Source: Actinoallomurus soli
GTDB taxonomy: Bacteria; Actinomycetota; Actinomycetes; Streptosporangiales; Streptosporangiaceae
Length of the DNA stretch: 64,000 bases
Direction of reading: 5' to 3'
Assembly: GCF_024055715.1 (NCBI RefSeq)
Contig: NZ_JAMXMV010000003.1
Coordinates: forward strand, 434,001 to 498,000
A model generated the notes under the pieces. The model did not search any database, was not told where the DNA came from, and saw nothing but the letters and a program-made list of their open reading frames with translations. A program made the translations under genes and the position numbers. Shown piece by piece: positions 1 to 64,000 of this stretch. Each line of letters starts with the position of its first letter. The first letter of the stretch is position 1.

Positions 1-249
1 GACGGACATCTGGGCGGTGATGGTGGACGCGAGGGTGCGCACGTGATCTCTGGCGGCGTCCTCCGGGGTGCGGTGGTGCGCTCCGGTCGCGCGGTTCTCC
101 CACGTCATGGCGAAGACCGCGTTGAACGTCAGTCCGTCGACGTCGCTGGGCAGCCGCGCCGGGAACTGGGTCTGATGCTCGACGGTGCGCTCGAACAGGC
201 CGCGGATGAACTGCCGGAAGCTCGATCCGGTGGCGTACGAGGTGGTCAT
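1..249 (-). CDS. Uncharacterised protein, N-terminal 83 residues only
   Basis: This gene starts with ATG at 249, overlaps the TGA of the upstream gene as ATGA, and stays open to the left edge, so the C-terminus is missing. The visible protein begins MTTSYATGSSFRQFIRG and contains the segment VFAMTWENRATGAHH. I do not recognise the family. The overlap makes it the third gene of a minus-strand operon behind the cyclase-like protein (2210-3010) and the P-loop protein (246-2213), so a shared role is likely. The Gly/Asn-rich motif shared by those two proteins is absent from the part that can be seen. Confidence 0.75.
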   Translation of the reverse strand, partial: MTTSYATGSSFRQFIRGLFERTVEHQTQFPARLPSDVDGLTFNAVFAMTWENRATGAHHRTPEDAARDHVRTLASTITAQMSV

Positions 250-2213
250 TCCTTGTCCTCTTCCCTCTGGGCGGCCATCAGCGGGTCATTGGATGTGGCG
301 GTGTCGATGAGCGTCCGGGAGAAGGCCTTGCAATCCGGGGTCTGCTCCGACCGGGCGTACCAGGCGTCCACCGCACGGACGAGTCTCGGCAGGTAGCGGG
401 GGTCCTCTCTGGCCGCCTGGCCGAGGACACCGACGACCACCCGGGGACGGTCCACGTCGCCGGCCTCCAGGGAGACAAGGGCGTCGTCGAGCCAGGTCGC
501 GATGAGCGTACGGGCGCGGTCCGTGGTGGCGGGTTCGACGAGCGCTGCTCCCCAGCCCTTGCGGAGTGCCTCCATGAGGCGGTCCGTGCGACGCCGCGCC
601 GCCTCACCGATCGTCGCGAAGCGATCTTGGTCGTCCCGAGTCTCCATGACGTCGAGGAAGGCTTCGCAGCCGACGGCCCGGCCCTTCGTGCCTTGCAGCC
701 AGGTTCCGAGGCCGTCGAGAATCCTCACCCGCACGCGGTCGTCACCGGCCAGGTCGGTGACGGCCTGCCGTACGGTGTTCCGTACGGTCTCCTGCTCGAC
801 GGCGGCGAGGTGACGCAGGCGGGTGAGCGCGTTGTCGGGGTAGACGGTGCCGTACCTGGCGCAGGCCTCCGCGATGGCGGTCAGCGTCGGCACCGTGCCT
901 CTACGGTGGTAGGCGCTGTCGTACATCCACTGGCGCGTCCCCCGGCCCAGTGTGGTGTCGACCGCCGCCATACCGAGCATCTCGACAGCGAGCGGTCGCG
1001 TCCCGGATGTGGACCAGCCCTCCGTCGCCCGCCGTACGAGTTCGAGGTCGTTCCGGCGACCCGCGACTTGCACCACCGTACGGGCCAGCCGGGCGAGGAC
1101 GGCCGGGGCATCGGGATCACTGCTCAGCCGCCGGGGCAGTTCGATCGTCCACTCCCGTACCTGCCGCCAGACCTCGGGATAGGTCCGCGCGACGTATTCC
1201 AGGACCGACTCGGCGAAGGCCGGCTTGGCGAACCGTACGACGCCGTCGTCGCACCTGATCTCGCCTCCGTCACGCAGGCAGCGGGTACCTGCCCCGGCGA
1301 GACCGTGGCCTTCTTCGGTGGGGACGCCGAGTCTCTCCGCCAGCGCGGTCGCGGCCTCGTACGCCGTCTGTTCGGGGGCGTTCTCCACCAGGGCGACGGC
1401 GATGAGGCGTACGCGTTCCCGCAGGTGCAACGCTGATGGCGCGAACCTGGTCTGGAGGTAGCCCTCCCAGCTCCGGTATGCCTCGATGAGGTCGGCGACG
1501 GCCGCTTCCGTGCAGCCGTGGACCGCCATGGTGGGCGGGATCAGCTTCACGAGCCGTACGACGTCCGCCGGGTGGGCGCCCTTGATGATGGGTTCGAGGT
1601 CCTGGCGGTCGCGCCACCAGGTGGCCTCGGCGGGGAGAAGGCGCGCGGTCAGGTTCCGGCGGAAGACGTTCTCGGGCAGAGGCGGCTCCAGGTGGATCCC
1701 GACGTCGGCCGCGAACGTCCCGGTGTGCTGGGTGACGTCCTGCGTCGTCCACACGACCAGGTACGAATCGTTGTCGCGGAGCCGGGCCGCGTAGTCCTGG
1801 ATGCTGGTCGCGTCCAGCGCGTCGGCGGCGTACAGGTAACCGCACCTCGGCTCGCACGGCGGCTCGGCGGTCAGATCCTGGCCTGGCTCTGGGACGAGTT
1901 CGTGCAGCGTGACGTTCCGCTCGTGGAGGAGTTGCACGGCGGTCGTACGGCGGCCGGTGCCCTCGCCGCCGATCAGTACGACCGCATGGTGGCGGTCCAG
2001 CACCTCGGCCGCCTGGTCGCGGCCCGGCGGCGGTTCGTAGGTGCGCAACAGCTCACGGACGTAGGCCGGATCCAGACGAAGCCTGCGAATGACCTCGCGG
2101 AAGTACTGGTGAAGGACGGTCGAGTTGACGTACTGGTTGAGGTCACCGCCGATGGTGTTGCCCGTCGCGACGGCGCCGGAGTTGTCGGTGATCTTCCTGT
2201 CGGGGTCGGTCAT
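246..2213 (-). CDS. P-loop NTPase-like protein with N-terminal Gly/Asn-rich signalling motif
   Basis: This 655-residue protein resembles the regulatory STAND-like P-loop proteins common in actinomycete signalling and conflict loci. Residues 11-29 match the motif NSGAVAxxNxxGGDxNQxV, also found at the C-terminus of the preceding protein. A nucleotide-binding loop GGEGTGRRTT lies at residues 82-91 after a hydrophobic strand (AVVLIG). The usual lysine is replaced by arginine (R88), so hydrolysis may be weak or absent. The rest is helical with no catalytic motif that I recognise. ATG at 2213 overlaps the upstream stop as ATGA, so translation is coupled. The family name is inferred; the P-loop and the paired motif are directly visible. 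Confidence 0.8.
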   Translation of the reverse strand: MTDPDRKITDNSGAVATGNTIGGDLNQYVNSTVLHQYFREVIRRLRLDPAYVRELLRTYEPPPGRDQAAEVLDRHHAVVLIGGEGTGRRTTAVQLLHERNVTLHELVPEPGQDLTAEPPCEPRCGYLYAADALDATSIQDYAARLRDNDSYLVVWTTQDVTQHTGTFAADVGIHLEPPLPENVFRRNLTARLLPAEATWWRDRQDLEPIIKGAHPADVVRLVKLIPPTMAVHGCTEAAVADLIEAYRSWEGYLQTRFAPSALHLRERVRLIAVALVENAPEQTAYEAATALAERLGVPTEEGHGLAGAGTRCLRDGGEIRCDDGVVRFAKPAFAESVLEYVARTYPEVWRQVREWTIELPRRLSSDPDAPAVLARLARTVVQVAGRRNDLELVRRATEGWSTSGTRPLAVEMLGMAAVDTTLGRGTRQWMYDSAYHRRGTVPTLTAIAEACARYGTVYPDNALTRLRHLAAVEQETVRNTVRQAVTDLAGDDRVRVRILDGLGTWLQGTKGRAVGCEAFLDVMETRDDQDRFATIGEAARRRTDRLMEALRKGWGAALVEPATTDRARTLIATWLDDALVSLEAGDVDRPRVVVGVLGQAAREDPRYLPRLVRAVDAWYARSEQTPDCKAFSRTLIDTATSNDPLMAAQREEDKE

Positions 2214-2284
2214 CGCCCGTCACCACCGACGCTCTGGTTGAAGTCGCCGCCGGCGCTGTTGTTCCACGCCACGGCGCCGCTGTT
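2127..2284 (-). other. Matched Gly/Asn motif pair at the junction of two adjacent proteins
   Basis: The codons at 2228-2284 (residues 243-261 of the cyclase-like protein) and at 2127-2183 (residues 11-29 of the P-loop protein) encode nearly the same 19-residue motif. Thirteen of 19 positions are identical: NSGAVA, N, GGD, NQ and V. One copy is the C-terminal tail of one protein and the other is the N-terminal head of the next. Matching effector/NLR amyloid-signalling motifs (BASS, RHIM-like) are known in actinobacterial gene pairs. This pair has the same layout, but I cannot assign it to a named motif class. Confidence 0.8.
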
Positions 2285-3010
2285 GCCGGTGACGACGGTT
2301 CCGCCGCTCGCCGACGGCGTCGGCGGAGCCGGGTCGGGCCGGGCCGGGTCACCCGCGTCGTCGCCCGGGTGGCCGGTCGACGGCTTGGGCACGTACAGCC
2401 AGGCCTGCTCGGCGAAGACCTTGCCCTCCACACGCGCCTCGACCGGCTTGAGCCTCGACGGATGCAGCCTGCTGAAGTGCTCCTGAACGAAGTTCTCGAA
2501 CACGTGCTGGGAGATGATGACCGCCACGAGTGTGACGTCCGGGTCCGAGTCCTTCAGCGCGTCGCGTACCGGGGTCGAGTCGAGCAGCCGGTGTGCGTCG
2601 TTCATCGGCTTGCCCTTGCCGTCGGTGCGCAGGCCCTGACCGCTGTCCGGGAGCAGGCCGGCGTGGATGCTGACCCGCAGCCGCATGCGCAGGTTCCGGT
2701 CGATCGCGCGCAGGTGGGCGTCCTCCTTCTCCAGGACCTCCTGCAGGACGTCGGGGAACGGCGAGACCAGGGACGGCAGCCAGCGCGGATCGGTGCCGAC
2801 CACGTGGCCGTCGCCGGTGTCCTGCGGGAAGCGGGCGTTCTTCCAGGCTTCGGCGAGCCCGGATCGGTCGAACGCCTCCTCGAGGACGGCGGGGATCCGT
2901 GCGCTGAGGTACGGCTGCCGGCTGCTCGGATTCCCGGTGAAGGACTTGGTGTCGACACCGACGATGGCGCGGTACTCGTACTGGTGGGCGGCGAAGGGAT
3001 CGGGGGTCAC
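2210..3010 (-). CDS. Class III nucleotidyl cyclase-like protein
   Basis: This 266-residue protein has the landmarks of the class III adenylate/guanylate cyclase catalytic fold: D20 in VGVDTKSFT, D67 in DTGDGHVV, a strand pair around RLRVSIHAG (residues 110-118), and N137/R141 in MNDAHRLLDS. These match the two metal-binding aspartates and the transition-state Asn-x3-Arg, so activity is plausible. A Pro-rich linker (about 215-240) leads to the C-terminal motif at 243-261. GTG at 3010 has AAGGAG five bases upstream. It lies 107 bp after a Crp-type gene and is coupled to the P-loop gene. Related cyclases make cNMP signals in Pycsar defence, but which nucleotide is made here is unknown. Confidence 0.75.
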   Translation of the reverse strand: MTPDPFAAHQYEYRAIVGVDTKSFTGNPSSRQPYLSARIPAVLEEAFDRSGLAEAWKNARFPQDTGDGHVVGTDPRWLPSLVSPFPDVLQEVLEKEDAHLRAIDRNLRMRLRVSIHAGLLPDSGQGLRTDGKGKPMNDAHRLLDSTPVRDALKDSDPDVTLVAVIISQHVFENFVQEHFSRLHPSRLKPVEARVEGKVFAEQAWLYVPKPSTGHPGDDAGDPARPDPAPPTPSASGGTVVTGNSGAVAWNNSAGGDFNQSVGGDGR

Positions 3011-3117
3011 GGCTGCTCCTTCGAGACGATGGGCCCCGCGTCACGGGGTGGGCCACAGTCTCCGGAGGAGCGGCGCTGAGAACCGTCCAGGAATCGACAG
3101 AACGAGAGTAAGCCGCG

Positions 3118-3819
3118 TCACTCGGCGGTCATCGGCCAGGCGCTCGCATGCTCGGCCAGGGCTTGAAGCCGCAAGACGTCACGGATGATGACACGGCGGC
3201 GGGCCGTACTCACGACGCCGAGGGAGCGCAGGCGTTGCAACTCGCCCGCCACGGCGCTGCGGGACAGGCCGACAAAAGCCGCGAGGTCTTCCTGGGACAG
3301 TCGAAGATTCACTCCGAGCGGCCCGGTCGGGACGTCACCGGTCTCTGCCACCAGGCGAAGGAGTTCCCGGGCCACCAGCGGACCGGCCGGCAACGTCGCC
3401 TTCTCGGCCCACCGGTCCTCGCGGTCCCGTAACCGGGCCAACGCGTGCCGGATGAGGATGTCGTCGCAGTCGTGAATCGTCATCAGCTCGCGGAACCGCC
3501 GGGCCGGCAGGCCGGCGGTTTCGCAGTGGTCGAGCGTGATCACGGTCGCCGACCGCGGCCCGCCGTCGAGCACGGAGCGATCTCCGATGACCTCGCCCGG
3601 ACCTCGGACGGCGAGGAGGAGTTCAGTGCCCTGACGCTCGCTCCTGGTCACCTTGACCAGGCCTGCCACCAGCGCGTATACGAACCCACCCGGCTCACCG
3701 CGCCGTACGAGCGTCTCGCCGGGCTTGTGGCGACGCAGGTGGCCGTCGTCGATCAGAGCGCGCCAGGCCTCAGGTGGGAGTAGCCCACCCAACCCGCTGA
3801 GCCGTCGCCCGTCCGTCAC
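3118..3819 (-). CDS. Crp/Fnr-family transcriptional regulator with cNMP-binding domain
   Basis: This is a 233-residue regulator. Residues about 15-125 form a cyclic-nucleotide-binding beta-roll, with G75-E76 and R89-S90 in the phosphate-binding cassette (PGEVIG...GPRSATV), the residues that hold cAMP in Crp. Residues about 165-215 form a winged helix with the recognition segment LSQEDLAAFVGLSRSAVAGEL. GTG at 3819 follows a GGGAGG ribosome site. The gene reads in the same direction as the cyclase-like gene 107 bp downstream, so it may sense the cyclase product and control the cluster. Family assignment is firm; ligand and target are inference. Confidence 0.9.
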   Translation of the reverse strand: MTDGRRLSGLGGLLPPEAWRALIDDGHLRRHKPGETLVRRGEPGGFVYALVAGLVKVTRSERQGTELLLAVRGPGEVIGDRSVLDGGPRSATVITLDHCETAGLPARRFRELMTIHDCDDILIRHALARLRDREDRWAEKATLPAGPLVARELLRLVAETGDVPTGPLGVNLRLSQEDLAAFVGLSRSAVAGELQRLRSLGVVSTARRRVIIRDVLRLQALAEHASAWPMTAE

Positions 3820-4047
3820 CGAATCCGGACCCTCCCTAGGAGAGACAACGCCGCACCGACATCATGCCCTCACTCTGCGTTCCGTGAAAGGTCTCCCCGG
3901 AACGAGGGTCGGCTGATGGCTCCGGCGTCCTTCCACGCGCACCGGTTGGGGATCTCCGGCCAGAACACTTCGGCGCTCGAAGCCCGTGAAGATCGTCGGC
4001 GGATTTGTGACAGGCGACTGTTTCGCCATGTCGAAATTCGGCGACGG

Positions 4048-4258
4048 CATCGCCTCGGCGAGCGCATCCGGGTCGGTCGCCGCGAGGACGTCGCAGTTCA
4101 GCGGCAGGTCGCCGACCACGGCATGGGGGAAGCGCTTAAGGACCGTGCGGGCGGCGGACCGCGTCGGGGGCCAGCCCACCAGCGGCGGAAGACCTGATCG
4201 CGTACGGACGGCTCACCGATGAGTTCGTCGAGCCGGGCGACCTGCTGGATCTCGGGGA
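4048..4258 (-). pseudogene. Frameshifted remnant of an MmyB-type XRE regulator
   Basis: Two reading frames on the minus strand match consecutive parts of the intact regulator at 7238-8119. One reads ELIGEPSVRDQVFRRWWAG, the other LKRFPHAVVGDLPLNCDVLAATD. They switch at a C-rich run near 4170, and neither has an N-terminal helix-turn-helix. This is the C-terminal ligand-binding end of a second, decayed member of the family. About 25 bases separate it from the frameshifted gene to its right. Confidence 0.7.
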
Positions 4259-4285
4259 AGGACTCCTGGCCCGGTTAGCTCTTGC

Positions 4286-5048
4286 CTAGGCGTAGTAGCT
4301 GGTCCCGGCGAACACCCGGTCACCGGCTCGGACGCCGAAGTTCTTGACCTTCATCTCCGGGAGGTAGTTCTTCCGGTCCTTGCTCAGCACCTCCCACCAG
4401 GCGTAGTCATCGTTGGGGCCTTTTTCCGCCGATGTTGTCGACACCGTTCTGCATGAGACGGCCATCTTCGGTTCCGCCCAGGCCGGACCAGAGGTTATAG
4501 GAGCACGCGGTGGTGCAGACACCATCGAACGACGGCTCGTCGAAAATGTAGGAGGCTCCCGTGAATGCCGGAGCGCTCTTGGCCTTCTTCGCCACGGCGC
4601 CCGACCAGGTCGGCACGTTCTTGGTCGGGTATTTCGGAGTGGCCGCGTAGACGCTCGTGGCGCACATGTCGGGGACGACCCAGGGTGTCAGGTGGGAGTA
4701 CATCTCCTGCCAGATCTTGCGCCGCGCGGGTGACTTCGGCCGGGGATAGAGACCGTAACGCTGAATCTCCGCGTCCTTCGCGGTGACAGGGTTCCAGGTC
4801 TTGGGCGGCGCGGTGACCGACATGGGGCCGCCATAGATGGTGTAGACGCCTGTCGTCGACGAGTCTGCTGAAGGTGCCGCCGAGCGCCTTCCCGCGGAGT
4901 TGGTGTAGTACGTGTTCAGTATCGGAATCTGGTGGCACTCGGTGGTGGTGCCGTTAGTCCTGCCCGACGTGGGTGCGGGGGTGGCGGCCGTCAGGCTCAT
5001 CACCATGAGTGCCGCTCCGCTGACGATTCCCCACGTGGCCCGTCGCAT
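4286..5048 (-). pseudogene. Secreted G1-peptidase-like jelly-roll protein, frameshifted
   Basis: ATG at 5048 (GAGGGG five bases upstream) opens a protein with a signal peptide (MRRATWGIVSGAALMVMSL, cleavage near ATPAPTS). The segment WSGAVAKK...FTGASYIFDEP...LWSGLGG recalls the secreted glutamic-peptidase-like (G1/eqolisin) sandwich fold. That frame stops at 4407. The -/+1 frame continues with the expected C-terminal part, NDDYAWWEVLSKD...VRAGDRVFAGTSYYA, ending at TAG 4286. The shift falls in an A5 run at about 4425 on the coding strand; one A fewer restores one open frame of about 254 codons. It could be a young pseudogene or a sequence error. Family similarity is only suggestive. Confidence 0.5.
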
Positions 5049-5241
5049 CTGTTCCCCTCACGTGTCCCGCACGTGCTCTCGGACCTGCCTGGCTTCTTTT
5101 CTGGACCCCGTACCGCCAGAAGCAGGTAGAAATACGTGAGCAACACGCTAGCCGTCGAGATCGCCCTTATTGATCTATGGCCATAAGCGGACGACCTGCT
5201 CCTTCATGGGGATCGGCCGAAATAACTGCGCCGAGTGGCCC

Positions 5242-5718
5242 TCAATTCGCCGGGAGGACCCGGACCGGCAGCAGGACACAGATGTCCGAGCCGGAGTGGC
5301 GAGGCGAGGTGGGTTCGCCTGTTTCTTCGGAGTCCGGACACGGCGGCCCGTAGTGGATGTCGAGTCCGGCTCTGCCGGGCCGGAGCGCCTGGTACTCGGC
5401 GGTCCGGCGGTCACTGGTGTGGGAGACCTCGCGGAGGACCAGCTGCTCATCGCTAAAGGGAATCGCCTCGCCGGCGCGGGCGACGACTTCGATTCGCCGG
5501 CCGACGCGAACCGTCTCAGTGGGCTGCGTGACATATTCGTCGCTGCAGGAGCTGGCCGCGATCTGCTTGCTTCCGATGGTGATGACCACCTTCGGTGACG
5601 CGCAGGTGGTGGCTTCCGTCTTCTTCCCATGTGAGCAGGCCGCGAGTGGGGCAGCGGTCATCCCGAGAAGCAGGAACGCCACGACGGAGCGTCCATGGAT
5701 CCTGACCGCTTCGAGCAT
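5242..5718 (-). CDS. Putative lipoprotein of unknown function
   Basis: A 158-residue protein whose chosen start, ATG at 5718, gives a good lipoprotein signal: MLEAVRIHGRSVVAFLLLG followed by lipobox L-A-A-C at about residues 26-29. A start further upstream is possible (the frame is open to 5844), but it would bury the signal peptide. The mature part (about 130 residues) has several cysteines (TTCASPK, SSCSDEY, PPCPDSE, DICVLL) that could form disulfides. No family is recognised. It probably sits on the outer face of the membrane. Confidence 0.65.
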   Translation of the reverse strand: MLEAVRIHGRSVVAFLLLGMTAAPLAACSHGKKTEATTCASPKVVITIGSKQIAASSCSDEYVTQPTETVRVGRRIEVVARAGEAIPFSDEQLVLREVSHTSDRRTAEYQALRPGRAGLDIHYGPPCPDSEETGEPTSPRHSGSDICVLLPVRVLPAN

Positions 5719-6060
5719 CGCCTGTCTCTTCTCGCTTCTCTCACATCGACGAGCGGACGGACCGACTGCGGCCATCCGCGTCTCCCTGGTGAGATCACGG
5801 CCGGCCGCAGGCGTCCTGGGCCCTCCTACCGCATCTTGTGACATGTCCCGGCGGAATGCCGGGCGCTTCGCGGAAAACGGTGGAGTCCGAAGAGGCCGTG
5901 GAACGGCCGCCGTCCATCCGCGAGCAGTCCTGGCGACGAGCTCCGCGCAGGCCCCAAGCCGCCCGCCCGCCCGGCCTACCGCTGTGAGAGAGGGCCGATG
6001 CGGTGACGAGCGTGGGGCCGGCGCGGTCCGCGGCGCCGAGTACGGGGAGCCGGATCGGTC
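5719..6060. other. Intergenic stretch, one hairpin only
   Basis: I see no convincing gene here; the open frames are antisense or out of frame. A perfect 6-bp hairpin (CCCGGC, five-base loop, GCCGGG) lies at 5847-5863. It could end transcription of the FMN reductase gene, which reads toward it, but no T tract follows. Confidence 0.4.
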
Positions 6061-6621
6061 CTACTCTCCGCGCAGCGGGGCGAGGGCCTTGCTCCAGGCG
6101 AGGACCTGGTCGAGCGTGGTGTTCAGGGCCTCGACCTGGTGGTCGCCGGGCTTGAAGACACTGAAGTTCTCGAAGTCGTGGAACAGGGACAGCGCGACCT
6201 GGGCGCGGACGTCGGCCATCATGAGTTCGCCCGCCACCAGGCGCAGGTGCTCGACGGCGCGGGCGCCGCCGACCGAGCCGTAGCTGACGAAGCCGACCGC
6301 CTTGTTGGTCCACTCCGCGAAGAGGAAGTCGATGGCGTTCTTCAGCGCCGCGGACGTGGAGTGGTTGTACTCCGGCGTCACCATGATGAAGCCGTCGAAG
6401 GAGGCGATCTTCTCCGCCCAGGCCAGGGTGTGCGGCTGGGTGTACTGGCCGAGCGACGGCGGGATCGCCTCGTCCAGGTGCGGGAGCTTGTAGTCGAGCA
6501 GGTCGACGAGTTCGAACTCCGCGTCGGTGCGCCGGGTGGCGATGTCGTAGACCCACCGGGCGACGGCCTCGCCGTTGCGGCCGGGGCGGGTGCTGCCGAG
6601 GATGATGCCGATCTTCGTCAT
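6061..6621 (-). CDS. NADPH-dependent FMN reductase
   Basis: This 186-residue flavodoxin-fold reductase moves electrons from NAD(P)H to flavin or a quinone-like acceptor in the cytoplasm. Diagnostic segments are the N-terminal phosphate-binding loop IGIILGSTRPGRNG, the motif MVTPEYNHSTSAALKNAIDFL (split here for length: MVTPEYNHS then ALKNAIDFL) and VGFVSYGSVGGARA. ATG at 6621 with GGAG upstream fits the family's usual beginning better than the open frame to 6681. It is divergent from a MarR gene with two palindromes between, so the regulator likely represses it until an electrophile or oxidant is sensed. Confidence 0.9.
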   Translation of the reverse strand: MTKIGIILGSTRPGRNGEAVARWVYDIATRRTDAEFELVDLLDYKLPHLDEAIPPSLGQYTQPHTLAWAEKIASFDGFIMVTPEYNHSTSAALKNAIDFLFAEWTNKAVGFVSYGSVGGARAVEHLRLVAGELMMADVRAQVALSLFHDFENFSVFKPGDHQVEALNTTLDQVLAWSKALAPLRGE

Positions 6622-6664
6622 GTTCTTCTCCGGGTCGTGCTCATCCGGCTCGCAGCCGGATTTA

Positions 6665-6707
6665 CTTGATTGAGCAAGCAAACTATATAGATACTTGCTT
6701 CGTCAAG
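6665..6707. promoter_or_regulatory. Two MarR-type operator half-palindromes
   Basis: The divergent intergenic region holds two similar inverted repeats, CTTGATTGAGCAAG (6665-6678) and CTTGCTTCGTCAAG (6694-6707), 29 bp centre to centre (close to three helical turns). The AT-rich CTATATAG lies between them. TTG-n6-CAA sites are typical of MarR operators. The MarR gene starts 15 bp to the right and the reductase gene 43 bp to the left, so binding would block both promoters. Confidence 0.75.
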
Positions 6708-6722
6708 CACTAACCTGGGCTC

Positions 6723-7184
6723 ATGAGCGTCCCCGGAGATCCCATCGTCCCGATGACCGCCGAAGAGGAGGCCTTCATCCGTGCCCTCGGCCGGGTGATC
6801 CAGGTGCTGCCTCGCAGCGTCGACGCGGACATGGCGCGCGCCCGTCAGCTACCGCTCTCGGAGTACACGGCCCTGATGCACCTGTCCGAGGCCCCTGGAC
6901 GGCTCATGCGCATGAGCGAGCTCGCGGCCAGCTGCAACCTCTCCCTGAGCGGCATCACGCGCATCGTCGAACGGCTGGAGCGCCTGGACCTGGTCAAGCG
7001 CGTGAAGTGCGACGACGACCGCCGCGGCTCCAACGCCGTAATCACCGAGGCCGGCCTCGCGCGCCTGGAGGAGTCCTGGCCCGCTCATCTGGCCAGCGTC
7101 CGGCGGCAGGTCCTCGACCACGTCCAAGGCGAGGACCTGGCCAGGCTGACCGACGTCCTGAAGCGGATCGCCCCGGCGACCTGA
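6723..7184 (+). CDS. MarR-family transcriptional regulator
   Basis: A 153-residue winged-helix dimer-type regulator. The recognition region is MSELAASCNLSLSGITRIVERLERLDLVKR, shown here as MSELAASCNLS followed by GITRIVERLERLDLV, and the wing carries the conserved DDRRGSNAVIT. The single cysteine in the recognition segment (SCNLS) could serve as a redox sensor, which would suit a reductase target. It is divergent from the FMN reductase gene with paired palindromes between. Autoregulation is inferred. Confidence 0.9.
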   Translation: MSVPGDPIVPMTAEEEAFIRALGRVIQVLPRSVDADMARARQLPLSEYTALMHLSEAPGRLMRMSELAASCNLSLSGITRIVERLERLDLVKRVKCDDDRRGSNAVITEAGLARLEESWPAHLASVRRQVLDHVQGEDLARLTDVLKRIAPAT

Positions 7185-7237
7185 GGCACCGCCGGAATCG
7201 GGGAGTCGATCAGGGGCGGCCGACGGCGGCCCGACGT

Positions 7238-8119
7238 TCACCGGGCGTACGGAGTGGCCGTGTCGGCGTCGGCGGTCCAGGCGGACAGCAGGCGAAGGGA
7301 CTCCTCCGAGGGGCTTCCCGGCTCGGCGGTGTAGACGCCCAGGAGCTGGTCGGGGTCGTCGGTCGCCGCGAGGACGTCGTAGTTCAGCGTCAGGTCGCCC
7401 ACCACCGGATGGTGAAAGCGCTTGGAACCGTGCGTGCGGCGCGCCACGTCATGGCCGGCCCACCAGCGGCGGAAGTCCTGGTCGCGCACGGACAACTCGC
7501 CGACGAGCTCGGCGAGCCGGGGGTCGTGCGGGTGCCGCCCCGCGTACAGGTGCAGGGCCGCGACGCTGCTGCGCGCGACGGTCTCCCAGTCCGCGTACAG
7601 GCTGCGGGCGGCGTCGTCCAGGAAGATGAAGCGTGCCATGTTCCGCTCGCGGTACGGCAGGGCGTCGAAGTCGGTGAGGAGCGCCCGCGCCATCCGGTTG
7701 GCGGCCAGCACGTCGGTGCGGTGGCCGACCACGAGCGCCGGGTGGTCGCCCATCGTCTCCAGGATCCGGTGGATGCTGGGCCGTACCCGCTGCGGCGGCT
7801 GCGGCCGGTGCCGGCCTCGTACGGGACGGGCGAGCGCGTACAGGTGGAAGCGCTCGTCGTCGGTGAGGCGCAGGGCGCGGGCGATGGCGTCCAGGACGGC
7901 CTCGGAGACGTTGACGTCCCGGCCGCGTTCGAGACGGACGTAGTAGTCGACGCTCACCCCGGCGAGCTGCGCGACCTCCTCACGGCGCAGCCCCGGCACC
8001 CGGCGCACCGTCGGCACGGGGGTCAGGCCGGCGTCCTCGGGCGTGACCCGCCCGCGACGCGTACGGAGGAACTCCCCCAGCTCGGAGCGGTCGCGTCGCG
8101 CGGAAGGATGCACGTCCAT
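7238..8119 (-). CDS. XRE-family regulator with MmyB-like ligand-binding domain
   Basis: A 293-residue regulator. The N-terminal helix-turn-helix (residues about 8-75: GLRREEVAQLAGVSVDYYVRLERGR) is followed by an MmyB-like PAS-type ligand-binding domain with VVGHRTDVLAANRMA and the C-terminal signature FHHPVVGDLTLNYDVLAATDD. ATG at 8119 gives the usual family start; the frame upstream to 8287 is non-coding in style. It is divergent from a short-chain dehydrogenase, and in actinomycetes this pairing is common, with the regulator controlling the SDR gene. A decayed relative lies at 4048-4258. Confidence 0.9.
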   Translation of the reverse strand: MDVHPSARRDRSELGEFLRTRRGRVTPEDAGLTPVPTVRRVPGLRREEVAQLAGVSVDYYVRLERGRDVNVSEAVLDAIARALRLTDDERFHLYALARPVRGRHRPQPPQRVRPSIHRILETMGDHPALVVGHRTDVLAANRMARALLTDFDALPYRERNMARFIFLDDAARSLYADWETVARSSVAALHLYAGRHPHDPRLAELVGELSVRDQDFRRWWAGHDVARRTHGSKRFHHPVVGDLTLNYDVLAATDDPDQLLGVYTAEPGSPSEESLRLLSAWTADADTATPYAR

Positions 8120-8304
8120 GCCCTCCACCGTACGTGCGCGGCCGCAGTGGATCCGGCGCCAGAGGGGTACTGCCGGACCCCCGGTCGAGCGAGGCCCGTC
8201 GTGGCGCCCGGCGGCCTGGTCTGGGCTGCTTCCCTGGAGAGGACGGCATTCACCGCCCGGCGCGCGACCATCGCCGGGCGGCGGCACAGGAAGGCTTTCT
8301 CACC

Positions 8305-9249
8305 ATGGCACATGTCACCACTCCGTTCGGCGCGCGCACCACCGCGGCCGAGGTCGTCGCGGGCGTCGACCTCACCGGTCGCCGGGCGATCGTCACCGGG
8401 GCCTCGTCGGGCATCGGCGCGGAGACCGCACGGGCGCTCGGCGCCGCCGGCGCCGAGGTCACCCTCGCTGTACGCGATGTCGCGGCGGGCGAGAAGGTCG
8501 CCGCCGGCATCACGGACGCGACCGGCGGCGTACGGGTGGCGCCGCTCGATCTGGCCGACCGGGCGTCGATCGCGGCGTTCACGGCCGCATGGGACGGGCC
8601 GCTGCACATCCTCGTGGACAACGCCGGGGTGATGGCCTCGCCGGAGACGCGGACTCCGGAAGGCTGGGAGCTGCAGTTCGCCGTGAACCACCTCGGTCAC
8701 TTCGCGCTCACCACCGGCCTGCACGACGCGCTCGCGGAGGCGGGCGGCGCCCGGGTCGTCGTCGTCAGCTCGGTCGGGCACGTCAACGGCGAGGTGCTGT
8801 TCGAGGACGTCAACTTCGAGCACCGCCCGTACGACCCCTGGGCGGCCTACAGCCAGTCGAAGACGGCGAACATCCTGTTCGCGGTCGAGGCCGCCCGCCG
8901 GTGGGCCGTCGACGGCATCGCCGTAAACGCCCTCAACCCCGGGCGCATCGCAGCCACCAACCTCGCGCGCCACATCGGCGAGCCCACGAACGCCCCGGCC
9001 TCATTCGAACCCGGGCAGAGCACCGGTGTGTCGGTCAAGGACATCGAGCAGGGCGCCGCGACCTCGGTGCTGCTCGCCGCCTCGCCCCTGGTCGAGGGCG
9101 TCACCGGGAAGTACTTCGAGGACTGCCAGGAGGCCGAACCCCACCGGCCGGGCGTACGTCGCGGCGTCGCGGACTACGCACTCGACGCGGACAAGGCGGC
9201 CCGGCTGTGGCGGCTCTCGCTCGACCTGATCGCCGCCGCCGATCGGTGA
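8305..9249 (+). CDS. Short-chain dehydrogenase/reductase (retinol-dehydrogenase-like)
   Basis: A 314-residue NAD(P)-dependent oxidoreductase. The Rossmann loop TGASSGIG is near residues 32-39, VDNAGVM marks strand 4, and the active-site YSQSK is in AAYSQSKTAN. Length and the HLGHFALT motif match the larger SDR group related to retinol dehydrogenases/WW-domain oxidoreductases. ATG at 8305 has AGGAAGG upstream. It is divergent from the MmyB-type regulator at 7238-8119, its probable controller. The substrate is not known. Confidence 0.9.
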   Translation: MAHVTTPFGARTTAAEVVAGVDLTGRRAIVTGASSGIGAETARALGAAGAEVTLAVRDVAAGEKVAAGITDATGGVRVAPLDLADRASIAAFTAAWDGPLHILVDNAGVMASPETRTPEGWELQFAVNHLGHFALTTGLHDALAEAGGARVVVVSSVGHVNGEVLFEDVNFEHRPYDPWAAYSQSKTANILFAVEAARRWAVDGIAVNALNPGRIAATNLARHIGEPTNAPASFEPGQSTGVSVKDIEQGAATSVLLAASPLVEGVTGKYFEDCQEAEPHRPGVRRGVADYALDADKAARLWRLSLDLIAAADR

Positions 9250-9374
9250 TCCTGATCGGCCCCGGCAGGGCACCCTCCGGCCCGTCGTCGGCGAACGGCG
9301 CCAGGGAACCGGCCGCCGTCATCCGGAGGGCCGGTCACAATCGATGCGGAGCCCTTCCGCTGGGGAGAGGCGAG

Positions 9375-9641
9375 ATGTTCGAGTACCACGCCTGGGTGAC
9401 GATCAGAGCTCGGCCGGTGATGAGGACGCTCGGAGAGGGTCAAGCCGTCATCGATACGTTCCGCCGGGTCGGCGAGGTGGCGCCGGGCTCCTACGGAGTG
9501 CTCTACCTGCGCGATGACGAGGACCCCACCGGCAAGGCCAACGAATCCCAGGTCCTGGTCATGCGCCATGGCCTGGTGTCCCAGCAGTCCGACTCCTTCC
9601 TGTCTCCCTGCGTTCCAATGATCGAAGATCCAGAGGACTGA
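9375..9641 (+). CDS. Imm7-like immunity protein, short form
   Basis: This 88-residue protein matches the polymorphic-toxin immunity family Imm7 at both ends: MFEYHAWVTIR at the start, and GSYGVLYLRDDEDP plus DSFLSPCVPMIED at the end. From memory the family is usually longer, so the middle seems shortened. Imm7 proteins bind and block a secreted nuclease-type toxin. No toxin gene is next to it, so it may protect against neighbours' toxins or be a relic. GAGAGG precedes the ATG. Confidence 0.75.
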   Translation: MFEYHAWVTIRARPVMRTLGEGQAVIDTFRRVGEVAPGSYGVLYLRDDEDPTGKANESQVLVMRHGLVSQQSDSFLSPCVPMIEDPED

Positions 9642-9812
9642 CAGTTCAGGGGAAGGCCCGTCAGGTCTCCGCCCGTGGCCTCCGTGCCATCGCGAACGCA
9701 CGACACGGGGCTGACGGTTTCGCCGGATACAGCGGTAGAGGCACATGCCTGGGGCCCATCTCCGTATGTCTGGAGCCCCGAGGCCGCAGTGGGCTCGTTA
9801 GGCTCCTAGGGC

Positions 9813-10160
9813 ATGACCGAGTGTGAGAAATGCGGGCTTATCGTCGGTCTCGGCTGCGCGTGCGATCTTCCCCGATCCGTGCCGCGTCGCCCGTACATGG
9901 GCGGCTACCGCTGGGTCCGGTTCGGCCCTGACACCCTGCTGATTTCGAGCCGGAATATCGCTCACGTTCCCGGTGCCTGCACGCACATGACCGAAGAACA
10001 GGTGCTCGACCCGGAGAACGGCTGGGGTTGGATACCCGATCCCCATCCTGCTCTCTGGGACCGCGTCAGCGCGGAACATCCCGCCCAGGCCACTGAGGGC
10101 GACACCTCCCGGGTCGCCAAGGCCCGCTGCGAAAGCTGCGCGGCCACCCTCGCCTCCTGA
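9813..10160 (+). CDS. Small cysteine-rich protein, function unknown
   Basis: A 115-residue protein with a possible N-terminal metal knuckle, CEKCGLIVGLGCAC, and a C-terminal CESC pair, which together could bind one zinc ion. The middle is rich in aromatic residues (YRWVRFGPDTLL, GWGWIPD). There is no signal peptide or membrane segment. The start has only weak ribosome-site support. I do not recognise the family; coding is supported by length and codon bias in a small open frame. Confidence 0.55.
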   Translation: MTECEKCGLIVGLGCACDLPRSVPRRPYMGGYRWVRFGPDTLLISSRNIAHVPGACTHMTEEQVLDPENGWGWIPDPHPALWDRVSAEHPAQATEGDTSRVAKARCESCAATLAS

Positions 10161-10449
10161 ACCGCCCCGACCAAGACCTCACCGAACAGGACCGCCTCGC
10201 GGTCGGCCGCCACGTCGGCATGATCCCGGTCGAGCCGACCGAGGATCTGGTGGGCGGCGTCGTGGACGGCGCAGGTGAGCGGCGAGATCACCGAGTCCGC
10301 CGTTCGTCGGCCTGGTCATCGGCCGGGGCGGTGGGACGCCCGGTCGGTGAGTGACGTCGTCGTGCGTCTCAGATGGTGGACGGACCGTGGCGTCGGCGTC
10401 GCGCAGGGTGGTTTCATGCGCCCGCCCCCGACATGTGAGGAGTCCTCCC

Positions 10450-11850
10450 GTGGTTTTGGACGCGGACGCTCGTTCCATCGCCGCGCGGCTCGATCGGCTG
10501 CCGGTGACGCGATGGCACTGGATGCTGATCGTCGTGGTGGGCCTGGGCACCTTCTTCGACCTGTACGAGGTGTTCCTCGGCGGCGTGCTGGGAGCCGTGC
10601 TGACCGAGCAGTGGCACCTGGGCACCGACGGCAAGTCTCTGGTCATCGCGTCGGGTTTCGCCGGGATGTTCGTCGGTGCGATCGGCCTGGGTGTCGCCGC
10701 GGACCGGTTCGGCCGGCGGCGGATGTTCCTGGTCAACCTCGGTCTGTACTCGCTGCTCTCCCTGCTCACCGCCTTCGCGCCCGATCTTGGAGCCTTCCTG
10801 ATCCTGCGGTTCCTCGGCGGTCTGGCGCTCGGTGCCGAACTGACGCTGGTCGACACGTACGTCAGCGAGTTCATGCCGCGCGGGGGCCGCGGCCGCTATC
10901 TCGCCTGGGCGTACACCATCGGCTTCTGCGGGGTGCCCGTCGCCGCGTTCCTCGGCGGCCGGTTCGTCGCCGGGCGGCATCTGCTCATCGACGGCTGGCG
11001 CTGGCTGCTGGTCGTCGGCGCGCTCGGCGCGCTGATCGTGTGGGTGCTGCGCGGTCGGCTGCCGGAGTCGCCGCGCTGGCTCGTCGCCCAGGGCCGTACG
11101 GCCGAGGCCCAGGAGATCGTCGCTCGCGTCGAGGCCACCGCGGACGGCCCGCTGCCGCAGGTGACGGCGGACCCGGACGCGGACGCGCCCGCCGCGCGGG
11201 CCGGCGTCGCCGAGATCTTCGCCGGCGAGTACCGCCGCCGCACGGTCATGCTGTGGATCTTCCAGGTGCTGCAGACCGTGGGCTACTACGGGTTCGGATC
11301 GCTCGCACCGGTGGTCCTGCACGCCAAGGGGTTCGACGTCGTGCAGTCCCTGGGGTACGCGGCCGTCAGCTTCATCGGCTATCCCGTCGGCTCGGCGCTG
11401 TCCATCCCCGTCATCGAACGGGTCGAACGCAAGGCGCTGATCATCGGCTCGGCGCTGGTCATGGCCGCGGCCGGACTGGTGTTCGGGTACGGTCGCGCCA
11501 CCGCGCTCATCGTGGTCGGCGGGTTCGTGCTGACCTGTGCGTCGAACGTCTTCTCCAACGCCTTCCACTCCTACCAGGCGGAGATCTTCCCGACGGGCAT
11601 CCGCAGCAGCGCCATCAGCGTCGCCTACTCCCTGTCCCGGGCCACGTCGGCGATCCTGCCGTTCGTCGCACTTCACGCGCTGCAGAGCCTTGGCGCGGGG
11701 GTGGTCTTCACCGGTTCGGCGGTCGTCCTGGTGCTGCTGTGCCTGGACGTCGCGGTGCTCGGGCCGCGCAGCACCGGCCGCAGCCTCGAGAGGGCCGCGC
11801 GCCCGGCGTCGGTGCCCACCGGCCGCCGCCCTCACACTCAAGATCAATAA
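10450..11850 (+). CDS. MFS transporter (sugar porter/aromatic-acid type)
   Basis: A 466-residue, 12-helix major facilitator. The loop between helices 2 and 3 has the MFS signature GVAADRFGRRRMFL, and the centre has PESPRWLVAQGR, typical of sugar-porter and related carboxylate symporters. GTG at 10450 is preferred because GAGGAG lies seven bases before it and the protein then begins near the first helix (WHWMLIVVVGLGTFFDLYE). The DLYE acidic pair in helix 1 suggests proton coupling. The next gene is a cupin 28 bp downstream, perhaps a linked enzyme. The cargo is unknown. Confidence 0.85.
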   Translation: MVLDADARSIAARLDRLPVTRWHWMLIVVVGLGTFFDLYEVFLGGVLGAVLTEQWHLGTDGKSLVIASGFAGMFVGAIGLGVAADRFGRRRMFLVNLGLYSLLSLLTAFAPDLGAFLILRFLGGLALGAELTLVDTYVSEFMPRGGRGRYLAWAYTIGFCGVPVAAFLGGRFVAGRHLLIDGWRWLLVVGALGALIVWVLRGRLPESPRWLVAQGRTAEAQEIVARVEATADGPLPQVTADPDADAPAARAGVAEIFAGEYRRRTVMLWIFQVLQTVGYYGFGSLAPVVLHAKGFDVVQSLGYAAVSFIGYPVGSALSIPVIERVERKALIIGSALVMAAAGLVFGYGRATALIVVGGFVLTCASNVFSNAFHSYQAEIFPTGIRSSAISVAYSLSRATSAILPFVALHALQSLGAGVVFTGSAVVLVLLCLDVAVLGPRSTGRSLERAARPASVPTGRRPHTQDQ

Positions 11851-11878
11851 GCGAGCCGGAACGTGTCAAGATCGTTTT

Positions 11879-12367
11879 GTGCGGATATACGAGAACGGGA
11901 CGACGGGCCGGCCGCTGCGCCCGTATGTTCTGGCCGCGGGCGAGGGAGAGCCGGCGGCGGCGTCCGAAGACTCGGCGATGAGGATCAAGGCGTCCGCGGA
12001 GTCCACCGGGGGCGGGCTCGGGCTGCTGGAGGGCGTCGACGCGCCCGGGTTCGCCACGCCCCTGCACCGGCACGACGTCGCCGAACTCTGGTACATCCTC
12101 GACGGGCACTACGACTTCTACGTCGCCGGCGAGTGGCTGCCGGCCGGCGCCGGAGCGGTGGTCTTCGTACCCGGCGGGCTGGTCCACGGGCTGCGTGCCG
12201 GACCGGCGGGCGGGCGCAAGCTGACGGCGATCATCCCCGGCGGCCCGGAGGGCTTCTTCCGCGACGTCCATCGCGCGATCGAGGCGGACGCGGTGACGCC
12301 GGAGCGGATTCGGGCGCTGGGGGCCGAGTACAGCATCGAGCTGATCGGGCCGCTTCCGGAGCGCTGA
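11879..12367 (+). CDS. Cupin-domain protein
   Basis: A 162-residue single-cupin protein. Cupin motif 1 is TPLHRHDVAELWYILDG (metal ligands H, H, E) and motif 2 is the GAVVFVPGGLVHGLRA segment. The fold usually binds a metal for a dioxygenase or isomerase step, or acts as a small-molecule sensor. GTG at 11879 is the first in-frame start after the MFS stop; its ribosome site is weak. A broken partial copy follows at 12669-12778. Confidence 0.8.
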   Translation: MRIYENGTTGRPLRPYVLAAGEGEPAAASEDSAMRIKASAESTGGGLGLLEGVDAPGFATPLHRHDVAELWYILDGHYDFYVAGEWLPAGAGAVVFVPGGLVHGLRAGPAGGRKLTAIIPGGPEGFFRDVHRAIEADAVTPERIRALGAEYSIELIGPLPER

Positions 12368-12845
12368 CCTGTGCCACCCCCGGCCGACCGGCACCGAACG
12401 CATCGCCTTCATCGACCCCGCCGAGTGGGAGACGCCGGCCTGCCCGGCATCCGGATCGCCTACGAGCTCACCGAACGGGACGATGCGGAGCCCCGCCGAT
12501 GACGGCACCAGCGTCTGCGACTCCTACTCCCGTCCCCGGGGCATGAGCGGCCTGGTCCTCGCCGGTAACGGTCTGATCCCACCGCCAACGCCTGCAACCC
12601 CACGCTGACGAGCGTCGCCCTCGCGGTACGGGGAGCACGGGCACTCGCCGCGAGTCTGTGACCACCGCGACGGCCACCATGACTCCCACGTCGCCGGCGA
12701 GTGGCTGCCGGACGGGTACCGGAGCGGTGGTCTTCGCACCCGGCGGGGTGGCCCACGGGATGCGTGCGACGCCGGCCGATCGTGACGCGGCTCACGAAGA
12801 AAGGGTGACAGGGTGTTGTCGCGGGCGGCTGCGACTCTCGACGGC
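12368..12845. other. Gene-free stretch with decayed coding remnants
   Basis: No intact gene is visible in this 478-bp gap. It contains the cupin remnant at 12669-12778. An unassigned fragment near 12400 reads IAFIDPAEWE before going out of frame. The region looks like eroded duplicate DNA. Confidence 0.5.
12669..12778 (+). pseudogene. Partial, frameshifted duplicate of the cupin gene
   Basis: This stretch aligns base by base with about 12101-12209 of the cupin gene. Both share GTCGCCGGCGAGTGGCTGCC and GGAGCGGTGGTCTTCG. The duplicate has one extra base near 12713, which shifts the frame, and no start codon. It retains DGHHDSHVAGEWLP and then falls out of frame. It is a dead tandem copy of the motif-1/motif-2 region. 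Confidence 0.8.
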
Positions 12846-13778
12846 ATGACGATCACAGATGAAGATTGCCTGCGCGAGACCCTGGCGTTCAACGAGCAGT
12901 TCGAGGCCGCCGCCGCGAGCCGTCCCGCTCGCGGACGCGCACCGGACGCGGCCACGCTGGCATACCTGCGGCGCAACCGGCTCGCCGGCGACACCCCACC
13001 GGTGCGACTGCCGCAGGGCCGGGACCGCGTCGTCGAAGGCGGAGTGAAGGTACGAATCTTCGCACCGGAGCGCGTCGACGGTGTCTACCTGCACATCCAC
13101 GGAGGCGGCTGGGCGTTCGGATCCGCGGACGGGCAGGACGAACGGCTCTGGCGACTCGCCGAGCAGGCGCGGCTGGCCGTGGTGAGCGTGGACTACCGCC
13201 TCGCGCCGGAACACCCCTTCCCCGCCGGGCCCGACGACTGCGAGGCGGCCGCCCGATGGCTGGTGGAACACGCCGCGGCCGAGTTCGGTTCCGAACGGCT
13301 GATGATCGGCGGCGAATCGGCCGGTGCCCACCTCAGCATGCTGACCCTGCTGCGCCTTCGCGACCGGCACGGCGTCACCGGCGCGTTCCGGGCGGCCCAC
13401 CTGCTGTTCGGCCCGTACGACCTGTCGATGACACCGAGCCAGCGGAGGTTCGGCGCCCGGCGACTGCTGAGCAACACCGACTCCCTTCAGGGCGGTTATG
13501 AACTGTTCACGCCGGGGCTGAGCGAAGAACAGCGCCGCGACCCGGAGATCTCGCCCCTGTACGCGAACCTGAACGGGATGCCGCCGGCCCGGATCGTCGT
13601 CGGCACCGAGGATCCGCTGCTGGACGACTCGCTGTTCCTGGCCGCGCGGTGGCAGGCGGCGGGTGCGCCCGTGCGGCTCGGGATCGTCGCCGGCGCGATG
13701 CACGGCTTCACCCTGTTCCCCCTGACCGTCACCGAGCGGGAGCTGCGGCGGCAGCAGGACTTCCTGGCGTCCGCGTGA
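12846..13778 (+). CDS. HSL-family alpha/beta hydrolase (esterase/lipase)
   Basis: A 310-residue esterase of the hormone-sensitive-lipase group. The oxyanion motif HIHGGGW is near residue 82, the nucleophile serine is in GGESAGAH, the acid is in GTEDPLLDD and the histidine in GAMHGFTLF. It would hydrolyse short acyl esters in the cytoplasm. ATG at 12846 is chosen over the GTG-type extension at 12813. A WYL-type regulator starts 17 bp after the stop, so the two may be co-transcribed. Confidence 0.9.
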   Translation: MTITDEDCLRETLAFNEQFEAAAASRPARGRAPDAATLAYLRRNRLAGDTPPVRLPQGRDRVVEGGVKVRIFAPERVDGVYLHIHGGGWAFGSADGQDERLWRLAEQARLAVVSVDYRLAPEHPFPAGPDDCEAAARWLVEHAAAEFGSERLMIGGESAGAHLSMLTLLRLRDRHGVTGAFRAAHLLFGPYDLSMTPSQRRFGARRLLSNTDSLQGGYELFTPGLSEEQRRDPEISPLYANLNGMPPARIVVGTEDPLLDDSLFLAARWQAAGAPVRLGIVAGAMHGFTLFPLTVTERELRRQQDFLASA

Positions 13779-13794
13779 GGGTAGCGTCGGCCGC

Positions 13795-14574
13795 ATGAAC
13801 CGAACCGCGCGGCTGTACGCGCTGGTGGAGGAGCTGCGCGCGGCGAGGCGGCGGCCGCTGACGGTCACGGCGCTCGCCGCGCGGTTCGAGGTCAGCGCGC
13901 GTACGGTCCAGCGCGACCTCCAGGCGCTGATGGAGGCCGGTGTCCCGGTGCGCTGCGTACCCGGGCGAGGCGGAGGCTGGTCGATCGACCCGGAGATGAC
14001 TCTGCCGCCGATCCACCTCACCGCCGAGGAGGCCTCGGCGCTGACCGCCGTGCTCGCCGCGTCCGACGCCTCCACTCCCTACGCCGGCGCGGCCCGTACG
14101 GCGGCTCAGAAGATCGCGGCGTCGATGACCGGGCCGGCATCGGCGGCGGCCCGAAGACTCGCCGCCCGGATCGTCACCGTGCCGACGCGCGGCGACGCCG
14201 CGGTCCGTAGCGTGGTGGAGCGGGCGCTCGCCGACGCGATGGTGCTGCGGCTGTCCTACACCGACGCGGCGGGGAACGCGAGCGACCGTGTCGTGGAACC
14301 GGCCGGGCTGCTCACCGCCGACGGCCGCTGGTACCTCATCGCCTGGTGCCGCACCCGCCGCGCCGGCCGGGGCTTCCGGCTCGACCGGATCACGGCGGCG
14401 GCTCTCACGGGTGACCGGGCACGGCCCCACGACCTGACCGAACTCCTGCTCGGCTCCGCCGGCGCCGACGCGGTACGACCCGCGGCACTGGCCCCACTCA
14501 CGACCTCCGGGGAAGGGACGAACCGACGAGGTACGGAGTCGAGCGGACGGCCGTGTCGGACCTCGGCACCATAA
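13795..14574 (+). CDS. YafY/WYL-type transcriptional regulator
   Basis: A 259-residue regulator. The N-terminal HTH (residues about 5-60; LTVTALAARFEVSARTVQRDLQ, given as TALAARFEVSARTVQRDLQA) is of the DeoR/HTH_11 type. A WYL domain at about 140-215 shows the motif GRWYLIAWCRTR. WYL domains bind small molecules or nucleic-acid ends. The last 40 residues are low-complexity. It lies 17 bp after the esterase gene. Confidence 0.9.
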   Translation: MNRTARLYALVEELRAARRRPLTVTALAARFEVSARTVQRDLQALMEAGVPVRCVPGRGGGWSIDPEMTLPPIHLTAEEASALTAVLAASDASTPYAGAARTAAQKIAASMTGPASAAARRLAARIVTVPTRGDAAVRSVVERALADAMVLRLSYTDAAGNASDRVVEPAGLLTADGRWYLIAWCRTRRAGRGFRLDRITAAALTGDRARPHDLTELLLGSAGADAVRPAALAPLTTSGEGTNRRGTESSGRPCRTSAP

Positions 14575-14613
14575 TGATCACCATTGCCCTGTCTCCGACG
14601 TCCGGGAGCATAC

Positions 14614-15243
14614 GTGCCGCGGAAGTTCCCCCTCGTACTCGCCGTCCTCGCGGCGACCACCGCCGCCTGCGGTGGCAACGGCGTGGCTGCGAGTTCACGC
14701 GGCTCACGTCCTGCCGCCGCCCTCTCCGCCGGTTCCCCTCCGGCGTCCGCGACCCCCTCGCCGGCTCCGTCGACGTTCCCTCCGGAGGTCTACGGGGACG
14801 GGTTCTCCCGGCACCCGCACCCGAAGGCCGAGATCACGGCCGCGCTGGCGCGCTCCGGGATCGACAAGCGGCCGATCCTGCTGGACTTCAGCGCGGACTG
14901 GTGCCCGAACTGCAAGGTCGTCGAGCACGAGTTCCGCGCCAAGGACGTGCACCGCGTACTCGCCGGCTATCACGTTGTGACGGTCGACGTCGGCAGGTTC
15001 AACCGCAATATGGACGTGGCGCGCAGATACCGGCTCGACCTGAATGCCACCGGCATCCCGGCGCTTCTCATCCTCCAGCCCGACGGCCGGAGGCGAGCCG
15101 AGATCGACGGTCGTCCCTTCCCCAACGACCCGGGCATTCCGACCAGAGCGCTCGCCGCGTGGCTGAAGCGCTACGCGGCACAAGACGAGCCGACGGCTGC
15201 TCCTTCCGCGATGGGCCGGGCACTCCGGCCGGCGCGTGGCTGA
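14614..15243 (+). CDS. Thioredoxin-fold lipoprotein (DsbD gamma-like)
   Basis: A 209-residue exported thioredoxin-like protein. GTG at 14614 (GGGAG upstream) yields a lipoprotein signal, VPRKFPLVLAVLAATTAAC, then a Ser/Pro-rich linker to about residue 60. The thioredoxin domain follows, with active site WCPNC in LLDFSADWCPNCKVVEHEF and the cis-proline in TGIPALLIL. This matches the C-terminal (gamma) domain of DsbD or a thioredoxin_7 protein. It overlaps the next gene by 8 bp, and the pair looks like a split DsbD-type thiol relay on the outer membrane face. Confidence 0.85.
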   Translation: MPRKFPLVLAVLAATTAACGGNGVAASSRGSRPAAALSAGSPPASATPSPAPSTFPPEVYGDGFSRHPHPKAEITAALARSGIDKRPILLDFSADWCPNCKVVEHEFRAKDVHRVLAGYHVVTVDVGRFNRNMDVARRYRLDLNATGIPALLILQPDGRRRAEIDGRPFPNDPGIPTRALAAWLKRYAAQDEPTAAPSAMGRALRPARG

Positions 15244-15730
15244 GGCGCCACCCGTGCGAGGCCGCCTGCCGGCGGTGTGCGCGGCGGCGTCGTTGCTGCT
15301 CACCGGATGCGGCCACGCGCCGGCACGGACGACGACGGTTCGTTTCGCGAGCAGCGGCGTCGAGGTGACGCTCGCGGTCTCCCGGACGACCGTGAGGGGG
15401 GTCTACCGGCCCACCCGAGCCGGGTTCCACCTTTACAGCATCGGCCTTCCCCAGGGCGGCATCGATGGCCTTGGCGTGCCCACCAGCCTGCGCGTTCGCG
15501 GCGGGCTGGTCGCCACGGGGACGGCGACGGCGAACGAGACCCCGCGGACGCTGAGCCTGCCGGCTCTCGGTGTACGACTCCCGGTCTACCCGGACGGTCC
15601 GGTCACCGTGACGCTCCCCGTCCGCCGTACCGGCAGGACCGCGGACGTCGTGGTGTCGTACGGGGCGTGCAGCGCCGTCACGTGCCTGGCGCCGGTCATC
15701 GATCACCGGACGGTGATCCGTCTCCGCTGA
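15236..15730 (+). CDS. DsbD alpha/DsbC-corrector-like lipoprotein
   Basis: A 164-residue lipoprotein starting at GTG 15236, inside the end of the thioredoxin gene. The signal ends at lipobox L-T-G-C (about residues 22-25). The mature domain is an immunoglobulin-like sandwich related to the DsbD N-terminal/corrector domain, with the hallmark cysteine pair in YGACSAVTCLAPV. In that family the two cysteines receive electrons from the thioredoxin domain and pass them to periplasmic partners. The central membrane domain of DsbD is not in this window. Confidence 0.75.
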   Translation: MAEAPPVRGRLPAVCAAASLLLTGCGHAPARTTTVRFASSGVEVTLAVSRTTVRGVYRPTRAGFHLYSIGLPQGGIDGLGVPTSLRVRGGLVATGTATANETPRTLSLPALGVRLPVYPDGPVTVTLPVRRTGRTADVVVSYGACSAVTCLAPVIDHRTVIRLR

Positions 15731-15751
15731 GCCGCGGCCGGACCGGCGGAC

Positions 15752-15771
15752 GCCGGGTTCCGTCACCCGGC
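15752..15771. terminator. Hairpin between convergent genes
   Basis: A perfect 7-bp stem (GCCGGGT / ACCCGGC) with a six-base loop follows the corrector-like gene by 21 bp and reaches into the last codons of the convergent GH76 gene. It has no T tract, as is common in high-GC actinomycetes, so its terminator role is tentative. Confidence 0.45.
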
Positions 15772-17259
15772 GGCGTTCATCAGGTCCAGGGCGCTCTGCT
15801 GGCGGGCGGCGTCGGTGGAGTCGAGCGGGCCGGCCCAGTGGTAGCCGTACTGGTCCAGAGGGTTGCGGTCGTAGGCGTACGCCGAGTTCGCCTGGCGGGT
15901 CAGGTAGGCCGTGTAGGGGTGGTCGCTCAGCGTCTTGTTCAGGGCGGCCAGGCCCCGGGCGTACACGCCCTTGAACGACGGGCCGTCCGCTCCGCCGTTG
16001 GACTGGGGTTCGCCCGGGTCGGCGAGGATGCCGTTCGGGTTGAGGGTCGGGTCGGTCGTGGAGGCGCCCGCGAGCGTACGGGCGTCGGTGAGCACGCCGG
16101 CGTCGCCGGTGGCGCGGTACAGCTCGGTGAGGCCGTTCAGGATGACGCCCTGGTTGTAGGTGTAGACCGGCTGGCCGTTGTTCTTGCACGTCGACGTGGT
16201 CAGGCCGTCGTTGATCAGATGGGATGAGTTGATCATCCCGGAGGCCTTGAACCAGGACCATTCGTTCTTCGCCTGGGTGAGGTACTTCGTGTCGCCGGGG
16301 ATGCGGTTGTGCAGGGCGGCGGTGAGCTGAAGGTACAGCTCGTTGGTGATGGCGTTCTTGTAGTCGCGCTGGGTGCGCCACCAGACGCCGCCGCCGCAGG
16401 TGCCGTCGCCGTAGGAGGTCATCCAGTCGGCGTCGGTCTTGGCGGTGTTCAGGTAGCGGCTGTCGCCGGTCAGGTCGTACGCGTCGACCCAGGTCAGACC
16501 CCACCAGCCGGTGTCGTCCATGTAGTCGTTGCGGAACTGGCCGCCCTGGGCGGACAGGTTGTCGTCGTACGTGGTGGCGACCGCGTACTTGTAGCTGCCC
16601 ATTCCGCTGACCCGGACGTTGTCGATGATGGCGGTCAGCGCGTTGGCGGAGTTCCACCAGTTGGTGGTGTTCCACAGGCCGGTGCCGTTGTTGTAGTACA
16701 TCATCAGCGCGGTCGCCGCCGCGGTGGAGCGGCTGCCGGCGTTCCAGGTCGTACGGGCCCAGGGGGTGCAGGCGATCTCGGCGCGGTCGCCGGCCTTGCC
16801 GCAGGCGCGTACGGCGCCGACGCCGCGGTTGTTCCAGTCGTCGACGTTGTACATGAGGGTGCGCCAGCCGCGGCTGCCGCTCGGGACGGTGGTGTCGCCG
16901 AGCTTGCTGCCCTGGCTCCAGCTCCCCCCGCCGTCGAATGAACGGTCCAGCCACACCTCGTCGGCCGGGTTGCCGTTGTCGATGCTCGCCCAGGCCATGT
17001 CGTCGGGGTCGTCGAAGTGGAGGGTGATCTGCCGCGAGTAGATGGTGGCCTGGACGGGCGTACGGTCGCCGGCGGTCTGGGCCGGGTCGCGGCCGTCGCA
17101 GTACTTGTCGCAGATGGACGCGGCGGCCGCGCTCGTACCGGCGAATGCGGGGAGCGCGGCGGCGGCGAGGAGAGAGGCGGTCGTCAGGAGGCGGATGAAC
17201 CGGCGAATCGATGGGCGGGCGGGGCTCCGTCGGCCTGGAGCGGGGCGGGAGGACGACAT
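15763..17259 (-). CDS. Secreted glycoside hydrolase family 76 (alpha-1,6-mannanase type)
   Basis: A 498-residue exported protein with a long Arg-rich signal peptide (hydrophobic core LLTTASLLAAAALPAFAG). After about 120 residues of a small beta domain comes the (alpha/alpha)6 barrel of GH76. The catalytic aspartate pair lies in NDYMDDTGWWGLTWVDAYDL, and TYNQGVILNGLTELYRATGD is another family block. GH76 enzymes cut alpha-1,6-mannan backbones, such as fungal wall mannan. The gene is transcribed alone, convergent with the DsbD-like pair. Confidence 0.9.
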   Translation of the reverse strand: MSSSRPAPGRRSPARPSIRRFIRLLTTASLLAAAALPAFAGTSAAAASICDKYCDGRDPAQTAGDRTPVQATIYSRQITLHFDDPDDMAWASIDNGNPADEVWLDRSFDGGGSWSQGSKLGDTTVPSGSRGWRTLMYNVDDWNNRGVGAVRACGKAGDRAEIACTPWARTTWNAGSRSTAAATALMMYYNNGTGLWNTTNWWNSANALTAIIDNVRVSGMGSYKYAVATTYDDNLSAQGGQFRNDYMDDTGWWGLTWVDAYDLTGDSRYLNTAKTDADWMTSYGDGTCGGGVWWRTQRDYKNAITNELYLQLTAALHNRIPGDTKYLTQAKNEWSWFKASGMINSSHLINDGLTTSTCKNNGQPVYTYNQGVILNGLTELYRATGDAGVLTDARTLAGASTTDPTLNPNGILADPGEPQSNGGADGPSFKGVYARGLAALNKTLSDHPYTAYLTRQANSAYAYDRNPLDQYGYHWAGPLDSTDAARQQSALDLMNAAG

Positions 17260-17410
17260 GACCGACTATTGATCCGCACAGACGGTCACGTCAATGGTCA
17301 ACGACGCTACGAGGCTGCGACCGGCATCGGATGAGAGCCGGTGACGAAGGGATGGGCCGGCGCCTTCCGCCGGTTCCGTGACCACCCGGGCCGTACGAGC
17401 CGGCAGGGGC

Positions 17411-18160
17411 TCAGCCCCCGGTGGCGCCCAGGTCGTCGGAACGGCCGGACTCCAGGCGGGACCACTGGGCGGTGGGACGTCCGTCGGTGCGGACCGTGTC
17501 ACCGGTGGCGGCGTCCCACTTCTGCGGCCGGCCGGCGGGCGAGTCCTCCCAGGTCTCCTGCCGGCCGTACGCGGTCAGGTCCAGGAGCCCGTAGCTGTAG
17601 TCCATCACCTCGACGCCGCGGCCGTTGGTCCAGTAGGTCTCGAAGACGCGGTCGCCGTCGCGCAGGTAGCAGACCAGGTGGAACATTCCGACCTGGCGTC
17701 CGGGGAGCAGACGGTCGGCGGAGTCACGCACGGAGTACCAGGGCACGTCCCAGCCCATGAAGTCCCGGTAGCGGACGCTCTCCTCGTACGGGCCCTGGCA
17801 GAAGGTGGCGTACGTGACGTCGCGGGAGTGCAGGTAGGACAGCTCGCGAACCTGCCCGTTGTAGAACGTGCAGCCCTCGCACTGCTCGGCGGCGGGATGG
17901 CCGGTGTGCCACATGTGGAAGTAGGCGATCAGCTGCCGGCGGCCCTCGAAGGCGTCCAGCAGCGTGACCGGCCCGTGCGGGCCGATGAGCGGGATGGTGG
18001 AGTCCACCTCCACCATCGGCAGCCGGCGGCGGGCCGCCGCGATCGCGTCACCCTCACGGGTATGGGCCTTCTCCCGTACCCGCAGCGCGTCCAGTTCGGC
18101 CTGCCAGGTGGCCCGGTCGACCACCGCCGGCAGGCCCGCGTTCGTCGAGTCGTCGTTCAT
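17411..18160 (-). CDS. DUF899 thioredoxin-like protein
   Basis: A 249-residue cytoplasmic protein of the DUF899 family. Diagnostic blocks are LLDAFEGRRQLIAYFHMWH, the cysteine motif EQCEGCTFYNGQV and the block MGWDVPWYS. The fold is thioredoxin-like, but the cysteines follow CxxC rather than a peroxiredoxin site, and no reaction is established. It sits 92 bp behind the ArsR gene on the same strand, so it may belong to the SRPBCC-ArsR unit, an arrangement often seen in actinomycetes. Confidence 0.9.
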   Translation of the reverse strand: MNDDSTNAGLPAVVDRATWQAELDALRVREKAHTREGDAIAAARRRLPMVEVDSTIPLIGPHGPVTLLDAFEGRRQLIAYFHMWHTGHPAAEQCEGCTFYNGQVRELSYLHSRDVTYATFCQGPYEESVRYRDFMGWDVPWYSVRDSADRLLPGRQVGMFHLVCYLRDGDRVFETYWTNGRGVEVMDYSYGLLDLTAYGRQETWEDSPAGRPQKWDAATGDTVRTDGRPTAQWSRLESGRSDDLGATGG

Positions 18161-18252
18161 TGAGCGCCTCCGAACGCCGCCGCGGTGGGCGGCGGCGTCT
18201 CCGTCGATTCGTTCGTTCGTCTCCCGCTCCGGTCGTCGTCACCGGGCGGGGA

Positions 18253-18585
18253 TCACTGGTCGAGGTGGTTCTTCAACGCGTCGAGCCGGCCGTCCCAGTC
18301 GCGGGCGAGGGCCGCCAGGAACTGCTGCGCCACCCGCATCGGCTCGGAGCGGAGCCGGTACCGCACCCGGCGCCGCTCCCCCGGCTCGGCCGTGACCAGG
18401 CCGGCGTCGGTGAGCAGGGCCAGGTGCTTGGCGACCGCCTGACGCGTGATGGGCAGCCGGGCGGCCAGGTCGGTGGCCGTGGCCGGGCCCGTCGAGGCCA
18501 GCTCGGCCAGGATGGCGCGCCGGGTCGGGTCGGCCAGGGCGACGAAGACCTGCTCGGCGACCGCTTCGATGTCAGGCGGCATCAA
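18253..18585 (-). CDS. ArsR-family transcriptional regulator
   Basis: A 110-residue winged-helix repressor: ALADPTRRAILAELA at the start, recognition helix in LPITRQAVAKHLALLTDAGLV, and the wing GERRRVRYRL. No metal-binding cysteine motif (ELCVCDL) is present, so it is the non-metal type usually paired with an AHSA1/SRPBCC protein. It overlaps the end of the SRPBCC gene by 14 bp. Two perfect palindromes lie upstream of that first gene and are its likely operator. Confidence 0.9.
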   Translation of the reverse strand: MMPPDIEAVAEQVFVALADPTRRAILAELASTGPATATDLAARLPITRQAVAKHLALLTDAGLVTAEPGERRRVRYRLRSEPMRVAQQFLAALARDWDGRLDALKNHLDQ

Positions 18586-19003
18586 GGTGGGCGACCAGCT
18601 CGCCGAGTTCGCTCGCCCAGCCCTGGGTGTGGGCGTCGTACTCCTTGCGGTGGACGTCCTCGGGGAGCTGGGCGAAGCCGGTCTCGACCACGGTGAGCCG
18701 GGTGCCCGCGCCGAGCGGTTCGAGGGTGAACTCGACGTACGTGCGGCGTGGATCGTCCTTCGGCAGTTCCTGGATCTGCCAGGTGAACCCGAACACCGTC
18801 GGCTCCTCGACCCGTTCGACCCGCATGTCGACGGATTGACCGCCGGCCCACGTCATCCGCGCCGCGCCGCCCGGGCGCAGGTCGATGGTCGCCCCGTCGC
18901 CGAACCAGGAGGCCAGCCCCTCGGCGGTGGTGAGCGCCGCCCATACCTTGCTCGGCGGGGCGGTGACCTCGACGGTCCGCTCGATGCGGTCAGGAAAACC
19001 CAC
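18572..19003 (-). CDS. SRPBCC (AHSA1-like) protein
   Basis: A 143-residue START/Bet v1-like fold protein of the AHSA1 group: IERTVEVTAPPSKVWAALTT at the N-terminus, SWFGDGATIDLRPGG in the middle and the C-terminal helix GWASELGELVAHL. GTG at 19003 with GAGGAGG upstream is chosen. The longer frame to 19054 would translate straight through the palindromic operator and is rejected. It is first in the operon with ArsR and possibly DUF899. Such proteins bind hydrophobic ligands; none is known here. Confidence 0.9.
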   Translation of the reverse strand: MGFPDRIERTVEVTAPPSKVWAALTTAEGLASWFGDGATIDLRPGGAARMTWAGGQSVDMRVERVEEPTVFGFTWQIQELPKDDPRRTYVEFTLEPLGAGTRLTVVETGFAQLPEDVHRKEYDAHTQGWASELGELVAHLDAA

Positions 19004-19024
19004 GACAGCCTCCTCAGACGAGTT

Positions 19025-19066
19025 GCAACCGATCGGTTGCCACACTAGTCGCAACCGATCGGTTGC
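19025..19066. promoter_or_regulatory. Two identical 16-bp palindromic operators
   Basis: The perfect palindrome GCAACCGATCGGTTGC occurs twice, at 19025-19040 and 19051-19066, with centres 26 bp apart (2.5 turns). Both lie just upstream of the SRPBCC-ArsR operon, the first 22 bp from the GTG start. Two exact copies of a 16-bp palindrome point to strong selection, most likely as the ArsR operator. Confidence 0.85.
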
Positions 19067-19310
19067 ATCAACCTTCTGACCAAGCCTGGAATGCCGCCGG
19101 ACTTGGCGGTGCGGCTCGCCGCGAAGGGTCTCCGGTCCGCGAGGTCCGCCGCGCTCGACGGCCAGGTGGTCAGCGCGGCAGCCAAGAAGGGATGCTGGTA
19201 ACTCTTATTAGGGATGCACCGATTCGCGGGGTGATATCCGTAATGCAAAGAACTGGGCGCTGACGGTAACATCGGCACTCGAACGGAACGGGAGAGAGGC
19301 GAAGGCAGCG

Positions 19311-19808
19311 GTGGACGGCGAGAAATCTCTCAGTGACCTACTCGGTACGGTCATTCATCCGACACCTCCGCGCAACGACGACCGACCTCGCGAAGACACA
19401 CCTCCACCACCCGAGTCGACAGAGCCGTCCAGTCATCAGGATGAGGCCGCTGTGGATTCCGAAGATGTGACTGAAGAGCGCCAGGACACAGCGCCCGAAA
19501 TCGCCTTCGTCTATGTGCCGACCAAGCCTTACCGCGACACCGGAAGCACCGCGCCGCAGCCCATCTCGTTCGAGCTCCGCAGGCTCGACGATGGTTCGGC
19601 GGGACTGGCCGTCTACACCGATCTGCAGCAGCTCATCGCTCAACTCGGGGAGCACCAACCCTGGGCACGGATCGCAGTGCTCGACCTTCTGGTGCAGCTG
19701 TCCCAGGTCGAGCAGAAGGTCCCGGTCGTAGTGAACCCGGTGCTGGCGGACGGCGCCGAGCGCTGGACCGAGACGGACGTCGCCGGGTGGGAGAGCTCAG
19801 ACGAGTGA
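19311..19808 (+). CDS. SAV_915/SseB-like type VII secretion-associated protein
   Basis: A 165-residue protein from GTG 19311 (GGAGAGAGG-like site upstream). The first 60 residues are acidic, Pro-rich and disordered. Residues 65-150 resemble the SAV_915/SseB-like fold: IAFVYVPTKPY, LAVYTDLQQLIAQLGEHQPW and VVVNPVLADG. These proteins are found beside WXG100-like genes in actinomycetes and are probably cytoplasmic accessory factors. The exported protein 19863-20657 is convergent. Confidence 0.6.
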   Translation: MDGEKSLSDLLGTVIHPTPPRNDDRPREDTPPPPESTEPSSHQDEAAVDSEDVTEERQDTAPEIAFVYVPTKPYRDTGSTAPQPISFELRRLDDGSAGLAVYTDLQQLIAQLGEHQPWARIAVLDLLVQLSQVEQKVPVVVNPVLADGAERWTETDVAGWESSDE

Positions 19809-19862
19809 GCGCTCCGTGACGTCCACCCGCCGCACGTGACCGGATCGGGCGACGAACACGTT

Positions 19863-20657
19863 TTATCGACTGGGAAAACGCGCGAGGAGAGCCCGCGTGA
19901 GAGGGAACGCCTCCTGCCGTGCCTGCTCGTAGGACAGGCCTTTCTGATTGGGCGGCGGACTCACCGCGCGCGGGCCACTGGAGCCCGTCCATTCCAGCCA
20001 GATGATCACATTGCGTACCCGCAGGTTGATCTGAGCGCCATTCGACTCGAAGCGCATCGTATAGGCCTGGTCGCCAAGGCCGGACACCTTCTCGGGAGGC
20101 CCCACCGCTCCCGCGTTCACCGTGGACTTACCGCCTTTGGCATCCGAGATGAGACGGCGCTCGAATATTTTCTTGGCCTCTTCGACCGTCGCGAACTGCG
20201 TGGCGTTGGCATCGAGACCACGGTCGTACGCCTGGCCGAGTGGAGGGTTGCCCGTGCAGGTCTGGTAAGTGCCACCTTGCGTCCCGGGGAGCTCAGCCGG
20301 GCTGTACTTGCCGTACGAGTAGGTGAACTCCATCGAACGCGCCAGGGGTGGAAGGCCCCCACGGAAAGCGCCACAGATGTACGGCAACTCGCGGATCACA
20401 CCGTCCCGATCGGCCACCGCCTCGGCCGGAGGCAGCCGGCCACTCTCGGTGGCGTGCGGCGACGGCTCGGCCTTCGATCCTGTGCCGCCTCCTCCGAAGA
20501 CCCAGATCGAGGCGACGGCCACCAAAAGCAGCACGACCGCCACGAGCGCGAGGACGATCGCCATCCTCGACCGCGGGCGACGAGCCGAGCCATCCGCGTC
20601 CGCTGTTCCCTCACCAGGCTGAGTCGATGTCTGCGATGGGGTGTCGTCATCCGCCAT
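19863..20657 (-). CDS. Membrane-anchored extracytoplasmic protein, unknown family
   Basis: A 264-residue protein with a basic, disordered N-terminus, one transmembrane helix (MAIVLALVAVVLLLVAVASIWVF, residues about 32-54; core ALVAVVLLLVAVASIW), a Gly/Pro linker and an outer domain of about 190 residues. Two cysteines (YICGAF, QTCTGN) may pair. The outer domain (VSGLGDQAYTMRFESNGAQ) recalls DUF3558-like sensor domains, but this is weak. It lies between type VII-related genes. Confidence 0.65.
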   Translation of the reverse strand: MADDDTPSQTSTQPGEGTADADGSARRPRSRMAIVLALVAVVLLLVAVASIWVFGGGGTGSKAEPSPHATESGRLPPAEAVADRDGVIRELPYICGAFRGGLPPLARSMEFTYSYGKYSPAELPGTQGGTYQTCTGNPPLGQAYDRGLDANATQFATVEEAKKIFERRLISDAKGGKSTVNAGAVGPPEKVSGLGDQAYTMRFESNGAQINLRVRNVIIWLEWTGSSGPRAVSPPPNQKGLSYEQARQEAFPLTRALLARFPSR

Positions 20658-20845
20658 GGCTCTATGAAAGCCTGCTCAGACCGTCCCCGTACAGCCGCCG
20701 CCGACGTATACCCGATTGTTAGAAGCTCAGTTGCAGTCAGTCACCAGCTCGGGTTACTCTGACAGTTCGTCTACGCTGGCACACCTGTGTTTCAGAATGA
20801 CAGTTGAGCGGTGAGTTCTTCAGCATCGCGAACACGGGAGATTAA

Positions 20846-21208
20846 ATGGACCAGGCAAGCCTTCGAGTGTTCGTCGAGGATCTCCTCAGCGCGAAAAAAG
20901 CGTTCAGCAATACCGCGGAAGAGCTCGAGAACCACATGCCGACCGGCGGGTTCGCTCGACCATCTGGCGGAAACGAAGAGGTCGATCGAATGATTGACGT
21001 CACCGTTCGGACGATCGGCGAATTCCACCACATCCTTGCCCAGGCGATGGCACAGCACGGCGGAAAGCTGGGGATCGCGGCCGACCGCTATCAGCGCATG
21101 GAGGCGGACACCCTTACGAAGGTGGAGACGGTCAACGGCGTCTTGCAGGACCTGACCACGGCGAAATACCTGCCGCCCAAGGACTTCAAGTCGCCGATCC
21201 CTGACTGA
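20846..21208 (+). CDS. Small helical WXG100/EspC-like protein
   Basis: A 120-residue, mostly helical protein of the size and style of WXG100/EspC-type partners: LRVFVEDLLSAKKAFSNTAEEL at the start and AADRYQRMEADTLTKVETV near the end. No strict W-x-G is present. It is followed 17 bp later by a larger helical protein, as in type VII substrate/chaperone pairs. There is no signal peptide. The assignment rests on size, helix pattern and context. Confidence 0.6.
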   Translation: MDQASLRVFVEDLLSAKKAFSNTAEELENHMPTGGFARPSGGNEEVDRMIDVTVRTIGEFHHILAQAMAQHGGKLGIAADRYQRMEADTLTKVETVNGVLQDLTTAKYLPPKDFKSPIPD

Positions 21209-21225
21209 GAGAGGTTGCGTGCCCG

Positions 21226-22194
21226 GTGTCTCAGAACCCGCTCAAAGATCCACACAAGAACCTTCAACGCCTCTCGGACGTCAAGGACAGCGTTCCCAAA
21301 TACCGCGAGCAGCTTCCACCCTGCTCTTACAAGTTCATCGCCGGAGACTTCGTCGGGCTCCGCCACCTGTCCGACGACCTCTACTGGTTCGCATGGCAGT
21401 GCGACCATGAGGTGAAGGCGCTCGCCGATCACGTCGAGAAGCTCATCGGCGATGGCGGATCCTGGGACAGCGATACGGCGATCGTCTTTCGGAACACGTT
21501 CGGTCAGGACGCGATCCTCACGAACGGCTTCGCTCGCGAGATCTGCGAGATCGCGAAGGTCATCGATCAGCTCGGGCTTCGCCTGGCGAAGTTGGAGTTC
21601 GTCATCGAGCAGGCCCTGCAGCGGGGACTGAGCAAGGGTTACCTGCAGTGGACCCAGTCCACCACGGAGGCGAACAGCGGTCTGATCGCCCTGAGCAACC
21701 CCGCCGGGGGTTTCGTCATCGCGAAACCAGGCGACAACGCAGCGGCGCCGAAGTACGCCGCAGGACTGCGCCAGCTCTACACCAAGTCACTCGACCAGGC
21801 AGAGCGCATCCGCAAGAATGCCACGACCGAGCTCGCGACGCTCTGCGCGCCGCTGTCCAAAGCCCTCACCTGGTATCTGAAGAAGGACGAGTACGACTCA
21901 GGCGGCCTTCTGGCGCCCAGCCAGATCGAGAAGGACTCCGCAGAGGTCGACAAGCTTCAGAAGGCCTACGCGAACAGCGTGAAGCACCTCAGCGCGAGCG
22001 ACTTCAGCAGTGCGGTGGACGACGCCAAGAAGATCGGGAGCGACGTCAAGACGATCAGCGACATCGTGGGCGGCATCAAGGGCCTGAAGGGCGCGGACCT
22101 CGCGAAGGGGATCGGGACGGCGGGCGACAACGTCAGCAAGGTCGGGTCCGTCATCACCGACATCCTCCTGCTGCTCGCCGTGGCCCCGAAGTGA
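21226..22194 (+). CDS. Large helical WXG-like protein (type VII substrate candidate)
   Basis: A 322-residue protein starting at GTG 21226. The N-terminal half is helical with Trp near a turn (LYWFAWQCDHEVKALADHVEKL, core WFAWQCDHEVKALADHVEKL) and GGSWDSDTAIVFRNTF, which resembles the WxG...AF pattern of LXG/WXG proteins. The C-terminal third is long helices ending in a hydrophobic segment (VGSVITDILLLLAVAP). No toxin domain is visible. A parallel protein lies at 27785-28771. Confidence 0.6.
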   Translation: MSQNPLKDPHKNLQRLSDVKDSVPKYREQLPPCSYKFIAGDFVGLRHLSDDLYWFAWQCDHEVKALADHVEKLIGDGGSWDSDTAIVFRNTFGQDAILTNGFAREICEIAKVIDQLGLRLAKLEFVIEQALQRGLSKGYLQWTQSTTEANSGLIALSNPAGGFVIAKPGDNAAAPKYAAGLRQLYTKSLDQAERIRKNATTELATLCAPLSKALTWYLKKDEYDSGGLLAPSQIEKDSAEVDKLQKAYANSVKHLSASDFSSAVDDAKKIGSDVKTISDIVGGIKGLKGADLAKGIGTAGDNVSKVGSVITDILLLLAVAPK

Positions 22195-22352
22195 GCCGGG
22201 ACGCCGAGACCTCCCGGTAGCCGCCCGGCTCGCCGCTGCTTGCACCCACCGACCGACGTTCCTCGAACGTCACGCATGCTCGGCGCTCGATCGGGCATCA
22301 ACGGGGCCGTCAACGATCAGAGTTCGATCGCGCTGTCTCCGGAGGGGTCACG

Positions 22353-22712
22353 GTGAACTGCCTGTTCAGGGTCGGGGAAGAGAGCGTCTGGACCCCGTCC
22401 GCGGAGGCCGGCCGGTTGTACGTCGGGATGACGAAGTGCCTGGCGGCGGGCGGAGGTCGGGCGACCGGCGTCAGGACGATCGCCGAGGACGTCTTCGAGA
22501 TCGACCCCGAGTCGTTCGGCGCGCTGGTCGAGGTGGCCTACAAGGAGTACTTCAACTCCACGAACCGGGTGTACCGCAGCCAGCTTCACGGCTGGCTGCT
22601 CACGTCCCTCGTCCTGCTGGCACGGGCGGGCAGGCCGGTGACGCCGTCCAACGACGAGGAGCGCGAGTTCGTCGAGGACATCTCCGAGCACGCCAAGGCG
22701 ATGCCCTCCTAG
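22353..22712 (+). CDS. DUF6086-like protein
   Basis: A 119-residue protein from GTG 22353 with a strong GGAGGGG site. It matches the DUF6086 style seen next to type VII-like genes in actinomycetes: FRVGEESVWTPSAEAGRLYVG at the start (core VGEESVWTPSAEAGRLYVG) and EIDPESFGALVEVAY followed by a helical tail. Function is unknown. It closes the first WXG-like set. Confidence 0.65.
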   Translation: MNCLFRVGEESVWTPSAEAGRLYVGMTKCLAAGGGRATGVRTIAEDVFEIDPESFGALVEVAYKEYFNSTNRVYRSQLHGWLLTSLVLLARAGRPVTPSNDEEREFVEDISEHAKAMPS

Positions 22713-22722
22713 ACCTGCGGGC

Positions 22723-22996
22723 TCACTCGACGAGCCGGACGCTGCGCACCACCTTGTCCATGTCGGTGTCGCTCAGCGCGCCGGGCCGGCCGGTGTGGAC
22801 GTACAGGACGAAGGACAACGACCCGGCGCCGCGGACCGGGCGTACGACGATGCGAATGGTCGTACCCGTCGACCCGCACCTGTCGGAGTCCGCCTCTCTC
22901 GGACCAACTGCCGTGCGACCAGCCGGACGCCCCGCACGGCTCAACCCTGCGGACAAGCCTCACATACTCGGCGCGATCCGTTGGCTTGCCCGTCAT
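22723..22996 (-). pseudogene. Possible small frameshifted gene
   Basis: Two overlapping frames on the minus strand together look like one small protein. The first begins ATG 22996 with MTGKPTDRAEYVRLVRRVEP. The second supplies a coding-like end: TTIRIVVRPVRGAGSLSF, then SDTDMDKVVRSVRLVE, stop at 22723. A shift near 22870 would join them. No good ribosome site is visible. The rest of 22713-23106 holds nothing else that I can support. Confidence 0.3.
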
Positions 22997-23106
22997 TAGG
23001 GGCAGTCCCCACCGGCACGGCAAATCCCCGACGGCGAGGTGGCGGTGGTCGCGCCAAAGAGATGTAAGGCTTATAAAGCTGCTATACCTATTACTCGGGA
23101 GGCAGC

Positions 23107-23679
23107 GTGAAGATCCCCATAGACGACTACGCGTGGGGCGTGGCGGTCGCGAACGACCTGGTCGCCACCTCACCCACCGTGCGGGCCGACGGAGACGGGC
23201 TGCCCGGCCCGAGTGCGCTGGCGGACTTCCTCGCCGCGCACCGGCTGCGACGCGACGACCCTCCCACCGACGAGGACGTCCGCCAGGTGCACTTCCTGCG
23301 CCGCGAGGTACGGGGGATCATCGAGACCGAGACCGCCGACCAGGCCGTCGCCGGTGCGACCGTGCTGATCCGGCGTGCCGGGCTGCCTCCGACCCTGGAG
23401 CTGGATGACGAGGGGCGGTGGGAATGGCGGGTGCCCACCACGCCGGAGGCCTCCCTCGCGGACGAACTGGCCGCGCTCGTCGCCATCGGCATCCTGGGGG
23501 TCGTACGAACGCTGGGGCACGAGCGCTTCCGTCCCTGCGCGGCTCCCGGCTGCCGAGGGGTGTTCGCCGACATCAGCCGGGCCGGACGCCGCCGCTACTG
23601 CATGCCCGACCTGTGCGGTAACCGCGTCAACGTCGCCAACCACCGCGCGCGCCAACGCGAAGGGACCCCGATCCGATGA
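23107..23679 (+). CDS. CGNR zinc-finger/ABATE-domain protein
   Basis: A 190-residue protein of the CGNR family, thought to be stress-response transcription regulators. The N-terminal ABATE-like region spans about 1-135. The zinc finger at about 143-185 shows CAAPGCRGVF, RRRYCMPDLCGNRVN and the family's CGNR box. GTG at 23107 has GGGAGG close upstream. Its stop overlaps the next start as ATGA, linking it to a dual-specificity-type phosphatase. Confidence 0.9.
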   Translation: MKIPIDDYAWGVAVANDLVATSPTVRADGDGLPGPSALADFLAAHRLRRDDPPTDEDVRQVHFLRREVRGIIETETADQAVAGATVLIRRAGLPPTLELDDEGRWEWRVPTTPEASLADELAALVAIGILGVVRTLGHERFRPCAAPGCRGVFADISRAGRRRYCMPDLCGNRVNVANHRARQREGTPIR

Positions 23680-24131
23680 GCACCTCGCCGCTGCACGGTA
23701 GCGTCCGCCTGCCCGACGGCTCCTACGTCCGCGGCCGTGGCCTGCGCCGCCCACTGCCCGAAGGGCCCACGCCCGACGTCGGCCTCTACCTCGGATCCGA
23801 CCGGCTTCGCCGCCGCCACGAGGCCGCGTTGCCCTGGTCCCACACCTGGATCGACTGGCCCGACTTCCTGCTGCCCCGCGACTCCGAGGAGGCCGTCCGG
23901 CAGATTCACCACCTGCACGGACAGGCGAGGGCCGGCGCGCTGGCCGAGGTCGCGTGCGGCGGCGGCGTCGGCCGCACCGGCACGGTCATCGCCTGCCTGG
24001 CCATCCTGTCCGGAGTGGACCCGGCCGACGCGGTCACCTGGACCCGCGAACACCACCACCCCAAAGCCGTGGAGACCCCCTGGCAACGCCGCTGGGTGAC
24101 CCGTTTCCCACGCGTCATCCCCGACCGCTGA
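23676..24131 (+). CDS. Protein-tyrosine/dual-specificity phosphatase-like protein
   Basis: A 151-residue protein with the cysteine-phosphatase loop C-G-G-G-V-G-R-T-G (CX5R) in EVACGGGVGRTGTVIACLA and an upstream aspartate (DWPDFLLP) that could act as the general acid. It is translationally coupled (ATGA) to the CGNR regulator. Substrate unknown; a regulatory dephosphorylation role is inferred. Confidence 0.85.
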   Translation: MSTSPLHGSVRLPDGSYVRGRGLRRPLPEGPTPDVGLYLGSDRLRRRHEAALPWSHTWIDWPDFLLPRDSEEAVRQIHHLHGQARAGALAEVACGGGVGRTGTVIACLAILSGVDPADAVTWTREHHHPKAVETPWQRRWVTRFPRVIPDR

Positions 24132-24187
24132 CGGAGCCCACTGGCACGGCCCCGGCCGCGGATCCCCACCGACGTGCGCGGAGGACG

Positions 24188-25066
24188 TCACGCGTGCCGG
24201 TCGGCGGCGAGGAACGATGTCAGCAGCGGGAGCAGGGCGTCGGGGCGGTCCAACGGGATGATGTGGCCGCAGTCGTCGATGAGGTGGCCGACGAGGTCGT
24301 CGCTGACCGGCCGCAGCTGGCGTTCGAGTGCGTCCCCGACGGGATGGGCGCCGATGGCCATGGTGGGCACCGTCAGCCGGTGGGAGTCGACGGCGTCCTG
24401 GATCTGCCGGGCGCTGGTGGGCAGGGCTCGATAGTAGGAGAAGGCGCAGCGCAGGGCGTCGGTCCCGGTGTACGCGCTGACGAACGCGTCCCGGATCGCA
24501 GGAGGCACGCCGCGTCCGCGGGTGCTGGAGCCGAGGAACCAGTCGATGTACTCGGCTTCGTGTCCGGCCAGGACCGTCTCCGCGAGGCCCGGAACCGCGT
24601 GGAAGCCGAACCACCACGGCGCCCCGCCGGCGAGGAAGTCCTCGGCGCCGGGCAACCGGCCCAGCAGTGACTCCATGAGGACGAGCCGTCGTACGCGGTC
24701 GGGCCGCCGCATCCCGAGCAGGAACGCCGGCGGGGTGCCCGCGTCGATGCCGACGACCGCCGCCGTGGGTTCGCCCAGGGCGTCGAGGAGTTGTTCGGCG
24801 TCGGTGGCGAGGGTGCCCGCGTCGTAGCCGTCCGGCGCCCTCGTGCTGGCGCCGAATCCCCGCAGGTCCGGGGCGATGACGCGGTACCGCCCGGAGAGGC
24901 CGGCGATGATGTCGGTCCACAGCCGCCAGGTGTGCGGGAAGCCGTGCAGCAGCAGGACGGCGGGCCCGTCCCCGGCGATCGCCACGTTCACTTCAATGCC
25001 GTTGACCGGCACCCGGCGCAGGACGAGGTCGGGTGCGGAGTGGTGCGAGGGGGCTGTGCCGGGCAT
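24188..25066 (-). CDS. Alpha/beta hydrolase, epoxide hydrolase/dehalogenase type
   Basis: A 292-residue hydrolase. The oxyanion motif is LLHGFPHTW, DLRGFGAS follows, and the nucleophile elbow VGIDAGTP has aspartate in place of serine, as in epoxide hydrolases and haloalkane dehalogenases. The histidine is in DDCGHIIPLDRPD. A cap domain lies between. It is divergent from an HxlR regulator with an inverted repeat at the junction, so it is probably induced by a xenobiotic-like ligand. Confidence 0.9.
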   Translation of the reverse strand: MPGTAPSHHSAPDLVLRRVPVNGIEVNVAIAGDGPAVLLLHGFPHTWRLWTDIIAGLSGRYRVIAPDLRGFGASTRAPDGYDAGTLATDAEQLLDALGEPTAAVVGIDAGTPPAFLLGMRRPDRVRRLVLMESLLGRLPGAEDFLAGGAPWWFGFHAVPGLAETVLAGHEAEYIDWFLGSSTRGRGVPPAIRDAFVSAYTGTDALRCAFSYYRALPTSARQIQDAVDSHRLTVPTMAIGAHPVGDALERQLRPVSDDLVGHLIDDCGHIIPLDRPDALLPLLTSFLAADRHA

Positions 25067-25089
25067 GGTCTCTCCAGGTGGTCACCAAT

Positions 25090-25114
25090 GGTTACAAAGG
25101 GAGATTAGGTAACC
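25090..25114. promoter_or_regulatory. Inverted repeat between hydrolase and HxlR genes
   Basis: GGTTAC (25090-25095) and GTAACC (25109-25114) form a perfect inverted repeat with a 13-bp AT-rich spacer in the 49-bp divergent gap. HxlR regulators bind such sites; the repeat ends one base before the HxlR GTG, suggesting autorepression. Confidence 0.6.
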
Positions 25115-25115
25115 T

Positions 25116-25598
25116 GTGATCTCACTCCAAGACGGCACTTTCTCGACAGGTGGTGAGCTCCGGGTGACCTCCTCCCCGGCCCGTACGCCGAACCCTCCGG
25201 GCCGTACGCCGAAGGGAGCGCGCGGCGACCTCTTCGACCCCGGGTGTCCGACCCGTCGGCTGCTGGACCGCATCGGCACCAAGTGGACGTCCATGGCCGT
25301 CAAGGTTCTGGCGGAAGCATCCCCGCAGGAGGTGCGCTTCGCCGAACTCCAGCGGCGGATGCCCGGCGTCTCCCAGAAGATGCTGTCCACGACCCTGCAG
25401 AGCCTGGCCCGCGACGGCCTGGTCGTCCGCCGGGTGGAGCCGACCGTGCCGCCGCGCGTCCACTACCGGCTCACAGACCTGGGCCTGTCGCTGGAGGCCG
25501 TGCTGGCCGCGGTCAGGAACTGGGCCGAGGAGCACATGGCGGAGATCGACCGCGCCAACATGGACGGCGGAGCCACGGCCGCCGGCACCGACGGGTAG
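25116..25598 (+). CDS. HxlR-family transcriptional regulator
   Basis: A 160-residue winged-helix protein. A Pro-rich 38-residue leader precedes the HxlR core DPGCPTRRLLDRIGTKWTSM, LQRRMPGVSQKMLSTTLQSL and PPRVHYRLTDLGLSL. The cysteine in DPGCPTR is at the position often used for redox or electrophile sensing in this family. GTG at 25116 is used; a later start inside the leader is possible. It is divergent from the epoxide-hydrolase-type gene. Confidence 0.9.
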   Translation: MISLQDGTFSTGGELRVTSSPARTPNPPGRTPKGARGDLFDPGCPTRRLLDRIGTKWTSMAVKVLAEASPQEVRFAELQRRMPGVSQKMLSTTLQSLARDGLVVRRVEPTVPPRVHYRLTDLGLSLEAVLAAVRNWAEEHMAEIDRANMDGGATAAGTDG

Positions 25599-25795
25599 TT
25601 CCCGCAGAATTCGATTGACTTTTAGCGGGTCCGAATCACCCGACTGCGCGATCACCCGGTCCCACCCGAGAGCTTGATCTGCATCTTGCCGGTGGCCTAG
25701 GCTTACCGCCGGTCAACTACGGGGTTACCTGGGTCGGCGACGGGGAGCGCGAGCCGAGGTCCGGGCATGCGGTCAGATCCGAGAGGCTACGCGTA

Positions 25796-26305
25796 ATGAA
25801 TGATGACCTTGCGAGCGGACTTCTCTCCCTGACCGTCACCGCCACGTCGCCCGACGGACGGATAAGCGCCACTTTCGGCGATCAAGGCGAGAAAATGGAA
25901 ATCGCATTTCGTCCGGGTGGGTACCGGCATTACTCCGAGACCGCGTTGGCGCAAGAGCTCTCCCGGCTGGCGATGCGTGTCACGGCCGGATATGTGCGCG
26001 CGCAGACGAGGCTCATCGACGCGGCGATCCCGGATGTTCTGCACGACGACGCCATCGAGTATGGACTCGAGGACCGGGAGTTCCGCCGGAGTCTCGCCGG
26101 CATCAAGACGGCCGCCAGATCGCCGGACGGGCGGATCGCGGTGGCCAGTCAAGCGCTCGCGCGCTGGCGTGTACGCATCGCGGACGGCACGATCCAGGGA
26201 GTGCCCGAGGAGGCATTCACGGCCGACCTGCTCACCGCGTTCCGTGAGGTTCTGACCCGTCATCAAGCCGAGGTCCGGAAGCTCAAGGACGAGCACTACG
26301 GCTAG
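25796..26305 (+). CDS. YbaB-like type VII-associated protein
   Basis: A 169-residue protein with an N-terminal domain resembling YbaB/EbfC as found beside actinobacterial WXG-like genes: LTVTATSPDGRISATF and RHYSETALAQELSRLAMRV. A helical C-terminal region ends REVLTRHQAEVRKLKDEHY. The motif SPDGRIA recurs at about 109, hinting at an internal repeat. It starts the second WXG-like set (25.8-28.8 kb). DNA binding is possible but unproven. Confidence 0.6.
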   Translation: MNDDLASGLLSLTVTATSPDGRISATFGDQGEKMEIAFRPGGYRHYSETALAQELSRLAMRVTAGYVRAQTRLIDAAIPDVLHDDAIEYGLEDREFRRSLAGIKTAARSPDGRIAVASQALARWRVRIADGTIQGVPEEAFTADLLTAFREVLTRHQAEVRKLKDEHYG

Positions 26306-26387
26306 GGCATCGACGACACCGCACGCCGCCGGACCGCCTCTCCGGAGCGATGCACACCACGGTAAACACGATGGGAAGGCGGCGATC

Positions 26388-27290
26388 GTGGCCGACCACA
26401 GGGATCCGCTTCGCACCGCTGTGCCCGACCGTGCGATGGGCGGCCGAAGCGCTCGGCCGGCACCTCGCATCGTCGCGGTCGGCGCACTGATCATGATGGC
26501 GACCGCCTGCACGTCCTCGCACCATCCCGGGGATCACCGCACGCCGCGCGCGCAGCCGTCGACGCACAAATCATCGTGCGAGGTGCGGGTCGCCGAGTCG
26601 GCGGTCACGCGCAAGGACCACTACGCGGCCGGCGAGCGGGACCAGTTGAACGACCAGTTCCTCGCCAGCGCGATCCTCGAGAATCCGTGCCGACGGACCG
26701 CGACCAATGTCAGGTTCGTCGTGTCGGCATTGGATGGCCAGGGACACGAGCTGATGTCCTGGGGTCGACCGGTCCAGGCCCACTTCACCATTTCGCTGAT
26801 AATGCCGGGTCAGCGGGCCGCCGGCTGGACCTACTTCGACCGTCAGAAGGCACCTGATGGGGTCGCGAGCGTGAAAGTCCAACTGGACACCGCGCCGTTC
26901 GGGGGCGAAGTCTGCTGGATCGACCCTTCCACCTCGGGCTACCAGACGGCCGCCAGTGCCACCGACGTCACGATCGGGAAGCGCGATAGCAGTCGAACAG
27001 CGGCGAACGGCATGGCCGACGTGTCCTTCAAGGTGACGTGGAGTCCCACCGAGTCTTCGCCTGGAAGACGCAGCGCCTCCGTGATCCTCCGAGACTCGTC
27101 CGGGCGGCTGCTCGACGCGAACGGCCAGAGCATCAGTGCTCACCTAAAGCCCGGCCAGCGGGTGCATTTCGACGCATGGGTTCCGGAGAACACCGACCCG
27201 TCGCGGACCGACGTCCTCCTGGAGCCCGACCCGGTAACGCCCGACCTGCCGTTCTACAGCCCGTCGTCGTCATGCCTGCCGACTTCATGA
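26388..27290 (+). CDS. Putative lipoprotein, type VII-like locus
   Basis: A 300-residue protein. From GTG 26388 the signal core RIVAVGALIMMATACTSS ends in a lipobox A-T-A-C; the ATG at 26436 would give a shorter, more usual n-region. The outer part has two beta-rich segments with FVVSALDGQGHELMSWG and VSFKVTWSPTES, which look like repeated immunoglobulin-like domains. No enzyme motif is visible. It sits between the YbaB-like gene and the helical pair, matching the exported protein of the first set. Confidence 0.6.
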   Translation: MADHRDPLRTAVPDRAMGGRSARPAPRIVAVGALIMMATACTSSHHPGDHRTPRAQPSTHKSSCEVRVAESAVTRKDHYAAGERDQLNDQFLASAILENPCRRTATNVRFVVSALDGQGHELMSWGRPVQAHFTISLIMPGQRAAGWTYFDRQKAPDGVASVKVQLDTAPFGGEVCWIDPSTSGYQTAASATDVTIGKRDSSRTAANGMADVSFKVTWSPTESSPGRRSASVILRDSSGRLLDANGQSISAHLKPGQRVHFDAWVPENTDPSRTDVLLEPDPVTPDLPFYSPSSSCLPTS

Positions 27291-27350
27291 CAGGCGGCAT
27301 CCGGCGATCCCATCACCCGAACAAGCGCACCGACAGGAATCGAGGGCGCA

Positions 27351-27770
27351 ATGACAGACCCCTTTTTCGTAGTTGAGCTCAACCAGTTGCTGGCGGCCGG
27401 AAGGGTCACCCTCCCACACCTGGCCTGGACGTATGCCACGTTGAACAATCGCGTGGCCGACACCGCCGGCTTCGACAACGCGGCGTTCACTCCCTGCCCC
27501 ACAACCGGAGGAGGGCAGGACGAGCTTCGCGCGCCGTGGACCGCGCTGCGCAACCGACTTCAGGATGTCCTCGGCCGGTCGGCCAAGAGCTTCGAGGAGG
27601 CGGGCACCGCCATCATCCACATCGCCGCCCATTACGAGGCCGCGGAAGCCGACGCCGCCGCGCAGGTCCGGAAGGCGTGGCGCAGTGGAGCGCCCGACGA
27701 TGCCCTCAGTATCCCTGCCGACAAAACGCTGCCCCCACCGCCACCCCGCGTCATCATGACTCAGAAGTAA
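27351..27770 (+). CDS. Small helical WXG/EspC-like protein
   Basis: A 139-residue protein: hydrophobic N-terminus FFVVELNQLLAAG, central helices (LRNRLQDVLGRSAKSFEEAG) and a Pro-rich tail. The helices around AAHYEAAEADAAAQVRKAW resemble the second half of ESX-type proteins, whose tail can carry a YxxxD/E signal (here YEAAE at about 113). It precedes the large helical protein by 14 bp, the same order as in the 20.8-22.2 kb set. Confidence 0.6.
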   Translation: MTDPFFVVELNQLLAAGRVTLPHLAWTYATLNNRVADTAGFDNAAFTPCPTTGGGQDELRAPWTALRNRLQDVLGRSAKSFEEAGTAIIHIAAHYEAAEADAAAQVRKAWRSGAPDDALSIPADKTLPPPPPRVIMTQK

Positions 27771-27784
27771 CGGAGAGGTCCGGC

Positions 27785-28771
27785 GTGTCATATCACCATG
27801 CTGACGAGATGAGCGCGTGCGGCCGGCAGGTGCTGGCGGCCGCGCTCAAGGCGATCCACCACAATTACAGCGCCACCCTCGACTCGTACAGGGGGCAGGC
27901 CGAGATGAACCAGGTGAACACCGAGTACGCGGACGTCCCTCAACTGTTCGCCTCGTACGGCATGACCGACCCGGCCAACTCCCAGTCGGCGGTCGATGAC
28001 CTGTTCAGCGTGGCCGACAACCTCGACCCTGCGAACGCCGTGAAAGTGGACCCGCAGAGCGGGGACTCCGGTAAACAGCTCCTGAGTCCGCTGCCCAAGC
28101 ACACCGGAGGCTGGACCGACCGCCTATCGATCGCGGAGCGTACCAGCGACATCGGCGCCCACCTCCGGGAATGGCACGGTGACGCGCGGATCCAGTTCGA
28201 CACGTTCTTCGTGAACCACATCGGCACCGCGGTTCCGCTACAGGCCGCGCTGGCCAGGTCGCTGGCGCTCATCCTGCAAGCGCATCAAGAGGTCCGGGCC
28301 CGTGCGAACGCCGACGTCTGGGAGATCGGTCAGAAGACCATCAAGGCGCTCCACGCGGAACTGGCGATGTGCAACTGCTCCCCGTCCGCCGTCACGGCGA
28401 CCATCACCGTCGGCACGGCCGCGGCCTCGGTGCTGACCGCCGGTGGTGCGCTCGCGGCGGCGATGGCCGCTTTCTCCTTCGCCAATGCGGTGACCAATGC
28501 CGCGATAGCGGGGTCACGCGAGGACAAGGCGAAGGTTTCGGGCGCGACCCCGTTGGCGATTCTCGCCAACATGCGTACCGCGATCGGCAAGGTCAAGCAG
28601 GCGATAACCGATCAGGAGCGCGCTCTGGCCTCGTTGACGAACACGCTGGCGGACAACGTCTCCAGCGTCGGGGAGCGCATGGAGATCCCCTCGCCGAACG
28701 ACGCTCCAGGGTTCAGGACCGCGATCCAGAACCCCGACAGCCCGCGCGGTTTCCGCCCCTCGTCGCTGTGA
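27785..28771 (+). CDS. Large helical WXG-like protein with hydrophobic segment
   Basis: A 328-residue protein from GTG 27785 (GGAGAGG six bases upstream); the longer frame from 27536 overlaps the previous gene and is rejected. It is helical throughout, with a Trp-Gly element (EWHGDARIQFDTFFVNHIG) resembling WxG...F. A small-residue hydrophobic stretch at about residues 200-240 (TVGTAAASVLTAGGALAAAM) could insert into a membrane. There is no toxin domain. It is the likely counterpart of 21226-22194. Confidence 0.6.
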   Translation: MSYHHADEMSACGRQVLAAALKAIHHNYSATLDSYRGQAEMNQVNTEYADVPQLFASYGMTDPANSQSAVDDLFSVADNLDPANAVKVDPQSGDSGKQLLSPLPKHTGGWTDRLSIAERTSDIGAHLREWHGDARIQFDTFFVNHIGTAVPLQAALARSLALILQAHQEVRARANADVWEIGQKTIKALHAELAMCNCSPSAVTATITVGTAAASVLTAGGALAAAMAAFSFANAVTNAAIAGSREDKAKVSGATPLAILANMRTAIGKVKQAITDQERALASLTNTLADNVSSVGERMEIPSPNDAPGFRTAIQNPDSPRGFRPSSL

Positions 28772-28796
28772 CGTTCGAGCCGCGGCCGCCCGCCGG

Positions 28797-31700
28797 TCAG
28801 GTGGACGGGGTGATGGTGACGGGCACGGACTTGGTCTGGGGGCCGGAGGCGACCGTCACCGTGACGGTTCCCGGGCGGAGGGCGGTGAGGGTGCCGTTCT
28901 CCGGGTTCAGGACGGCGAGGACGTCGTGGCGGTGGCGGGCGGCCTTGGCCTCCTCCGGTGAGGAGGTCACCAGCAGGCCCGGGCCGCCGCTCCACGTCAC
29001 GCTGGCCGGGTAGCGGAGCGGAAACTTCAGGCCGAATCCGCTGGTCAGGCCGGTCGCGGTGACCTGCTCGGATCCGCCTGCGGCCAGCGGCGCGGGCGCG
29101 GGCAGGTCGATGCCGTCGATCAGCGGCCGGCTCTCCGCCTCCAGCCAGTCGCGCGTCCCCGGGTCGGGCCGTCCGGCGGGCACCTTTCCGGGGTGCGGGT
29201 CGACGCCGACGCGCATCCAGCCGAAGAAGCCGCCCTGGTCCGGCGAGCTGTACGGGGTCTTGCCGACCGCCGGGGTGTTGACCTCGAGCACGCCGTCGGT
29301 ACGGGTGACGGCGGCGGTGTGGGCGTGGCCGCTGAAGAGCGCGACCGGCTTGCCGGACTCCTCCCTGAACGTCGCCAGCCACCGCTCGACGAGCCCCGCC
29401 TCCAGTTGGTCGGTCAGCTGGGAGTCGCCGGCGCCGGACGGGTCGTGCGGCGGGTGGTGGAACACCACGGCGACGCCCGTGACCGAGCGGTCGGTGGCGG
29501 CCTTGTTCAGCTCGTCCTGCAGCGCGGGGATCTGGTCCCAGTCGGAGGTGCGCAGGCTGCCGCTGTGGGAGTCGAGCAGGATGAACCGCGTGCCCTTGTG
29601 GTCGAACACCTGCCGGGTCTTGCGTCCGGTGGCGCTGACGAAGTTGTCGAGTCCGCCGCTCGATCCCAGGCCCGCCTCGTGGTTGCCGGGCACCCAGTAG
29701 ACGGGCAGGCTCGCCGGGACGTGGTCCTTCAGCAGCTGCTGGGCGAACGCGAAGTCGGCGGGGCTGTCGCTGTCGACGAAGTCGCCGTTGACGAGGATGA
29801 AGTCGGGCTTGGCGGCGACGGCCTGGTCGAGGGCGGCGGCCGCCTGCTTCGCGGCGAACGAGTCGGCGCCCGCGGCGGCGCTGACGTGCAGGTCCGACAT
29901 CAGGGCGTACGTCCAGCGGCCGGCGCCGACGCCGCGTTGTTCCAGGACGTACGGGTCGGGGGCGGGTGCCTCCTGGGCGTCGGGCTGCTGGCCGACCTGG
30001 GCGGCGAGCGCGTCGAACTCCAGCTCCCCGGCGTCCTTCTTGTCCTGCGCGGTCTCGACGACGTAGACGTTCAGCAGGGTGATCGGGGCGGCGAAGCCGG
30101 CGGGCAGGGCGCCGGTGACGCGGCGCCAGCCGGTCCAGTCGACGCTGAGCGCGAAGGTGAACGGCACGTTCGTCGTGCCCTGCGAGCGGAGGGTCGCGCG
30201 CAGCCAGTGCTCCCGGCCGTCGCCCTTGACCCACAGGGCGAGGCCGCTCGCGCCGCCGGGCAGGGTGATCGGGCTGGGCTGGACGACGGCGTACCCGGCG
30301 GAGGTGCTGGGCTGGCCGGTGAAGTCGTACGTCAGGCGCAGCGCGTGGTTGCCGGCGGGCGCGCCGGGACGGTCCGGGGCCTCCACCGTGTCGACCGTGG
30401 CGGTGCCGCGCGCGGCCGACGCGGTCCACTTCTCGTCCGGCTCGAACTCGGCGAGGGACTTGTCGATGAGGCCGACCGACACGGGGAGCTTCGCCGTCAC
30501 GCCGCGCACGGTGGCGGTGATGGTGGTGCCGGTGCCGGTCGCGTCCGGCTTGCCGGTGACCTTCAGGTCGCCGTCGGGTTCGGCGGTGACGGTGATGGCG
30601 TCGTGGTCGTAGGAGAGGGTGACGTCGCGCGGGGCGACGGGCGCGCTGAAGCCGTCGGCGTCGTACCCGGTCAGACCGATGCCCGTCGCGGTGCCGGGTT
30701 GCAGGGTGACGGCACGGCTCGTGAAGGCGAGCCGGTGCAGCGGGCCGAGGACGCGCAGGTCGTGCTCGCCGGTCGCGGACCCGGCGCGGGCGCGCAGCCG
30801 GCCCGTGCCCGGCGATGAGGCGTGGAAGACGCCGCCGCTGACGTGACCGAGCCGGCCGGGGACGGCGTTCCAGGACACCTGCCGCCCGCTCACGGACACG
30901 GCCGCGTACGTCTCGTCGTAGCCGGCGGCCGTGACGTCGCGGGTGAGGCCGGGGAAGACGCGGTCGGCGCGCGGCCGTACGTCCAGGCCTTGCAGCGTGC
31001 CCGAGCCCTTGCGGCTGAACAGGCCGACGCCGTTCGGCACGGGCCGCTCGTTGCCGTCGGAGGGGGTGTTGACGACGCTGACACCGGGGTCGCCGGGGCG
31101 GCGCGCGACGGCCTCGGTGGAGCCGCCGCCGTCGAGCATGTACGCGTCGCCGGCGCCGAGGCGGGCCATCAGCCGGGCCGTGTCGTCGAAGGACAGCCCC
31201 GCCGAGAAGCTCGACGACCCGTCGACGGCGACGAGGAGCAGGCGACGGCCACCGTCGCTCCAGCCGATGGCGGTACGGGGCTTGAGCGCGTCGTTGCCGG
31301 TGCTCGGCGGGAAGTCGACCGCCTGGCCGCCGTGGACGAGCACCGCGCCGCTGCCGAGCGCCATCGTGAGCTTCGCGTCGGTCTTCGGCGCGAACGAGAT
31401 CGCGGCGGCGTCGCCGGGCCGGGCGGTGGCGAGTTGCTGCGCGGCGGCGCCGCGGCCGACGAGGATGAGGCCGTCGTCCGGGACGGGCGTGGTGGTGAGG
31501 TGGTCGTTCACCGCGGTGACCTTGCCGCCCGCGACGACGACCTCGGTGTACGGGCCGGCGTCGCGGATGAGGGTGCGCAGGCCCGGTCCCCACTGCGGAG
31601 TGAAGGCGTCGATGCCGTCGGCGGGCACGCTCGCGGAGTTGAGCGCGGCGAGGGGGTGCTCGGCGCCGGCGACGGTGGCCGTGCCCTGGATCGCGAGGTC

Positions 31701-32186
31701 GGCGAGCCGGGCGAGCCCGTCCGTGCCGATGGCCGCGACGGTCGACGGCTGGGCGGTGCCCTTGCGGAGGGTGCCGCTGCGGATCTCGGGGCCGATTGCG
31801 GCGTTGGTCTCGGTGATGTCGAAGTAGTCGCCGTTCACGGCGGCGACCGCGCGCTGCTCGTCGGCGGCCTGGGCGAGGGGCCTGGCCTCGCTGACCTTGC
31901 GGCCGACCAGGTCCACGCTCACGGAGTGGTCGCTCAGGTCGGCGCTGAGGACGTGGACGCGCGTCCAGCCGGTGCGGCCGAACGTGTCGAAGGTGGTGCG
32001 GACGATGCCCGGGGCCACCGGCTGGTCCACCCGGTCGGCCTCGACCGACTCGCCGGGCACGGCGGTCTGGTAGGCGGGGGCCTGCACGCGCGGCGGCCGC
32101 TCCGCCCAGGCCGGAACGTTCCAGGCAGGGGCGCCGAGAACGCCGAGGGCAAGGGCGCCCGCGGTCAGCAGGGATCGTACGCGCAT
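28797..32186 (-). CDS. Secreted NAGPA-domain/metallophosphoesterase fusion protein
   Basis: A 1129-residue exported protein; ATG 32186 has GGAGG five bases upstream and opens a signal peptide (MRVRSLLTAGALALGVLG). Residues about 60-400 form a phosphodiester glycosidase (NAGPA/DUF2233) domain, with AVNGDYFDI and YMLDGGGSTEA. Beta-rich linker domains follow. A calcineurin-like phosphoesterase spans about 760-1000, with metal ligands in LMSDLHVS, LVNGDFVDSD, VPGNHEAG, VFHHPPHD and FSGHAHT. It probably trims phosphodiester-linked sugars on wall polymers. Tail-to-tail with the WXG-like set. Confidence 0.9.
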   Translation of the reverse strand: MRVRSLLTAGALALGVLGAPAWNVPAWAERPPRVQAPAYQTAVPGESVEADRVDQPVAPGIVRTTFDTFGRTGWTRVHVLSADLSDHSVSVDLVGRKVSEARPLAQAADEQRAVAAVNGDYFDITETNAAIGPEIRSGTLRKGTAQPSTVAAIGTDGLARLADLAIQGTATVAGAEHPLAALNSASVPADGIDAFTPQWGPGLRTLIRDAGPYTEVVVAGGKVTAVNDHLTTTPVPDDGLILVGRGAAAQQLATARPGDAAAISFAPKTDAKLTMALGSGAVLVHGGQAVDFPPSTGNDALKPRTAIGWSDGGRRLLLVAVDGSSSFSAGLSFDDTARLMARLGAGDAYMLDGGGSTEAVARRPGDPGVSVVNTPSDGNERPVPNGVGLFSRKGSGTLQGLDVRPRADRVFPGLTRDVTAAGYDETYAAVSVSGRQVSWNAVPGRLGHVSGGVFHASSPGTGRLRARAGSATGEHDLRVLGPLHRLAFTSRAVTLQPGTATGIGLTGYDADGFSAPVAPRDVTLSYDHDAITVTAEPDGDLKVTGKPDATGTGTTITATVRGVTAKLPVSVGLIDKSLAEFEPDEKWTASAARGTATVDTVEAPDRPGAPAGNHALRLTYDFTGQPSTSAGYAVVQPSPITLPGGASGLALWVKGDGREHWLRATLRSQGTTNVPFTFALSVDWTGWRRVTGALPAGFAAPITLLNVYVVETAQDKKDAGELEFDALAAQVGQQPDAQEAPAPDPYVLEQRGVGAGRWTYALMSDLHVSAAAGADSFAAKQAAAALDQAVAAKPDFILVNGDFVDSDSPADFAFAQQLLKDHVPASLPVYWVPGNHEAGLGSSGGLDNFVSATGRKTRQVFDHKGTRFILLDSHSGSLRTSDWDQIPALQDELNKAATDRSVTGVAVVFHHPPHDPSGAGDSQLTDQLEAGLVERWLATFREESGKPVALFSGHAHTAAVTRTDGVLEVNTPAVGKTPYSSPDQGGFFGWMRVGVDPHPGKVPAGRPDPGTRDWLEAESRPLIDGIDLPAPAPLAAGGSEQVTATGLTSGFGLKFPLRYPASVTWSGGPGLLVTSSPEEAKAARHRHDVLAVLNPENGTLTALRPGTVTVTVASGPQTKSVPVTITPST

Positions 32187-32581
32187 GGAGGCCTCCGTAG
32201 TGGTGCCGCAGGAGGCTAGCGCTCCGTGGCGGTGATCACTATGACCGATCTTGACGTGCCGCGGTCGCGCGGATGAACAATCAGGGCACCGGCGATCTTC
32301 CTCACACTCCGGCGAGGACCCCCATAGAAGATCATCTTCCGCTACGATCCCGATGTCGGCCTTGGGGCGAACAATCCGAGTTCCTCCATCCCATGGACCG
32401 GCACATCGACGTCCGGCCTGTCCTCGACGTGCCACTTTCCCCTTTTCTCCGGATCCGTTAGTGATCTGGCGCCGTCGAAGATCCTGGCCGGTATCCGACC
32501 GGCCGACCCCGACCGGTGCCGCCGCCCTCCGTGGGCCGGCGCCCGGCACGGCGGTCCGGCTCGTGAACGTGAGGAGATCGG
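32187..32581. other. Divergent promoter region
   Basis: This 395-bp gap between two divergent secreted-protein genes has lower GC and no convincing gene. It contains the 13-bp palindrome GAAGATCATCTTC at 32327-32339, a candidate regulator site. I looked for but did not see a recognisable riboswitch. Confidence 0.35.
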
Positions 32582-34048
32582 ATGAGGTCGTTCGGCAGGC
32601 GGGTGCTGCCGGTGGGCTCCGCGGCGGCGCTGATGCTGGCCGGCGGAGGTTTGACGGGCACCGCGAACGCCGCGCCGACGCCGCCGAAGCCGGGCGCGAA
32701 CCTCGTCGCCCGGCCCAGCGCGGCCGCCATGGCGCCGAAGGTGACCACGGCGGCGGCCTCCACGGCCCCGGCGTCGGCGAAGCTGTCCCTGAAGGGGCAG
32801 TACCAGGACACGAACATGAACTGCGTCCCGACGTCGTCGTCGATGAGCCTGTCGACGTTCGGCGTCTCGGTGAGCCAGGACACGCTGGCCAAGAAGATGG
32901 GCACCAGCGCCACCAAGGGCACGACCGGCACCCAGGCGCGTCCCGTGCTCAACTCCTACGTCGACCCGCTCGGCTACTCGTACGGCTTCGCGGACGCCTC
33001 CACGTCCTCCAGCCTGATGGCGAAGGTGTCCTACGACGTCGGCGTGCTCAAGCGGGCGCCGGTGCTCGGCGTGTGGATGGAGAAGCTGCCGTGGAACTCC
33101 ACGATGACCGGCAGCAAGGTCGGGCACGCGATCGTGGCGTACGGGTACGACCGCGGCAAGGGCACGATCACCGTCTTCGACCCGTGGAAGGCCACCGGCG
33201 GCACGCACACCATCGCGGCCTCCAAGCTCGCCGCGGACATGCAGCCGACCGGGATGTTCCTGGTCACCGGCCGTACCGACGTGGGGCTGACCACCCTCGG
33301 TGACCAGACGGGGGACGGCACGGCCGACGTCGTGGCGACCGACCGGGCCACCGGCAAGCTGTGGCTGTACCCCGGCCCGAAGTTCGCCGCGACGAGCCGG
33401 AAGCTCATCGGCAGCGGCGGCTGGAACGGCATGAGCGAGCTGACCGGCATCGGCGACCTCACCGGCGACAAGAAGGCCGACCTGATCGCCGTCCAGAAGA
33501 GCGACGCCACCCTGTGGCTCTACCCCGGCGCGACCAACGCCCTCGGCACCCGCGTCAAGATCGGCAACAGCGGCTGGAACGGCATGGCCGAGCTGACCGC
33601 CGTCGGCGACCTGACCGGCGACGGCCGCGCCGACCTGATCGCGATCCAGAAGAGCGACGGCACCCTGTGGCTCTACCCCGGCGGCGTCAAGAAGCTGGGC
33701 AGCCGGATCAAAATCGGCACCGGCGGCTGGAACGGCATGGAGAAGCTGGCCGGCGTCACCGACATCACCGGGGACGGCAAGCCGGACCTCATCGCGGTGC
33801 GCAAGTCGGACGGCACCCTCTGGGTCTACCCGGGCGGCAACAAGGCCCTCGGGAAGTCCAAGCAGCTCGGCTCGGGCTGGGGCGGCGTCCGCTCGCTGAC
33901 GCTCACCGGTGACATCACCGGAGACGGCGCCTCGGACCTCGTCGGCGTCGAGGCGAGCACCGGGATCATGTACGTCTACGCGGGCCGGACCTCCGGGTAC
34001 GCCGCGCGGGCGCAGCTGACGACCGGCTGGAACGGCTCGGCCGGCTGA
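32582..34048 (+). CDS. Secreted C39-like cysteine protease with FG-GAP-like repeats
   Basis: A 488-residue exported protein with signal core AAALMLAGGGLTGTANA. Residues about 75-225 form a papain-like C39 peptidase: catalytic Cys in MNCVPTSSSM, His in VGHAIVAYGYD, Asp in VFDPW. The rest is about five repeats of roughly 48 residues with a core like TGDGRADLIAIQKSDGTLWL (20 residues), matching Ca-binding FG-GAP/VCBS blades. The repeats likely bind surface polymer or substrate. It is transcribed alone and followed by a strong hairpin. Confidence 0.9.
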   Translation: MRSFGRRVLPVGSAAALMLAGGGLTGTANAAPTPPKPGANLVARPSAAAMAPKVTTAAASTAPASAKLSLKGQYQDTNMNCVPTSSSMSLSTFGVSVSQDTLAKKMGTSATKGTTGTQARPVLNSYVDPLGYSYGFADASTSSSLMAKVSYDVGVLKRAPVLGVWMEKLPWNSTMTGSKVGHAIVAYGYDRGKGTITVFDPWKATGGTHTIAASKLAADMQPTGMFLVTGRTDVGLTTLGDQTGDGTADVVATDRATGKLWLYPGPKFAATSRKLIGSGGWNGMSELTGIGDLTGDKKADLIAVQKSDATLWLYPGATNALGTRVKIGNSGWNGMAELTAVGDLTGDGRADLIAIQKSDGTLWLYPGGVKKLGSRIKIGTGGWNGMEKLAGVTDITGDGKPDLIAVRKSDGTLWVYPGGNKALGKSKQLGSGWGGVRSLTLTGDITGDGASDLVGVEASTGIMYVYAGRTSGYAARAQLTTGWNGSAG

Positions 34049-34071
34049 TCCGGGCTCCCAACGTCCTCCTG

Positions 34072-34101
34072 CGGGCGCGGTGCCGCGAGGCGCCGCGCCC
34101 G
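34072..34101 (+). terminator. Strong hairpin after the C39-like protease gene
   Basis: A perfect 9-bp GC stem (CGGGCGCGG at 34072-34080, CCGCGCCCG at 34093-34101) with a 12-base loop starts 24 bp after the stop. There is no T run, which is normal for actinomycete terminators. Confidence 0.6.
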
Positions 34102-34263
34102 TCGGCGTTCCCAGGCCGTGGGGCGAGGCGCCGCACCTTTCGCGTTCCGGGCGAATCAATGTGTAACAGTGCGGAACCGGGAACAGAATGATCTTCACAT
34201 TCGTTGCCCCAGGCGACAAACTAATCCGGAACACACGCGTGTACGGAAAGAGGGGGAACCGCA

Positions 34264-35076
34264 ATGGCCGACGAGGAGGTCCCGGTTCACGACCTTCGTA
34301 CGGACCGGCCCACACCCGCCCGGATGTACGACTACTACCTCGGCGGCAAGGACAACTTCGCCGTCGACCGGGACGCGGCCGAACAGGTCCTGTCGGCGGC
34401 CCCGGAGGTGCGCGTGCTGGCGCGGGAGAACCGCGCGTTCCTCGGCCGGGTCGTGCGCTACCTCGCGGCCGAGGCCGGCATCCGCCAGTTCATCGACGTC
34501 GGGACCGGCCTGCCCACGCAGGGCAACGTCCACGAGGTCGCACAGGCCGTCGCGCCCGGCACCCGTGTCGTCTACGTCGACAACGACCCGATCGTCCGCG
34601 CGCACGCCAAGGCGCTGCTGCCCGCCGACGGCACCACGGCCATCGTCGAGGCGGACATGCGCGACCCGGGCCCGATCCTCGACCATCCCCACACGCGCCG
34701 CCTGATCCGGTTCGACGAGCCGGTGGCGGTGCTGTTCATGTCGGTGCTGCACTTCATCACCGACGAGGAGGATCCCTACGGCCTGGTCGCGGCGTTCCGT
34801 GACGTGTCCGCGCCGGGCAGCCACCTGGCGCTGTCGCACATCACGACGCCGGAGGGCAACGCCGACGGCGCGGAGTCGGCCGCCGACGTGTACAAGAAAC
34901 GCGCCACCTCGCCCGCGATCCTCCGCTCCCCCAAGGAGATCGAGGCCCTGTTCGACGGGTACGACCTGGTCGAGCCCGGTCTCGTCAACGTGCCGAAGTG
35001 GCGGCCCGACGACCCGGAGGCCGCCCGCAGCGGCGACTCGGTCTGGATGCTCGGAGCCGCCGCCCGCAAGCGCTGA
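34264..35076 (+). CDS. DUF574-type SAM-dependent methyltransferase
   Basis: A 270-residue methyltransferase of the large actinomycete group PF04672. Typical blocks are PTPARMYDYYLGGKDNFAVD, FIDVGTGLPTQGNVHEVAQ (SAM loop), VVYVDNDPIVRAHA (acidic strand) and AVLFMSVLHFITDE. AGAGGGGG precedes the ATG. Members are abundant in actinomycetes and their substrates are mostly unknown. Confidence 0.95.
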   Translation: MADEEVPVHDLRTDRPTPARMYDYYLGGKDNFAVDRDAAEQVLSAAPEVRVLARENRAFLGRVVRYLAAEAGIRQFIDVGTGLPTQGNVHEVAQAVAPGTRVVYVDNDPIVRAHAKALLPADGTTAIVEADMRDPGPILDHPHTRRLIRFDEPVAVLFMSVLHFITDEEDPYGLVAAFRDVSAPGSHLALSHITTPEGNADGAESAADVYKKRATSPAILRSPKEIEALFDGYDLVEPGLVNVPKWRPDDPEAARSGDSVWMLGAAARKR

Positions 35077-35223
35077 CAACCGCGGGCAGGCGGGCGGACG
35101 CCGGGGGCCGGAAGCCCGAGGCGCTGACCCGCCTGTACGCCCGTTCCCGTGGACACGGCCATGCCGCGATGCGTAGCCTGCCGATGATCGTTACGTGGCC
35201 GGCCGCTCGTCCGGGGGATCAGC

Positions 35224-36279
35224 ATGGGTGTCACAGCCGAGGACGTCATCACGTCGGCACCGAGTTCGTACGGCGCGTTGTGCGCGGTGAACGCCGCGAG
35301 CCTGTGGTGGCCGGCGGCGCTGCTCATCCCCGTCTTCGGCGCGGCCGTCTCCGATCCGGCTCAGATCTGGCACCTCGGTGCCCGGTGCTGGAAGATCGCC
35401 GGCCACGTCCGCTCGGCGTCGGACGAGATGACGTCGGCCGTGAAGAGCTGCGCGGATGAGTTCCACTGGAACGAGAAGGGCAAGGACGCCTTCATGGCGA
35501 CCCGCGTGATGCCCTACCAGTCGGCGCTGCGGGACGCCGCCGGCAATTTCGACGCCCTCGGTGTAACGCTCGCGGTGACCGCGGCCGGGTACACCGGCCT
35601 CGGCCTGCTCTCCGCGACGGTCGGATCGGCGCTCCTCACCACCGTCACCGCGGGCGCGCTCGCCGGCGTGGCCGCGCCGGAGACCGCTCTGATCACCAAC
35701 GCCAGGATCGCGCAGATCATGAAGGTCGTCCTGAACGCGCTGCGCACGATCGCCCGGTACAACGCCAAGGCGACGAAGGCGATCGTGACGGTCCTCCAAC
35801 GCCAGGAGCTCAGTGCGCGCGGCATCCTCGCGCTCGGCGCGGCGGGCTCGGTCGGCGTCGACTTCGCCGGCTCGCCGTGGGCGATGAACCGCGTCGTCGA
35901 CGACGTGCAGTGGCCGAAGGAGCTCCCCGCCGGCGCCGCCGTCCCCTCGGGGTACGAGGCCGCCACCGCCGACCAGCGCAACGCCCTGAAGCAGATCCGC
36001 CCCGAGTCGATCGTGGCGCTCGCCAAGCGGCTGGACGCGACCGCGGACGTCGAACTCGACGCCGCCTGCAAGGAGGCGTCCGATCTCCACGTGGGCCTGC
36101 CCGGATTCGGCGTGTGCGGCATCCCGGTCGACCACGTCTTCAAGTCGGCGCGCGACAAGGCGATGGACCAGCTCACCGCCGCCCGCGACACCCCGGGGAC
36201 CTGGCTGCCGGGCCTGCGGACCAACGCCGGGAACTGGGTCACCGCCGAGCACCGCTTCCCGATCAGGATCGAGCACTGA
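35224..36279 (+). CDS. WXG100-like protein with hydrophobic core
   Basis: A 351-residue protein. The N-terminal part resembles a WXG100 helical hairpin (IAGHVRSASDEMTSAV, then FHWNEKGKDAF, which matches WxG..AF) with a preceding hydrophobic stretch WWPAALLIPVFGAAV. Further small-residue hydrophobic segments lie at about 110-165. The C-terminal half is soluble with no motif I know. It begins an operon with an unknown protein and a J-domain protein, so export or membrane assembly is plausible. Confidence 0.6.
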   Translation: MGVTAEDVITSAPSSYGALCAVNAASLWWPAALLIPVFGAAVSDPAQIWHLGARCWKIAGHVRSASDEMTSAVKSCADEFHWNEKGKDAFMATRVMPYQSALRDAAGNFDALGVTLAVTAAGYTGLGLLSATVGSALLTTVTAGALAGVAAPETALITNARIAQIMKVVLNALRTIARYNAKATKAIVTVLQRQELSARGILALGAAGSVGVDFAGSPWAMNRVVDDVQWPKELPAGAAVPSGYEAATADQRNALKQIRPESIVALAKRLDATADVELDAACKEASDLHVGLPGFGVCGIPVDHVFKSARDKAMDQLTAARDTPGTWLPGLRTNAGNWVTAEHRFPIRIEH

Positions 36280-36366
36280 GGCCGAGGTCGAGCGGCTGCC
36301 CCGCGCGGCGGATGCTCGACATAATGAGGTCAACCCTCGGCAGGAAGTGGTCAGGAGGCTCGGCGC

Positions 36367-37113
36367 GTGAACTCGTCGTTTCCCGTCCCCGCTGATCCCA
36401 GGCGTCCGGCACCGCGGCGCGGTGGCGGGCTGGAGCCCTCCTCCCCCGGCGGCGCCGCTCCCCTGCACCAGGCCGCGGACATGGGCCTGGACTCCGGCGA
36501 GAAGCTCCGCCAGGAGTGCTGGGAGATGATCGGCGGGCGCACCCGAGAACGGCTGATGGAGCTGGCTGGCGGCGTCATCGACTGGTTCGCCCGGCGTGAC
36601 CGTTCCAGCCTGGACGGCCGGCCGTACGCCGTGGTGTTCGGCGACCGGGGGCTGACGATCGCCGAGCCGCGGATCAACACCGAGCACCGCCCGGTCTACG
36701 CCATCTCGGCGTTCCTGTTCGAGCCCGGCTCGCTCCGGCACGTGCCCGTGGACCACCGGCCGCCGCCGCACACTCCCATGGCCGGTCCTGCCCTCGCGTC
36801 CGGGCCGCGCCCGCCGACCGCGCCCGTCGCCGGCCTCGACTCGGCCGACCGCGGCCTGCTCGGCAACCTGCCGCCCCGCGCCCAGGAGCTGCTGCAGACG
36901 CCGTTCACGTCCGGGCAGCGCGTGCTGCGCTGCCACTGGGCGTACGAAGGGTTCGAGCACCACCTGAACATGTTCATGGTCTGCCTGGCCGGGGCGCGCG
37001 ACGTCACCGTCGCGTCCGGCACCAAGGTGATCCCGGCGGGACACTCCGACGCGACCGCGCACTGGTCGCTGACGTGCTACCGGGCCTCGGTGGCACGCCG
37101 GATCGGCAAGTGA
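36367..37113 (+). CDS. Protein of unknown function in WXG/J-domain operon
   Basis: A 248-residue protein from GTG 36367 with GGAGG upstream. The first 35 residues are Pro/Gly/Arg-rich. The rest is a soluble domain with AVVFGDRGLTIAEPRINTEH, VLRCHWAYEGFEHHLNMFM and a C-terminal basic end. No signal peptide and no family recognised. Its stop and the next start overlap (TGATG), so it is made together with the J-domain protein. Confidence 0.7.
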   Translation: MNSSFPVPADPRRPAPRRGGGLEPSSPGGAAPLHQAADMGLDSGEKLRQECWEMIGGRTRERLMELAGGVIDWFARRDRSSLDGRPYAVVFGDRGLTIAEPRINTEHRPVYAISAFLFEPGSLRHVPVDHRPPPHTPMAGPALASGPRPPTAPVAGLDSADRGLLGNLPPRAQELLQTPFTSGQRVLRCHWAYEGFEHHLNMFMVCLAGARDVTVASGTKVIPAGHSDATAHWSLTCYRASVARRIGK

Positions 37114-38048
37114 TGTCGGCGGACTTCGCCGAACTCGCGGGGCACGACGCGTACGACCTGCTCGGTGTGGACGCGGACGCCACTCCGGCGGAGATCCGCC
37201 AGGCGTTCCGCGCGCTGGCCAAGGAGAACCATCCGGACCTGTTCCCCGAGCCGCGGGCCAAGGCCGCGGCGGAGGTCAGGATCCGGCTGCTGAACGCCGC
37301 CCGCGACGTCCTGCAGCACCGCCGGGCCGACTACGACGCCTTCCGCTCCGCGCCGTACGACCTCGACGACGAGTTCGAGGACACCGAGATCGTCGATGAT
37401 CCCTGGGCCGACGCGGCTCCGGGCGCCCCGCCTCCGCCGGATCCCTGGGCGAACGCCGGCGTCGGCCCGGTGGCTCCCCCGGATCCGTGGGAGACGACCG
37501 AACCCCGCCGTCCTCCTCCCCCACCGCCCTTCCCGCCCCCGCCGCCTCCCCGCCCGATCTTCAACCGGTCCGTACGGCGGCGATCCTCGCCGCTGGCGAG
37601 AATCGGGATCGGGTGTTCGGTGACGTGGGGGATCGTGTGGCTCGGCGCAATCCTGATCGTCCTGCTCGCGGCCGTCCTCCCCGATCACGGCCCGCAGCCG
37701 TCGGTGGCCGTCCCGGCCCGGTTCGCGGGCACGTGGGCGGGGACGGTGCAGGACGTGGCGAAGCGGCACGACGACGGCGAGCCGGTCCGCTGGAAGGCCG
37801 AGGTCACGCTGAAGAACGGCCGGCACAACGGCAAGGTCCGCTATCTCGACGGCAAGTGCTCGGGAACCGCGGTGCCGCTCGCCTTCGGCCATGACCGGCT
37901 GACGGTGAACACCGTGTTCGGGTCGTCGCAGACCGGATGCGACGTCGGCGACATGCACCTCGCCGTGCGCAAGAACGGCCGGCTCGACCTGTCCTACCTC
38001 GACAAGAACGGCAAAGTGACGGCGTCGGGCGTGCTGACCCGGCGCTGA
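37113..38048 (+). CDS. Membrane-anchored J-domain protein
   Basis: A 311-residue protein. Residues about 8-70 are a J domain (AYDLLGVDADATPAEIRQAF, HPD in KENHPDLFPEP), able to stimulate an Hsp70. A Pro-rich linker follows with DPWA-type repeats (DDPWADA, PDPWANAG, PDPWETT). One transmembrane helix lies at about 185-207, and the outer domain of about 100 residues carries two cysteines (GKCSGT, TGCDVG), like the extracytoplasmic domain of some actinomycete kinases. ATG 37113 is inside the previous stop. It may couple cytoplasmic chaperone work to an external signal. Confidence 0.85.
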   Translation: MSADFAELAGHDAYDLLGVDADATPAEIRQAFRALAKENHPDLFPEPRAKAAAEVRIRLLNAARDVLQHRRADYDAFRSAPYDLDDEFEDTEIVDDPWADAAPGAPPPPDPWANAGVGPVAPPDPWETTEPRRPPPPPPFPPPPPPRPIFNRSVRRRSSPLARIGIGCSVTWGIVWLGAILIVLLAAVLPDHGPQPSVAVPARFAGTWAGTVQDVAKRHDDGEPVRWKAEVTLKNGRHNGKVRYLDGKCSGTAVPLAFGHDRLTVNTVFGSSQTGCDVGDMHLAVRKNGRLDLSYLDKNGKVTASGVLTRR

Positions 38049-38056
38049 ACCCCTCG

Positions 38057-38079
38057 GAAGGTCCCTTGACGGGGCCTTC
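38057..38079 (+). terminator. Hairpin terminator of the J-domain operon
   Basis: A 9-bp stem (GAAGGTCCC / GGGGCCTTC, one T-G wobble) with loop TTGAC begins eight bases after the stop. A diverged copy with the same TGACGGGGCC core sits in the duplicated mosaic at about 40032-40053. Confidence 0.65.
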
Positions 38080-38128
38080 GTACGCGTCGATTATTAACCT
38101 ACTCGTTTTAGAACAAGGTGGTTATGAA

Positions 38129-38524
38129 GTGCCCGACGATCGGATCAGCCTCGTCTTCGCGGCGCTGGCGGACCCCACCCGGCGCGCGATCCTGACGCGG
38201 CTGACCCAGGGCGACGCGACCGTGGCCGAGCTGGCCGCGCCGTTCGACGTGTCCCAGCCCGCGATCTCCCGGCACCTGAAGGTGCTGGAGAACGCCGGGC
38301 TGATCTCCCGTACCCGCCGCGCGACGGCCCGGCTCAGCCACCTGGAGGCCGAGCCGCTCCGCGAGGTGACCGCCTGGCTGGCCCGCTACCAGCGGTTCTG
38401 GGACGAGAGCCACGAGCGGCTGGACGAGCTGCTCGCGGCGCTGCAGGGACGAGACCCGGAGGGCCGCGCCGACGCGGCCCCGACGAACGGAGCCGACGAT
38501 GGCCAAGACCGAGATCACCGCTGA
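38129..38524 (+). CDS. ArsR-family transcriptional regulator
   Basis: A 131-residue winged-helix repressor: ISLVFAALADPTRRAILTRL, recognition helix in FDVSQPAISRHLKVLENAGL, wing RTRRATARLSHLEAE. GTG 38129 with AAGGTGG seven bases upstream is chosen. The leader is AT-rich, with a TAACC...GGTTA inverted repeat at 38095-38124 that may be its operator. The 3' end overlaps the AHSA1-like gene by 26 bp, the usual ArsR/SRPBCC pair. Confidence 0.9.
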   Translation: MPDDRISLVFAALADPTRRAILTRLTQGDATVAELAAPFDVSQPAISRHLKVLENAGLISRTRRATARLSHLEAEPLREVTAWLARYQRFWDESHERLDELLAALQGRDPEGRADAAPTNGADDGQDRDHR

Positions 38525-38981
38525 GCCCGGCATCCCGCAGATCGTCATTACCCGCGAGTTCGAGGCGCCACGTGACCTGGTGTTCCGCGCGTACATCGAC
38601 CCGGAGCTCATCGTGCGCTGGCTGGGCCCGCGCCGCCTGACCACGCGCTTCGAGTACCACGAGCCGCGCGACGGCGGCCGCTGGCGCTACGTCAGCACCA
38701 GCCCCGCTGGGGACGAGCACGGCTTCCACGGCGTCTTCCACGGCACGCCGTCGGTGGACGGCGGCATCGTGCAGACCTTCGAGTACGAGGGCATGCCCGG
38801 CCACGTCGCGCTGGAGACGGTGACGTTCGAGGAGACCGGCGGCCGGACCCTGGTGCGGTCGGTCTCCTGCTTCCCGTCGGTCGAGTATCGCGACGACATG
38901 ATCGCGTCCGGTGCGGAGTACGGCATCCGGGAGGGCGACGAGCGCCTCACCGAGCTCCTCGCCGAGCTCCAGGGCCGCTGA
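38499..38981 (+). CDS. AHSA1-like SRPBCC protein
   Basis: A 160-residue START-fold protein: IVITREFEAPRDLVFRAYID at the N-terminus, WLGPRRLTTRFEYHEPRDGG and the C-terminal helix GDERLTELLAELQGR. It is the ligand-binding partner of the overlapping ArsR gene. A 126-bp copy of its 3' end occurs at 40055-40180. Confidence 0.9.
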   Translation: MAKTEITAEPGIPQIVITREFEAPRDLVFRAYIDPELIVRWLGPRRLTTRFEYHEPRDGGRWRYVSTSPAGDEHGFHGVFHGTPSVDGGIVQTFEYEGMPGHVALETVTFEETGGRTLVRSVSCFPSVEYRDDMIASGAEYGIREGDERLTELLAELQGR

Positions 38982-38995
38982 ACGGGAGGGGCGGA

Positions 38996-39784
38996 ATGCC
39001 GGCGGAGACGAACACCGTCATCCATACGGACGGCGGGATGTTGACGGGAAGGAACGCCATCGTCTACGGGGGCGGCGGGATGATCGGGGGCGCGGTCGCG
39101 CGGGCCTTCGCCCGCGAAGGGGCGCGCGTCCACCTCGTCGGGCGGACCGCCGCGACACTGGAGGCGGCGGCCGAGCGGATCCGGGCGGCGGGCGGCGCGG
39201 CCGAGACGGCGGTGTTCGACGCGCTCGACGCGCGGGCCGTCGACGAGCACGCCGACGCGGTCGCCGCGGCCTTCGGGAGCCTGGACGTCTCGTTCAACGT
39301 CATCGCGCACGGGGACGTCCAGGGCACCCCGCTCGCCGAGATGTCCCTGGAGGACTTCGAACGGCCCGTCGTGACCGCGGTTCGCACGACGTTCCTGACC
39401 GCCCGGGCGGCGGCGCGGCACATGACGCGGCAGCGCTCGGGCGTGATCCTGCTGTTCGGCGGGTACGGCCCGCCGACGCCCCGCCTCGGCGGGCTGCAGG
39501 TCGCGTTCGGCGCGCTGGAGTCGCTGCGGGGGGCGCTGGCCTGCGAGCTCGGCCCGGACGGCGTGCGCGTCGTCACCCTGCGGACCGGCGGGATCCCCGA
39601 GACCCTGCCGGAGGGCTTCGAGGGCCGCGAGACGATCACCGGCGCCATCGAGGGCCGCACGATGCTCGGCCGCGCGGCCACCCTGGAAGACGTCGGGAAC
39701 GCCGCCGCCTTCGCCGCCTCCGACCTGGCCCGTACGATCACCGGCTCGGCGATCAACATCAGCTGCGGCGCGATCCCCGACTGA
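38996..39784 (+). CDS. SDR-like oxidoreductase lacking the YxxxK site
   Basis: A 262-residue Rossmann protein: VYGGGGMIGGAVARAFAREG is the cofactor loop and FNVIAHGDVQG takes the place of NNAG. Where the catalytic YxxxK is expected the protein reads LFGGYGPPTPRLGGLQVAFG, with no Tyr-x3-Lys. It may therefore be a divergent or non-catalytic SDR. It lies 14 bp after the AHSA1 gene, probably in the same operon. A decayed 3' fragment is found at 41293-41390. Confidence 0.8.
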   Translation: MPAETNTVIHTDGGMLTGRNAIVYGGGGMIGGAVARAFAREGARVHLVGRTAATLEAAAERIRAAGGAAETAVFDALDARAVDEHADAVAAAFGSLDVSFNVIAHGDVQGTPLAEMSLEDFERPVVTAVRTTFLTARAAARHMTRQRSGVILLFGGYGPPTPRLGGLQVAFGALESLRGALACELGPDGVRVVTLRTGGIPETLPEGFEGRETITGAIEGRTMLGRAATLEDVGNAAAFAASDLARTITGSAINISCGAIPD

Positions 39785-40004
39785 GCGGCCCCCCGTCGTA
39801 CCGCAGGGTGACGCCCGAACCGGCTCCGCAGGGTGACGCGGCGGCGGGAGGCGCCTCCATAACCTGACCGCGCCCTCATCGCCGACGCGAAGGAGCGCCA
39901 TCGTGCGCAGGAAGATCGTTCTCCGGGCCACGGCCACGGCCGCCGCCGCGACACTCGCGGCGGCGACCGCCGCACCGCAGGCCCGGGCCGCGGACACGGC
40001 GACG
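39772..40004 (+). repeat. Direct repeat, copy A (upstream region and signal peptide of the S41 gene)
   Basis: This 233-bp block is almost identical to 41382-41615 (one inserted A early in copy B). It includes the SDR stop codon, an intergenic region, the ribosome site AAGGAG and the first about 30 codons of an S41-type protease signal peptide. At 40004 the open frame runs into a copy of the J-domain gene's last codons (GGCGTGCTGACCC) and stops, so this copy is non-functional. Confidence 0.9.
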
Positions 40005-40054
40005 GGCGTGCTGACCCCGCGCTGAATCCTCGGAGGGCCCCTGACGGGGCCTCC

Positions 40055-40180
40055 CTGCGGTCGGTCTCCGGCTTACGGTCGGTCGAGGACCGCGACGGGA
40101 TGGTCGCGTCCGGCGCGGAGTACGGCATCCGCGAGCCCGACGAGCGCCTTACGGAGCTCCTCGGCCTGCCCAAAGGGTGA
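40055..40180 (+). pseudogene. 3'-end fragment of the AHSA1-like gene
   Basis: The segment matches the end of 38499-38981: CTGCGGTCGGTCTCC, then GCGGAGTACGGCATCCGCGA, ending in TGA at 40178-40180. It has no start and is preceded by a copy of the J-domain 3' end and terminator (about 40005-40053). It is a remnant of a tandem duplication. Confidence 0.85.
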
Positions 40181-40423
40181 TCAGGCTCCAGGCAGAATGA
40201 CATCGTGGAAAACCCCGACAATTGAATTGCACACCGGCCGATAACGGCCCATGTCTTGCTATTTACGTTGGATGTTCCTGCGAATATCGTCAGTTGCGTA
40301 ATCAGCTAGGGCGGTAAGCGGGGAGGCGGACGCCGCACGAGCCACCCGCTCGGGCGACGACATCCGCGCAGGCGCAGCCGACGGTCCGCCCGAGCTGGAG
40401 ATCCGACCGACGAAAGGTCACTA
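40181..40423. other. Intergenic stretch before the secreted small protein
   Basis: No gene is visible. Part of it (40200-40310) is clearly more AT-rich than the surroundings, as is the following gene, consistent with a promoter and recently arrived DNA. Confidence 0.35.
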
Positions 40424-40918
40424 ATGCGATTCCTGCATGGCTGCATCGCTACCGGACTCATCGTTTCGGCAGCAGCCGTTAGCGTTGCCACAGCGACATC
40501 CGCAGACGCAAGTGTGTCGAAGAGTTACTGCAACCAGCGCAGTTATAAGACGGTGGTCCGCACGTACACCCGCGGCTCGAAGCATCTACCGCTGCGATGT
40601 GGCACCAGCACCTGGGGCTTCAAGCACATCACACACCGCTGGAACGCGACGTTCGACAAGACGATCGCTCTCACGATCGCACGGGGCGAGGTGGTCACCG
40701 ATCTCCAGGGTGATGGCGGCACGGCGATCTACGCACTGTTCAACAACAAGTGCGTCGAACTGTTCCGAATCATATACAATGGCGGTGCTCTTCACGGGAA
40801 GAGTCTCCGCCCGCAAGGTATCATCACCGCCTATTATCGAAGCGGTTCAGCTGTCGCACCGAACACCCTACACGCCCCCCGCTATCGCACCGACTGCCCC
40901 GTACATCAGGGGATTTAG
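40424..40918 (+). CDS. Secreted small protein, possible BECR-fold RNase toxin
   Basis: A 164-residue protein with a clear signal peptide (MRFLHGCIATGLIVSAAAVS, cleavage near ADASV) and a mature domain of about 130 residues. The pattern GFKHITHRWN, then TIALTIARG, and GIITAYYR near the C-terminus recalls Barnase/EndoU/RelE-like (BECR) toxin domains in polymorphic toxins, which show H-I...H, T...G and a late I-T-A-Y. Four cysteines may form disulfides. GC is lower than in its neighbours. The next gene, 12 bp on, could be its immunity gene. Secretion is well supported; toxin identity is an inference. Confidence 0.6.
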   Translation: MRFLHGCIATGLIVSAAAVSVATATSADASVSKSYCNQRSYKTVVRTYTRGSKHLPLRCGTSTWGFKHITHRWNATFDKTIALTIARGEVVTDLQGDGGTAIYALFNNKCVELFRIIYNGGALHGKSLRPQGIITAYYRSGSAVAPNTLHAPRYRTDCPVHQGI

Positions 40919-40930
40919 GTATTGACTCCT

Positions 40931-41245
40931 ATGCCTGAGCTACCCTTTTCATCCAAGGAATTCGCGCGTCGGCTCAGCCGGGAACTGGCGCCGCGTCCTG
41001 ACGGCATGGTGCTGTCAGTGAGCGAGCCTGTGCTGGTCGAGGAGGCCGATCGCCTCGTGCTCAGGCTGCAGATCGCCGCCCGGCCCGCGGGTGAGTTGTG
41101 GGAGCTCCGCCTCTCTCTCGATCCCGTGGACCTCGACCTCGACCCGGCCGCTTTGGTGCTGGTCCTGCGAGCGAACATCGAGGAGTGGTGGGACTGTAAG
41201 GACACCGAGCCGCACATCGCCGCTTGGGGTCACCGGATCGGCTGA
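40931..41245 (+). CDS. Small acidic protein, candidate immunity protein
   Basis: A 104-residue cytoplasmic protein (ATG 40931; a TTG nine bases earlier is possible). It is acidic and amphipathic with MVLSVSEPVLVEEADRLVLR and LSLDPVDLDLDPAALVLVL, ending NIEEWWDCKD. It has no signal peptide and no known motif. Size, charge and position right after a secreted toxin-like gene fit an immunity partner. Confidence 0.55.
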   Translation: MPELPFSSKEFARRLSRELAPRPDGMVLSVSEPVLVEEADRLVLRLQIAARPAGELWELRLSLDPVDLDLDPAALVLVLRANIEEWWDCKDTEPHIAAWGHRIG

Positions 41246-41292
41246 TCCCCCAGGCGGCCAGAACGTCCACAGCAGCGCCACGAACTCCTCAC

Positions 41293-41390
41293 GCGTTCGG
41301 TGCGCTGGAGTCGCTGCGGGGGGCGCCGGCCTGCGAGCTCGGCCCGTACGGCGTGCGCGTGGTCACCCTGCGGACCGGCGGGATCCCCGA
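41293..41390 (+). pseudogene. Internal-deletion fragment of the SDR gene
   Basis: GCGTTCGGTGCGCTGGAGTC begins a copy of 39502-39593 of the SDR gene. It then jumps directly to the gene's last codons (GATCCCCGACTGA), deleting about 180 bp. No start is present. The repeat copy B follows without a break. Confidence 0.85.
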
Positions 41391-41615
41391 CTGAGCGGAC
41401 CCCCCGTCGTACCGCAGGGTGACGCCCGAACCGGCTCCGCAGGGTGACGCGGCGGCGGGAGGCGCCTCCATAACCTGACCGCGCCCTCATCGCCGACGCG
41501 AAGGAGCGCCATCGTGCGCAGGAAGATCGTTCTCCGGGCCACGGCCACGGCCGCCGCCGCGACACTCGCGGCGGCGACCGCCGCACCGCAGGCCCGGGCC
41601 GCGGACACGGCGACG
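41382..41615 (+). repeat. Direct repeat, copy B (intact S41 gene start)
   Basis: This 234-bp copy matches 39772-40004 apart from one inserted base. Here the signal peptide continues into the full S41 gene, so copy B is the functional promoter and start. Confidence 0.9.
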
Positions 41616-42914
41616 CCGGTCGACGGAGTGTGGACGACCGACGGGTACGCCACCGTGCTGTCCATCGACCACGGCCGGATGACCGGATACGAGACGACCG
41701 CGGTGAGCTGCCTTCCCGCCTTCACCGCCGGCGCGACCGGCCCAGTGGGTTCCGAGGGCAGGGTCGCGTTCACCGATGACGACGGGGACGTGATCCGGGT
41801 GTGGCGCGACGGCCCACGCGGTCATCTCACCATCGACGGGTCGGTCGGCGTACGCGGACTGCGCCGGACCGCCGCCCTGCCGGCCCGCTGCACCCGGCCC
41901 ACGCCGAAGGACCCACGGGCGACGTTCGACGTCTTCTGGCAGGCCTTCGCCGAGAACTACCCGTTCTTCGCCGCCAAGGGCGTCGACTGGGACGCCGTAC
42001 GGCGGCGCTACCGCCCGCAGGTGACCGCGGACACCACCGGCGACCGCCTGGCCGCCATCCTGGACGAGATGATCGCGCCGCTGCACGACGCGCACACCAT
42101 GCTGATCGCCGACGGCAGGCGCTACTTCCACATCCGGCCCGGCACGACCCTGCCCTCGCCGGACTACGACGCGCGCATCAAGGCGTTCATCGCGAAGCGG
42201 GACACGCCGCTGCGGGACTTCGCGCAGGGCCGGATCTCCTACGCCGACCTGCCCGGCGGCCTCGGCTACCTGCGGATCTCCGGCTTCGGCGGCTACACCG
42301 ACGAGGACACGTACGCGGCGAACGCGGCCGAGCTGGACCGCACGCTCGACGCCGTGCTCACCCCCGCCCGGACGAGCGGGCCCACCGCCCTGCGCGGGCT
42401 CATCATCGACCTGCGCGTCAACGGCGGCGGCTCCGACGAGCTCGGCCTGCGGATCGCCTCCCGCCTCACCGGCCGCCCCTACACGGCGTACGCCAAGCGG
42501 GTCCGCAACGACCCGGAGAACCCGGCGGGATTCACCCGGCCGCAGCCGATCCGCGTGCGCCCCGCCGACGCGCCCGTCTACCGGGGCCCCGTGGCACTGC
42601 TCACCGGCGGCTCGACCGTCAGCGCCGGGGAGACGTTCACCCAGGCGCTCATGGACCGCTCGCCCCGGCCCGTCCGGATCGGCGCGAACACCCAGGGCGT
42701 CTTCTCCGACATCCTCGACCGGAAACTGCCCAACGGCTGGGCCTTCGGGCTGCCCGACGAGGAGTTCCTGACGCGGACCGGCCGGACCTTCGACGGCCCC
42801 GGAATCCCGCCGGACATCCGCACCCCGGTCTTCACCGACGCCGAACTGGCCGAGGGCCGCGACTCCGCGTTCGACCGCGCCGTGGCGCTGCTGTCCGGGC
42901 GCGCCGTGCGCTAA
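41514..42914 (+). CDS. Secreted S41-family (C-terminal-processing type) protease
   Basis: A 466-residue exported protease. GTG 41514 with AAGGAG upstream opens a signal peptide (core TATAAAATLAAATAAPQARA). The catalytic S41 core is in the second half: LIIDLRVNGGGSDELGLRIA and LLTGGSTVSAGETFTQALMD, whose VSAGE holds the nucleophile serine at about residue 370. The motif RIGANTQGVFSDILDRKLPN follows. The N-terminal part (about 40-130) is a small beta domain, and no PDZ domain is obvious. Its start region is duplicated at 39772-40004. Confidence 0.9.
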   Translation: MRRKIVLRATATAAAATLAAATAAPQARAADTATPVDGVWTTDGYATVLSIDHGRMTGYETTAVSCLPAFTAGATGPVGSEGRVAFTDDDGDVIRVWRDGPRGHLTIDGSVGVRGLRRTAALPARCTRPTPKDPRATFDVFWQAFAENYPFFAAKGVDWDAVRRRYRPQVTADTTGDRLAAILDEMIAPLHDAHTMLIADGRRYFHIRPGTTLPSPDYDARIKAFIAKRDTPLRDFAQGRISYADLPGGLGYLRISGFGGYTDEDTYAANAAELDRTLDAVLTPARTSGPTALRGLIIDLRVNGGGSDELGLRIASRLTGRPYTAYAKRVRNDPENPAGFTRPQPIRVRPADAPVYRGPVALLTGGSTVSAGETFTQALMDRSPRPVRIGANTQGVFSDILDRKLPNGWAFGLPDEEFLTRTGRTFDGPGIPPDIRTPVFTDAELAEGRDSAFDRAVALLSGRAVR

Positions 42915-42945
42915 CCTGCCGGGGTCCATCGATCCGGGAGAGGGC

Positions 42946-43521
42946 ATGGCGCGCCGACTGCTGCTGGGCGTCTCCGTGGCGGTGGTCCTGGCGCTCCTCG
43001 CCGCCGTCTGGGCGACCGGCGGCCTGCGGGCCGCGACCCGGCCGCGTACGCGACCGCCGGGCGCGCTCGTCGACCTCGGCCGGTACACCGTCCGCGTGAC
43101 CGACGCGGCGCTGGTCCACCGGCGGCAGAACGGCGTCCTGCTGCTCACCGTGACGCTGCAGGTGACCAGCGAGGACCGTACGTCCGTCCTCCTGAGCGAC
43201 TTCACGGTCAACGCGATCTCCCTGGCGACCGCCGGCGGTCCTTCGCCCAGGGCGGCCATGGCGCAGGGGTCGAGCCAGGGGGCGGACACGAACATGCTTC
43301 CACCGCACGTGCCGTTCACGGTCGCGCTGACGTACGTCATGCCGCGCGGCAGCGTCGTACCGCCGGGTTTCCACGCCCGCCTCGAGATGTGGCGCTACGA
43401 CCACCGGGAGGACTTCTTCTACGGTCACGTGGTCTGGGTGTCGCGCAAGCCCGTCGGCTCGAACGCGAAGGATCCGGGCGAGTTCGCCGTTCCGCTGACG
43501 CTGCGCCGGGAGGAGGAGTGA
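42946..43521 (+). CDS. Membrane-anchored protein, unknown function (first of three)
   Basis: A 191-residue protein: one N-terminal transmembrane helix or uncleaved signal (LLLGVSVAVVLALLAAVWAT), then an outer beta domain with YTVRVTDAALVHRRQNGVLL and LTVTLQVTSEDRTSVLLSD, similar in style to DUF4352-like immunoglobulin folds. It starts 31 bp after the S41 gene and overlaps the next gene. Confidence 0.7.
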   Translation: MARRLLLGVSVAVVLALLAAVWATGGLRAATRPRTRPPGALVDLGRYTVRVTDAALVHRRQNGVLLLTVTLQVTSEDRTSVLLSDFTVNAISLATAGGPSPRAAMAQGSSQGADTNMLPPHVPFTVALTYVMPRGSVVPPGFHARLEMWRYDHREDFFYGHVVWVSRKPVGSNAKDPGEFAVPLTLRREEE

Positions 43522-44138
43522 GACGGGTCGTCGCCGCGCTGACCGGGCTCGCGCTGCTGGTCGCCGCGTGGTGGGTGAAGGGCAGGACGCCCGACGACTA
43601 CGACCACCGGTACGCCCCGCTGGCCACGGAGGGGCGCATCGGCGCGCCGGTCCGCGCGGGCGGGTTCGTCGTGCGCGTGGACCGGGTCACGGCGGCCCGA
43701 TCGGCCACGCCCGACGGGGACCAGGTCGTCCGGCCCGACGGGGTCTTCGTCATCGTCGCCGTCTCCGCGCAGAGCCGGCGTGCGCCGCTGCTCCTCACCA
43801 CCGCGCTGCTGCGCACCCGCGACGGCTACGTCTACCGGGACACCGTCAAGAACGTCATCGCGAACGACGGCGACCCGGTCGAGATGGCGACGCTGGTTCC
43901 GGGCGTGTGGACGCACGGCTCGTTCGTCTTCGAGGTGCCGCCGTCGAAGCTGGCCGGTGCCACGTTCGTCGTCTCCGACCGCGCGGCCAACGAGAAGGAC
44001 CCGCCGAAGGACTTCCCCGCGTTCGGCTTCGAGCTGACCGCGGAGGCCGACGTCCCGCTGGGCCTCACGGAGGCCGGGGCGCGGCGGCTGGTCGCGAACG
44101 CGCCGGAACGCGCGACGATTCGGGGGGCGGGCACGTGA
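43518..44138 (+). CDS. Membrane-anchored protein, unknown function (second of three)
   Basis: A 206-residue protein from GTG 43518, which overlaps the previous stop (GTGA). It has one transmembrane helix (VVAALTGLALLVAAWWV) and an outer DUF4352-like domain: FVVRVDRVTAARSATPDG, VFVIVAVSAQSRR and a Ser/Thr-rich strand set. It appears to be a diverged relative of its two neighbours. Confidence 0.7.
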   Translation: MRRVVAALTGLALLVAAWWVKGRTPDDYDHRYAPLATEGRIGAPVRAGGFVVRVDRVTAARSATPDGDQVVRPDGVFVIVAVSAQSRRAPLLLTTALLRTRDGYVYRDTVKNVIANDGDPVEMATLVPGVWTHGSFVFEVPPSKLAGATFVVSDRAANEKDPPKDFPAFGFELTAEADVPLGLTEAGARRLVANAPERATIRGAGT

Positions 44139-44716
44139 GCGCCGAGCCATCCGAGGCCCCCGAGGTCGGACGGCCGAGCGCCGAGCCATCCGAGGAGCCC
44201 GGGGCCGGACGGCCGAGCCCCGAGGAACCCGAGGCCGGACGGCCGGGCGGCGGGCGCCGGAACGCCTGGACCGCCGCCGCGCTCGCGGTCGTCCTGCCGG
44301 TGGCGGTGGGCCTGCCGCTGTGGCAGCAGCTCCGCTACTACGACCGGCACCGCTACCACGAGGCGGTGACGACGGTGCCGGCCGGCGGCGGCGCGGTGCT
44401 GAACCACGCCTCCTGGCGGCTGCTGGACCTGCGGCGTACGAGCACCGGCGTTCGCATGCGATTTCGGATGACGCCCCTCGACAAGGACGGCACCTCCACC
44501 CTCGAGGACCTGTTCGAGGTGCGCGACGAGCGCGGGCGGCGCTGGCAGTTCGACAGGGACCCGCTCCTGGACATGGTCGAGGTCGGACGTCCCGTGACGG
44601 TGTCCGTGGGCGGCCCGGTGCCGGCGGACGTCGCGGACCGGGTCTTCCCCGTCGTGCGCTACGCCCCGCTCAAGCAGGCACCGGGTCCGGTTCCGGTGCT
44701 GCGGTTTCGTCGCTGA
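44135..44716 (+). CDS. Membrane-anchored protein with acidic repeats (third of three)
   Basis: A 193-residue protein from GTG 44135 (GTGA overlap). The cytoplasmic N-terminus has three short acidic repeats of about ten residues ending in GRPS or GRPG. One transmembrane helix follows (WTAAALAVVLPVAVGLPLW), then an outer domain similar to the two previous proteins (HASWRLLDLRRTSTGVRMRF). Its 3' end overlaps the convergent gene by 47 bp. Confidence 0.7.
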   Translation: MSAEPSEAPEVGRPSAEPSEEPGAGRPSPEEPEAGRPGGGRRNAWTAAALAVVLPVAVGLPLWQQLRYYDRHRYHEAVTTVPAGGGAVLNHASWRLLDLRRTSTGVRMRFRMTPLDKDGTSTLEDLFEVRDERGRRWQFDRDPLLDMVEVGRPVTVSVGGPVPADVADRVFPVVRYAPLKQAPGPVPVLRFRR

Positions 44717-45800
44717 CCTCGGACGCGAGCCCGATGGCCGCCGCGAGCAACGCGACGTGCAGCACCGTCCGCACCAGTTCGCGGGCGAACTCCAGCGGCA
44801 CGAGGATCGGCCTCCACGCCGCCGGGTCGTGGTCCGGGCCGATGAGGTGCAGCGCGCCGCGGAAGCCGTACGCGGCCGCGGCGTCGACGGCGACGTAGCA
44901 GAGGCAGAACAGGCCGAGGGCGGGCGCTCCGGCCCGGAGGATGAGGCGGATCGCCTGGATGAGCGGCACCCAGCGTTCCCGCGAGTCGGCCGTCACCGCG
45001 ACGAGGACCTTGCTGCGGTCGCCCTTCTCGGCGACCCGCTGCAGGCGGGTGCCTTCGAGCGCCGCCTTGTGGTCGTCGACCTCGAATCCGACGCCGCAGG
45101 CCACCGCCGCCATCGCCAGCCACACGAGCGGGAGCGTGACCACGCCGAGCCCGAAGTCGGGCGTCGGGCCGCTCAGGTCGATCGACGCCGGCCAGATCCG
45201 CCGGGTCGTCACCCAGTCGGTCGCCTTCCCCGCGAGCACGAACACCGAGGTCACCGCGAACAGGGTGAACGCCGTCTCGCAGTAGGCCAGCACCGGGCCG
45301 ACCACGCGGCGCTCCCGGCGCGGTTCGAGCAGGAGCTTGAGCACCCAGGCGACCGCCACCGCGATCAGCGCCATCCACAGGTTGTTGAAGAGCGCGCGGC
45401 CGGCCACCGATCCGTGGGCGGCGCTGTAGAGGTTCCGCTCGATGTCGGCGCGCAGGAACGCGCGGACGTCGTCCTTGTACATCCCCCAGGCCAGGTAGAT
45501 GACGACGAAGGGGAACAGCGCCCGGCAGATCGCGCCGGTGAGGGACTCGTCCTGCGGGCGGCGGAGCACGCTCAGCATCCCGATGACGGTGGCGAGCGTG
45601 ACGGTGACCAGCGCGGTGAAGACGAGGGTCGCCGCGACGCGGCGGAGCCCCTCATGGTCACCGTGGCCGACCGTCACTCCGGCCCAGGTGAGGACGTACC
45701 GGGCGAGGTAGCCGACGCTGAACCACAGCGTCAGCGGCACCAGGTGCCGGCCGGCGAGCCGCAGCGTCGTGACCGGCAGTAAGGCCACCCGTCCGTACAT
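44670..45800 (-). CDS. Multi-pass membrane protein, unknown function
   Basis: A 376-residue protein with about six to seven hydrophobic segments, such as LVPLTLWFSVGYLARYVLTW, ALFPFVVIYLAWGMY, LFAVTSVFVLAGKA, VTLPLVWLAMAAVACGVGF and LGLFCLCYVAVDAAAAY. No transporter or enzyme motif was recognised. ATG 45800 lies 35 bp upstream of the galT stop, so it follows galT on the same strand but may use its own promoter. Confidence 0.75.
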   Translation of the reverse strand: MYGRVALLPVTTLRLAGRHLVPLTLWFSVGYLARYVLTWAGVTVGHGDHEGLRRVAATLVFTALVTVTLATVIGMLSVLRRPQDESLTGAICRALFPFVVIYLAWGMYKDDVRAFLRADIERNLYSAAHGSVAGRALFNNLWMALIAVAVAWVLKLLLEPRRERRVVGPVLAYCETAFTLFAVTSVFVLAGKATDWVTTRRIWPASIDLSGPTPDFGLGVVTLPLVWLAMAAVACGVGFEVDDHKAALEGTRLQRVAEKGDRSKVLVAVTADSRERWVPLIQAIRLILRAGAPALGLFCLCYVAVDAAAAYGFRGALHLIGPDHDPAAWRPILVPLEFARELVRTVLHVALLAAAIGLASEVSDETAAPEPDPVPA

Positions 45801-45834
45801 GTCGGCACAGCCTAGACGAATCGCCTTCGCAGCC

Positions 45835-46884
45835 TCACAGTTCGCGGAGGCGGGCGGCGGCGGTCTCCGGGAGGACGTCGTTGATGTACGCGCCGCCGCC
45901 GGTCTCGCTCGTCGCCAGGAACTTGAGCTTGTCGGCGGTGCGCTGCGGCGTGTAGATCCGGGCGCACAGGTGGGCCGCGTCGCGCGAGGCGCGCGCCGGC
46001 GCCTGGTACCAGCAGGCCATGTACGGCGTCGTGTGCTCGTACAGGGCGTCGAAGCGGCGCAGCACGTCGGCGTACAGGCCCATCAGCTCGTCCCTCCGGG
46101 CCGCCTCCAGGGCGGGCAGGTCGGGCACGCAGGCGCGCGGGGCGACGTACACCTCGTACGGCCAGCGGGCGGCCTCCGGGACGTACGCGAGGAAGCCGTC
46201 GGTCTCGGCGACGACGCGCGGCCCGGCGGCCTCGCGGGCGACGACGTCGCACATCAGGCACCGGCCCTGCTCCGCGCGGAACCGCTCGGCGGCGGCCAGC
46301 ATGCGGCGCGGGACCGGCGGGACGTACGGGAAGGCGTAGATCTGGCCGTGAGGGTGCGGCAGGGTCGCGCCGATCGCCGCGCCGCGGTTCTCGAAGACGA
46401 AGACGTACTCCACGTCCGTACGGGCGCCGAGGTCCGCCGTGCGGTCGGCCCAGGCGCGGCCGACGGTGGCGAGGCGTTCGGGCGGGAGCGTGGCGAAGGA
46501 CCCGTCGTGGTCGCTGGTGAAGCAGAGCACCTCGCAGCGGCCGCCGGCCGGGCCGCCGAGCGAGGGGAAGCGGTTCTCGAACGACACGACGTGGTAGTCG
46601 TCGGCCGGGATCTCGCTGAGGCGGTCGCCATGGGAGGGACAGAGCGGGCACTCGCCGGGCGCGGGCTGGTACGTGCGGTTCTGCCGGTGCGCGGCGACGA
46701 GGACCTCCTCGCCCTGCAGCACGTCGTAGCGGAGCTCGGCGGCGGGCTCGTACGGCGGCAGGTCCCGCCGGTCGGGCGCGGAACGGTCCAACCCGGGCAC
46801 GTCGTCGAAGTAGATGATCTCTCGTCCGTCCGCGAGCCGCACGGACGTGCGAGCGGCGGACGCGGTGACGGCATGGGCGGACAT
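45835..46884 (-). CDS. galT: Galactose-1-phosphate uridylyltransferase
   Basis: A 349-residue Leloir enzyme that swaps UDP between glucose-1-P and galactose-1-P. The nucleotidyl-His motif is in LPHPHGQIYAFPY; zinc-type cysteines CPLC and CLMC and the block VSFENRFPSLGG are visible. ATG 46884 with AGAGGAAG is preferred over the open frame to 46920. It is the last gene of the transporter-LacI operon, 32 bp after lacI. No galK or galE is in the window. Confidence 0.95.
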   Translation of the reverse strand: MSAHAVTASAARTSVRLADGREIIYFDDVPGLDRSAPDRRDLPPYEPAAELRYDVLQGEEVLVAAHRQNRTYQPAPGECPLCPSHGDRLSEIPADDYHVVSFENRFPSLGGPAGGRCEVLCFTSDHDGSFATLPPERLATVGRAWADRTADLGARTDVEYVFVFENRGAAIGATLPHPHGQIYAFPYVPPVPRRMLAAAERFRAEQGRCLMCDVVAREAAGPRVVAETDGFLAYVPEAARWPYEVYVAPRACVPDLPALEAARRDELMGLYADVLRRFDALYEHTTPYMACWYQAPARASRDAAHLCARIYTPQRTADKLKFLATSETGGGAYINDVLPETAAARLREL

Positions 46885-46916
46885 CGTCTTCCTCTCAGGG
46901 AGACCGGGTGGGGAGT

Positions 46917-47954
46917 TCACCGGGTGGGAGGCCGCCCGGCACTGCTGCGGCTGACCAGCTCGGTCGAGATGATTATCTTCTTGTCACTGCGTCGGCCGCT
47001 CTCGATCTGCTCCAGCAGCAGGCTGACGCTGGAGCGGCCCACGGCGGCGAAGTCCTGCCGGATCGTGGTGAGCGGCGGGATGAAGTACGCGGCCTCGGGG
47101 ATGTTGTCGAAACCGATGACGCTGACGTCGTCCGGCACCCGGCGGCCCGCCTCGTGCAGGGCGCGCAGCACGCCGAGGGCGTTCTGGTCGTTGGCGGCGA
47201 ATATCGCCGTGATGTCCGGGTCGGCGGCGAGCAGCAGGCCCCGGTCGTACCCGGATCCGGCGCTCCAGTCGCCCGGGATGGTCGGCGGCACCGGCGCGCC
47301 GGCCTCGGTGAGCGCGTCGCGCCAGCCACGGGCGCGCTCGCGCGCCTCCAGCCACGACATCGGTCCGGGCAGGTGGTGCACGGTCCGGTGGCCGAGGTCG
47401 AGGAGGTAGCGCGTCGCCGCCTTCGGCCCGGTGTACTGGTCGACCCCGACCGACGGGACGACCGTCTCGCTCTCCATCACGACGACGGGGAGGTCGGCCG
47501 GCAGGTGCTGCGTCGTCTGCGTCAGCGGGACATGGCCGGGGATCACGATGAGCCCGTCCACGCCCTGCCCGCGCAGCCGCTCGGCCGCCGCCGAGATGGA
47601 CCGCTGGCTGGCCGACTGCAGCGCGATGACGCTGGTGAAGTAGTCGGCCTCCCGTGCGCAGCGCTCGATCTCGCTGATCATCGACGCCGGCCCGAACAGG
47701 GTCGCGTCGAAGCTGACCACGCCGAGCGTGCGCGACCGGCCGGTGGCCAGCGCGCGGGCGAACGCGTTGGGCCGGAAGTCCAGCTGGGCGGCGGCGGCCA
47801 GGACCTTGGCCCGGGTCTCCGCGGTCACTCGTGGGTGACCTTGGAAGACCCGGGACACGGTCTGGTGCGACACCCCGGCGAGCCTGGCCACATCCCGGAG
47901 GCCGGGGCGGGTGGTGACCCGCGCGTCGCCCCGCTCCTCGGGGTCTGCGGTCAT
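46917..47954 (-). CDS. LacI-family transcriptional regulator
   Basis: A 345-residue repressor. The HTH is DVARLAGVSHQTVSRVFQGH (about residues 21-40) with the hinge helix RPNAFARALATGRS. The sugar-binding core of periplasmic-binding fold follows (LGVVSFDATLFGP, VIGFDNIPEAAYF). It lies between the ABC permease gene and galT. Its operator is probably the ACCGGT-centred site found twice in the divergent promoter region at 52.1-52.2 kb. Confidence 0.95.
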   Translation of the reverse strand: MTADPEERGDARVTTRPGLRDVARLAGVSHQTVSRVFQGHPRVTAETRAKVLAAAAQLDFRPNAFARALATGRSRTLGVVSFDATLFGPASMISEIERCAREADYFTSVIALQSASQRSISAAAERLRGQGVDGLIVIPGHVPLTQTTQHLPADLPVVVMESETVVPSVGVDQYTGPKAATRYLLDLGHRTVHHLPGPMSWLEARERARGWRDALTEAGAPVPPTIPGDWSAGSGYDRGLLLAADPDITAIFAANDQNALGVLRALHEAGRRVPDDVSVIGFDNIPEAAYFIPPLTTIRQDFAAVGRSSVSLLLEQIESGRRSDKKIIISTELVSRSSAGRPPTR

Positions 47955-47989
47955 GGAACCGATCCTATTTTTCGGTGGCGTCCCGGCTC

Positions 47990-49234
47990 TTACCGGGAGG
48001 CGCCGGCGCGGCGCTTGGTCCAGATGTCGAACGCGACGGCGGCCAGCAGCACCAGGCCCTTGATCAGCATGACCCGCTCGCTCGGCGCGCCGAGCAGCGA
48101 CATGCCGTTGTTGATCACGGCCATGATGAGACCACCGGTGATCGCGCCGACCACCTTGCCGACGCCGCCCTGCACCGCCGCGCCGCCGATGAACGCCGCC
48201 GCGATCGAGTCCAGCTCGAAGTTGGTGCCGGCGGTCGGGCCGGCCTGGTTGAGGCGACCGGCGAAGATGACGCCGGCCAGCGCGGCCAGCACGCCCATGT
48301 TGACGAACAGCCAGAACACCACGGACTTGGTCTTGATGCCGGACAGCCGGGCGGCCTGGAGGTTGCCGCCGATGGCGTACACGTGCCGGCCGAACACCGC
48401 GCGGGTGGTGACGAGGGTGTACCCGAGGACGAGGACGGTCAGGATGATGAGCACGACCGGCAGGTTCTTGAACCGCGCGAGCTGCACGACGATGAACATC
48501 ACGACCAGCGCCGCGAGCGCCATCTTCACGACGAACAGCGGCAGCGCCTCGACCTTCTGGCCGTAGCCGGCGCGGCCCTGCCGGGCCCGCCACTGGGTGC
48601 CCACGATGCCGACCACGGCGATCACGCCGAGGATCAGCGTGAACAGGTCGGCGCCGCCGAGCGCGCCCAGGCCGACGTTGCCGAAGTAGCCCGGCAGGAA
48701 GCCGTTGGCGAGCGTCCGCACCTGGTCGGGGAACGGCCCGATGCCCTGGTTGCCCAGGACGGTGAGGGTGAGGGCGCGGAAGACGAGCATGCCGGCCAGC
48801 GTCACGATGAACGCGGGGATCTCGAAGTAGGCGATCCAGTAGCCCTGCCACGCGCCGATGATCGCGCCCGCGATGAGGGTGAGCACGACGGCGAGCGGCC
48901 AGGCCATGTGGTGGTTCACCATCAGCACCGCGGAGATCGCGCCGGTGACCGCGACGACCGAGCCGACGGACAGGTCGATGTGCCCGGCGATGATGATGAG
49001 GATCATCCCGATCGCGAGGATCAGGATGTAGGAGTTCTGCACGAGGACGTTGGACATGTTCTCCGGCGAGAGCAGGTCCCCGTGCGTGAGGATCGCGAAC
49101 AGCGCGACGATCAGCGCGAACGCGACATAGATGCCGTTCTGCCGCAGGTTGACGGAGAAGATCCGGTCGGCGACGCCGCGCGACGGGGGCGACGCCTCGC
49201 TCTTGTCCGAGCGGGCCGGTGCCACGCTGCTCAT
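47990..49234 (-). CDS. Sugar ABC transporter permease (MmsB/XylH type)
   Basis: A 414-residue permease with about ten hydrophobic helices and the family motifs [20 protein letters not shown] and [19 protein letters not shown]. The latter is the cytoplasmic coupling region of sugar-type importers. ATG 49234 overlaps the ATPase stop (ATGA). The longer frame to 49513 runs inside the ATPase gene and is rejected. Confidence 0.95.
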
Positions 49235-50778
49235 GAAACTACCTGCTCCTCGTCGTAACGGGTCATGTACTGCATCAGCCGCTCGGGGGTGGCCTCCGCG
49301 CGGGAGACCTCCCCGGTGATGCGCCCGGCCGACATCGCGTAGATGCGGTCGCAGATGCCGAGCAGCTCGGGCAGCTCCGAGGAGATGACCAGCACGGCCT
49401 TGCCCTGGTCGGCCATCTCGTTGATGATCGAGTAGATCTCGTACTTCGCGCCGACGTCGATGCCGCGGGTCGGCTCGTCGAGGATCAGCACGTCCGGGTC
49501 GGTGAACATCCACTTGGACAGCACGACCTTCTGCTGGTTGCCCCCGGACAGCTTGCCGGTGACCGCCGCGACGGTCGGCGCCTTGATGTTCATGTTCTTG
49601 CGGTAGCGCTCGGCGACGTGGGCCTCCTCGTTCTCGTTGACCCAGCCGCGCTTGGCGAGCTTGCGCAGCCCCGCCGTCGAGATGTTCCGCTTGATGTCCT
49701 CGATGAGGTTGAGGCCGTACCGCTTGCGATCCTCGGTGGCGTACGCGATGCCGTGCCGGATGGCGTCACGGACCGACTTGACGCGGATCTCCTTGCCGTC
49801 CTTGTAGATGCGGCCGGTGATGCCGACGCCGTAGCTGCGGCCGAACACGCTCATCGCCAGCTCCGTACGGCCGGCGCCCATCAGGCCGGCCAGGCCGACG
49901 ATCTCACCGCGCCGCACCATGAGGTTCGCGCCGGACACGACGAGACGCTCGTGCTGGGTCGGGCTGCGCACGGTCCAGTCCTCGATCCGCAGCAGCTCCT
50001 CGCCGATGTTCGGCTCGTGCTCGGGGTAGCGGTGCGACAGGTCGCGGCCCACCATGCCGGAGATGATGCGGTCCTCGGTGACGAGGTCCTTCTCCATGTC
50101 GAGGGTCTCGATCGTGCGGCCGTCGCGCAGGATGGTCGTCGAGTCCGCGATCGCCTTGATCTCGTTGAGCTTGTGACTGATGATCACGCAGGTGATGCCC
50201 TGGTCGCGCAGGCCGCGCAGCAGGTCGAGCAGGTGCTCGGAGTCGGAGTCGTTCAGGGCGGCCGTCGGCTCGTCCAGGATCAGCAGCCTCACGTCCTTGG
50301 ACAGCGCCTTGGCGATCTCCACGAGCTGCTGCTTGCCGACGCCGAGGTCCATCGCCGGGGTGACGGGGTTCTCGTCCAGGCCGACGCGGGCGAGCAGCTC
50401 GGCGGCGTCGGCGTTCGTCTTGTTCCAGTCGATGAGGCCCCGGTGGACCCGCTCGTTGCCGAGGAAGATGTTCTCGGCGATCGACAGGTACGGGCTGAGC
50501 GCGAGCTCCTGGTGGATGATGACGATGCCGTGCTTCTCGCTGTCGCGGATGCCGGAGAAGCGGCAGAGCTCGCCGTCGAAGTGGATCTCGCCCTCGTACG
50601 AGCCGTGCGGGTAGACGCCGGACAGCACCTTCATCAAGGTGGACTTGCCCGCGCCGTTCTCACCGCAGATCGCGTGGATCTCGCCGCGCCGCACCACCAG
50701 GTTCACGTCCTGCAGCGCCTTGACGCCGGGGAACGTCTTGGTGATGCCGCTCATCCGCAGAATCGCGTCGTCGGTCAT
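49231..50778 (-). CDS. Sugar ABC transporter ATP-binding protein (two-domain, MmsA/XylG type)
   Basis: A 515-residue protein of two fused ABC domains. Domain 1 has Walker [10 protein letters not shown], a signature-like [14 protein letters not shown] and Walker [12 protein letters not shown]. Domain 2 has [16 protein letters not shown] and [14 protein letters not shown], but the first part of its Walker A ([12 protein letters not shown]) is degenerate, as is common in this group. It powers the sugar import system with the permease and binding protein. Confidence 0.95.
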
Positions 50779-50870
50779 GGAACCTCCTTCGTCGGCCCCA
50801 TGACCAAGGTGCTGCGTCTGATGATTCCCTCGCTCCGCTCGGTCATGGCATGGCCCTTCATGTGACGCCA

Positions 50871-50898
50871 GGCGGGCGGCACCGCGGTGCCGCCCGCC
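50871..50898 (-). terminator. 28-bp hairpin between binding-protein and ATPase genes
   Basis: A perfect 28-bp palindrome (arms GGCGGGCGGCACC and GGTGCCGCCCGCC) begins nine bases after the binding-protein stop codon. Such hairpins in transporter operons stop or stabilise part of the mRNA so that more binding protein than ATPase and permease is made. Confidence 0.7.
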
Positions 50899-50907
50899 CT
50901 CGATCCG

Positions 50908-52041
50908 CTACTGCAGCTGCTGCTGGGTGTAGTAGCCGGTGTCGACGAGGTTCTTCTGGACGTTGTCCTTGAAGATCAGAACCGGCTGGAGCAGCATCGA
51001 CGGGACGACCTTGACGCCGTTGTTGTAGTCCTTGGTGTTGTTCACCTCGGGCTTGCCGCCCTTGAGGACGGTGTCGGCCATCTTGACGGTCACCGCGGCG
51101 AGCTGGCGGGTGTCCTTGTAGACGGTGGAGTACTGCTCACCCTTGAGGATCGACTTGACCGAGGCGAGCTCGGCGTCCTGGCCGGTCACGACCGGGTACG
51201 GCTGGCCGGAGGTGCCGTAGCCGGCGCTCTTGAGGGCGGACAGGATGCCGATCGACAGGCCGTCGTACGGGGAGAGCACGCCGTTGACCTTCGTGCCACC
51301 GCCGTAGGCCTTGGTGATCAGGTCCTCCATGCGCTTCTGCGCGGTGGCGGGGTCCCAGCGAAGGATCGCGGCGGTCTTGAAGTCCGTCTCCTTGCTCTTG
51401 ACGACCAGCGTGCCCTTCTGGATGTAGGGCTTCAGGGTGTCCATCGCGCCGTTCCAGAAGTACGACGAGTTGTTGTCGTCGGGGGAGCCGGCGAAGAGCT
51501 CGATGTTGAACGGGCCCTTGGCGGTGCCGTCGGAGCCGTCCTCCTTCTTCAGGCCGAGGCCGGTGAGGAGGGCCGTCGCCTGCAGGACGCCGACCTTGTA
51601 GTTGTCGAAGGTCGCGTAGTAGTCGACGTTCGGCGACTTGAGGAGCAGCCGGTCGTAGGCGATGACCGGGATGTGCTTGTCGGCCGCCTCCTGCAGCTGC
51701 GTGCTGAGGGACTTGTTGTCGATCGAGGCGATGATCAGGAGCTTGGCGCCCCGGGTGATCTGGTTCTCGACCTGGTTGACCTGGGTGGGGATGTCGTTCT
51801 CGGCGTACTGCAGGTCGACCTTGTAGCCCAGCTTCTCCAGCGAGGACTTGAGGTTGTCCCCGTCGTGGATCCACCGCTCGGAGGACTTGGTCGGCATGGT
51901 CACGCCGATCAGCGCGCCCTTGACCGAGCCGGCGTCGGTGCCCTTCTTGTCGACGGTCTTGGTGCTGGAACCGCACGCCGCGGTCACGCTGAGGGCCATG
52001 AACAGGCCCGTGGCCATCGTGGCCATTCTTGTGATCTTCAT
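50908..52041 (-). CDS. Sugar-binding lipoprotein of ABC importer (ChvE/XylF-like)
   Basis: A 377-residue extracytoplasmic substrate-binding protein. The signal [20 protein letters not shown] ends at lipobox T-A-A-C. The mature protein has the two-lobed fold of pentose/hexose binders: [46 protein letters not shown]. It is first in the minus-strand sugar operon, driven by the promoter at 52112-52139. Confidence 0.95.
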
Positions 52042-52111
52042 GTCTCACCTTGGGTGGGGGCTGGGCGGTTACGCCGGTATTACGGCCTGGTTTCCCACTG
52101 CTGTGACGGGA

Positions 52112-52139
52112 GTGTTACCGGTCACAAATCCCCTGTCAA
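52112..52139 (-). promoter_or_regulatory. Promoter and LacI-type operator for the transporter operon
   Basis: On the minus strand TTGACA (52134-52139), a 16-bp spacer and TAACAC (52112-52117) form a sigma-70-type promoter. The spacer and -10 hold TGTGACCGGTAAC (the ACCGGT core palindrome), the same site as in the divergent promoter, in mirror image. Confidence 0.75.
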
Positions 52140-52176
52140 GACACGATTCGGCAACGCCCAGACCGCAGCTCACCCA

Positions 52177-52204
52177 TTGACTTTGTCCATGTGACCGGTA
52201 ACAT
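52177..52204 (+). promoter_or_regulatory. Promoter and LacI-type operator for the catabolic operon
   Basis: TTGACT (52177-52182), a 16-bp spacer and TAACAT (52199-52204) form the plus-strand promoter. TGTGACCGGTAAC at 52190-52202 overlaps the spacer and -10, so a bound LacI repressor would block RNA polymerase. The architecture matches the minus-strand promoter base for base. Confidence 0.75.
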
Positions 52205-52267
52205 CCGGCTCCCGGGAGGTCATCGCGGCCCTGCCTCCGGCCCGTACCACGAGGAGCGTTGCTTCAC

Positions 52268-53425
52268 ATGCGCATCACCGGAATCTCGACACACGTCGCC
52301 GGCACGCCCTGGCGCAACCTGACGTTCGTTCAGGTCCATACCGATGAGGGGCTCACCGGTGTCGGTGAGGCACGGATGCTGAGCCACACCGACGCGCTCA
52401 TCGGCTACCTCGCCGAGGCGGAGATCAACCACATCAAGGGCTCCGACCCGTTCGACATCGAGGACCTCGTCCACCGGATGAAGTACGGCGACTACGGCCG
52501 GGCCGGCGAGATCGTGATGTCGGGCATCGCCTGCGTCGAGATGGCCTGCTGGGACATCGTCGGCAAGGCCCTCGGCCAGCCGGTCTGGCGCCTGCTGGGC
52601 GGCAAGGTCCGCGACAAGATCAAGGCGTACGCCAACGGCTGGTACACCGTCGACCTCACGCCCGAGGCCTTCCACGACGCGGCCAAGAAGGTCATCGAGC
52701 GCGGTTACAAGGCGCTGAAGTTCGACCCGTTCGGCACCGGCACGATGGAGCTCGACTACGCCGACACGATGCGCGCGGTGAGCCTCGTCGAGGCCGTCCG
52801 CGACGCCATCGGCCCCGAGGCCGAGCTGCTCGTCGAGATGCACGGCCGGTTCTCCCCGGCGACCGCGATCCGGCTGGCCGGCCTGCTCGCGCCGTTCAAC
52901 CCGAGCTGGCTCGAGGAGCCCTGCCCGCCGGAGAACCTCAAGGCCCTCGCCAAGGTCTCCGCGCACACCGACCTGCCGATCGCCACCGGCGAGCGGATCC
53001 ACGACCGGATCGAGTTCCGCGAGCTGTTCGAGTCTCAGGCCGTGGACATCATCCAGCCGGACGTCGGCCACATCGGCGGCATCCTGGAGACCCGCAAGCT
53101 CGCGGCCACCGCCGAGACGCACTACACCCTCATCGCCCCGCACAACGTCGGCGGCCCGGTGCTCACCGCGGCGAACCTGCACCTGGCGGCCTGCACGCCG
53201 AACTTCAAGATCCAGGAGCACTTCAACGACTTCGCCGACTCGGCGATCAAGGGCGTGGCCCCCGGCCTGCCCGAGGTCGTCGACGGGTACTTCTCGCTGC
53301 CCGAGGCCCCCGGCCTCGGCGTCGAGCTCGACCTGGACGCGCTGGCCGAGTTCCCCCGCCAGCAGGCCAACTTCAACCTGTTCAAAGAGGACTGGCACTT
53401 CCGCGACCCGGCTCGGACCAAGTGA
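52268..53425 (+). CDS. Enolase-superfamily sugar-acid dehydratase (mandelate racemase group)
   Basis: A 385-residue protein of the mandelate racemase/galactonate dehydratase group. Metal and base residues are visible in LLVEMHGRFSP, WLEEPCPPEN, ATGERIHDR, IIQPDVGHIGG and IAPHNVGGP. It would dehydrate an aldonate to a 2-keto-3-deoxy acid. ATG 52268 is chosen; GAGGAG is 11 bases upstream, and a TTG at 52259 is too close to it. It is first in the plus-strand catabolic operon, and its GTG-overlapped neighbour is a zinc dehydrogenase. Confidence 0.9.
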   Translation: MRITGISTHVAGTPWRNLTFVQVHTDEGLTGVGEARMLSHTDALIGYLAEAEINHIKGSDPFDIEDLVHRMKYGDYGRAGEIVMSGIACVEMACWDIVGKALGQPVWRLLGGKVRDKIKAYANGWYTVDLTPEAFHDAAKKVIERGYKALKFDPFGTGTMELDYADTMRAVSLVEAVRDAIGPEAELLVEMHGRFSPATAIRLAGLLAPFNPSWLEEPCPPENLKALAKVSAHTDLPIATGERIHDRIEFRELFESQAVDIIQPDVGHIGGILETRKLAATAETHYTLIAPHNVGGPVLTAANLHLAACTPNFKIQEHFNDFADSAIKGVAPGLPEVVDGYFSLPEAPGLGVELDLDALAEFPRQQANFNLFKEDWHFRDPARTK

Positions 53426-54426
53426 GCAGGTCCGTTCTCCTGGAGCAGCCGGGCCGGCACCGGCTGGTCAAGGGAGAAGTGCCCACGCCCGGTGCGGGCG
53501 AGGTCCTCGTCCGCGTCGCCGCCGCCGGCATCTGTGGCAGCGACCGCGAGCTGTACGAGGGCGGCCGCCCCGAGGCGTACCGCACGTTCCCCATCGTCCC
53601 CGGCCACGAGTGGTCGGGGACGGTCGCGGACGTCGGCCCCGGCGTCGACCCGGCGCTCATCGGCCTGCCGACGGTCGGTGAGGGCTTCGTGAGCTGCCAG
53701 ACCTGCGTCCGCTGCCGCGAGGGCGACACGAACCTGTGCCACGCCGGCTACGACGAGATCGGGTTCACCCGGCCCGGCGCGTTCGCCGACCACCTGATCG
53801 TGCCCGCGCGGCTGCTGCATCCGCTGCCGCCGGGCACCGACCTGCGGGCCGCCGTGCTGCTCGAACCGGCGGCGGTCGCGGCCGCCGCCGTGCTCCGCGC
53901 CGCGCCGCTGCCCGGCGAACGGGTCGGCGTGGTCGGCGCGGGCACCCTCGGGCTGCTCACGATCCAGCTGCTGGCCGCCTCGTCCCCCGCCGAGCTCGTC
54001 GTCAGCGACCCGCGCGCCGGCCGCGAACCGGTCGCGCGGGCGGGCGGCGCGACGGCCTACTTCCACCCGGACGAGCTCGGCGAGCTCGACCTCGACGTCG
54101 TCGTGGAGACCGCGGGCGCCCGCGACTCGGCGGCGGCCGCCGCCCGGCAGGTGCGCAAGGGCGGCCGGCTGGTGCTGACCGGGATCCCCGGCGTGAAACC
54201 GGAGATGCTGTCCCCATCCATGATCGTCGGTCGTCAGCTGACCATCACCAGCGTGTTCGGCGCCTCGTCGGCGGCCTGGGCGCACGCCGTACGGGCGTTC
54301 AACGCCGGGTTGCTCGACCTCGGCCCCCTGGTCACACACGAGTTGCCGCTGGAGGATTACCCCGAAGCGGTGGCGCTGCTCGGCCGGGGCGGCGACGACG
54401 TCGGCAAGATCATCCTGAAGCCCTAG
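53422..54426 (+). CDS. Zinc-dependent medium-chain alcohol/polyol dehydrogenase
   Basis: A 334-residue MDR enzyme from GTG 53422 (overlaps the previous stop). The catalytic zinc site is in AAGICGSDRELYEGG and VPGHEWSG, the structural zinc cysteines are C-Q-T-C-V-R-C-R...N-L-C, and the Rossmann loop VVGAGTLGLLTIQLL is intact. Sorbitol/threonine-dehydrogenase-like members oxidise sugars and polyols. It could oxidise the imported sugar or a keto-deoxy intermediate. Confidence 0.9.
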   Translation: MSRSVLLEQPGRHRLVKGEVPTPGAGEVLVRVAAAGICGSDRELYEGGRPEAYRTFPIVPGHEWSGTVADVGPGVDPALIGLPTVGEGFVSCQTCVRCREGDTNLCHAGYDEIGFTRPGAFADHLIVPARLLHPLPPGTDLRAAVLLEPAAVAAAAVLRAAPLPGERVGVVGAGTLGLLTIQLLAASSPAELVVSDPRAGREPVARAGGATAYFHPDELGELDLDVVVETAGARDSAAAAARQVRKGGRLVLTGIPGVKPEMLSPSMIVGRQLTITSVFGASSAAWAHAVRAFNAGLLDLGPLVTHELPLEDYPEAVALLGRGGDDVGKIILKP

Positions 54427-54438
54427 GAGTACCCCAGA

Positions 54439-55398
54439 ATGAGCGTTTCCCGGTATCCCGGTGAGCACCTGCTCGACCGGCTCGGCATGCCCGCCCGCGG
54501 CGGCGCCCCCGCCGCCTCGGAGGCCCGGTTCCCCGACGGCGGGAGCTGGCGCACCGAACTGCCCTCCTGCGAGGGGCCGGAGGTGCTGGCCGCCGCGCTG
54601 GAGGAGAGCGAGCGTCTGGAGGTGCCGGTCCACCGCATCAGCCAGGGCAGCGGCATCTGGATGCTCACCGACGCCGAGATCACCGAGATGGTCAAGGCGT
54701 GCGAGGAGCGCCACATCGAGCTGTGCCTGTTCGTCGGCCCGCGCGGCACGTGGGACGTCGGCGCCGGCGTGAAGGCGTCCTCCGGCGGCTCCGGGCCGCG
54801 CGCCCGCGGCCGCGACCAGCTCGCCCAGTGCGTCGAGGAGGCCGAGCGCGCCGTCGCCCTCGGCGTCCGCTGCCTGCTCGTCGCCGACGAGGGCGTGCTG
54901 TGGACGCTGCACCGGCTGCGCGCGGCCGGTGTGCTCCCCGCCGACGTCACCTTCAAGGTGTCGGCGCTGGTCGGGCCGGTCAACCCGGCCGCGTACGCGA
55001 TCTGGGAGAAGCTCGGCGGCGACTCCATCAACGTGCCCAGCGACCTGACCATCGGGCAGATCGCCGAGCTGCGCGCGCAGAGCGCCGCGCCGATGGACTT
55101 CTACGTCGAGGCGCCCGACGACCTCGGCGGGTTCGTCCGGCTCTACGACGCGGCCGAGCTGATCCGCTGCGGCGCGCCGATCTACCTGAAGTTCGGGCTG
55201 CGCAACATGCCCGGCATCTACCCGGTCGGCCGCCACCTGCGCGACCTGGCCGTCAACGCCATGCGGGAGCGCGTCCACCGGGGCCGCCTGACGCTGGACA
55301 TCCTGGAGCGTCTCGGCGCCGACGGCGGCATGTCCCCGCTCGGCTCCCGCCTGCCCGGCACCCTGAACCGCTTCCCCACCGACGGAGACCTGCGATGA
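54439..55398 (+). CDS. U32-like TIM-barrel protein of unknown reaction
   Basis: A 319-residue protein with a TIM-barrel pattern like U32-family peptidases: ELCLFVGPRGTWDVGAGVK, RCLLVADEGVLWTLHRLR, FKVSALVGPVNPAAYAIWEK, DSINVPSDLTIGQIAELRAQ and IYLKFGLRNMPGIYPVGRHL. No protease residues are clear. It lies between sugar dehydrogenase genes and is coupled (ATGA) to the semialdehyde dehydrogenase, so it may perform a missing dehydratase/aldolase or isomerase step. That function is inferred from position only. Confidence 0.7.
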   Translation: MSVSRYPGEHLLDRLGMPARGGAPAASEARFPDGGSWRTELPSCEGPEVLAAALEESERLEVPVHRISQGSGIWMLTDAEITEMVKACEERHIELCLFVGPRGTWDVGAGVKASSGGSGPRARGRDQLAQCVEEAERAVALGVRCLLVADEGVLWTLHRLRAAGVLPADVTFKVSALVGPVNPAAYAIWEKLGGDSINVPSDLTIGQIAELRAQSAAPMDFYVEAPDDLGGFVRLYDAAELIRCGAPIYLKFGLRNMPGIYPVGRHLRDLAVNAMRERVHRGRLTLDILERLGADGGMSPLGSRLPGTLNRFPTDGDLR

Positions 55399-56792
55399 CG
55401 CTGCTGTACGGAGTCGATCCCCGGACCGGCGAACGCCTGGAGCCGGGCGTGCCGGAGACCTCCCCCGAGACGGTCGCCGAGCTGGGCGCCGCCGCCGCGA
55501 AGGCCGCGCGCCCCCTCGCGGAGCTGCCGCTGCCCGACCGGGCCGCGCTGCTGGAGGCCGTCGCCGACGCCCTGGAGGCCGCCGCCGGCGAGCTCGTGCC
55601 GCTCGCCGACGCCGAGACCGCTCTCGGCACCACCCGCCTGAGCGGCGAGGTGGAACGTACCACCGGACAGCTGCGCCTGCTGGCGGGCGAGGCGCGCGGC
55701 GAGGGCTTCCAGCGCGACACCGCCGAGCCCGGATTCGTCCGGGGGCTGCTGCCGATCGGCCCGGTCGCGGTGTACGCCGCGAGCAACTTCCCGTTCGCCT
55801 TCTCGGTCGCGGGCGGCGACACTGCGTCGGCCTGGGCGGCCGGCTGCCCGGTCGTCGTCAAGGCCCACCCCGGCCACCCGCGCACCTCCACCCGTACCGC
55901 CGAGATCATCACCGAGGCCCTCGCCAAGGCGGGCGCGCCCGAGGGGATGTTCGCGCTCGTGCACGGGTTCGAGGCGGGCATGGCCCTGATCAACGACCCG
56001 AACATCAAGGCCGCCGGCTTCACCGGCTCGGTACGCGGCGGGCGTGCGCTGTTCGACGCCGCCGCGAGCCGCCCGGACCCGATCCCGTTCTACGGGGAGC
56101 TGGGCAGCATCAACCCGGTCTTCGTCACCGAGGCGGCCGTCGCCGCCCGCGGCGAGGAGATCGCGCGCGGCTACGTCGGGTCGTTCACGCTCGGGTCCGG
56201 GCAGTTCTGCACGAAGCCGGGCCTGCTGTTCCTGCCCGCCGGGCACGGCCTGGAGCCCGTGCTGTCCGAGGCGGTCGCGGCCGTCGCGGCGCCGTCCCTG
56301 CTGACGCCGCAGATCACCGACGGGTTCCGCGCCGGGGTCGAGCGCATCGCGGGCGAGACCCGGACCGTGGCGGAGAGCGCGGGCGCGCGCCTGTTCGCGG
56401 TGACCGCCGAGGAGTTCGCGGCGCGGCCCGAGCTGACCGAGGAGTGCTTCGGCCCGACCTCGATCATCATCGAGTACTCCTCGGAGGAGGAGCTGCGGGC
56501 GGCCGCGGCCGCCGTGCCCGGCTCGCTCACCGCCAGCCTGCACGCCGAGCCGTCCGACGCCGACCTGGCGCGCGGCCTCGTCGCCGAACTGGCCCGGCAC
56601 GTCGGCCGGATCGTCTACAACGGCTGGCCCACCGGTGTCGCGGTCAACCACGCGATGCACCACGGCGGCCCCTGGCCCGCGACGACGTCGCCGCTGCACA
56701 CCTCGGTCGGCACGGCCGCGATCCGCCGCTTCCAGGTCCCGGTCTGCTTCCAGGGCCTGCCCGAGGAGCTGCTCCCGCCGACCGTGCGCTGA
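55395..56792 (+). CDS. Aldehyde dehydrogenase, ketoglutarate-semialdehyde type
   Basis: A 465-residue ALDH. The catalytic Cys is in GSGQFCTKPGLLF, the general base Glu in FYGELGSINPVFV, and the cofactor loop in FTGSVRGGRALFD. The short-spaced FGE.SSIN-like pattern (here YGELGSINP) and the end block ATTSPLHTSVGTAAIRRFQV match the alpha-ketoglutarate semialdehyde dehydrogenase group used in non-phosphorylative sugar-acid pathways. It would give 2-oxoglutarate for the TCA cycle. Confidence 0.9.
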   Translation: MTLLYGVDPRTGERLEPGVPETSPETVAELGAAAAKAARPLAELPLPDRAALLEAVADALEAAAGELVPLADAETALGTTRLSGEVERTTGQLRLLAGEARGEGFQRDTAEPGFVRGLLPIGPVAVYAASNFPFAFSVAGGDTASAWAAGCPVVVKAHPGHPRTSTRTAEIITEALAKAGAPEGMFALVHGFEAGMALINDPNIKAAGFTGSVRGGRALFDAAASRPDPIPFYGELGSINPVFVTEAAVAARGEEIARGYVGSFTLGSGQFCTKPGLLFLPAGHGLEPVLSEAVAAVAAPSLLTPQITDGFRAGVERIAGETRTVAESAGARLFAVTAEEFAARPELTEECFGPTSIIIEYSSEEELRAAAAAVPGSLTASLHAEPSDADLARGLVAELARHVGRIVYNGWPTGVAVNHAMHHGGPWPATTSPLHTSVGTAAIRRFQVPVCFQGLPEELLPPTVR

Positions 56793-56799
56793 TATTCCG

Positions 56800-56828
56800 T
56801 TGCCGACGTGATCCCCCGCCCGTACCCT
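56800..56828 (+). promoter_or_regulatory. Candidate promoter for the tRNA-like elements
   Basis: TTGCCG (56800-56805), a 17-bp spacer and TACCCT (56823-56828) resemble a housekeeping promoter that would start a few bases before the first tRNA-like element. A weaker repeat of this upstream block precedes the second element. Confidence 0.4.
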
Positions 56829-56837
56829 CCGGGAAAT

Positions 56838-56910
56838 CGGCGTGTAGCTCAGCAGCCGGAGCACCGGGCTCTCATCCCGGAGGGCGCGGGGGCGGCACCC
56901 GCCACGCCGG
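56838..56910 (+). ncRNA. tRNA-like element 1 (anticodon-loop CUC), non-canonical T loop
   Basis: These 73 nt fold as a tRNA. Acceptor CGGCGTG pairs with CACGCCG (7 bp), D stem GCTC/GAGC, anticodon stem CCGGG/CCCGG with loop CTCTCAT (anticodon CUC), a five-base variable region and T stem GCGGG/CCCGC, with discriminator G. All stems are perfect. The T loop is GGCGGCA instead of TTCRANY, and the D loop lacks GG, so normal tRNA tertiary contacts cannot form. No CCA is encoded. It is probably not an elongator tRNA. It is the first of a tandem pair with 117-bp period. Confidence 0.8.
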
Positions 56911-56954
56911 CGATGTTCCGTTGTCGCGTGCGGCTCCTACGCTGAGGCGGCGAT

Positions 56955-57028
56955 CGGCGTGTAGCTCAGTCAGGCAGAGCACCGGGCTCGGGACCCGGAG
57001 GGCGCGGGGGCGGTACCCGCCACGCCGG
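56955..57028 (+). ncRNA. tRNA-like element 2 (anticodon-loop CGG), ends at start codon of next gene
   Basis: These 74 nt have the same acceptor, D, anticodon and T stems as element 1, all perfect. The anticodon loop is CTCGGGA (anticodon CGG, proline-like). The D loop AGTCAGGCA has GG, but the T loop is GGCGGTA. The discriminator G is at 57028 and the ATG of the next gene is at 57030, so 3' processing of a tRNA-like end would free an almost leaderless mRNA. The two elements differ mainly in the anticodon and D loops. Confidence 0.85.
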
Positions 57029-57029
57029 C

Positions 57030-59249
57030 ATGGTTCCTCCCGAGGTTCGCGTCGGCGCCGGGTACCCCTCACGGCAGCTGGCCAAGGCGTTCACGACCGC
57101 GTCGAGTCACGAGGACCCCGAGACCCGGCGGCGCGCGGAGGAGCGCGTGCGCCGCTGGGAGCGGATGCTGACCGGGATGGCGGACGGCACCGTGACGGTC
57201 GGTTCGCGCACGCCCGTCGCCGGGTTCCCGGCCTGGGTCACGCCAGAGGTCGTCCGCGGCGGCTTCGCCACCGGTGCGGCCGCCGCCGGCGGGCCGCTGC
57301 TGCCGCACGAGGCCGAGACCGCGCGCCGGGCCGGCGTGCCCGCCGACCGGTACGCGCTGTTCCGCCACCACCTCACCGACGCGGGCCTGACCGAGCTGTA
57401 CGCGCTGCTGGACGGCGGCGCGTACGACGTCACCCTGCCGGAGGAGGCGGCGCTGCTCACGGTGGCGTGGCTGCTGCGGGCGGGCGACCGGCTCGCCGCG
57501 CTCACGCTGCTGGAGACGATCCACCCGTTCGCCGGCCGGCTGCGGTTCGCCCCGCGCCCGGCCGCCGCGCGGCCGCCGGGCGGTGCGGTCGTGCACCGCG
57601 AGACGGTCGGCGAGGTCCGCGACACCCTCGACGGCCGCCGCCCGAACCACGCCGTCGCGACGATGAACGAGGCGCTCACCGTCTGGAACCCCTTCGCCGA
57701 CGAGCTCCTGACGCACTGGCTGGAGACGGTCGAGGCCGGCCGGGTCGGGAGCGCCGAGCCCGACGGCTGGCGGGAGCGCGGGGCGGCTCTGCTCGCGCGG
57801 TACCGGGACCTCGCGGCCGTCCACACCCTGTGCACGAAGCACCGCCGCCCCAAGGAGAACCTCGCGATCCTGCGCGCCGCGCTGGAGGAGAGGGTCGCCG
57901 GGCGCGGCCTCGACCCGCGGCGGCGCGGGCTGCTGCAGCACGCGGTCGACTCCATGATCCGCCGTCGCGGCGTCCCTGGATCGGCGGAGCACGTCGCGCT
58001 CCGTACGGCCCAGGCCCGCAACGCCTCCCGTCCCGCCCTGCACGCCCTGGCCCAGGTCCTCGTCGCGCGCCTGGCGGACCTGCCGCCGGACGCCGGCCTG
58101 CCCTCGGTCGACGAGGTGCTCCGGCCGGTGACCGAGGAGGAGTCCCGCAAGGGTGCGCCCGCGGGCGCCGAGGTCCCGGACGCGCTGCGGCGGATCGTCG
58201 AGCGGGCGCTCAGCGCCCCGATCGCCACCCTGGTCGAACGCGGCCTCGTCCCGTCCGCCGAAGTACTGGCCGAGCTCGTCCCCCAGCTGGTCGCGGTGAC
58301 GACCGCCGAGGCGTACGAGGACGCCGCGCTGCGCACGCTGATGACGGCCGTCTACCGTGCCTTCCGGAACCGACGGTCCCTGCTCCTGCTGAACCTGCGG
58401 AGCCAGGTGCGGCTGGAGGAGCTGCCCTGGGTCGGCGCGGTGGCGGGGTACCGCTCGACGACTGCGGGCGGCGGGCCTGCGCGGACCGCCCTCGTACGGC
58501 TCGGGGAGCTCGCGCTGCAGGGCTTTCCGGGGACGATCCTGCCGAACCCGCTGATCCAGGAACTGTCCGCGCTGGCCCGGGACGCGGGTCTCGACGTGCC
58601 GTTCACCGAAGAGCTGGCCGCCGACATCTTCATGGGGACGTTCTCCCCGAAGTTCGGGCGGGCCGCCCGGCTGGCCGCGGACGTGCTGGAGGGCACGCTG
58701 TACGAGCGGTACTACGGGATCGACTACGCGGCGGTCCGCGGCCTCACCGAGCCGGACCGGTTCGCGGCGGTGTGCCGTGGGCGGGCCGGGAACCCGGCGG
58801 AGGGCTCGTGGGTCGCGGCCAACGGCATGGTCGTCGAACAGGCGCAGATCCTGACGACGCACAACCTCGCCGCGCTCGTCCACCCGATCGGCGTGGACCC
58901 GGCCGGGGGCTGGGCGGACCTCGCGCGCCGCGCGTTCACGACCGTGTGCCGCCGCGTCGCCCAGGTGGAGGGGAACCGGCGCCCGCTCGGCACGATCAAG
59001 GACGCCGCGTACGCGTGGCGGCAGGTGGTCTTCTTCCTGTCGCTGTGCGGCCTGGAGGACCAGATCACCGTCATCGCCGGGATTCAGGAGGAGACCCGGC
59101 GCCACCCGGAGCACGTCGTACGCCGGCTGGCGCCGGTGCTCGCCGGGCTGCGGCACGTGCTGGTGGGCGGCGCCCTGGACGACGGGGGCGCCCCGAGCGC
59201 CCGCCGCCTCACGGGCTGGAGCGCGAACGGCCATTGGATGCGGAGTTGA
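57030..59249 (+). CDS. Large helical protein of unknown family linked to tRNA-like elements
   Basis: A 739-residue soluble protein, mostly alpha-helical, with no domain that I recognise. Sample blocks are TRRRAEERVRRWERMLTGMA, WVTPEVVRGGFATGAAAAGG, ALLTVAWLLRAGDRLAALTL, NHAVATMNEALTVWNPFADE, LCTKHRRPKENLAILRAALE and FMGTFSPKFGRAARLAADVL. It has no signal peptide, no membrane helix and no obvious nuclease or methylase motif. ATG 57030 is one base after tRNA-like element 2 and lacks a ribosome site. The tight link suggests that the protein and the RNAs act together; Ro60/Y-RNA loci are an analogy only, as I see no TROVE or vWA signature. Confidence 0.85.
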   Translation: MVPPEVRVGAGYPSRQLAKAFTTASSHEDPETRRRAEERVRRWERMLTGMADGTVTVGSRTPVAGFPAWVTPEVVRGGFATGAAAAGGPLLPHEAETARRAGVPADRYALFRHHLTDAGLTELYALLDGGAYDVTLPEEAALLTVAWLLRAGDRLAALTLLETIHPFAGRLRFAPRPAAARPPGGAVVHRETVGEVRDTLDGRRPNHAVATMNEALTVWNPFADELLTHWLETVEAGRVGSAEPDGWRERGAALLARYRDLAAVHTLCTKHRRPKENLAILRAALEERVAGRGLDPRRRGLLQHAVDSMIRRRGVPGSAEHVALRTAQARNASRPALHALAQVLVARLADLPPDAGLPSVDEVLRPVTEEESRKGAPAGAEVPDALRRIVERALSAPIATLVERGLVPSAEVLAELVPQLVAVTTAEAYEDAALRTLMTAVYRAFRNRRSLLLLNLRSQVRLEELPWVGAVAGYRSTTAGGGPARTALVRLGELALQGFPGTILPNPLIQELSALARDAGLDVPFTEELAADIFMGTFSPKFGRAARLAADVLEGTLYERYYGIDYAAVRGLTEPDRFAAVCRGRAGNPAEGSWVAANGMVVEQAQILTTHNLAALVHPIGVDPAGGWADLARRAFTTVCRRVAQVEGNRRPLGTIKDAAYAWRQVVFFLSLCGLEDQITVIAGIQEETRRHPEHVVRRLAPVLAGLRHVLVGGALDDGGAPSARRLTGWSANGHWMRS

Positions 59250-59309
59250 TGGGTGGACAGATAATCTTCGCGCAGACTAAGCTCCGATCATCACCCTGAC
59301 GAACGGAGC

Positions 59310-59735
59310 ATGGTCATGTGGGAGTACGAGCACACCGCCGCGACGGTCGCCTCCCCCGAGGCGGTGTGGCGGCTGTGGGCCGACGTGCCCGGCTGGGGCG
59401 CATGGAACGCCGAGATCGAGAAGGTCGAGATCGACGGGCCGTTCGCGGCCGGGTCGCGGATCACCATGACACCGCCCGGCGACGAGCCGGTCGTACTGGA
59501 GATCGTCGAGATGGAGGAGAACGCGCTGTTCGTGGACCGGATGGACGCCGGCGACTTCACCGTCACCACGGTGCACCGCATCGAGCCGCTCGGAGACGGG
59601 CGGACCCGCATCGTCTACCGCACGGAGATCGACGGGCCCGCCGCCGACCAGGTCGGTCCGGAGCTCGGCCCGGCGATCACCGGGGACTTCCCCGACACCG
59701 TCGCGGCGCTCGTCCGGCTGGCCGAGGGCCGATGA
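59310..59735 (+). CDS. SRPBCC (polyketide cyclase-like) protein
   Basis: A 141-residue START-fold protein: YEHTAATVASPEAVWRLWAD, GWGAWNAEIEKVEIDGPFAA, and the C-terminal helix GDFPDTVAALVRLAEGR. Either ATG 59310 or ATG 59316 can serve; a GGAGC site favours the first. Its stop overlaps the MarR start (ATGA), so the two work as a pair. Ligand unknown. Confidence 0.9.
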   Translation: MVMWEYEHTAATVASPEAVWRLWADVPGWGAWNAEIEKVEIDGPFAAGSRITMTPPGDEPVVLEIVEMEENALFVDRMDAGDFTVTTVHRIEPLGDGRTRIVYRTEIDGPAADQVGPELGPAITGDFPDTVAALVRLAEGR

Positions 59736-60175
59736 CGTCGCATCCCGACGAGAGCCCGGGATTCCTGCTCTGGCAGGTCACGCTGCGCTGGCAGCGGGAG
59801 ATGACCGCTACTCTCGCCCCGCTCGACCTGACCCACGTGCAGTTCGTCCTGCTGGCCACCACCTGGTGGCTCAACTCCCAGGGCGAGGAGCCGAACCAGC
59901 TCACCGTGGCGCGGCGCGCCGCCACGGACATCAAGATGACCTCGCAGGTGGTGCGCAGGCTCGAGGAGAAGGGCCTCGTCGAACGCCGGGTCGACCCCGC
60001 CGACACCCGCGCCCGGCGGCTGCGGGTGACCGAACGGGGCGCGGAGGTGGCGCGGGCGGCGATCGAGGCGGTGGAGGCCGCCGACGCGGAGTTCTTCGGC
60101 CAGGCGCCCGACCCGGCCGCGCTGCTGCGCGCCCTCAGGCCGCTGGCCGCACCGCCGGACGAGCCGAGTCCCTGA
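59732..60175 (+). CDS. MarR-family transcriptional regulator
   Basis: A 147-residue winged-helix regulator: DLTHVQFVLLATTWWLNSQG, recognition helix around ATDIKMTSQVVRRLEEKGLV and wing DPADTRARRLRVTERG. It is coupled to the SRPBCC gene, so the regulator may respond to the SRPBCC ligand. A GATAATC...GACTAAG region before the pair (about 59260-59282) could be its site. Confidence 0.9.
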   Translation: MTSHPDESPGFLLWQVTLRWQREMTATLAPLDLTHVQFVLLATTWWLNSQGEEPNQLTVARRAATDIKMTSQVVRRLEEKGLVERRVDPADTRARRLRVTERGAEVARAAIEAVEAADAEFFGQAPDPAALLRALRPLAAPPDEPSP

Positions 60176-60197
60176 CCGGTCAGGCGGGCGGGCGGCC

Positions 60198-60222
60198 GGA
60201 CCACTGGTCGTCACAGTGGTCC
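60198..60222. terminator. Bidirectional hairpin terminator
   Basis: A perfect 9-bp stem (GGACCACTG at 60198-60206, CAGTGGTCC at 60214-60222) with a seven-base loop lies between the convergent MarR and NACHT genes, 23 bp from each stop codon. Confidence 0.75.
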
Positions 60223-60244
60223 TGCCCCGCCAGGCAAGGGCTGC

Positions 60245-63200
60245 TCAGTCGCTCGCCATGATCATGGCCTCGGTCGCCCGCAGACGACCGTCACGGCGGC
60301 GCTCCAGCCAGGTCACGCCGGCCGCGAGAGACCTGAACCGGTCGCCCAGCTCCCGTTGTCTCCTGATGTCGGCTTCGACGGCGAGGCAGAGCGCGCTGAG
60401 ACGCAGCCGGGTGGCCGTCGGCGGGGTGAGCTCATGCTCGCGCGCGAAGACGGGGTCTGCTGCCTTCTCCAGGGCGTCCGCCGTCTCGGCGGCCCACATG
60501 GTGGACGGCAGCAGGTTCACCGGCTCCAGCAGCAGCCGTTTGACGTCCGCGACGCTCTGGGTGAGGAGCGGCCGCATCTCGTCCGGGGAGACGATGTGGT
60601 CGGCTGCCGCCACGTCGGTCACGTCCGTGAACAGGGCCGCGAAGCCGGCGGCGATGTCCTCGGACGGTGACGCGATCACCCCGGCGATGCTCCGGGACAG
60701 CGCGTGACCGACCGACAGGTCGTGGACGGGGCCGTGACCGGCGTGCCGGCGCGTGCCGCGCTGCCGTCCCGGTGCGGAGCGGCGGCCGTCCCTGCCCAGG
60801 TCGTACGCGACGGCGCGAAGGGCACTGCCGATTCGGGCGAAGTCCTCCTGATGCCGCGCCATGTCCTTGCCGGCACGTTCGAGGACGGCCGACAGGCCCG
60901 TCACGAGGTCACGGGCCAGTTCGCGGGTGAAGTCCCGTAGTTCCGCAGGGGGCATTTCGGCGGTCAGGTGTGCGACGGTCTCCTTGATCCGTGGCGTCTC
61001 CAGGCGCAGTCCGGCTTCGAGGTTCAGGCCGATGTCGAGTGCGCCGATCAGCCCGGTTTCCAGCGCGCCGCCCAGCGCCGCCGCGAGGTCGACCGCCCGT
61101 GCGAGCGCCTTGTCGAGACCGAGGTCCGCTGCGGCGTCCAAGAGCAGCAGGATCGCGGTGGCGGTGGACTTCGCCCGTACGAGGGCCAACGCGACCAGGA
61201 CGGAGATATTGCCGGATATGTCAGTGGTGACGTCGTCGTGGACCACCGCGCCGTCCACGCTTCCCGGGTGCGCCGATCCGTCGGGCACCCAGAGTTCGAG
61301 CGTCCCCTCTCCTGTTCGGGTCCAGTAGCAGCGGGCGTCGTCCGGCGAGCGGACGATCCGCTGAACCTTGTTGTCGGCCAGTTCGTCCGGAGTCGGCAGC
61401 CGGTAGAAGGACTCGTTGCCCGACAGACGATTGACCCAGTTGAGGAACGCCGCCGTGTCGCTCGCGCGGACACCGGTCACCACGTCACCGGGCCCCTCGC
61501 CGTCCGGGGCGCGGTTCTCCTCGGTGTCGAGCATGAAGAGCCCGTAGATGTGCTTGCTGATGGGCAGCGCACAGACGCGGCGACCGCCAGAGGTGACGAC
61601 GATGCGCCGCAGGTGCCGTGCCACCGCGACCCCCGCGATCAGCCGGCGTCGCTGGGGATCGGTGCTGCCCGTGTCGTCCAGGACGGCGTTGAGCTCGTCA
61701 CGCAGCTCGGGGACCAGCTCGTTCCCCTCGTCGGCGCATTCGAACGCCAGAGCCAGCGCGGTGGTGGTGCCCGACCGCAGGCACGCCCGCACGATGGGGC
61801 TGACATCCGCCCGAGCGGCGTAGAGCAGAGTGCACTCCTGCCACCATTCGTCGTCCACCGCCTCGACGAGAACCGAGATCATTCCCTTCTCCGCGATGTG
61901 CGCCGCGGCGAGGTACTCCTGGAACGTGAAGTGGGTGAACGCATAGACGCCGTTCTCCCGCTCGATCAGCAGACCGTTCGTACTGACGTCGTCCAGGAAC
62001 GACTCCGCGGACAGCTCACGCGACACCCGGCGGACGGCGCTCCGGAGAATGACCAGGCAGTCGTCCCGGGTCAGATCGCGCACCCTGCGGCGCATCATCG
62101 TGTACGCCAGCAGCCGCAGCAGCATCTCCTTCTGCCGGCCACGCGGCTCGACCAGCAGCTTCTTCGCCTCCTGCCGCCGCCAGAGCATCACCTGGCAGAT
62201 CTCTCCGTACAGGTCGGAACGGCTGCCCGGCAGCACCCCGTGGAACCGGTGCACGTTGGCGACCATCGTCAGCAGCAGCGGATTGGCGGTCAGCTCATAG
62301 ATGCTGGGCGACTCGCGCAGCCGGGTGAGGAGCGTCTCCGCGCCCTCTCGGGAACGGGCGAGGAAATCGTCGGCCACTTCGGCGGAGGCGTGTCGTTCGA
62401 TCGCGACGTACCAGCCATGAACGAACCGGGAGATCTGGTCGTCCGTGAACCTCCGGGTCTGCAGAACCGTGGCCCCGTCGACGGGCGTGGCCTGATAGCC
62501 GCGCGGGCGTGACGTGATGACGTAGTCGTTGTTCGGGTACTCGCGCGTCTGCCGCTCGATCCAGTCGGCCACGGCGCGACGGCCCTCCGGAGAGGCGATC
62601 TCGTCGAGCCCGTCCAGGAGAACGACGCAGTTGCCGTCCCGCAGCTGCCGATCGAACCAGCCGGGCGGCTCGCTCCCGGCGAGCCGCCCGAGCGTGGTGG
62701 ACAGCACCTCGGGCAGCCCGATCCGCGCCTCGCCGACGAGCGAGGCGGCGTGGTCACGGAGGAAGAGCAGGATCGGCACCGTACGGCGCCGGCCCTTCTG
62801 CTCGCGGCAGATCCGCCGCGCCGTGTAGCGCAGGAGGGTGGTCTTCCCGCTTCCGGGGGCGCCGACGATCGCGACGACCACGGGGTCGGGCGCGTCGATG
62901 AACTCGGAGATGGACCGCCGCTTCGCCGACTCCGGAACGGGGTCGGCGAGCAGGTCTTCGGGAATCTGGTTCGGGGCGCGGAGCGCGAGGCTTACGTCGA
63001 CGAAGACCTCATCGAGTTCCGGCGTGTAGAAGCCGGCCCGCGTCAGGCCCTTCTGGTCGATCTTCCGGAGGCTGCCGGCCAGATGCTCGAGGTAGCGGCG
63101 CTTGAACCGGGTGAATCGAATGCCCAGGGCGCGGTCCGCACCGTCGAGCCAGGATGCCCGCCTGCGCTGGACCAGATCGCGAACGAACCCGGCGACGAAC

Positions 63201-63376
63201 CGGCCGACGGTCAGCACGAGCCAATAGGCGACGAGCAGGAGTGCGGCGGTGGCCCAGTGCCGCCGGACGAAGTCCCGCCAGATCCCCGCCACCGCCGTCG
63301 GCGGGACCAAGAACGTCGCGAGCCAGGCCACCTTCGGCAGCCCGGTCCACAGGTCGCCGTTTTCCTTGGGGGGCAT
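60245..63376 (-). CDS. Membrane-anchored NACHT NTPase with FGE-like C-terminal domain
   Basis: A 1043-residue STAND protein; ATG 63376 (AGGAGAG upstream) is chosen. One or two membrane helices lie at about 15-65 (VAWLATFLVPPTAVAG and AALLLVAYWLVLTVG). The NACHT core has Walker A GAPGSGKT (172-179), Walker B VVLLDGLDE (251-259), YVITSRPRGY and FQEYLAA. About 590-700 resembles a formylglycine-generating-enzyme (SUMF1) fold: GVRASDTAAFLNWVNRLSG, YRLPTPDEL and CYWTRTGEG. Bacterial NACHT proteins include antiphage sensors. It lies 25 bp after eccC, possibly in its operon. Confidence 0.9.
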   Translation of the reverse strand: MPPKENGDLWTGLPKVAWLATFLVPPTAVAGIWRDFVRRHWATAALLLVAYWLVLTVGRFVAGFVRDLVQRRRASWLDGADRALGIRFTRFKRRYLEHLAGSLRKIDQKGLTRAGFYTPELDEVFVDVSLALRAPNQIPEDLLADPVPESAKRRSISEFIDAPDPVVVAIVGAPGSGKTTLLRYTARRICREQKGRRRTVPILLFLRDHAASLVGEARIGLPEVLSTTLGRLAGSEPPGWFDRQLRDGNCVVLLDGLDEIASPEGRRAVADWIERQTREYPNNDYVITSRPRGYQATPVDGATVLQTRRFTDDQISRFVHGWYVAIERHASAEVADDFLARSREGAETLLTRLRESPSIYELTANPLLLTMVANVHRFHGVLPGSRSDLYGEICQVMLWRRQEAKKLLVEPRGRQKEMLLRLLAYTMMRRRVRDLTRDDCLVILRSAVRRVSRELSAESFLDDVSTNGLLIERENGVYAFTHFTFQEYLAAAHIAEKGMISVLVEAVDDEWWQECTLLYAARADVSPIVRACLRSGTTTALALAFECADEGNELVPELRDELNAVLDDTGSTDPQRRRLIAGVAVARHLRRIVVTSGGRRVCALPISKHIYGLFMLDTEENRAPDGEGPGDVVTGVRASDTAAFLNWVNRLSGNESFYRLPTPDELADNKVQRIVRSPDDARCYWTRTGEGTLELWVPDGSAHPGSVDGAVVHDDVTTDISGNISVLVALALVRAKSTATAILLLLDAAADLGLDKALARAVDLAAALGGALETGLIGALDIGLNLEAGLRLETPRIKETVAHLTAEMPPAELRDFTRELARDLVTGLSAVLERAGKDMARHQEDFARIGSALRAVAYDLGRDGRRSAPGRQRGTRRHAGHGPVHDLSVGHALSRSIAGVIASPSEDIAAGFAALFTDVTDVAAADHIVSPDEMRPLLTQSVADVKRLLLEPVNLLPSTMWAAETADALEKAADPVFAREHELTPPTATRLRLSALCLAVEADIRRQRELGDRFRSLAAGVTWLERRRDGRLRATEAMIMASD

Positions 63377-63401
63377 CGTCGCGTTCTCTCCTGGGGGTGG
63401 G

Positions 63402-64000
63402 TCAGGTGTTCGACGGCCGCGTCCGCTCGACCGCGGGCTCGTCGGCATCGGTTCCGGGGGCGAGGGCCGTCTGGACCAGGCGATTACCGGCCCTCCGATC
63501 GACCAGCGTGCCGCGACCCGGCGGCAACGCCCGCGGGCGCACGTCGCCGAACAGCATGCCCTCGTCCCGGGGGCCGGACATGATCAATGCGGGGGTGGCC
63601 ATCTCGCGCAGCGCCTGGACGACGGGGTCGTACAGCGCACGAGACGCACCGTTGATCGACCGGGCGATGATGAGATGCAGCCCGACGTCACCGGCCTGCC
63701 GGATGAGTTCGGCGAGCGGCAGCAGCGGGTTGCCGGATGGTGTCGCGACGAACTCGTAGTCGTCGACGACCACGAACAGGTCCGGCCAGTTCCCCCATGA
63801 CCGGTCCCGCAGCTGTTGCGGGGTCAGGCTCGTCGGCGGCAGCCGATTCGTCAGCGCGGCCCGGACATCTTCGATCAGCTGTGCCGTGGCCGCCGACGAC
63901 ACCGCATAGCCGATGCGGTGCTCGGTGTCCGCCGCGTCCATCAGCAGGGACCGGCGGTAGTCGATGAAGACGAACCGCGCCTCCTCGGGCGTGTAGCGCT
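63402..64000 (-). CDS. eccC: Type VII secretion ATPase EccC, C-terminal part
   Basis: Only the last about 200 residues are in the window; the gene continues beyond the right edge. The visible part matches the third ATPase domain of EccC: EEARFVFIDYRRSLL, DLFVVVDDYEFV, GDVGLHLIIARSINGASRAL, IMSGPRDEGMLFG and LPPGRGTLVDR. EccC drives export of WXG100 proteins across the membrane. The WXG-like sets elsewhere in the window could use this machine. The stop is TGA at 63402-63404, 25 bp before the NACHT gene. Confidence 0.9.
   Translation of the reverse strand, partial: RYTPEEARFVFIDYRRSLLMDAADTEHRIGYAVSSAATAQLIEDVRAALTNRLPPTSLTPQQLRDRSWGNWPDLFVVVDDYEFVATPSGNPLLPLAELIRQAGDVGLHLIIARSINGASRALYDPVVQALREMATPALIMSGPRDEGMLFGDVRPRALPPGRGTLVDRRAGNRLVQTALAPGTDADEPAVERTRPSNT

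Follow-up and report, generated by a model that had tools for sequence, protein, structure and literature searches.

tRNA-like operators stand in front of autoregulated genes, thrS of Escherichia coli being an example, and bacterial Y RNAs (YrlA) mimic tRNA and adjoin Ro60 genes. Published accounts describe YrlA as a tRNA-mimicking small RNA encoded beside Ro60/Rsr (PMC7790460, PMC7824862). The system described here is like YrlA and Ro60/Rsr in that the gene for a tRNA-mimicking RNA adjoins that for a putative RNA-binding protein, and in its sporadic distribution in bacteria. Unlike Ro60/Rsr, the protein shows no similarity to TROVE and no conserved repair or decay enzyme was found adjoining it; unlike YrlA, the RNA is a plain cloverleaf of 72-75 nt with a hypervariable anticodon, mostly ending 0-2 nt before the start codon. 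With operators of the thrS type it shares a tRNA-like fold ahead of a gene and near its start, but here the tRNA shape is complete, compensatory changes occur in all four stems, copies may be in tandem, the anticodon varies and no known tRNA enzyme is encoded downstream. In many actinobacteria, a large protein gene lies immediately behind one to four such tRNA-shaped RNAs, an arrangement that suggests a partnership of RNA and protein not described before and seems not to belong to the usual apparatus of translation. No description of the system was found among the open-access PMC papers searched.

In the window, the whole 64,000-nt stretch of Actinoallomurus soli DNA that was analysed, all parts of the locus lie on the forward strand. 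A sigma-70-like promoter recognized in the sequence (56800..56828; -35 TTGCCG at 56800-56805, a 17-nt spacer, -10 TACCCT at 56823-56828) ends 9 nt before tRNA-like element 1 (56838..56911; anticodon CTC at 56871-56873). Element 2 (56955..57029; anticodon CGG at 56989-56991) finishes with discriminator G 57028 and C 57029, and the start codon of a 739-amino-acid open reading frame (57030..59249) follows directly, so that the would-be Shine-Dalgarno bases belong to element 2. A sequence-only reading had described two tRNA-like elements with these anticodons and four paired stems, 117 bp apart and directly ahead of a 739-residue protein gene. This picture held: both elements are called by ARAGORN and exceed the Rfam tRNA gathering score of 29 (RF00005, 44.2 bits for element 1 and 49.6 for element 2), the acceptor, D, anticodon and T stems pair in both, and the 117 bp runs from start to start, leaving a 43-bp spacer. 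The T loops are, as had been read, GGCGGCA (56891-56897) and GGCGGTA (57009-57015). Against family model R1, built from 60 elements that include these two, the scores were 87.5 and 91.4 bits. ARAGORN and Rfam detected no other tRNA in the window. A promoter-like copy also precedes element 2 (56921..56943; TTGTCG, TACGCT), although its spacer of only 11 nt makes it probably weak, and element 2 may be transcribed by read-through from the first promoter. The idea of a regular promoter ahead of each tandem copy was dropped on account of this short spacer.

The linkage of the RNA to the protein gene is close to certain. Exact-match peptide patterns taken from the window protein were used to look for homologues in 84,980 species, a search that recovers close relatives only; an element preceded the gene in 79 of the 80 genome-contig loci kept, L109 being the exception. 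A consistent lack of upstream elements, which would have refuted the sequence-only reading, did not occur. At a cutoff of 74 bits or more, the element was found in 24/24 genomes bearing the protein vs 0/176 without it. It was also present at all 14 loci newly fetched in a class survey (13 genomes), at 12/12 chosen Streptomyces loci (from 11 of 43 positive genomes) and at 4/4 loci fetched from plasmids, out of six plasmid records. Between two and four elements were counted at 22/100 loci, and a single one at the other 78.

Among 114 distinct elements, 99.8% of the cells in the cloverleaf are paired, vs at most 47.5% in slid controls, and 11 of 21 pairs have altered on both sides, so the compensatory changes expected of a conserved fold are present among relatives. 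C1-G72 is the first pair in all 114, the acceptor is well formed and the 3' end is tRNA-like. C32 and U33 are equally constant (114/114), whereas positions 34-36 carry 1.5-1.8 bits and spell about 29 triplets, with stop anticodons (TCA in three elements, CTA in one) and four 6-nt anticodon loops among them; the rule of one anticodon per isoacceptor body, which defines canonical tRNAs, does not describe this family. This hypervariable anticodon on a near-invariant RNA body is new here. Mapped on the protein tree (48 loci), changes per column amounted to 20 at positions 34-36 vs 0.7 in the anticodon stem. Columns elsewhere also changed often (19 and 15 in the D loop, the latter an indel column; 14 and 11 in the T loop; 11 at position 26), and since other loop columns vary too, relaxed constraint could be the cause of the anticodon variation. 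Anticodon loops differed in 34 of 38 pairs of elements within a locus, and anticodons in 18 of 39 pairs with identical bodies from different loci; the short paralogues show almost no variation of the loop (GCA in 6/7).

The elements resemble ordinary actinobacterial tRNAs in their cloverleaf, their C32-U33 and, in most members, G19 and C56. They are distinguished by A18/G55 in place of G18/U55 in most members, by dozens of anticodons per body and by being strictly tied to one protein gene. The D loop carries AG in 114/114 distinct elements and the T loop G55C56 in 113/114, so the canonical G18G19 and U54U55C56 elbow is absent from most of the family; GG/TTC was seen by eye in all seven rows of ordinary tRNAs displayed (six distinct) and occurs in 8/9 elements from distant clades. 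In element 2, the D loop AGTCAGGCA can be read either way at positions 18-19, as GG by alignment or AG by the elbow count, and its T loop has GGC. The concerted switch of positions 18 and 55, from G/U to A/G, is new here. The sequence-only reading held the normal D-T contacts to be impossible, which is not well supported: because G19-C56 can be retained and 18 and 55 change in concert, the contact is not necessarily abolished.

The promoter arrangement of the window, as a TTGnnn-16..19-TAnnnT pattern ending 8-13 nt ahead of the first element, recurs in 72 of the 99 distinct regions taken from upstream of the elements, vs a mean of 0.24 and a maximum of two in 200 shuffles, the pattern having been picked after the sequences had been viewed. 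An in-frame start codon 0-2 nt past the element (C74), opening a frame of 600 amino acids or more, occurs at 97 of 100 loci, and with this spacing tRNA-type 3' processing would give a nearly leaderless mRNA. The promoter-like pair at a fixed distance and the start codon abutting the element are both new here. In distant homologues the element is retained but is separated from the gene by a spacer and what looks like a ribosome-binding site, which argues that the element is not only a leader.

The absence of a recognized domain from the 739-amino-acid protein was borne out: it matched nothing in Pfam (E<=1), NCBIfam (0.1), PHROGs (0.1) or the PADLOC-DB defence models (0 families at E<=0.1), and neither it nor a profile of 50 homologues matched PDB sequences (1). 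An AlphaFold2 model (pLDDT 88.1) predicts an all-helical protein, perhaps a helical solenoid, for which fold comparison gave no clear match; the family has conserved polar residues. Pfam TROVE was not matched by any of 50 homologues at E<=1, and hhalign of the family against nine actinobacterial TROVE frames gave a probability of 0.1%, on which TROVE membership is rejected at sequence level. The genome from which the window comes has no TROVE match, and phage records and viral contigs yielded no relative.

Clustering of mechanical ORFs (110 amino acids or more between stops) at 84 loci revealed no neighbour conserved throughout; the largest clusters corresponded to different reading frames across the gene, and of those extending into the flanks the next in size covered 12/84 loci. 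No nuclease, repair or decay enzyme was conserved throughout next to the gene at these 84 loci, nor did clustering or Pfam show a conserved synthetase or transferase alongside. Adjacent genes were predicted at 69 of the 80 loci, 11 near-duplicates being excluded and long genes trimmed to 330 amino acids. Pfam matches of the resulting 136 genes were mixed, the commonest among the best 25 of 111 families being 2-oxoacid dehydrogenase (7/136). Among the PADLOC models, 33 families were hit at E<=1e-10, with at most four members each among the best 25 of these (mad2 four; type I specificity and methyltransferase two; mad3 one). Immediate neighbours, the only genes covered, show no sign of a regular defence island, and with so few defence matches an anti-phage role lacks contextual support.

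How might these features be explained? That ordinary tRNA genes or pseudogenes came by chance to lie ahead of the gene is suggested by the calls of tRNA finders, but this reading is refuted by the exact co-occurrence with the protein across 200 genomes; the T and D loops are also distinct, a host tRNA-Pro(CGG) is present elsewhere in the genome, and we regard chance as extremely improbable. Chargeable tRNAs for non-ribosomal use, serving an aminoacyl-tRNA-dependent enzyme, would fit the acceptor, the invariant C32 U33, the 3' end and the conserved polar residues of the protein. It is hard, however, to square a charged RNA with some 29 anticodons, stop anticodons and 6-nt loops on one acceptor body, with the universal C1-G72 and with the lack of a conserved synthetase or transferase, and we consider this quite unlikely. 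Somewhat less improbable, though still unlikely, is a particle analogous to that of Ro60 and Y RNA, in which the mimic would gate or tether an RNA-processing protein and the anticodon would be unimportant. A tRNA-like RNA next to a predicted helical protein recalls that arrangement, and ARAGORN calls tRNAs near 3/11 actinobacterial TROVE loci; against it stand the missing sequence link to TROVE, the lack of a nuclease partner conserved throughout and a loop that varies while C32 U33 stay fixed.

Another possibility is that the element acts in cis, its fold being a processing signal for a leaderless mRNA or an autoregulatory operator, in which case the protein would itself bind tRNA and its own mRNA. 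The abutting start codon, the fixed promoter distance and the predominance of loci with one counted element make this a possible reading, if a doubtful one, but a processing signal needs no hypervariable anticodon, distant clades keep the element despite the intervening spacer, and the presence of 2-4 copies, mostly with differing anticodon loops, at 22/100 loci points to an RNA acting in trans. The core of the sequence-only reading, a separate RNA-protein system with tRNA mimics, is supported by near-universal co-occurrence, compensatory changes and no detectable link to TROVE; the reading as a whole, in which the RNA may bind or guide the protein or act as decoy or sensor, is upheld in part. 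We propose, tentatively, that it is a self-contained module in which the RNA body binds the protein and the anticodon loop serves as probe, decoy or bait; a particle made up of RNA and protein is somewhat more likely than not, while bait as the loop's specific role is rather doubtful. The sequence shows a promoter-like site, between one and four tRNA-like RNAs starting some 8-13 nt past the -10, and then the protein gene. RNase P and RNase Z would excise the RNAs, the 3' cut leaving an mRNA with 1-3 nt ahead of its start codon that would be read nearly leaderless. The helical protein would bind the conserved body and rewired elbow and display the loop to factors that act on anticodon loops, for example anticodon nucleases of phages or competitors, and free or cut RNA might then alter the activity of the protein. 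The fuller version, in which mimics with a rewired elbow show a diversifying loop as bait or specificity element and their maturation yields a leaderless mRNA, is a speculative one that we hold a little less firmly than the module itself.

It is rare for small RNAs to mimic tRNA while being strictly linked to a single protein family. The contrast of a fixed body with a variable anticodon separates the part probably read by the protein from the part that changes, and with genes arranged in this way the idea lends itself to direct tests. A bait role for the anticodon loop would reveal that tRNA anticodons are the object of an arms race in these bacteria; a leader role for the element would provide a new route to leaderless mRNA.

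The two tRNA-like sequences of the sequence-only reading were present at the positions it gave, element 1 at 56838-56911 (anticodon CTC) and element 2 at 56955-57029 (CGG), and the 739-aa frame (57030-59249, + strand) opens directly after element 2. The protein had been described as having no recognized domain, in agreement with which it gave no match in any family library searched or among PDB sequences, and a Pfam scan of 50 homologues (E ≤ 1) returned only scattered matches, each in one to three of the 50.

The expectation that homologues would carry tRNA-like DNA upstream was borne out. A species-wide scan (84,980 species, each represented by a single genome) yielded 185 relatives, and an upstream element was present in 79 of the best 80 loci; the sole locus lacking one was L109 (Actinoplanes sp. 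M2I2), where the match starts at query residue 30. Within the window's family the protein was found in 24 of 200 genomes, the window's own included, and a covariance model built from 60 elements (R1) and run on the same genomes gave matches of at least 74 bits in exactly these 24, adjoining the protein gene. The best match in the 176 genomes without the protein was an ordinary tRNA-Val (67.7 bits), and 67.8 bits was reached by an ordinary tRNA-Arg in one of the genomes that encode the protein. A survey of the class found the protein in 27 of 394 genomes, with the element in all 14 newly fetched loci (13 genomes), and the other 14 protein-bearing genomes had already been found to carry it in the other scans. 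Matches to the protein, some of them fragments, occurred in 43 of 295 Streptomyces genomes, and the element was present in 12/12 chosen loci (11 genomes). Across the phylum 4 of 396 genomes, again counting the window's own, encode the protein; the most distant carrier (G425) has two elements and belongs to another class, of which 66 genomes included no other carrier. Six plasmid records also encode the protein, with the element in 4/4 of those fetched, and this patchy spread, together with the plasmid copies, suggests horizontal movement of the locus. At one locus (L188, genome G762) an internal deletion has left a 163-aa open frame matching only the two ends of the protein, and the upstream element is retained.

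Compensatory change in related genomes was also evident. The main set comprised 129 elements from 100 loci (114 distinct), in an alignment fitted to the model's structure; standard pairing occurred in 99.8% of cells, 11 of 21 pairs were altered on both sides (149 cells), values reached by 0/500 shuffles, and slid controls paired at no more than 47.5%. A plain MAFFT alignment of the first 60 elements gave 99.9% pairing with both-sided changes at eight pairs (69 cells); in the count of pair types alone it was equalled by 36/500 shuffles. Adding the distant clades (33 sequences in a plain MAFFT alignment, scored at 21 stem pairs and the tertiary pair 19-56) gave 98.9% pairing, with 10 pairs (87 cells) changed on both sides and slid controls at ≤ 45.7%, the acceptor stem being mostly replaced (e.g. 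CGACGTG/CACGTCG vs CATGGAG/CTCCATG); pair types were matched by 91/500 shuffles. Shuffles of this kind can be exceeded by kindred sequences that have no structure, and the slid controls are the better guard. At the elbow between the D and T loops, an AG dinucleotide, taken as positions 18-19, was found in the D loop of 114/114 distinct elements and G55C56 in 113/114. In the 33-sequence alignment 23 rows combine the two, and one further row, the window's element 2, is placed as GG with G55C56. In contrast, distant-clade elements have GG with TTC in 8/9 cases (the ninth has AC with TTC), as do 7/7 rows of ordinary tRNAs displayed for comparison. Positions 18 and 55 therefore changed in concert with G19-C56 kept, and we infer a putative A18-G55 pair.

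The anticodon is hypervariable. Entropy at columns 34-36 was 1.5-1.8 bits, with about 29 triplets among the 114 distinct elements, in which C32 and U33 are invariant; a pyrimidine occupies position 34 in 100 of them; the loop has six bases in four elements, and one element lacks four loop bases. On a protein tree of 48 of the 50 aligned loci (L105, whose element lay outside the set, and the element-less L109 were omitted), the minimum number of changes per column was 20 for 34-36, 11.5 for 37-38, 5.4 for the T loop, 0.7 for the anticodon stem, 0 for 32-33 and 6.3 for the D loop, the last excluding two gap-rich columns (3 and 15 changes). Single loop columns (19 changes for one in the D loop, 14 for one in the T loop) approach the anticodon rate. 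Among 39 mutually non-independent between-locus pairs identical over the other 71 columns, the anticodon differs in 18, at all three positions in seven, and tandem copies within loci differ in the loop in 34/38 pairs. This variation may be either selected or merely tolerated. Seven short Streptomyces paralogues (L195-L201), in which the loop is nearly fixed (GCA in 6/7), argue against mere rapid mutation of the loop. These paralogues (488-625 aa) lack the N-terminal part of the protein, and each has an element directly before its ATG (7/7). Locus L077 has four tandem elements (5643-5954), three sharing one loop, and in one spacer a copy of the start of the coding sequence (TATGAACGACGACG) is retained. 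In several Streptomyces the N-terminal coding sequence resembles, by eye, the 5' end of the element.

The AlphaFold2 model of the protein is nearly all-helical (pLDDT 88.1, pTM 0.77; C-terminal half 86.8 and 0.86). Foldseek with the predicted structures gave no match at E ≤ 0.001; helical-repeat proteins are frequent among the weak neighbours, a hint of a solenoid fold and not proof of one. Polar residues that are invariant in 16 diverse members, such as E603, Q606, T609, T610, N612, K657, W663 and R664, suggest a putative binding or active site. Clustering of neighbouring frames gave no partner gene conserved throughout the homologue loci, and their immediate neighbours offered no clear defence context. 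In the window the locus adjoins a 1067-aa NACHT-like ATPase frame (60245-63448, - strand) with weak matches, including one at E = 1.9e-6 to the antiphage EruA model (26 bits, cut-off 1000).

The nearest system in idea is Y RNA with Ro60. ARAGORN calls tRNAs near the TROVE gene at three of 11 actinobacterial TROVE loci (L133, L135 and L138), and these are perhaps Y RNAs. Because the protein does not group with Ro60/TROVE in sequence, and the open-access PMC literature yielded no report of such a pairing of tRNA-like RNA and protein, the element and its protein would, as judged from sequence, constitute a categorically new gene pair with a putative function.
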